24,098 bases of DNA, from IMG/VR virus record IMGVR_UViG_3300020394_000015, positions 1-24,098 of that record; one strand, written 5' to 3'. Numbering within the stretch: position 1 is the first letter of the stretch; every line of letters starts with the position of its first letter. The stretch is from a virus. This document shows, piece by piece, positions 1 to 24,098 of the stretch. Under the pieces are notes generated by a model that worked only from the letters and a program-made list of their open reading frames with translations, made no database searches and had not been told where the DNA came from. A program made the translations under genes and the position numbers.

Positions 1-1059
1 TGGTTAGATACTTATTGTCGTATAGTTCTATGCTTTGATAATGATGAAGCAGGTAATAAAGCAGCAGAGAAATGTATGGAAGTCTTACCCAAAGGTAAGG
101 TTGCCATAGCAAGACTAGATCGTAATGACGTAAACGATCATCTTGTATTAGGCGAAGGAGATATAGTACAGGAAAGATTATGGAAGGCTAGACCAGTTAG
201 ACCTGACTCTCTTATTAATGCAGCAGACGCATGGGATTTGTTTACCAGAGAAACAAGTAAAGCTATAACAGACTTTCCCTTTCCAAAGTTAAATGAATTT
301 ACCAGAGGTTTATTTCCTAGCCAACTGTTCACAGTAGCCAGTGGTAGTGGGGCAGGGAAGTCCACGATATGTAGAGAATTTTGTCATCACTTTCTTACTC
401 AAGGAAATGGATTGAAAGTAGGTTACATAGGTTTAGAAGAGTCAGTACAAAGAACACTTCAAGGTTTAGTAGGTATTGACTTAAACGTACCTTTGCACTT
501 AAATGAAGATGTCATAAAAAAAGAAGAATTGAAGGTTGCGTTTGATAGGTTGACTTCAACTCGCAACCTTTTTCTTTACAATCATTTTGGTAGTCTTGAC
601 CCTGATGTATTGCTAGAACAGATAAGGTATCTAGCAACTGTAGATAAAGTACAAGTAGTTATCTTAGATCACATATCAATCGTTATGTCTGGTCTTGAGT
701 TAGACAATGAACGCAGAGCTATAGATGTAACAATGACTAAGTTAAGAAGTCTATGTGAATCAACGAACATAGCTTTGATAGTAGTCAGTCATCTACGCAG
801 ACCACAAGGACAAGGGCATGAAGAAGGTAGAGACATATCTGTATCTGATCTAAGGGGTTCTCACTCTTTAGTACAGCTATCAGATGTGGTACTTGGTGCA
901 TCAAGAAACCAAGTAGGAGACGCTAGTGAAAGACAAAGACTACAGTTAAAGGTATTGAAGTCCAGACATACTGGTATGACAGGAGAAGTAGATAAGTTAT
1001 TGTACGACCAAAAGACAGGTCGGCTAGTAGTTTATGAAAACACATTCGGAGACTTATGA
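1..1059 (+). CDS. Primase-helicase, T7 gp4 type (5' truncated by window edge)
   Basis: This is the C-terminal part of a bifunctional replicative primase-helicase that would make primers and unwind DNA at the phage fork. The frame is open from base 1, so the gene starts outside the window; the Met codon at 76 is internal. Bases 22-54 encode IVLCFDNDEAG, the acidic Toprim motif of the primase half. The helicase half has a Walker A motif GSGAGKST (343-366), a Walker B-like VVILDH (Asp codon at 667), and the RecA-like DnaB/gp4 motif SHLRRPQGQGHEEGR followed by SDLRGSHSLVQLSD and ASRNQ. The zinc-binding and catalytic N-terminal primase regions are not visible. The stop overlaps the exonuclease start by 4 bases (ATGA), so translation is probably coupled. 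Family assignment is firm; the full length is unknown. Confidence 0.95.
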   Translation, partial: WLDTYCRIVLCFDNDEAGNKAAEKCMEVLPKGKVAIARLDRNDVNDHLVLGEGDIVQERLWKARPVRPDSLINAADAWDLFTRETSKAITDFPFPKLNEFTRGLFPSQLFTVASGSGAGKSTICREFCHHFLTQGNGLKVGYIGLEESVQRTLQGLVGIDLNVPLHLNEDVIKKEELKVAFDRLTSTRNLFLYNHFGSLDPDVLLEQIRYLATVDKVQVVILDHISIVMSGLELDNERRAIDVTMTKLRSLCESTNIALIVVSHLRRPQGQGHEEGRDISVSDLRGSHSLVQLSDVVLGASRNQVGDASERQRLQLKVLKSRHTGMTGEVDKLLYDQKTGRLVVYENTFGDL

Positions 1060-1790
1060 CTTTACTAATTGATGCAGACTGGTTGATCTACAATTCTTGC
1101 TGTGCTTGTGAACAAGACACAAGATGGACTGAGCATGAACACACCTTACATTCAGATGAAAGAGATATTATGAATCTGATTGATAACAGGATAGATGTAT
1201 ATAAAAACATAGCAGGAGAAAACCACGACATAATTATGTGCTTTACTTCTTACCCAACATTTAGACATGAGATATTTCCAGAGTACAAGATACATAGAAT
1301 AGGTAGAAGAAAACCACTAGCTTTGCGATCAGTAATTAGTAACTGTAAAAAAATATATGACTGTGTATCTTATCCAAACTTAGAAGGAGATGACGTACTT
1401 GGATTACTAGCTACTAACGGACAATACAAAAATCCAATAATAGTATCAGTCGATAAAGATATGAGAACTATACCTTGTAAGCTAATAGCTGCTGAAGAAG
1501 TAGAACATATTACAGAGAAGAAAGCTAATAGACACTGGTTTGAAATGTCTATAGCAGGAGACAGTACAGATGGAATAGTAGGAGTTAAAGGCACAGGTAT
1601 GGTAACTGCTACTAAATTACTAGCAGATACACCTGACACCATAGATGCACTGTGGTCTAAGGTTGCTGAAACATACACAAAGAAAGGCTATACCTTGGCT
1701 GATGCCATACTCAATGCAAGACTTACAAGGATACTTAGGGAAGGAGACTATGACTACAACACAGGGGAAGTAAAACTCTGGCAGCCATAA
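1056..1790 (+). CDS. 5'-3' exonuclease, FEN/T7 gp6 family
   Basis: This 244-residue protein is a structure-specific 5' nuclease, expected to degrade host DNA and remove RNA primers as T7 gp6 does. Visible family motifs are the N-terminal LIDADWLIY (Asp6, Asp8), the arch region FRHEIFPEYK, the metal-binding EGDD (Glu110-Asp113), SVDKDMR (Asp133, Asp135), and the helix-three-turn-helix segment AGDSTDGIVGVKGTG (Asp169, Asp172). It is clearly shorter than T7 gp6 (about 347 residues) but all expected acidic motifs are present. The start is fixed by a GGAG just upstream and by the ATGA overlap with the helicase. A DNA polymerase gene, which separates these two functions in T7, is absent here. It is the last gene before the hairpin at 1791. 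Confidence 0.93.
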   Translation: MTLLIDADWLIYNSCCACEQDTRWTEHEHTLHSDERDIMNLIDNRIDVYKNIAGENHDIIMCFTSYPTFRHEIFPEYKIHRIGRRKPLALRSVISNCKKIYDCVSYPNLEGDDVLGLLATNGQYKNPIIVSVDKDMRTIPCKLIAAEEVEHITEKKANRHWFEMSIAGDSTDGIVGVKGTGMVTATKLLADTPDTIDALWSKVAETYTKKGYTLADAILNARLTRILREGDYDYNTGEVKLWQP

Positions 1791-1829
1791 GAAAACCCCC
1801 AAGACGAGTCACTTGTCTCAGGGGTTTTC
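1791..1829 (+). terminator. Long two-part hairpin, probable intrinsic terminator
   Basis: Directly after the exonuclease stop, GAAAACCCC (1791-1799) pairs perfectly with GGGGTTTTC (1821-1829). Inside, after a small CA/CA internal loop, AGACGAG (1802-1808) pairs with CTTGTCT (1812-1818, one G-T pair) around the loop TCA. The T-run on the plus strand is only four bases, and the matching A-run on the left would make it work in both directions. A long stem with an internal loop also resembles the RNase III processing sites between T7 genes, so cleavage instead of termination is a real alternative. Confidence 0.7.
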
Positions 1830-1839
1830 TACGCTTTAC

Positions 1840-1861
1840 CAATGGGTAACCACTCCCATTG
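1840..1861 (+). other. Second small hairpin in the module boundary
   Basis: CAATGGG (1840-1846) and CCCATTG (1855-1861) form a perfect 7-bp stem with an 8-base loop. No T-run follows, so it is not a typical terminator. It lies between the terminator-like hairpin and the first late gene, in the 130-base gap where a late promoter would be expected. I see no confident sigma-70 promoter in this gap. Confidence 0.4.
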
Positions 1862-1920
1862 ATTAAATTGTAGCATGAAATCTATACAAAAGTATTTATA
1901 TTTCCAGATTAAGAGTTACT

Positions 1921-2142
1921 ATGTTAATAGTTTCAATCTTATTCTTGGCTGTTAAGTTACCACCTATCACTGATGACTTGATTCAAGGACTAGATGAGGT
2001 CTTTCCTAACCGCCACCCTGACCTGTCATTTTCTGATAGGGAAGTTTGGTATCGGGCAGGGCAAAGGTTTGTTGTCGATTGGTTAATTGAACAACAAAAG
2101 AGACAACGTGAAACTATGTTGACTGAAAAAGTTTTAGATTAG
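1921..2142 (+). CDS. Small hypothetical protein, first gene of late module
   Basis: This 73-residue protein is not assigned to a named family. The N-terminus is hydrophobic (MLIVSILFLAV), followed by a soluble, mixed-charge region containing LIQGLDEVFPNRHPDLSFS and a helical, charged C-terminus (DWLIEQQKRQRE). The ATG has an AAGAG at 1911-1915, five bases upstream, which supports this start; a start at TTG 1945 would remove most of the hydrophobic segment and cannot be excluded. It takes the position of the small T7 genes 6.3-6.5, between exonuclease and the ejected virion proteins. Its function is unknown. Confidence 0.75.
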   Translation: MLIVSILFLAVKLPPITDDLIQGLDEVFPNRHPDLSFSDREVWYRAGQRFVVDWLIEQQKRQRETMLTEKVLD

Positions 2143-2146
2143 TATT

Positions 2147-2446
2147 ATGTGTTTGGCTTCTAAACCTGCTCGTGCTATGACTCAACCTAAAAAAGCTGAG
2201 TTTACTGATGCCCCTCCTGTTGTTACAGGAGAGCAAGAAGGTGTAGAGAATCCATTTGATACTAAAAAAATAACAGATCAGTTAAAACTTAGAAGGAAGA
2301 AGAAAGAATCAGGAGTCAAGATTAAAAAAGGCGACCCTAATTTTTCTGACGTTAGAATTGCAGGTCTTACTGCTGAACCTGATACTAGAAGAAAATCTGG
2401 TATGGGTAGTACTTCTTCTCCTTACAACACGAAATCTATTTATTAA
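2147..2446 (+). CDS. Small Met-Cys protein, T7 gp6.7-like virion protein (putative)
   Basis: This 99-residue hydrophilic protein starts MCLASKPARAMTQPKK and is rich in Lys, Arg, Ser and Thr, with a basic central stretch (LKLRRKKKESGVKIKKG) and a Ser/Gly-rich end (GMGSTSSPYNTKSIY). It has no membrane segment. T7 gp6.7, encoded at the equivalent place, is a similar-sized virion protein that also begins Met-Cys and carries basic, Ser/Gly-rich sequence; it is ejected during infection. I infer a gp6.7/gp7.3-like role from position, size, N-terminus and composition. There is no domain-level proof. It starts four bases after the previous stop, in the same ATTATGTG context as the next gene. Confidence 0.6.
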   Translation: MCLASKPARAMTQPKKAEFTDAPPVVTGEQEGVENPFDTKKITDQLKLRRKKKESGVKIKKGDPNFSDVRIAGLTAEPDTRRKSGMGSTSSPYNTKSIY

Positions 2447-2452
2447 ATTATT

Positions 2453-2701
2453 ATGTGCGTTTTCTCAGCCCCACCACCTCCCCCACCACTACCAGACCCA
2501 GAGCCTACAGCCCCTAAAGCTGAAAAGACTGCTGACGCTGTAGTAACTGGACAACAAAGAACCTCTGTTAAAAAGAAAGGACAAAAACTAGGTAGAACTG
2601 CTGCAAGGGAAGCAGGTAGAAAAGGCACAGCATCTTTAAGAATACCTTTATTAGGTAAAAAAGAGACTACCAGAAGTGGTAACTTAAACACACCTATTTA
2701 A
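2453..2701 (+). CDS. Small proline-rich Met-Cys protein, gp6.7/gp7.3-like (putative)
   Basis: This 82-residue protein starts MCVFSAP, then six prolines in a row (residues 7-12) and PDPEPTAPK, followed by a basic C-terminal half (SVKKKGQKLGRTAAREAGRK) and the ending GKKETTRSGNLNTPI. The basic, Gly/Ser/Asn-rich end recalls the C-terminus of T7 gp7.3, a tail-associated protein ejected into the host and encoded just before the portal gene. It seems to be a second member of the Met-Cys group next to the preceding gene. Six consecutive prolines near the start may slow ribosomes. The role is inferred from context and composition; the ORF itself is secure because it fills the gap up to the portal gene. 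Confidence 0.6.
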   Translation: MCVFSAPPPPPPLPDPEPTAPKAEKTADAVVTGQQRTSVKKKGQKLGRTAAREAGRKGTASLRIPLLGKKETTRSGNLNTPI

Positions 2702-2707
2702 AACAAC

Positions 2708-4315
2708 ATGGAATACAATTCTCCTGTAGGTTCAGCAGCGTCACTGTATGAGCAGTACTCTACTGAACGATCTTCTTATTTAAGAGAAGGGCAGGAGTCT
2801 AGTAAGTACACTTTGCCTTACTTGATACCTGAAACACAAGCAGGTACAGGTGGTAAACGAACAAAGATCAAAACAAACTATCAAGGGATAGGAGCAGCAG
2901 GTACTAATAGTCTTGCTGCAAAACTCTTGACAGGTTTGTTTCCTACAAATGTGCCATTTTTTAAATTAGTTTTAGATCAAATAAAGATAGCTCAACAGGG
3001 CGGTACTGAAGCAGTTACAGAAATAGATAAAGCACTGCGTAAAGTAGAAAATGCTTTGATGAGAGAGATAGAAGTCTCTACTGACAGAGTGGCTATGTTT
3101 GAAGCACTTAAACATTTAGTAGTTGGTGGAAATGTTTTACTGTATTTACAAAAAGATGGGTTACAAGTATATCCACTAGAAAAATATGTATGCAAACGTG
3201 ACCCTACAGGGAATACGTTAGAAATTATTATTAAAGAAACAATAAATGCTAAAGCGTTACCACCTGATTTCTTAAAAAATTTACAACAAAAAGCAGAGTA
3301 CACAGAAAAAACTCTTGAAGAAGACTTAGATATATATACATACGTCAAAAGAGATGGAGATTATTTTAATTATCATCAAGAATGTAAAAATGAGATCATA
3401 CCAAACACAGAAGGTAGAGCAAAGAAAGATGTATCTCCTTTTATAAATCTTAGATTTACCCGACTTAGCGGAGAAAATTATGGTCGTGGTTACGTTGAAG
3501 AATATAGAGGAGACTTGATCTCTTTAGAGGGGTTAATGAAAGCCATAATTGAGAACGCAGCAGCTTCTGCACGTACTGTTTTTCTAGTAAATCCAAATGG
3601 TACGACAAGAGCTTCAACGCTTAGTAAAGCACCAAATGGAGCAATACGAGAAGGTAACGCAAAAGACGTTACAGTTATGCAAGTAGGTAAGGGGCAAGAC
3701 TTGCAGGTATCTTTTCAAGCAATACAAAGAATAGAACAGAGATTACAATATGCTTTTATGATGGCTAAAGCAGTACAACGTGACGCAGAAAGGGTAACAA
3801 GTACAGAATTAAAACTATTAACACAGGAGTTAGAACAAACTTTGGGGGGCATATATTCTATTTTGTCTTCAGAACTACAGCTACCCTATTTAAGAAGACG
3901 TATGCACCTATTAACTCAGTCTGGCAAAGTACCAAAACTACCTGATGATGTAGTAGGCATCTCAATTATTACAGGTTTACAAGGTTTAGGTAGAGGACAG
4001 GACAAAGAGAAGTTACTTGAGTTTATTACAGTCATGGCACAGGCTTTAGGGGCTGATGTAATGAGACAATACGTTAATCTTGACGAAGCTATTAAGCGTC
4101 TGGCTACCAGTATTGGCATTGAAACTGAAGGTTTGATAAAATCAGGAGAACAGATCGCTGCTGAACAACAACAAGCACAACAACAAGAACTTGTTAGAAG
4201 TCTTGGTAGTGCTGCTGTAGGTTCTCCGTTACTTGACCCCAAGAAACAGGCTGAAGCAGGTCTTCTTCAACAACAAATGGATTCAAATGCCCAACAACAA
4301 GAACAGCCAGTCTAA
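2708..4315 (+). CDS. Portal (head-tail connector) protein, T7 gp8 family
   Basis: This 535-residue protein matches the length of T7 gp8 (536) and lies just before scaffold and capsid genes. Twelve copies would form the ring at one capsid vertex through which DNA is packaged and the tail attaches. Recognisable family sequence includes the N-terminal LYEQYSTERSSYLREGQESS, SLAAKLLTGLFPTNVPFFKL, the segment FINLRFTRLSGENYGRGYVEEY, and DAERVTSTELKLLTQELEQTLGG. The C-terminus is glutamine-rich (AAEQQQAQQQELV and QQQMDSNAQQQEQPV), encoded by CAA-rich DNA, and is probably flexible. No Shine-Dalgarno sequence is evident before the ATG. The last 29 bases overlap the next small gene in another frame. 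Confidence 0.95.
   Translation: MEYNSPVGSAASLYEQYSTERSSYLREGQESSKYTLPYLIPETQAGTGGKRTKIKTNYQGIGAAGTNSLAAKLLTGLFPTNVPFFKLVLDQIKIAQQGGTEAVTEIDKALRKVENALMREIEVSTDRVAMFEALKHLVVGGNVLLYLQKDGLQVYPLEKYVCKRDPTGNTLEIIIKETINAKALPPDFLKNLQQKAEYTEKTLEEDLDIYTYVKRDGDYFNYHQECKNEIIPNTEGRAKKDVSPFINLRFTRLSGENYGRGYVEEYRGDLISLEGLMKAIIENAAASARTVFLVNPNGTTRASTLSKAPNGAIREGNAKDVTVMQVGKGQDLQVSFQAIQRIEQRLQYAFMMAKAVQRDAERVTSTELKLLTQELEQTLGGIYSILSSELQLPYLRRRMHLLTQSGKVPKLPDDVVGISIITGLQGLGRGQDKEKLLEFITVMAQALGADVMRQYVNLDEAIKRLATSIGIETEGLIKSGEQIAAEQQQAQQQELVRSLGSAAVGSPLLDPKKQAEAGLLQQQMDSNAQQQEQPV
4163..4190 (+). repeat. CAA-rich repeat encoding polyglutamine in portal tail
   Basis: Runs of CAA broken by single changes encode EQQQAQQQE. 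A second short CAA cluster lies at about 4269-4310. Such simple tracts can change length by slippage, and here they lie in a probably disordered C-terminus where in-frame changes would be tolerated. Confidence 0.55.
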
Positions 4316-4466
4316 AAAGACTGCAAGACAACGTGACAACAATGGGAGATATGTAGCTCCTGAAAAAGCAGTTGTTAGTAGAATAGGAATTAACGAGGAA
4401 AACCCTGTGCCTGAGAAGTCAGGAGACAGAGTTACTAGACATGGTTCAACAATTCACTATAGTTAA
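4287..4466 (+). CDS. Small hydrophilic basic protein overlapping portal end
   Basis: This 59-residue protein begins MPNNKNSQSKKTARQRDNNG and ends VTRHGSTIHYS; it is hydrophilic, with net positive charge near +5 and no membrane segment. The frame is open further upstream to a TTG at 4233, but the ATG at 4287 is preferred because the extension lies wholly inside the portal gene and the basic N-terminus then starts like the other small proteins of this region. It overlaps the portal gene by 29 bases and ends 12 bases before the scaffold gene. I do not recognise a domain. Its place between portal and scaffold suggests a head-morphogenesis or minor virion role, which is inference. Confidence 0.7.
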   Translation: MPNNKNSQSKKTARQRDNNGRYVAPEKAVVSRIGINEENPVPEKSGDRVTRHGSTIHYS

Positions 4467-4478
4467 GAAAAAACCACT

Positions 4479-5249
4479 ATGACATCATCACAAGTGCAGG
4501 TTAATGAGACACCTCCTATGTCAGCACAAGACATGGAAAGTCTTAGAGATGAATCAGGTCTTATTGCAGGTAAATTTAAAACTGTAGAAGATATGGTTGC
4601 TAGTTACAAAGAACTAGAAGGTAAGTTAGGTGGTGTGCAAGACACACAAACAGAAGAAACAACAGAAGAAACAACACAAGAAGAGTGGAATCCTAACGAA
4701 ATTTATGGAGAAGGTCTTGCTTCTGTTTTAAATGAAGCAGGTATAGACACACAAGAAATTACAAATGTTTTTGAAGAAACAGGAGACATAAGACCAGACG
4801 ATTATACAAAGCTAGAACAGGCAGGATTTTCAAAACAAATAATTGAAACCTATCTAAATGGTCTTAGAGGTGGTGCTGCTGTTACAGATGAAATCCAACA
4901 ATCACAATTAGATGATATTAAGTCTGTTGTTGGTGGAGATGAAGGCTATAACAAGTTAAGAGAGTGGACACAGGCTAATGTGCCAGACGAAACTCTTAAA
5001 GCATTTGATAAAATACTAGATACTCAAGACCCAACAATGATTAAGGTTGCAGTTGAAGGTTTTGCAGCACAGATGAGACAAGCAGAAGGGTACGAACCAA
5101 ATCTTATTAATGGTAGAAGTCCACAAGGAGTAACACCATTTAAGACAAGTAAAGAAATAGAAGCTGCTATGGGCGACCCTAGATACGGAAAAGATGAAGC
5201 ATATACATTATCTGTATATAAAAGACTAGAAGACTCTACTGTTGTTTAA
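4479..5249 (+). CDS. Scaffolding (capsid assembly) protein, T7 gp9-like
   Basis: This 256-residue acidic protein should act as the internal scaffold that guides capsid shell assembly and then leaves the procapsid. It has the usual features: position between portal and major capsid genes, a strongly acidic N-terminal half (ETTEETTQEEWNPNEIYGEG), predicted helices, no membrane segment, and a length close to T7 gp9 (307). The segment ESGLIAGKFKTVEDMVASYKELEGKLG near the N-terminus is typical of scaffold proteins in marine T7-like phages. The C-terminal part (PRYGKDEAYTLSVYKRLED) is the likely capsid-binding end by analogy with T7. No Shine-Dalgarno site is seen before the ATG (context AAAAAACCACT). 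Confidence 0.88.
   Translation: MTSSQVQVNETPPMSAQDMESLRDESGLIAGKFKTVEDMVASYKELEGKLGGVQDTQTEETTEETTQEEWNPNEIYGEGLASVLNEAGIDTQEITNVFEETGDIRPDDYTKLEQAGFSKQIIETYLNGLRGGAAVTDEIQQSQLDDIKSVVGGDEGYNKLREWTQANVPDETLKAFDKILDTQDPTMIKVAVEGFAAQMRQAEGYEPNLINGRSPQGVTPFKTSKEIEAAMGDPRYGKDEAYTLSVYKRLEDSTVV
4649..4684 (+). repeat. 12-base tandem repeat inside scaffold gene
   Basis: The 12-base unit AACAGAAGAAAC occurs twice exactly (4649-4660 and 4661-4672), followed by a degenerate third copy (4673-4684). It encodes the acidic TEETTEETTQEE stretch, so unit gain or loss would keep the frame. Confidence 0.75.
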
Positions 5250-5251
5250 TT

Positions 5252-5419
5252 ATGGCTAAAAAAGGACTTTACTACAACATCAACAAAAGAAAGAAAGCAG
5301 GTACTAGCAGGTCTAAGAAGAATAGTACTATTAGCGAAAAGGCATATAAGAATATGCAAGCAGGGTTTCCTAAAAAAGGAAAGAAGAAAAAAACAGATCA
5401 GTTAAAAATGAGCAAATAG
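5252..5419 (+). CDS. Lysine-rich 55-residue protein
   Basis: The ATG at 5252 follows the scaffold stop by two bases (TAA TT ATG), and the reading frame gives 55 residues starting MAKKGLYYNINKRKK. There are 17 lysines and 2 arginines against 2 acidic residues, with a dense cluster KKGKKKKTDQLKMSK at the end. Proteins beginning MAKKGLY(A/Y)NI are, to my knowledge, widespread in marine and enteric phages next to structural genes, but their role is unknown. The composition suggests nucleic-acid binding. The conserved-looking N-terminus and tight spacing support a real gene despite the short length. Confidence 0.75.
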   Translation: MAKKGLYYNINKRKKAGTSRSKKNSTISEKAYKNMQAGFPKKGKKKKTDQLKMSK

Positions 5420-5464
5420 CTCAAGTTAATGATATATTTTATTTAAGCTACTAACTCGTAGTTC

Positions 5465-5731
5465 ATGTCTCCACGCAGAAAATCTTTATCTCTTAGAAAA
5501 TCTGACAAGAATCCAACAGGAGGATTATCAGAAAGTGGGAGAAGAAGAATAAACGCTGCTACAGGTTCTAAGTTGCAACGACCTGTCACTCAAAAGAGTG
5601 GACTTTCGCCTAGACAAAAAGCTAGAAAAAAATCTTTTTGTGCAAGAATGAAAGGTGTCAAAGGAGCTATGAAAGACGATAAGGGTAGGCCAACTAGGAA
5701 GGCTCTTGCACTACGCAAGTGGAATTGCTAG
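5465..5731 (+). CDS. Arg/Lys-rich small protein with conserved SFCARM and RKALALRKWNC
   Basis: This 88-residue protein is extremely basic (about 27 Arg/Lys and 4 Asp/Glu). It starts MSPRRKSLSLRKSDKNPTGG and carries GGLSESGRRRINAATGSKL, then KSFCARMKGVKGAMKDDKG, then PTRKALALRKWNC at the C-terminus. This arrangement is a recurrent phage family of unknown function (I believe it corresponds to Pfam DUF6321). The two cysteines, in SFCARM and at the final residue, are at the family's usual places and could bind a metal or each other. It lies just upstream of the major capsid gene. A DNA-associated or capsid-associated role is possible but unproven. Confidence 0.85.
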   Translation: MSPRRKSLSLRKSDKNPTGGLSESGRRRINAATGSKLQRPVTQKSGLSPRQKARKKSFCARMKGVKGAMKDDKGRPTRKALALRKWNC

Positions 5732-5739
5732 GACTCTCA

Positions 5740-5762
5740 TAATACAAATCTGAATAACAAAG
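5740..5762 (+). promoter_or_regulatory. Weak candidate phage RNA polymerase promoter upstream of capsid gene
   Basis: In the 121-base gap before the capsid gene, a 23-base stretch starting TAATAC matches the T7 promoter consensus at 13 of 23 positions by hand alignment, including the first six bases and an ATA near the expected start site. T7 has its strongest late promoter (phi10) in this position. The match is poor around the initiating G residues, and AT-rich DNA gives chance matches, so this is tentative. The rest of the gap (5763-5852) has a weak CAAAGTG/CGCTTTG hairpin and an AC-rich leader before the ATG. Confidence 0.25.
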
Positions 5763-5852
5763 TGCCTGAGAATCATATTCCAGATAACGCTTTGGGAAAG
5801 GGTTAAGTAGGACAGAGGAAGTAACAACTTATTCACAACAACAGACAAACAG

Positions 5853-6839
5853 ATGGCTAACGCAACTGTATCTCGTCTGGGCTTAGTGAACGCAACTGGT
5901 ACAAACTTTGACGCTTTATTTCTCAAGGTATTTTCTGGCGAGGTGCTTACAGCATTTAGTCAAAACAATATCTTTAACGAGTCTTTACACACAGTTCGCA
6001 CTATAGCTTCAGGCAAATCGGCAAGCTTCCCAGTTTTGGGTACTGCAACTGCTGCTTATCACGTTATTGGAGAACCTTTAGTAGGGGCGAACCAAATCAA
6101 AGCTAACGAGAAGATTATTAACATAGATGATATGTTGATCTCTCAAGCAGTAGTCGCCAAATTAGATGAATTGAAGAATCACTATGATGTGAGGTCAATT
6201 TATTCTGCTGAGCTTGGAAAGGCTTTAGCAAAAACATACGATCAAAACGTAGCTAAAGTTATTTGTAATGCTTCAAGGGCTAGTGCTGTACTAACAGGTG
6301 GTAATGGTGGACTTGTTCTAACACTACCTACTGGTAATACAACTTCAGCCAACGTCACAGGAGACGAACTGGTTGCAGCTATATATGATATAGCTCAAGA
6401 GTTTGATGCTCGTGACATTCCTCCTACAGATAGATTCTGTGTGTTGCCACCTGCTGAATACTATAAAATTCCTGAGTCAGCGACTAGGATTATAGATACT
6501 GACTTCAACCCACAGGGTAATGGTTCAGTAGCAGCAGGTCGTGTATCAATGGTTGCAGGTATCCCTGTAATGATGAGCAACAATGTACCACAATCTAACG
6601 TAGCTTCTAACCCAAGTGGTGCTAATAACACTTACTCAGGAGATGATAGCAAGACGCTAGGTTTGGTATTCCATAAGTCAGCAGTCGGAACTGTAAAACT
6701 ACAGGACATGACAACTGAAATCTCAGGCTCAGACTATGGCATTATGTATCAATCAACATTGATGTTAGCGAAGTACGCACTGGGGCATGGAATCCTTAGA
6801 CCAGAGTGTGCAGCAACAATTAAATTGTCTACTACATAA
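5853..6839 (+). CDS. Major capsid protein, T7 gp10 / P-SSP7 type
   Basis: This 328-residue protein forms the icosahedral shell (HK97 fold). It begins MANATVSRLGLVNATGTNFD, followed by ALFLKVFSGEVLTAF, RTIASGKSASFPVLGTATAAYH and INIDDMLISQAVVAKLDELKNHYDVR, all typical of T7-like marine phage capsid proteins; the C-terminal ALGHGILRPECAATIKL is also typical. Length is near T7 gp10A (345). There is no sign of a gp10B-type frameshift extension, because a strong terminator follows the stop. The AGAGGAAG at 5813-5820 is too far from the ATG to act as a normal ribosome site; the leader just before the start is AC-rich and probably unstructured. Confidence 0.96.
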   Translation: MANATVSRLGLVNATGTNFDALFLKVFSGEVLTAFSQNNIFNESLHTVRTIASGKSASFPVLGTATAAYHVIGEPLVGANQIKANEKIINIDDMLISQAVVAKLDELKNHYDVRSIYSAELGKALAKTYDQNVAKVICNASRASAVLTGGNGGLVLTLPTGNTTSANVTGDELVAAIYDIAQEFDARDIPPTDRFCVLPPAEYYKIPESATRIIDTDFNPQGNGSVAAGRVSMVAGIPVMMSNNVPQSNVASNPSGANNTYSGDDSKTLGLVFHKSAVGTVKLQDMTTEISGSDYGIMYQSTLMLAKYALGHGILRPECAATIKLSTT

Positions 6840-6859
6840 TCTACCTAAATTCCTAAAAT

Positions 6860-6892
6860 GGGGTATTCTATTATTAGATACCCCTTTTTTTT
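6860..6892 (+). terminator. Intrinsic terminator after major capsid gene (T-phi position)
   Basis: GGGGTA (6860-6865) pairs with TACCCC (6879-6884), and inside it TCTA pairs with TAGA around a TTAT loop, with one bulged T. Eight T residues follow (6885-6892). This is a classic factor-independent terminator, 20 bases after the capsid stop, the same place as T-phi of T7, where most late transcripts end and only read-through supplies the tail genes. Confidence 0.92.
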
Positions 6893-7012
6893 ATGCCTTA
6901 CGGAAAAGGTACTTACGGAAACAAAGTAGGAAGACCTAAAAAAAAGACAGACGATAAAAAGAAATCGTCAAAAAAAAACAAACTAATGGCTCTAAAGTTA
7001 TCAAAAAAGTAA
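6893..7012 (+). CDS. Lysine-rich 39-residue protein
   Basis: The ATG directly abuts the T-run of the terminator. The frame gives 39 residues starting MPYGKGTYGNKVGRPKKK, with 14 lysines and 1 arginine against 2 aspartates. Short proteins with the start MPYGKGTYG..GRP(K) are recurrent in phage head regions as far as I know, which argues that this is a gene and not chance. It has no visible ribosome-binding site except sequence within the hairpin, so translation would need read-through transcripts and may be low. The next gene starts six bases after its stop. The function is unknown; nucleic-acid binding is plausible from the charge. Confidence 0.65.
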   Translation: MPYGKGTYGNKVGRPKKKTDDKKKSSKKNKLMALKLSKK

Positions 7013-7018
7013 AGAACA

Positions 7019-7630
7019 ATGGCTGTAGCTGCAAGCACTGAACTGGAATGTGTAAACATTATGCTCGCTGCAATAGGCGAAGCACCAATAAATAAACTAA
7101 CAGGCTTGCTTCCTGTAGATGCAAGAACTGCACAATCAACTTTGCTTGAAGTTAACAAGTCAGTTCAATCTGAAGGTTGGTCATTCAATATGGAGTTCAA
7201 TGTTGTATTAACTAAAGACTCTGTTACTAACGAAATCACTATTGCTAATAATGTTTTAAAAGTAGATACTAATGTATATGACCACCCGACTACTGACGTT
7301 ATACAAAGAGGATTAAAATTATACGATAGAAAAAATAATACTTTTAAATTTGATGGAGATATAACTTGTCATATTACTTACTTTAGAGATTTTACAGAAC
7401 TACCTGAACCTGCTAGATATTACATGACAGTAAAAGCAGCAAGGCTTTTTGTTGACAGGCTAATAGGAGATGACGGACTAAGAACATATACAGCACAAGA
7501 TGAAGCAAGAGCAAGAGCAATACTTATGGAAACAGACTTGTCTAATGCAGATCATAATGTTTTATCAGGCGACCCTAATCTAAATAATCCAATCAATACA
7601 TTTACTCCTGCTGATGTTCTTAATAGGTAA
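7019..7630 (+). CDS. Tail tubular protein A (adaptor), T7 gp11 family
   Basis: This 203-residue protein (T7 gp11: 196) forms the dodecameric ring between portal and nozzle. The N-terminal ELECVNIMLAAIGEAPINKL, then DARTAQSTLLEVNKSVQSEGWSFNME, and the C-terminal YYMTVKAARLFVDRLIGD with DEARARAILMETDLSNAD are family hallmarks. It is followed two bases later by the gp12-type gene, as in T7. Being downstream of the strong terminator, it depends on read-through or on a separate promoter, which I cannot see. Confidence 0.95.
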   Translation: MAVAASTELECVNIMLAAIGEAPINKLTGLLPVDARTAQSTLLEVNKSVQSEGWSFNMEFNVVLTKDSVTNEITIANNVLKVDTNVYDHPTTDVIQRGLKLYDRKNNTFKFDGDITCHITYFRDFTELPEPARYYMTVKAARLFVDRLIGDDGLRTYTAQDEARARAILMETDLSNADHNVLSGDPNLNNPINTFTPADVLNR

Positions 7631-7632
7631 TT

Positions 7633-10080
7633 ATGGGAATTGTATCAAGAGCTATTCCAACTTTATTGAGAGGAATTTCTCAAGCTTCTGACTCATCTAA
7701 ACAAGCTGACCACGCAGACATACAAGACAATGCAGATAGTAACCCTGTTGTTGGTCTTATAAAAAGATCAGGCATACAACACGTTACAAATTTAAGTACA
7801 CAAAGTTTAGGAAATGTTCATATACAAACTATCAACAGAGATGTTAATGAACAGTATGTAGCTATCTTTAGTAATGGAAATGTAAAGGTTTATGATTTAC
7901 AGGGAAATGAAAAGACTGTTGTAACTCCTGATGGTACAACTTACCTGAACACAACAAACCCAAGAAGTGAAATTAAAACTGTAACTATTGCTGACTTTAC
8001 TTTTGTTGTTAATACCAGTGTGGCTACTGCTATGGATACTACTTTGTCAGGTGGTACAGGAACGAAAGCAATTATATTTATTGAGCAGGTTTCAAATAAC
8101 ACTGTCTATACTGTCACAGTAGATGGGGTAACTGTCACAGATGACACTACTAATGACTCGACTCTTAGTACTTCAGGAGTAGCCAACGATATAGCTAACG
8201 GACTTGCAAGTGGATTGACAGGATTTGATGTAACAAGAAATGGAAGTGTTATATATGTTAGAAAAACAGATGGAAGTAATTTTTCTATAGATGGAAGTGA
8301 CACTCAAGGTAATACACAACTATCTATTGTAAAAGACTCAGTACAAAGATTTACAGACTTACCTACTGTTTCCCCTAATGGTTATGTTGTTGAGGTAAAA
8401 GGAGATGACCAGACTAACTTTGATAATTACTTTGTAAAATTTGTCACTAACAATGGTGGAACTTTTGAAGAAGGACAATGGGAGGAGACAGTACAGGCAG
8501 GAATACCTTTTAAATTTGATGCTTCTACTATGCCCCACGTTTTAATTAGACAGGCTGATGGTAATTTTAGATTTGCAAGGGTTGATGGGGATACTTATAC
8601 TTTAAATGGAACGGATTACACTTTACCTGTTTGGGGAGAACGTACTTCAGGAGATGAAATATCTGCCCCTGACCCCTCCTTTATTGGTCGTAAAATAAAT
8701 AACGTATTTTTCTTTAGAAACAGATTAGGCTTTCTGGCAGATGACAACGTGATCTTGTCTAACGTGTCAGACTTTTTTAACTTCTTTCCTGATACTGTTT
8801 TAACTATTGTTGACTCACACCCTATAGACGTTGCAGCTTCACATACAAAAGTTGCTATCTTGAAACACGCTGTAACTATGGGAGAGCAGTTGATTCTATT
8901 CTCAGAACAAACGCAGTTTATATTATCTAGTTCAGCAGACAACTTAACACCATTAACAGCTAACGTACTTGTAGCAACTGAGTTCGAGTCTTCAGATGAC
9001 GCACCGCCTGTAGGTTCTGGTTCTTCTATTTATTTTTTAACCAAAAAAGGAGCTTTTGCAGGTATTAGAGAATATATAACTCAAACAGATGTAACTCTAA
9101 AAGATGCTAGTAACATCACTATTCATGTACCAAGACTTATACCAAGCGGAATATTTAAGCTTGCTGTATCTAATAACCAAGATATTTTAGTTTGTTTGGG
9201 AACTGATAATCCTAACAAGTTATATATCAACAGATGGCTATTTGGTACACAAGGACAGAAGGTACTAAATAGTTGGTTTACTTTTACTATTAATGAAAAC
9301 AGGTCTATAAAAAATGTTGACTTTATAGGTACTGATTTGTTTATGGTAATAGAAGAAGCTAGTAATGTAACTTTAGAAAAGTTACCTTTTGAATCTGACT
9401 ATAAAGAACAATACGCTAGTTTTGAATACCACTTAGATCATAAAGTTACTGAGTCAGATATAACAGTTGCATATAACACAACAACTAAAAAAACTACTTT
9501 TACTTTGCCTTACAGGTTAAGAGCAAATATGAATGTGGTTGGCAGATATACAGCACCTAATGAAACCAGTACGTTTGTTGATCTAAATGGTACGACTCAA
9601 ACATTAAAAGCAGGCACAATAGTCAAAACTACAAACGCAACTGATGGCACGACATCAATAATAGAAGCTAATGGAAACTATACAAATGCAAAGGTTATTA
9701 TTGGAGAACCTTTTGATATGCACTACAGGTTTAGTAAACAAAGAATTACTGAATCTCCACAACAAAGTAGTGCTGAAATTATTAGTTCAAGATTACAGCT
9801 ACACCATTTTTATATTAAGTTTGAACAGACAGGGTTTTTTAAAGTAGAAGTAACACCTGAGTATAGAGACACAAGTGTTCATAAATTTAGTGGTCGTCTG
9901 CTAGGTGCTGCTTCTTCAGCTATTGGAGAAATCAATTTAGCTACAGGTACATTTAGAGTTCCAATAATGACTAGAGCAGACAGAGTTGATATAGATGTCA
10001 AAAATATTACCTTCTTACCTACGCTGTTAGCTAGTGCAGAATTTGAAGCTATGTTTAATATGAGAAGTAGGAGAATGTAG
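7633..10080 (+). CDS. Tail tubular protein B (nozzle), T7 gp12 family
   Basis: This 815-residue protein (T7 gp12: 794) makes the hexameric tail nozzle to which fibres attach. It starts MGIVSRAIPTLLRGISQASD and GLIKRSGIQHV, the typical N-terminal pattern of the family. Later family-like segments are FIGRKINNVFFFRNRLGFLADDNV, SVSDFFNFFPDTV-like sequence around residues 370-395, and ILKHAVTMGEQLILFSEQTQFIL. The C-terminus ends with a beta-rich region (GRLLGAASSAIGEINLATG, EAMFNMRSRRM). A Thr/Asp-rich insertion around residues 150-200 (TVTVDGVTVTDDTTND) is probably a surface domain. Start is two bases after the gp11 stop. Confidence 0.95.
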   Translation: MGIVSRAIPTLLRGISQASDSSKQADHADIQDNADSNPVVGLIKRSGIQHVTNLSTQSLGNVHIQTINRDVNEQYVAIFSNGNVKVYDLQGNEKTVVTPDGTTYLNTTNPRSEIKTVTIADFTFVVNTSVATAMDTTLSGGTGTKAIIFIEQVSNNTVYTVTVDGVTVTDDTTNDSTLSTSGVANDIANGLASGLTGFDVTRNGSVIYVRKTDGSNFSIDGSDTQGNTQLSIVKDSVQRFTDLPTVSPNGYVVEVKGDDQTNFDNYFVKFVTNNGGTFEEGQWEETVQAGIPFKFDASTMPHVLIRQADGNFRFARVDGDTYTLNGTDYTLPVWGERTSGDEISAPDPSFIGRKINNVFFFRNRLGFLADDNVILSNVSDFFNFFPDTVLTIVDSHPIDVAASHTKVAILKHAVTMGEQLILFSEQTQFILSSSADNLTPLTANVLVATEFESSDDAPPVGSGSSIYFLTKKGAFAGIREYITQTDVTLKDASNITIHVPRLIPSGIFKLAVSNNQDILVCLGTDNPNKLYINRWLFGTQGQKVLNSWFTFTINENRSIKNVDFIGTDLFMVIEEASNVTLEKLPFESDYKEQYASFEYHLDHKVTESDITVAYNTTTKKTTFTLPYRLRANMNVVGRYTAPNETSTFVDLNGTTQTLKAGTIVKTTNATDGTTSIIEANGNYTNAKVIIGEPFDMHYRFSKQRITESPQQSSAEIISSRLQLHHFYIKFEQTGFFKVEVTPEYRDTSVHKFSGRLLGAASSAIGEINLATGTFRVPIMTRADRVDIDVKNITFLPTLLASAEFEAMFNMRSRRM

Positions 10081-10081
10081 T

Positions 10082-10534
10082 ATGGGGCATTTAAGAAAAT
10101 GCACCCTTAAAGATGTTCTTCATGTAAGTGACAACATGAGGGCTATGGATAGACTTGAAGCTGTTTATCAAACAAACCAAGACCCTGATGCTGCATTAAA
10201 AATTTCTTATCTTTCTAGTAAAACAGTTATGGCTATCTGTGGAGATGATGATAACCCGATTGGTGTATGTGGAGTAACTAATAATGGTGTTATATATATG
10301 GTTGCTACAGATGAATTATTTTCTAAGAAAAAATATAAAATACAATTAATAAGAGAAGGCAGAAAATGGGTTGATGATCTGTTGAAATCATATAAAATTC
10401 TATACAATGTGGTATATGCGGAGAATACAGCAGCTATGAAATGGTTAAATACTTTAGGGTTTAAATTTATCAAGTATCATAAAGAATATGGCGAACACAA
10501 AAAACCTTTTGTTCAATTTATGAGGACAATCTAA
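10082..10534 (+). CDS. Internal virion protein, T7 gp13-like with GNAT-type fold
   Basis: This 150-residue protein lies between gp12 and gp14 homologues, the place of T7 gp13 (138 residues), which is needed for stable assembly of the internal core. The sequence has GNAT acetyltransferase-like traits: an N-terminal LRKCTLKDVLHVSDNMRAMD, a central strand pair around AICGDDDNPIGVCGVTN, and the end region VVYAENTAAMKWLNTLGFKFIKYHKEYG, which fits the T7 gp13 pattern of an N/T-containing turn, a short helix with LKTIG, then a beta strand. A catalytic acetyltransferase role is doubtful because the acetyl-CoA loop is not clear. A good AGGAG (10069-10073) lies eight bases before the ATG. Confidence 0.82.
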   Translation: MGHLRKCTLKDVLHVSDNMRAMDRLEAVYQTNQDPDAALKISYLSSKTVMAICGDDDNPIGVCGVTNNGVIYMVATDELFSKKKYKIQLIREGRKWVDDLLKSYKILYNVVYAENTAAMKWLNTLGFKFIKYHKEYGEHKKPFVQFMRTI

Positions 10535-11163
10535 TGTGTTTTGTAGCACTTGGCACAGCATTAAGTGGAGGAGCTTTAACAGCAGGTACAGGAGCAGGAC
10601 TATTTGGTGCTTCTTTAGCTCTTAGTGCAGGTACACAAATTTTAGGTGCTGCTTCTAAAAATAGAATAGCTAGACAACAAGCATCATACGCATATCAAGC
10701 AGCAGAGAGAACAGCTAGATCGGCTGATGCTGCTATGACTGCACAGCAAGAAGCATTAAATGCACAATTACAAGAACGAAGGGCTGATGCTGCACAAAAG
10801 AAATTAGCAAAGACTGTTGAAGGATTAAAAGCTAGAGGGTCAGTAGCAGCAACAGAAGGTCGGTCAGGTAGATTAATGCAACTTATACAAATAGACGTAG
10901 ATAGACAAGTAGCAGGAATGAGAGAAAGTCTTAGTCAGTCTTTAGAATCAGCAGAAGTCCAATATAGTAGAGATGTTGCAGGAATAATTGGACAAAGAGA
11001 TAGTCGTAGAAATCAAGCTATGGATATAGGCAATAGAGGATATATGGAAGCACAGAAAAATTATCAAGGTTTACTACCTACAATAGCTAATATAGCGTCT
11101 GCGGGTTTACAGACTTATATAGACGTTGACCCAAATCAAAGAACCTTTACTACAAAAGAATAA
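10534..11163 (+). CDS. Internal virion protein, T7 gp14-like
   Basis: This 209-residue protein (T7 gp14: 196) should be ejected first and form a pore in the outer membrane. It begins Met-Cys (MCFVALGTALSGGALTAGTG), as T7 gp14 does, with a Gly/Ala-rich hydrophobic N-terminal region of about 40 residues that can enter membrane. A long helical, Ala/Gln-rich part follows (QASYAYQAAERTARSADAAM, then ALNAQLQERRADAAQKKLAK), and then GRSGRLMQLIQIDVDRQVAG. The start overlaps the previous stop (TAATG), with GAGG upstream. Context, N-terminus and coiled-coil character agree; the pore role is taken from T7. Confidence 0.88.
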   Translation: MCFVALGTALSGGALTAGTGAGLFGASLALSAGTQILGAASKNRIARQQASYAYQAAERTARSADAAMTAQQEALNAQLQERRADAAQKKLAKTVEGLKARGSVAATEGRSGRLMQLIQIDVDRQVAGMRESLSQSLESAEVQYSRDVAGIIGQRDSRRNQAMDIGNRGYMEAQKNYQGLLPTIANIASAGLQTYIDVDPNQRTFTTKE

Positions 11164-14100
11164 ATGGCAGTACCAGAGGGCTTTCAATCATTCACACAAC
11201 CTAGAGATACTTTTGTTCAACAAAGTACTCAGGCTGCTATTAACGTAACTGACCCATTAACTCAGGTTGCTACTGCGTTGGCGACTATAGAACCTACTTT
11301 GCAAAAATTTATACTACAAAAAATCGAAGATAAAAAAGAAGAAGAAGTAGCAGCAGGACAATCTAAAGGTCAACAAGCAGGTCGTGTATATACCAAGACA
11401 GAAAAATTATTATATCCACGAAACGTAGAGATAGACGAAACTTCAGAAGAATACGCACAATCTTTAGTTGCTTTAAGAAAAAATCAAAAAGCAATAGATG
11501 TAGAAATTACTAGAGGAAGAAGTGCATGGTTTAAAAACGCATATCAAGAAGCTAAAGCTATAACTTTAGGTAAAAACTTTGCAGTAGAACTTGAAGCTAA
11601 CTACGACACTTATAGAGTGCCAGACAGCGTTACAGGAGAAATGAAACCACTTTCTGCATATCCTTTTCAAAGTCCAGAAGTGCAAAACTATATCAGTTCA
11701 TTTAGAAATAAAAATGTTGAAGCAGCTAATATAGAAGACTTTTATTTTAATAGATCATTTCTACCACAGATAGAAAAAGGAGTAACAAAGTTTGCTACAG
11801 AACATGAAAAAGACCACTCATACTACAAGTTAGAAGAATATAGTAAATCGCTAAAAGAAAACTTAGGGTTAACTTGGACTGCTTATCAGCTTAAAAAAGC
11901 AAAGTTTGGAGATAAAGCAGATATGACAGCAGAAGCTAATGATATTAAACTCATGGTTGAAAACGTAGCAAAGTTATATCAAGCAGAAGATTTGGCAAAA
12001 ATTTATGACGAAGTAATTATTCCTTGGATTATGGAAAGAGGATTATTAATGGCATCTAATGACCAAATAGGTGCAGAAAGATTTGACATAGCTAGAGAAT
12101 TTTTAAAAGAATTTACTATGCTGTTTCCTCGAAAGATGAAGACAGAAACAGTAATAAATAAAAAAGGAGAAGTAGAAGTTAAACCAGTATTAAGACAAGT
12201 CTTTGAAGAAGATGGTAGTCCTACTATTGATGAAAAAGGTAAAGCTGTATTTGAGCCAGAATATTTTGACCAGAATGTTTTACAAACAAAAAAGAATTAT
12301 GAGAAGAAATTAAACACTGCACTAAAAGCAATTAATACTTTAGAAGTGCAATATCAAAAAACAGGTAAAGAAAAAAATCAAAGAGCAGACATATTAGAAA
12401 TGAAAACACTTTTGAAAAAAGGAAAAGAAATGACAAAGGAAGATAAGCAAAGAATAAAAGAGTTAGCTTCAAACAGTACAGCAGCTACAACATGGTTAAA
12501 AAATAATAGAGATACATATAACCCAAATACTGTGCAGAGTTTTAATCAGTTGTATAAAGAGTTAAGGGGTGGAGAAATACGTGACGATAAGTACGCTTAT
12601 GTACGAATTAATGATTGGTTTGACAGTACTTTAAAACTAGATAAAGATGAAGCTAATTATAAAAAACTAATTGAGATAGTAGATGATGAAGCTAACGAAG
12701 AGAAGAAATATGCAGCAGCAGGAGCAAAAGCAGTAGTTCAATCTAAATCACTTCTCTTTAATACTTTGCCTGACCAAACAAAAAACGACCCTTTGTTAAT
12801 GGATAAATTAAGTGATGAAATAGAAAAAATAGTGCCATACATGATTGAGTATGCAGAAACAAAACGAATTTTTGGAGAAGAAACAAAAGAAAGATACCCC
12901 ACAGTAGAAGAAATAGATCAAGAATTAGAGAGACAAAAAGAAGTTATGGATATTAATTTGTTAGCTATACAAAAGTTTGCATCTGAAGGAACAGCAACAA
13001 ATTTGAGTCTTGACCCATTTACCCCAGAAAACAAACAAAAAGATAAATCTATTAATATAGAAAGAATTAAATTTGTGCTAAGAGAATTGAACGGAAAACA
13101 AAGTTATGTAAATGGTAAAAAAAGAAAACCTACACTTGAAGACTTAGAAGATGCTTATGATTATTTAGGTACAGATGTAAGTATTGAATTTTTATTAGGA
13201 CAATATGACGCAGAGTTAGATAAGAATAAATTAGATAGCAAAATAGAATTAGCTAAATTATTAGACAATTTAGATTTAAGTTTTGAAGATATAGAAAAAT
13301 ATAATTTGTACGACAAATTTACTGAGATAGGTGCAGACATAACAAATAATTATGCAGACCTAACAAAAGTAATGGAAGAATATAAAGTATCTAAAAATAT
13401 TGACCAACCACCTAGTCCACCTACAGAAGATAATGCAGGTGCAAATAATCCAAATTTAAGACTTGATGGCAGTGGCGATAGGTTTGACGAATTAAATGAA
13501 GAAGAAAAACAACAAGTAAACGAAATGCTTGGTAGAGAGGTTTTTCCAAAGGTACAAACACCCTCGACCACTAATGAAAATGTAGAAAAATTAAATGTTT
13601 CAGATGAGACTACAGATGAGACAGTAGATACCAACAAGGAAGTTAAAACAGATAATAAACCTAAAACTAGAAAAGATTTGAATTTATCTAAAATCTTTGC
13701 AATACCTGAAGGGGCAACAGATGGCAGTTTACTTGCGTCAGGAGAAGTACCATTCCCAATAGGAGCAGGAAAAGATTTTGGAAAACAATTTGATTTTTAC
13801 TTAGAGGAATACTACGGATTTAATCAAGACAGCAGAATATACAAGCAAATGCCTGCTTACATAAAATCTAATTTAATGGAAGATTTCCAAGAACAACAAG
13901 CAAAAGACATAGCAGAAATTGAACAAGACAGTGAAGTAAAAACAACAGGAGATATGATAGAAAGTCTTGACTTGTCTGAAGTACAGTCTGATGTAACTCC
14001 AAACTTAGGTTTACGAGATGGCAGTCTTATAGCTATGGCTTTACCTCCAAAAGGCACAGAAACAAAACAGCAACAAGATACAGAAGTAGAAATTAGTAAA

Positions 14101-14577
14101 GACCCAAATAATGTAGTTCGTATGGAAACTAACTTTAAAACAATTTACGCTTTAGCTAAAGAAGTTGGTATTAAATTCCCAGAAGTAGTTGCTGCACAAT
14201 TTGGTGTGGAATCGCAACATGGATTAAAAGTTACTGGTACAAATAATTATCTAGGTATAAAAGCAAGACCTGAAGATATAGAATCAGGTAACTTTACTGA
14301 AGCTGAAACTTATGAAGAGATAGATGGCAAGATGGTTAAACGTATGGAGAAGTTTAAAAACTTTACATCTATAAGAGAAATGTTACTGGATTACAAGAAA
14401 CATTATAATGACGACTGGTTTAATGGATTTACAACTAGAAAAGGCACAGTCAATGTCAATACTGCTGAAGAAGCAATAATAAGATTAAAAGAAAATGGTT
14501 ATGCAACAGACTCAGACTACGTTAAGCTAGTGACAGATGTTCTTAATGATGCACGTAGAGAACCTCCCTTATTCTAA
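11164..14577 (+). CDS. Internal virion protein, gp15-like, with C-terminal glucosaminidase domain
   Basis: At 1137 residues this is much longer than T7 gp15 (747). The first roughly 780 residues are highly charged and mostly helical, starting MAVPEGFQSFTQPRDTFVQQ, as expected for a core/ejection-channel protein. A low-complexity acidic linker follows (for example NVSDETTDETVDTNKEVKTD). Residues from about 985 to the end resemble the glucosaminidase family (FlgJ/LytD type): VVAAQFGVESQHGLKVTG with Glu1016 in the place of the catalytic acid, then NNYLGIKA (1027-1034), matching the usual ESxxG...NNxFGIK pattern. It should cut peptidoglycan glycan strands during DNA entry. In T7 the wall-cutting domain is on gp16. 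The gp15 assignment rests on gene order; the hydrolase domain rests on motifs. Confidence 0.85.
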   Translation: MAVPEGFQSFTQPRDTFVQQSTQAAINVTDPLTQVATALATIEPTLQKFILQKIEDKKEEEVAAGQSKGQQAGRVYTKTEKLLYPRNVEIDETSEEYAQSLVALRKNQKAIDVEITRGRSAWFKNAYQEAKAITLGKNFAVELEANYDTYRVPDSVTGEMKPLSAYPFQSPEVQNYISSFRNKNVEAANIEDFYFNRSFLPQIEKGVTKFATEHEKDHSYYKLEEYSKSLKENLGLTWTAYQLKKAKFGDKADMTAEANDIKLMVENVAKLYQAEDLAKIYDEVIIPWIMERGLLMASNDQIGAERFDIAREFLKEFTMLFPRKMKTETVINKKGEVEVKPVLRQVFEEDGSPTIDEKGKAVFEPEYFDQNVLQTKKNYEKKLNTALKAINTLEVQYQKTGKEKNQRADILEMKTLLKKGKEMTKEDKQRIKELASNSTAATTWLKNNRDTYNPNTVQSFNQLYKELRGGEIRDDKYAYVRINDWFDSTLKLDKDEANYKKLIEIVDDEANEEKKYAAAGAKAVVQSKSLLFNTLPDQTKNDPLLMDKLSDEIEKIVPYMIEYAETKRIFGEETKERYPTVEEIDQELERQKEVMDINLLAIQKFASEGTATNLSLDPFTPENKQKDKSINIERIKFVLRELNGKQSYVNGKKRKPTLEDLEDAYDYLGTDVSIEFLLGQYDAELDKNKLDSKIELAKLLDNLDLSFEDIEKYNLYDKFTEIGADITNNYADLTKVMEEYKVSKNIDQPPSPPTEDNAGANNPNLRLDGSGDRFDELNEEEKQQVNEMLGREVFPKVQTPSTTNENVEKLNVSDETTDETVDTNKEVKTDNKPKTRKDLNLSKIFAIPEGATDGSLLASGEVPFPIGAGKDFGKQFDFYLEEYYGFNQDSRIYKQMPAYIKSNLMEDFQEQQAKDIAEIEQDSEVKTTGDMIESLDLSEVQSDVTPNLGLRDGSLIAMALPPKGTETKQQQDTEVEISKDPNNVVRMETNFKTIYALAKEVGIKFPEVVAAQFGVESQHGLKVTGTNNYLGIKARPEDIESGNFTEAETYEEIDGKMVKRMEKFKNFTSIREMLLDYKKHYNDDWFNGFTTRKGTVNVNTAEEAIIRLKENGYATDSDYVKLVTDVLNDARREPPLF

Positions 14578-17500
14578 ATGTCTCAAGAAATTACTTCTCT
14601 TACTCAAAACTCAGGAGTAGATACCCCTAAAGCTAAGATAATTAATGCAGTAGAAAAAATTAAAGAAGAAGAATTACAAGGTAAAGATGTAGTAGCAGAT
14701 GAAAATAAGATTGAAGAAATTAAAGAAGAAAGAAAAGACAAATCATTAAAAATACAAACAAATGAAGAGATACAAAATGCAAAAGTTAATCCTTTAGATA
14801 AACCAGAAACAGAAGATACATCATGGATACAAGGTGTTAAAAATTGGTATGACGCAAAAGTTGAAGAAAATAGACTAAAAAATGCAGAGTGGACTGAACA
14901 GTATATGAAAAATAAAAAAGAGTTACAAACAAGTTTAGTAGGTAAAATTATTGGAGGATTAATACATGGTCGTATAGAAAGTGTTAATGAACTGTATAAC
15001 TTTGGAGATGACGTTTTAGATTTAGTAATGGGAGATTTATATGATTCCCAAAGAGCAGACGACTTTGATCTAATAGGTTTTAAAGAAGGACATACAAACT
15101 ATGGTTTTAAGATAGGAGTTAGAGAACAATACAAAGAAGAAGCAGATGACGGATTACTTTCTGCTTATGGCTTAAGTAAAACAATAAGTCAATGGATTAT
15201 ACCAACAGGATTATTAGCTAAAAGTTTAAAAAAAATAGGAGTTAAAAGATTTAGATATGCTATTGCAGGTTCAATAACAGACGCAGCTTTAACAGACCCT
15301 TATGACGAAAACTTTTTCAATATGATTGAAGATGATTTGTCTTTAGCACACCCTATTTTAGATTTTTTAACTGCACCTGAAACAGGCGAATCTGAGGTAG
15401 AAGACAGAATAAGAGGTAGAATAATGTCTCTTGTTCAAGGGTTAGTTGTAGGAGAAGGAGTATTTGGTAAAGGTGTGCCTGCGGTAGGAAGATTTGGTAG
15501 AAGTGCTACAAAGCAATTTTTGACAAGAACAAAATCTTTACGTGAAGTTTTTGGTATAAAAAGTATTACTGATTTAACAGGAAAGAAAGGACAGGAAGTA
15601 GTTGATTATGTAATTGAACAATTATATAACATGAAAAGAAATGGCAAAAGAAGAACAACTATTATTGCAAAAATAAATGACACTATAAAAAAGAACGGAG
15701 CAGATATAACTCAAACTGAAGTAGATGAAATAGATGCAAACTTAATTGTTAGTCAAGTTAGATACAAAAAGGCTTTGCAAAAAGATAGTGGTATGCAGAA
15801 ATACTATAAGGAAATTGTAGGAGGAGATGGCAAATCATTATATGGAGTTCCTTTAAAAAATTCTAAGATTACTAGAACATTTAATCCACATCACTTATAT
15901 AAATCTGTATTTAAAAAAGATGGACAGATAGTTAACAAAGGTGCGATATGGGAATATATTGCTGCTAGATCAAAAGTAGTTGCAGAGTTAAACAAAAAAA
16001 ATAAAAGAAGTAACAAAGACTTATATCTAAAAGCAAAGACTCAATTACCTTTAGATGTGTTTGACGCAGCAGTAGATTTTGTTGATAAGTATGGAGTCGA
16101 GGGAGAGATTGATTTACCTGCTGTGATTATTACATTGAACGACATGATTTTAGAATCAGGTATTGTTCTACGTGACTTGTCAAGTCAGATGCACGAAATG
16201 GCAAAACTAACAAAAGGAGGAGTTCAGAAAGGAGATGCTTACCAAATATTAAAAAATGACTTGGCATTTACACTGCAATTTTATAGTGATTTATTAAATG
16301 TCAAAAAAGGTACAGGAGGGATTTTAGGTTCTGCTTTGCAGAATATAAATAAAACTTCAGCAGATTTAGTTGAAGGAGCAGATACAAGTGTCAAAGGATT
16401 AAAAACTTACTTTGAAAAAAGTAATCAAGATAAAGTCCTTGATGATTTAGCAAACTTTGAAAAGTCAGATGATGTTTTAATTGACAGTATGGAAGACCCT
16501 TTAGGGGAGTTTACTATAGCTCAAATCTTAAAGGCTGCTGATGATGGTAATACAAAAGCACTAATGAAACTTACTCGTCAGCTACATCTTGCAGCTACAA
16601 ATCCAAGAGCTATGAAGATAATTTTAAAAGCACAACAAGGTAATAATGTTATAAAAATTACTAACGAATTGTTTATAAATTCAATTTTATCTAGTCCAAT
16701 AACACATCAAGTCAATATGATTTCAACTGCTTTTAATACAGCTATGCGACCAGTTATGAAAATAATGGGTGGTGGATTTGAATTGGGAGAAGGATTGATT
16801 AAACAAGATCAAGCACTTATGGCTGATGGTAGTTTGACAGTTAAAAAAGCTATGATGGATTTGTATTATTTAACAGTTGCGTCTGTTGAATCTACAATTA
16901 TGGCAGGTAAAGCATTTATGCACAATGCAAATATTTTAGATGCTTCAAATCAAACTGTAGATTTATCAAAGTTAAACGCTGTAGATGTTAGCGATAAGTC
17001 ATGGCTTATAAAAGGATTTCATGGACTATACACTACACCACAAAGATTTTTAATGGCAGAAGATGAGCTTTTTAAACAAATTAATTTTAGAGCATACGTT
17101 AGAACAAAAATATGGGAAAGAAGTTTAAAGAAAAAATTTCCAACTAGAAAGGATTATGAAAAATATGTCAACGGACAATTTAAGAAAATCATTGATGTTG
17201 TTAATAAAGAATCAATGACTGGTAAATTATCTAAACAAAATGCACAGTTATATAAAGAAGCAAGACAGTTTGCAAACGAAGCAACATTTACAGAAGATTT
17301 ATTAAATGGAACTTCAGGTAAATTTGCACAAAGATTAGTTAACCAGAATCCAATACTGCGTCAGATCATACCTTTTGTTAGGACACCTATGAACATAATG
17401 AAGCAGTTTATGAAGACAACACCTTTAGCACATATATTAAAAGATCAACCTTGGGCTAAAAATCATCTTGCTTTTGTAAGAGAACATTCTGAAGAAATAA

Positions 17501-18999
17501 TGTCTAAAGACCCAACTATTAGAGGTATGGCAAAAGGAAGAATGATAGTTGGTAATTCATTTCTTACAGCAGGATTTTTATTATCTACTGCTGCAAATGA
17601 CCCTTTAGCTAGAGTTGCAATTACAGGTGGTTTACCTGCAAATAAACAACAGAGAGAAAAATTATTAGCTACTGGATATTTACCTTATTCTTTTAGATTT
17701 AGAGCTACAGAAGAAGACATAGCAAAATATGGGGCAGAAGGTAAAGCTTACGAAGTAATCCAACACCCTGAACACCCAGACGTAAAGTTAGTAAGAGGAG
17801 AAGATGGGAAGTTAGCTTATAGATATGTTAGTTATAAAAGAATTGAACCTTACGCTATGTTTTTGAGTTCAATGGCAGACTTTACAAGAGTTGTTGGACT
17901 AATGGGAGAAGAAGCACAAATTGAAAAAGATGGTTTATATCAAGTCTTGATGGCTGCTATATATAACAATATTGGAGATAAATCATATCTTAGAGGAATT
18001 ACAGAATTGTTTAGAGTAATAAATAATGAATCTACATTAAATGGATTTTTAATGAACAGACTTGCAACTTTAGCTGTACCTGTAAGTGGTTTACAAAAAA
18101 ATGTTAAGACTGCAATTAACTCAGGATTATTTGATGAAGGTAAGTCAGGCAATATACGTATGGATAAGAAAGTTGCTAAAGGAGAATTTTTAGATGATCT
18201 GGGGCAACCAAGTAATCTAAATGCTCCTTTGATAGTTTTTCAAAGATTACTTAATGAAATTGCAAATAAAACACCTTGGGGTAATTATAAAACAAGACCT
18301 ATGCAACACCACATCACAGGAGAATACTTAGAAACTCCTGTTGGTTTTGGTAAAGGAGAGATGAATCCATTTACAAGTGGTTGGTCACAAAAATCAATGA
18401 CTAATAACGATTTAGTCTTATCTGCTTTAAATGCAGTTGGGTTTGAATTTGCACCACCAACAGATGTTTTAGTTGGTAAAAACAAATTTAGTCAAGGAAT
18501 CTATTTAAACAACAACGAACTACAAGATTTAATAAGTGCAACAGCATTTACAGAGTTGTATTACGGAGGAAAAAGACAAAGAATGTATGACGCTATGATG
18601 CAAGTTTTAAAGAGTCCTTTTGGACAATTATCGTTAACTCAACTAAGTGAATATAGAGGAATGAAGGGAGAAATAAGTATGAAAGACAGAAGAGAAATGG
18701 CTAGAGTTACAGGTAATGATTGGTATATTACAGCAGACTTTAACGACAAAATGAGAGTTGATTTGATAGATGGTGTAAGAAAAGATTTAGGAAAAATATT
18801 GAGTGAGATTCATACTTTTTATACTAAAAAAGCTAAAGAAGCATATATCACAGGTGTTGGTTTGCCAGAAGGTATAGACCCTTTGCCTGAAGAAAAGAGA
18901 AAATTATATGAGGAAAATAAGAAAAATCTATTATTATTAGAACAAGGCTTTAATAAAACCAACACTTCTGAAAACTTAAAAGGCTTTATTAATTATTAA
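14578..18999 (+). CDS. Internal virion protein, T7 gp16-like, lacking the transglycosylase domain
   Basis: This 1473-residue protein is the largest ejection protein and should build the DNA-ejection tunnel across the periplasm and inner membrane with gp15. The N-terminus is a charged helical region (residues 1-120; KIKEEELQGK, KIEEIKEERK), without the lytic transglycosylase motif found at the start of T7 gp16. Around residues 920-1010 it carries NPILRQIIPFVRTPMNIMKQ, WAKNHLAFVREHSEEIM and the hydrophobic SFLTAGFLLSTAA, which resemble the conserved late region of gp16 proteins in marine T7-like phages. Start is an ATG directly after the previous stop with no Shine-Dalgarno site. Position, size and order make the assignment strong. 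Confidence 0.88.
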   Translation: MSQEITSLTQNSGVDTPKAKIINAVEKIKEEELQGKDVVADENKIEEIKEERKDKSLKIQTNEEIQNAKVNPLDKPETEDTSWIQGVKNWYDAKVEENRLKNAEWTEQYMKNKKELQTSLVGKIIGGLIHGRIESVNELYNFGDDVLDLVMGDLYDSQRADDFDLIGFKEGHTNYGFKIGVREQYKEEADDGLLSAYGLSKTISQWIIPTGLLAKSLKKIGVKRFRYAIAGSITDAALTDPYDENFFNMIEDDLSLAHPILDFLTAPETGESEVEDRIRGRIMSLVQGLVVGEGVFGKGVPAVGRFGRSATKQFLTRTKSLREVFGIKSITDLTGKKGQEVVDYVIEQLYNMKRNGKRRTTIIAKINDTIKKNGADITQTEVDEIDANLIVSQVRYKKALQKDSGMQKYYKEIVGGDGKSLYGVPLKNSKITRTFNPHHLYKSVFKKDGQIVNKGAIWEYIAARSKVVAELNKKNKRSNKDLYLKAKTQLPLDVFDAAVDFVDKYGVEGEIDLPAVIITLNDMILESGIVLRDLSSQMHEMAKLTKGGVQKGDAYQILKNDLAFTLQFYSDLLNVKKGTGGILGSALQNINKTSADLVEGADTSVKGLKTYFEKSNQDKVLDDLANFEKSDDVLIDSMEDPLGEFTIAQILKAADDGNTKALMKLTRQLHLAATNPRAMKIILKAQQGNNVIKITNELFINSILSSPITHQVNMISTAFNTAMRPVMKIMGGGFELGEGLIKQDQALMADGSLTVKKAMMDLYYLTVASVESTIMAGKAFMHNANILDASNQTVDLSKLNAVDVSDKSWLIKGFHGLYTTPQRFLMAEDELFKQINFRAYVRTKIWERSLKKKFPTRKDYEKYVNGQFKKIIDVVNKESMTGKLSKQNAQLYKEARQFANEATFTEDLLNGTSGKFAQRLVNQNPILRQIIPFVRTPMNIMKQFMKTTPLAHILKDQPWAKNHLAFVREHSEEIMSKDPTIRGMAKGRMIVGNSFLTAGFLLSTAANDPLARVAITGGLPANKQQREKLLATGYLPYSFRFRATEEDIAKYGAEGKAYEVIQHPEHPDVKLVRGEDGKLAYRYVSYKRIEPYAMFLSSMADFTRVVGLMGEEAQIEKDGLYQVLMAAIYNNIGDKSYLRGITELFRVINNESTLNGFLMNRLATLAVPVSGLQKNVKTAINSGLFDEGKSGNIRMDKKVAKGEFLDDLGQPSNLNAPLIVFQRLLNEIANKTPWGNYKTRPMQHHITGEYLETPVGFGKGEMNPFTSGWSQKSMTNNDLVLSALNAVGFEFAPPTDVLVGKNKFSQGIYLNNNELQDLISATAFTELYYGGKRQRMYDAMMQVLKSPFGQLSLTQLSEYRGMKGEISMKDRREMARVTGNDWYITADFNDKMRVDLIDGVRKDLGKILSEIHTFYTKKAKEAYITGVGLPEGIDPLPEEKRKLYEENKKNLLLLEQGFNKTNTSENLKGFINY

Positions 19000-19001
19000 C
19001 A

Positions 19002-19979
19002 ATGGCTACCAACACCACCAACACGTTTACTAATCACACAGGAAACGGAACTGAAGTTAATTTTTCTATTAGTTTTTCATACATATCTATTTTAGGAATA
19101 GATGTAACTGTAGATGATGTTCTACAAACTATTAACACTCACTACTCAGTTAATGGACAAACAATAACTTTTATTGTTGCTCCTGCAAATGGTGCTGCTA
19201 TTAAGTTTCAAAGAGATACAGATATTAGTTTGCCAGTTGTTGACTTCCAAGATGGTTCAGTTCTTACAGAGCTTGACCTTGATACAGGATTAAGACAAGT
19301 ATTATTTGCACAACAAGAAAACGCAGACGAAACAGCGTCAGGTATTGTTACAGACGGAAATGATCTAACAGCTAACAACAAAAGAATAAAACTTATTAAT
19401 GACCCTGTAGATGCAAAAGATGCTGCAAACAAACAATATGTAGATGGTTTTGTAAAACGAGATGGGTCTTCAGCATTAACAGGAGACTTAAATGCAGGTG
19501 GAAATAAAATTGGAAGTTTAGGAGATGGTGTTGCTGCAACTGACGCAGTTAACAAAGGACAACTAGACGCAGGTATAGCAAATGCAAACGTAGCGATTGG
19601 ACAGGCAGGTGCTAGTGCTGCTGCTGCTTTGACAAGTGCAAACAACGCTGCAACGTCAGCTACACAAGCTGCTGCTTCTGCAACTCAAGCAGCCAACTCA
19701 GCAAGCACAGCAACCAATTTAGCAAGAACTTCAGTATTTGTAGGTTTTCAAAGATTACCTAGCGGTATGCTACGAATGATATATAATTTGGCTAGTGACG
19801 CAAATACAGTGGTTTACAAAGCAAACGACTTCATACAAAATGGAGTTAGTCACGCTTATTTTTTAGGCGAAGACGTACTTAGTAGCACTGCCCCTAATGC
19901 TCCTAAATTTACACTAGCTCCCAACACTGCTGCTAATTTAACAGCAAGCTTACAAGGACATTTAGTTCTCGACATCTAA
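19002..19979 (+). CDS. Short tail fibre/adaptor protein with T7 gp17 N-terminal domain
   Basis: This 325-residue protein carries the domain that anchors T7-type fibres to the tail: MATNTTNTFTNHTGNGTEVN, FSYISILGIDVTVDDVLQ, then FQRDTDISLPVVDFQDGSVL and LDTGLRQVLFAQQEN (residues 1-110). Two fibre-type repeats follow, DAKDAANKQYVDGFVKRDG and ATDAVNKGQLDAG, and then an Ala/Ser/Thr heptad-like coiled coil (SANNAATSATQAAASATQAA, about residues 205-245) that should trimerise. The C-terminal 80 residues form a small domain of unknown type. It is shorter than T7 gp17 (553) and lacks an obvious receptor-binding tip, so it likely acts as an adaptor for the following long protein. Confidence 0.92.
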   Translation: MATNTTNTFTNHTGNGTEVNFSISFSYISILGIDVTVDDVLQTINTHYSVNGQTITFIVAPANGAAIKFQRDTDISLPVVDFQDGSVLTELDLDTGLRQVLFAQQENADETASGIVTDGNDLTANNKRIKLINDPVDAKDAANKQYVDGFVKRDGSSALTGDLNAGGNKIGSLGDGVAATDAVNKGQLDAGIANANVAIGQAGASAAAALTSANNAATSATQAAASATQAANSASTATNLARTSVFVGFQRLPSGMLRMIYNLASDANTVVYKANDFIQNGVSHAYFLGEDVLSSTAPNAPKFTLAPNTAANLTASLQGHLVLDI

Positions 19980-19981
19980 CT

Positions 19982-22900
19982 ATGGCACAAATTGATTTAG
20001 GTAAACTCAAGTTTAATTGGAGAGGAGAGTGGCTTACGACCTCTACCTATGAAACAGATGACGTAGTTTATTACAATGGTTCTGCATACGTTGCGGTTCA
20101 AAATAGTACTGGCTCAAACCCTGCTAGTCAACACGCTTTAGGTACAGCTTGGGATAAGATGACAGAGGGTATAAATTATGCAGGAGATTGGGCTACAGGT
20201 ACTTATTACAAAGGAGATTTAGTTAGATATAATAACGCTTCATACTTATTAGTTACAGGTACTACTAGCGGTTTATACGCTTCGTCAGCACCTCCTACAG
20301 TTCCTTCAATCTGGAAACTTCTTGTTAATGCTCCTAGTGCTTCTGTATTAACAGCGTCAGGAGGAATGATATTTAGAGATAATGATGATACAACAAATGT
20401 TCAGTTACCTATTGGTGCAGTAGGTTCTCAGTTAAGTGTTATAGAAAAACCTTTAGAAGATATACCAAATGAAGGTAACTATGAATATAATCCAATACTT
20501 TTTGGTGGAACTAGAGTTGCATGGTTAACAGGAGATGAAAGAGAAACTTATGAATCTGTTAATTATACAGTTACAGTAGCAGCAGTAAGCGGTCAAAATC
20601 AATTTCATCTTAGTGGTGGTGGTCTTTCTGGAACTGTTGAAAGACCTACACTAACTATCAAGATTGGTTCACAGTATGTTTTTGATGTTAGTGACGCTAG
20701 TAATACAGGCCACGTTTTTGCTTTTGCATATCAATCGGGTACAGGTTCAGCTAGTTCTACTTATACCTATGTTAATAGTACTGGATATAGCGAAGCTGAT
20801 TTTGGAATTGTAAGAAGCGGTACAGCAGGTCAAGCAGGAGCAACGATTACATACACTCCAAAAGCACCTGCTTTATCTGTTAATAGATATGGTTGCTCTG
20901 TTCATAGTGCTATGGGTCAGGGTATTTTAAATACTTCATCAACAACACCAACGCTTTATCGAAAAAATGGATTAACAAGTGCTGTTAATGTAACAAAAGG
21001 AAAATCATATACATTTACTTTCCCTGCTAATGGTTTAACTTACTCAATCAAAGACCCTAATGCTAGTGGATATAGCGGAGTAGGAAGTGGTGGAAGAATA
21101 ACAGATGGAAGTGTTGTACCTCAATTTGTAACTAACGGAGGAAGTATTGTTTATACACCTCCTGTTGGTAGTACGTTAACTACAGTTGTTATTCGTGATG
21201 AAGCAAACCAAGCTGACACTATAAATCTATCCTTAAAAGATTTAAAAACTGTTCCTTCTTGGTCTGGTACTACTACATATAAAAAACATATTGTTCAGCA
21301 ACCTTATAATGTACCAAAAGATTTAGTAAAAGGATTTTGTCACTGGCCTAACGCAACAATAAATAACTATACAGAAAACTTATGGCCTTTACCTGCATAC
21401 TTAAAGAAAAGTGGTAGAGGATTTTTATATGGTACTTGCACAGCAGGTTATAGAAGGCAAGGTGCAATAGGAGAAAGAGCATATTTTGAATTTGGTAATC
21501 ACTATCATAGAAGTGGTTATGATTACACTTATGGCAGTGGCTATGGTGTTTATGGTCAAAACGCTTATGATGGTTCACACTCTTATCCTGCTAGTGGTGT
21601 TAATAGAACTCCTAAATTCTGGGAAGAAGCACTTGCAGGACACCCTGACTATGCACATTTGTTAACCGATCTAAATGGTAATGCTCTTGATTTGTATGAC
21701 CAAAATGGAAAGTTAAAATATCAATGGCCTAGATTAATGCAAATGCACAAATCAGGAAGGCATGGCTACCAGTTGTTTGAAAATGGCATGGTCATGGCAG
21801 GAGGTTATGGAGGTTACGGACTATGGGGTAATGGTGCTACTTGGGATATGAACGCAGCAGCTATGGGTGTTGTATTTTTTGATGACTCAGGAGCAAGATT
21901 AACAGGAGCAAACCACCCTAAAATTAAATTTATTTCTTTCTCTGCTGCACAAAATTTCAATGGGGATAGCGATAGTTATTACTCAGTTAGAATGTTAGAT
22001 ACAAACGGAAAGCTATATACATGGGGTTATAACGGATATGGACAGCTAGGAGATAACAGCACAAATAATGATTACTACGCAAAACAAATGCCTATGAGTA
22101 GAGTAGGTAATGAAAAAATTATTTATATATGTGATAGTGGCTATCGCTATACTGCTGTTTATGCGATAACAGAGTCAGGTAAGTTATATTCTTGGGGTAG
22201 AAATGGTAATGGTCAACTTGGTATAGGTAACACTACAGATCAAACAACACCACAAGAAATGACAGCAGTATCGGGTTCTCCTATTGAAAATAAAAAAGTT
22301 GTTCATGTTATAGCTAACCAAGATGGAGATGACGAAGGTAAAGTCTGGATATTAACTGACGAAGGTAAAGTTTATTTTGCAGGCTATCATGGTCACGCTT
22401 ACGGAGCAAGTGGTGGAATTTATGAAAGTAGTCCAAATAGAAAAGAAACCCCAGAAATACTTACTAACTCAGGTACTATGTGGAATAGTAATAATCAGAA
22501 AGTAATATATATGGCTTGTACTAACAACAGATATTCAACTTTATACTTTATTACTGATGGAGGAACTACTGGCTATAACCAGAAAGTATATGCTACTGGT
22601 TACAACTCTTATGGACAACAGGGAACTGGTAGAACTACAAGTGCCAACAATAACAGTACAGATTGGTTTGGTGCAGAAATACAGTTTAGAGATTTTGGCG
22701 ACCCAAGTTTAAATACAAATGGTTCTAATAACTCTAGACCAAATGAAGTAACTGGAACTTTACATTCATTCAGAGATGATACATCACACGCAAACTATAG
22801 AAAATTAAGAATAGGAACTATTGTAAAAATTCACGCTAGAGGTGGAGATCAAGAAGATGCAAACAGAGTTGTATTAGAAGATGATGAAGGAAGGCTATTT

Positions 22901-23203
22901 GTTGCAGGTTACTGGAACTATATTCCTGTACCATATTATGAAGCTGATGGTAATAATGACTGCTTTGTAGATGGTAGAGAGTGGACAGATTATTTTGTAC
23001 CTTGGTGGGGAACTCCTGAAACTATAATTGAAGGTGGATTTACACATCATCACTCAGGTAGTGGCGAAACTGGTAGTTCCATTCTCACTAAGTCAGGAGA
23101 GTGGTATAGGCATGGAGATAATTCATGGTACAGCAGTGGGGATTATCATAGCAGTAGCCAATGTTGGATTAAATCCAACTGGAATCAATTTACAGGAGAT
23201 TAA
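19982..23203 (+). CDS. Long multidomain tail fibre: CBM-like repeats, cupredoxin-like domain, RCC1-like propeller
   Basis: This 1073-residue protein is the probable receptor-binding fibre. Residues about 12-115 hold two tandem modules of the pattern W.G.W...T.Y..D.V.Y...Y (FNWRGEWLTTSTYETDDVVY; YAGDWATGTYYKGDLVRY), as in carbohydrate-binding and fibre head domains. Residues about 200-315 look like a cupredoxin fold, with His244 and CSVHSAM (Cys305, His308, Met311) in the places of type-1 copper ligands; a second similar beta domain without ligands follows (to about 420). From about residue 600 to the end, seven RCC1-like strands recur at residues 602, 677, 734, 796, 868, 971 and 1040, such as KLYTWGYNGYGQLGDN and KLYSWGRNGNGQLGIGN. 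No enzyme motif is seen. Fibre identity rests on context and domain style. Confidence 0.85.
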   Translation: MAQIDLGKLKFNWRGEWLTTSTYETDDVVYYNGSAYVAVQNSTGSNPASQHALGTAWDKMTEGINYAGDWATGTYYKGDLVRYNNASYLLVTGTTSGLYASSAPPTVPSIWKLLVNAPSASVLTASGGMIFRDNDDTTNVQLPIGAVGSQLSVIEKPLEDIPNEGNYEYNPILFGGTRVAWLTGDERETYESVNYTVTVAAVSGQNQFHLSGGGLSGTVERPTLTIKIGSQYVFDVSDASNTGHVFAFAYQSGTGSASSTYTYVNSTGYSEADFGIVRSGTAGQAGATITYTPKAPALSVNRYGCSVHSAMGQGILNTSSTTPTLYRKNGLTSAVNVTKGKSYTFTFPANGLTYSIKDPNASGYSGVGSGGRITDGSVVPQFVTNGGSIVYTPPVGSTLTTVVIRDEANQADTINLSLKDLKTVPSWSGTTTYKKHIVQQPYNVPKDLVKGFCHWPNATINNYTENLWPLPAYLKKSGRGFLYGTCTAGYRRQGAIGERAYFEFGNHYHRSGYDYTYGSGYGVYGQNAYDGSHSYPASGVNRTPKFWEEALAGHPDYAHLLTDLNGNALDLYDQNGKLKYQWPRLMQMHKSGRHGYQLFENGMVMAGGYGGYGLWGNGATWDMNAAAMGVVFFDDSGARLTGANHPKIKFISFSAAQNFNGDSDSYYSVRMLDTNGKLYTWGYNGYGQLGDNSTNNDYYAKQMPMSRVGNEKIIYICDSGYRYTAVYAITESGKLYSWGRNGNGQLGIGNTTDQTTPQEMTAVSGSPIENKKVVHVIANQDGDDEGKVWILTDEGKVYFAGYHGHAYGASGGIYESSPNRKETPEILTNSGTMWNSNNQKVIYMACTNNRYSTLYFITDGGTTGYNQKVYATGYNSYGQQGTGRTTSANNNSTDWFGAEIQFRDFGDPSLNTNGSNNSRPNEVTGTLHSFRDDTSHANYRKLRIGTIVKIHARGGDQEDANRVVLEDDEGRLFVAGYWNYIPVPYYEADGNNDCFVDGREWTDYFVPWWGTPETIIEGGFTHHHSGSGETGSSILTKSGEWYRHGDNSWYSSGDYHSSSQCWIKSNWNQFTGD

Positions 23204-23207
23204 ACTA

Positions 23208-23465
23208 ATGGCTCAATTCAAAGCTTCTAATTATTCAGAATTTTATCGTTTAGCTTTTACAGGTAAACAAGAATCATGGGGTTGTGGCATGAGAGAAACC
23301 ACAAATGATGCTAGTAAATTAAAGATGTGGTTAAAGATAGGTACTGTTGTAGTAGCAGAAACAGGCTTTGACCCAAGTTTATTAGTTAACGATACTGTTA
23401 CTTTGACTAAGATAACTGATGCTGACGAATTAGCAGCAGCAAAGAAAGAGATTAACTGGGAGTAA
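23208..23465 (+). CDS. Small hypothetical protein downstream of tail fibre
   Basis: This 85-residue protein begins MAQFKASNYSEFYRLAFTGK and ends DADELAAAKKEINWE. The frame is open upstream to 23028 inside the fibre gene, but the ATG at 23208 has a good AGGAG (23194-23198) nine bases before it and follows the fibre stop, so it is the start. It has a Trp-Gly-Cys-Gly turn (SWGCGMRETT), no signal peptide and no membrane segment. I do not recognise a family. Its place after the fibre, together with the strong ribosome site (rare in this region), suggests a well-expressed late protein, perhaps a fibre chaperone or minor tail part; this is a guess. Confidence 0.8.
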   Translation: MAQFKASNYSEFYRLAFTGKQESWGCGMRETTNDASKLKMWLKIGTVVVAETGFDPSLLVNDTVTLTKITDADELAAAKKEINWE

Positions 23466-23942
23466 TTGGATTATCCACAGATTGATATACCAGAAAGTTT
23501 AGTACCGCCTAAAACAATTTTTTATCCACCTGTGGCAGACGTTCCATATCTAGACCCTTTACTTCTTCCAAGTCTGGAACAGGTAGAGTCGGGTTTGGGA
23601 GGTCAGGAATCTTCTGCTGAAGAAGGTAAATCATCTTCAAAGGAGGAAGGGTTAGAAGTAAAACCAGAGACAATACCGACAAACCTGCCAAACACCAAAG
23701 AGCTTTTATCAACTGAAGAACCTGTAGCTACATTTAATATACCTTTTTTTGGGGAAATGCCTATACCTGCCCCAGAAGTCATAGCATCTAGTGTTATAGC
23801 TAGTGGTGTATCAGCTACAGCAGCAGTGACAGGTTCAATAGTTTTGCAAAGCGTTATTAATCAGCTAAAGAAAGTAATGACAAAGATATTTAAGAAAGTA
23901 CTTAAAAAAGAGATTACTAATCAGAAAAAAGATCAGAGTTAG
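23466..23942 (+). CDS. Proline-rich protein with one probable membrane segment and basic tail
   Basis: This 158-residue protein uses a TTG start directly after the previous stop, with GGGAG four to five bases upstream; no nearby in-frame ATG exists. Residues 1-40 are rich in Pro, Tyr and Leu (PPKTIFYPPVADVPYLDPLL), residues 41-80 are acidic and Ser/Gly-rich, residues 92-104 are again Pro-rich (IPFFGEMPIPAPE), residues about 105-131 form an Ala/Ser/Val/Ile hydrophobic segment, and residues 134-156 are strongly basic (KKVMTKIFKKVLKKEI). This order (long outside region, one membrane helix, positive tail) could suit a holin-like or membrane-anchored lysis protein, and T7 has its holin gene after the fibre gene. 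A virion role is equally possible. I do not recognise the family. Confidence 0.7.
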   Translation: MDYPQIDIPESLVPPKTIFYPPVADVPYLDPLLLPSLEQVESGLGGQESSAEEGKSSSKEEGLEVKPETIPTNLPNTKELLSTEEPVATFNIPFFGEMPIPAPEVIASSVIASGVSATAAVTGSIVLQSVINQLKKVMTKIFKKVLKKEITNQKKDQS

Positions 23943-24098
23943 CTTTAACATAACTTCGTATATTGATTACATCACTACAGATATATGCGAACTTAGATTT
24001 AGGATTTATCATGTAACCGCTTGCGTGAAGCTGCCCACACTTCAAAACTCTCACTAATTGCTTATCATGGACTTGCTTGTCTAGTTCTTCTTTGGCTA
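23917..24098 (-). CDS. Possible minus-strand gene, 3' end only (runs off window)
   Basis: On the minus strand one frame is open from the right edge to a TAG at 23919-23917, about 60 codons, ending in the residues YVKANSDLFSD and containing LVRVLKCGQLHASGYMINPK. The plus strand from 23943 has no ORF of note. The composition looks protein-like (no low-complexity runs), and 60 codons without a stop are uncommon in AT-rich DNA. It would be convergent with the preceding gene and overlap its last 26 bases. No family is recognised. All other genes here are on the plus strand, so a chance open frame remains possible. Confidence 0.4.
   Translation of the reverse strand, partial: AKEELDKQVHDKQLVRVLKCGQLHASGYMINPKSKFAYICSDVINIRSYVKANSDLFSD

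Follow-up and report, generated by a model that had tools for sequence, protein, structure and literature searches.

The window, a stretch of 24,098 nucleotides (positions 1 to 24,098 of IMG/VR record IMGVR_UViG_3300020394_000015), comes from a marine T7-like podovirus and encodes an ejection (tunnel) protein of the gp15 class, which ends in a GH73 domain carried on a flexible linker. Judged by its sequence and by analogy with other T7-like phages, this domain very probably acts as a virion lysin at DNA entry. The features concerned are as follows.

10534–11163, + strand: gp14-like internal virion protein, 209 aa (T7_gp14, E 4.7e-4, under the Pfam cut-off; phrog_805 internal virion protein, E 1.3e-5).
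11164–14577, + strand: gp15-slot ejection/internal virion protein, an open frame of 1137 aa.
13522–14130, + strand: variable linker from the gp15 body to the GH73 domain, residues ~787–989 (pLDDT < 50 over most of it).
14010–14490, + strand: GH73 cassette, the segment exchanged between phages (DNA identity profiles against G002 and L005; tree conflict).
14143–14550, + strand: GH73 (PF01832) glucosaminidase domain, residues 994–1129 (Pfam, FlgJ sequence matches, Foldseek).
14209–14211, + strand: Glu1016, predicted to act as the general acid; its StFlgJ counterpart is Glu184 (alignment to QAALESGWG of 5dn5).
14314–14316, + strand: Glu1051, a glutamate of the beta-hairpin; its StFlgJ counterpart is Glu223 (alignment to TTTEYENGE of 5dn5).
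14497–14520, + strand: GYATDSDY, a conserved C-terminal GH73 motif (aligns to GYATDPNY/GYATDPSY of FlgJ).
14578–18999, + strand: internal virion protein of the gp16 slot, 1473 aa, matching phrog_6651 over residues 821–1183 (E 3.9e-40).

The initial annotation had proposed a glucosaminidase-type C-terminus for the gp15-like protein from the motifs ESQHG (containing E1016) and NNYLGIK (1027–1033); both sit exactly at these positions, and profile searches confirm the family. PF01832 matches residues 994–1129 of the full 1137-aa protein (E 1.2e-11, 45.8 bits) and also residues 983–1137 searched alone (E 1.3e-13, 52.1 bits), both above the curated cut-off of 30.2 bits. The nearest PDB relatives by sequence are the FlgJ GH73 domains of Salmonella and Sphingomonas (E 4.2e-5 with the single sequence in phmmer; E 2.5e-8 for the FlgJ match with a clade profile in hmmsearch against the PDB), and the four best-ranked Foldseek matches in the PDB are catalytic domains of GH73 type (best E 7e-3), with a query model that is of low confidence in the domain. 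In StFlgJ, E184 is the general acid and E223 lies in the beta-hairpin, with E223Q leaving residual activity only (PMC4752226). Both tyrosines of the GYATDSDY motif are invariant across the clade alignment of 11 members, as are E1016 and E1051, while many other positions vary. The constancy of the two glutamates argues against a GH73 fold that only binds peptidoglycan or packs in the core without cutting, a very improbable reading even though some relatives add a LysM-like peptidoglycan-binding segment beside the domain. As read from these alignments, residues 994–1129 are an intact and catalytically plausible GH73 endo-beta-N-acetylglucosaminidase domain.

The 11164–14577 open frame is flanked in Pfam and PHROGs profile searches by the gp14-like gene before it and the gp16-like gene (phrog_6651) after it, and the window has the T7-type ejection-protein order of gp14-like, gp15 and gp16-like genes. 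A PHROGs search gave no match of the frame to T7 gp15 (phrog_1339); its assignment to the gp15 slot comes from synteny and size, together with a low-confidence model that is mostly helical, rather than from similarity to T7 gp15. Gp15-like proteins are mostly assigned from synteny and size (PMC8954989). The full-length AlphaFold model (11 sequences) has a mean pLDDT of 56.5, too weak for claims on the fold of the gp15 body, and the GH73 domain itself also scores low. In profile comparisons, the gp15-slot protein showed no usable homology to marine gp15s (probability 19%) or to those of cyanophages (0.3%). Elsewhere in the window, the gp13-slot protein (10082–10534) matches T7 Gp13 (E 1.1e-6) and, weakly, GNAT acetyltransferases, and small open frames very rich in Lys/Arg (5252–5731 and 6893–7012) flank the capsid gene. 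A tail-fibre-like protein (19982–23203) has RCC1-type repeats at residues ~659–811 (phrog_4219, E 2.3e-14), with Pfam RCC1/WD40_RLD matches among the scanned proteins of near-identical relatives; an RCC1-type beta-propeller is unusual for a tail protein.

The segment between the gp15 body and the GH73 domain varies in length between relatives, with ~110 residues absent in L003, and its low model confidence suggests that it is probably disordered. It had been described as an acidic linker; a linker it is, and its acidity is only mild (D+E 0.18–0.21 versus 0.19 in the protein body, with K+R dropping to 0.08–0.14), making 'acidic' a weak description. Just before the GH73 domain lies a twelve-residue motif, NLGLRDGSLIAM (residues 947–958, window 14002–14037), which varies little or not at all across the clade and, where the gp15 bodies of other loci are very divergent, can still be recognised as DGSLLAM or DGALIAM; a related sequence, DGSLLASGEVPFPIGAG, is found upstream of it. 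Two or three members have a LysM-like segment preceding the GH73 domain, seen as VESGDTLSGIA... directly before it in the gp15-slot proteins of L079, L080 and L082.

The position of the domain is strongly conserved. Viral contigs were searched with both the gp15 body and the domain; matches were numerous, and 32 loci were examined. In all but two of these (30/32, related marine contigs), the gp15-slot protein ends in the GH73 domain and gp16 starts 0–10 bases later, and the position is kept even where the gp15 body is 20–25% identical or not alignable; one exception ends before gp16 and the other has a broken-up frame. All complete clade members have GH73 as a fusion to gp15, and a separate late lysis gene form was not seen among them. 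More distant matches to the domain (~36% identity or less) are in other, often free-standing proteins.

Within this fixed position, the GH73 segment behaves as a cassette exchanged between phages. The window and L003 are 84% identical in the gp15 body and 90% in gp16 and 74% in the domain, whereas L005 is only 32% identical to the window in the body and 43–47% in gp16 and 93% in the domain; L068 and L069 similarly combine 20–24% identity in body or gp16 with 87% in the domain. Along the DNA, identity between the window and L005 is 78–100% in the 14010–14490 segment and 35–55% right after the gp15 stop. Trees conflict accordingly: the body tree groups the window with L003 (support 100/99), the domain tree groups it with L032 and L005 (100/100), and the domain data reject a window plus L003 clade (AU p 3e-4). 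In the reverse test, the body data did not significantly reject a window plus L005 grouping (p 0.09), and long branches are involved. Across 26 loci, domain and gp16 identities to the window show no significant correlation (Spearman 0.22, p 0.29), a descriptive figure as the rows are related. Over 14.5 kb, contig G002 and the window are 99.8% identical; at the opposite end of G002, which continues identically into gp16, lies a second GH73 allele (61–68% DNA identity at ~14250–14430) between window-type flanks. This suggests two GH73 alleles on one backbone in one population, the main caveat being assembly chimerism.

The gp16-slot protein bears on a further claim of the initial annotation, that the hydrolase had moved from gp16 to gp15 with replacement by a different enzyme family. 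T7 does carry a lytic transglycosylase at the gp16 N-terminus, as SLT and PHROGs matches confirm. A Pfam scan of 18 gp16-slot proteins (from the window, pelagiphages, roseophages, cyanophages, T7, phiKMV and others) found SLT in exactly one (E 1.7e-31), identified as that of T7 because the PHROGs transglycosylase matches of T7 gp16 are at residues 1–140. With this positive control, the gp16-slot protein of the window matches no Pfam family up to E 1, hence no SLT by sequence, and the proposal that its gp16 has no transglycosylase is fair at that level. A gp16 clade profile found nothing in the PDB, and profile comparison gave no usable homology with T7 and phiKMV gp16. The model of gp16 residues 1–760 (pLDDT 41, with meaningless Foldseek matches) is unusable, so that a gp16 enzyme of an unrecognised family may remain hidden; the PhiM1 gp16 counterpart has an internal endolysin-like domain. 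A different enzyme family on the gp15 C-terminus, with none detected in gp16, thus stands, but the move itself is unsupported: no transglycosylase is detectable in gp16 of the marine relatives scanned with Pfam either, and hydrolases at the C-terminus of gp15 are well established. T7 is a distant comparison for this phage, not its ancestor. That the clade ancestor genuinely lost a gp16 transglycosylase and gained GH73 on gp15 would account for the contrast between T7 and the window clade, yet is improbable given the same lack of gp16 SLT in the marine relatives; moreover, many Autographiviridae have the hydrolase on gp15, so the T7 arrangement may equally be derived, and no tree polarises the change.

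The virion-lysin role is proposed because a GH73-family enzyme occupies the end of the gp15 slot. The gp15-slot protein would be packaged in the head core and, on infection, expelled through the tail to build a trans-periplasmic tube, and its C-terminal GH73 domains may then make local cuts in the glycan strands to let the tube and the DNA through. This would be the job done by the transglycosylase of T7 gp16 and by the gp15-slot lysozymes of phiKMV, SP6 and PhiM1, and would resemble that of FlgJ for the flagellar rod.

An additional or alternative role in lysis, with late gp15 or a linker-cleaved fragment degrading the wall so that one domain serves entry and exit, is unlikely, although several observations fit it. 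In the near-complete relatives G002 (38 kb), G001 (36 kb) and G003 (37 kb), the scanned open frames gave no further recognisable endolysin family among the first 25 of 90 PHROGs families listed, and PF01832 matches only gp15 in these three contigs. Related cyanopodoviruses such as S-CBP1 have free-standing GH73 lysins, and the variable, probably disordered linker would suit release of a fragment. However, a gp15-borne GH73 domain coexists in S-CBP1 with a separate GH73 'lysozyme' protein, virion lysin and endolysin are separate genes in phiKMV and SP6, and the many late small genes without known function make an unrecognised separate lysin likely. A bolder proposal, which we also think improbable, is that the GH73 tip is the only peptidoglycan hydrolase in this group of marine podoviruses, serving both entry and lysis, with alleles traded as a cassette to match host wall chemistry even within one population; if true, the gp15 tip would be a host-range determinant.

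A reverse-strand gene block (window 23917–24096, − strand, and L052:10011–11075) is conserved in relatives and matches phrog_1755, phrog_848, phrog_650 and phrog_21865; two of its genes have signal-peptide-like starts and one is membrane-like, making them candidates for lysis or envelope functions. Relatives also encode a tyrosine integrase (L054:10067–10903 and L052:18773–19498; Phage_integrase, E 1.3e-20), which suggests a possibly temperate T7-like phage. A search of bacterial genomes found no prophage relative of the window phage.

A virion lysin at the gp15 tip, as preferred here, has clear precedents, and the hydrolase-on-gp15 arrangement that had been presented as new is already documented. 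Reviews list gp15-slot lysozymes in phiKMV gp36 and SP6 gp36 (PMC8954989, PMC5380687) and a gp15-slot hydrolase in K1E/K1-5 (PMC8954989), and a 2022 review is explicit that the domain of gp16 may be swapped onto the homologue of gp15. PF00959 matches the C-termini of the phiKMV and SP6 proteins; the phiKMV lysozyme was missed by Pfam on the whole protein at E 0.01 and found in a C-terminal fragment, which makes the lack of a match in a relative scanned as a whole protein weak evidence. As in the window, the hydrolase of these two phages lies at or near the end of the gp15-slot protein, between gp14- and gp16-like genes, and the phrog_342 match of the phiKMV gp16-like protein begins after the part that holds the SLT domain in T7. 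Their enzyme, however, is a PF00959 lysozyme rather than GH73, and the gp15 bodies have no detectable similarity to that of the window. In PhiM1, cryo-EM places a lysozyme-like domain (residues 718–903) at the end of the octameric gp15-class OEP and an internal endolysin-like domain in the gp16-class TEP (PMC11440229); the location on the OEP is that of the window domain, but the fold is lysozyme-like and the TEP adds its second domain. The window domain would therefore be a gp15-slot virion lysin of the phiKMV/SP6/PhiM1 kind, with GH73 in place of PF00959. In the open-access papers searched, there is no description of a glucosaminidase or GH73 domain on a gp15-class protein, nor of its cassette exchange between phages.

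The cultured Synechococcus phage S-CBP1 also has a GH73 domain in this slot. Its gp15-slot protein (L048:3670–6633; AGK86540.1, phrog_24152), annotated as a 'hypothetical protein', matches PF01832 at residues 743–838 (E 3.3e-11), and the phage also has the separate GH73 gene annotated as lysozyme. By inspection, the S-CBP1 domain is without the beta-hairpin segment bearing the second glutamate, unlike that of the window; it is followed by ~150 more residues, and the gp15 body is not similar. Other cyanophage gp15-slot proteins end differently: Syn5, S-CBP42 and S-TIP28 have PF18013-like ends (under the Pfam cut-off), and proteins annotated as 'hypothetical' contain SLT plus M23 in S-CBP4 (L058:4014–7118) and SLT_3 in S-CBP3 (L059:10288–13263). 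In S-CBP4, a PF01832 match at L049:5477–5845 (record 38204–38572) lies in a 263-aa open frame that carries no gene annotation and is probably an overlooked lysin.

These comparisons support a view of the gp15 C-terminus of T7-like phages as a site where unrelated enzymes that cut the wall can generally dock (PF00959, PF18013-like, SLT, SLT_3 and GH73), T7 itself being different, and add a marine group in which the enzyme at the gp15 tip is exchanged as a unit. They offer a concrete way into the question of how ejection machines may adapt to differing host walls, and a simple annotation rule for many 'hypothetical' gp15 proteins. In T7 the enzyme is of the SLT family and sits on gp16, whereas the window has GH73 on gp15 with no SLT detected; the presumed common task is the opening of peptidoglycan for the ejectosome (PMC8954989). 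FlgJ shares with the window domain its enzyme family and catalytic glutamates but is a bacterial flagellar protein with no virion context, and its opening of the wall for a trans-periplasmic tube, the flagellar rod, resembles the role proposed for the phage domain.
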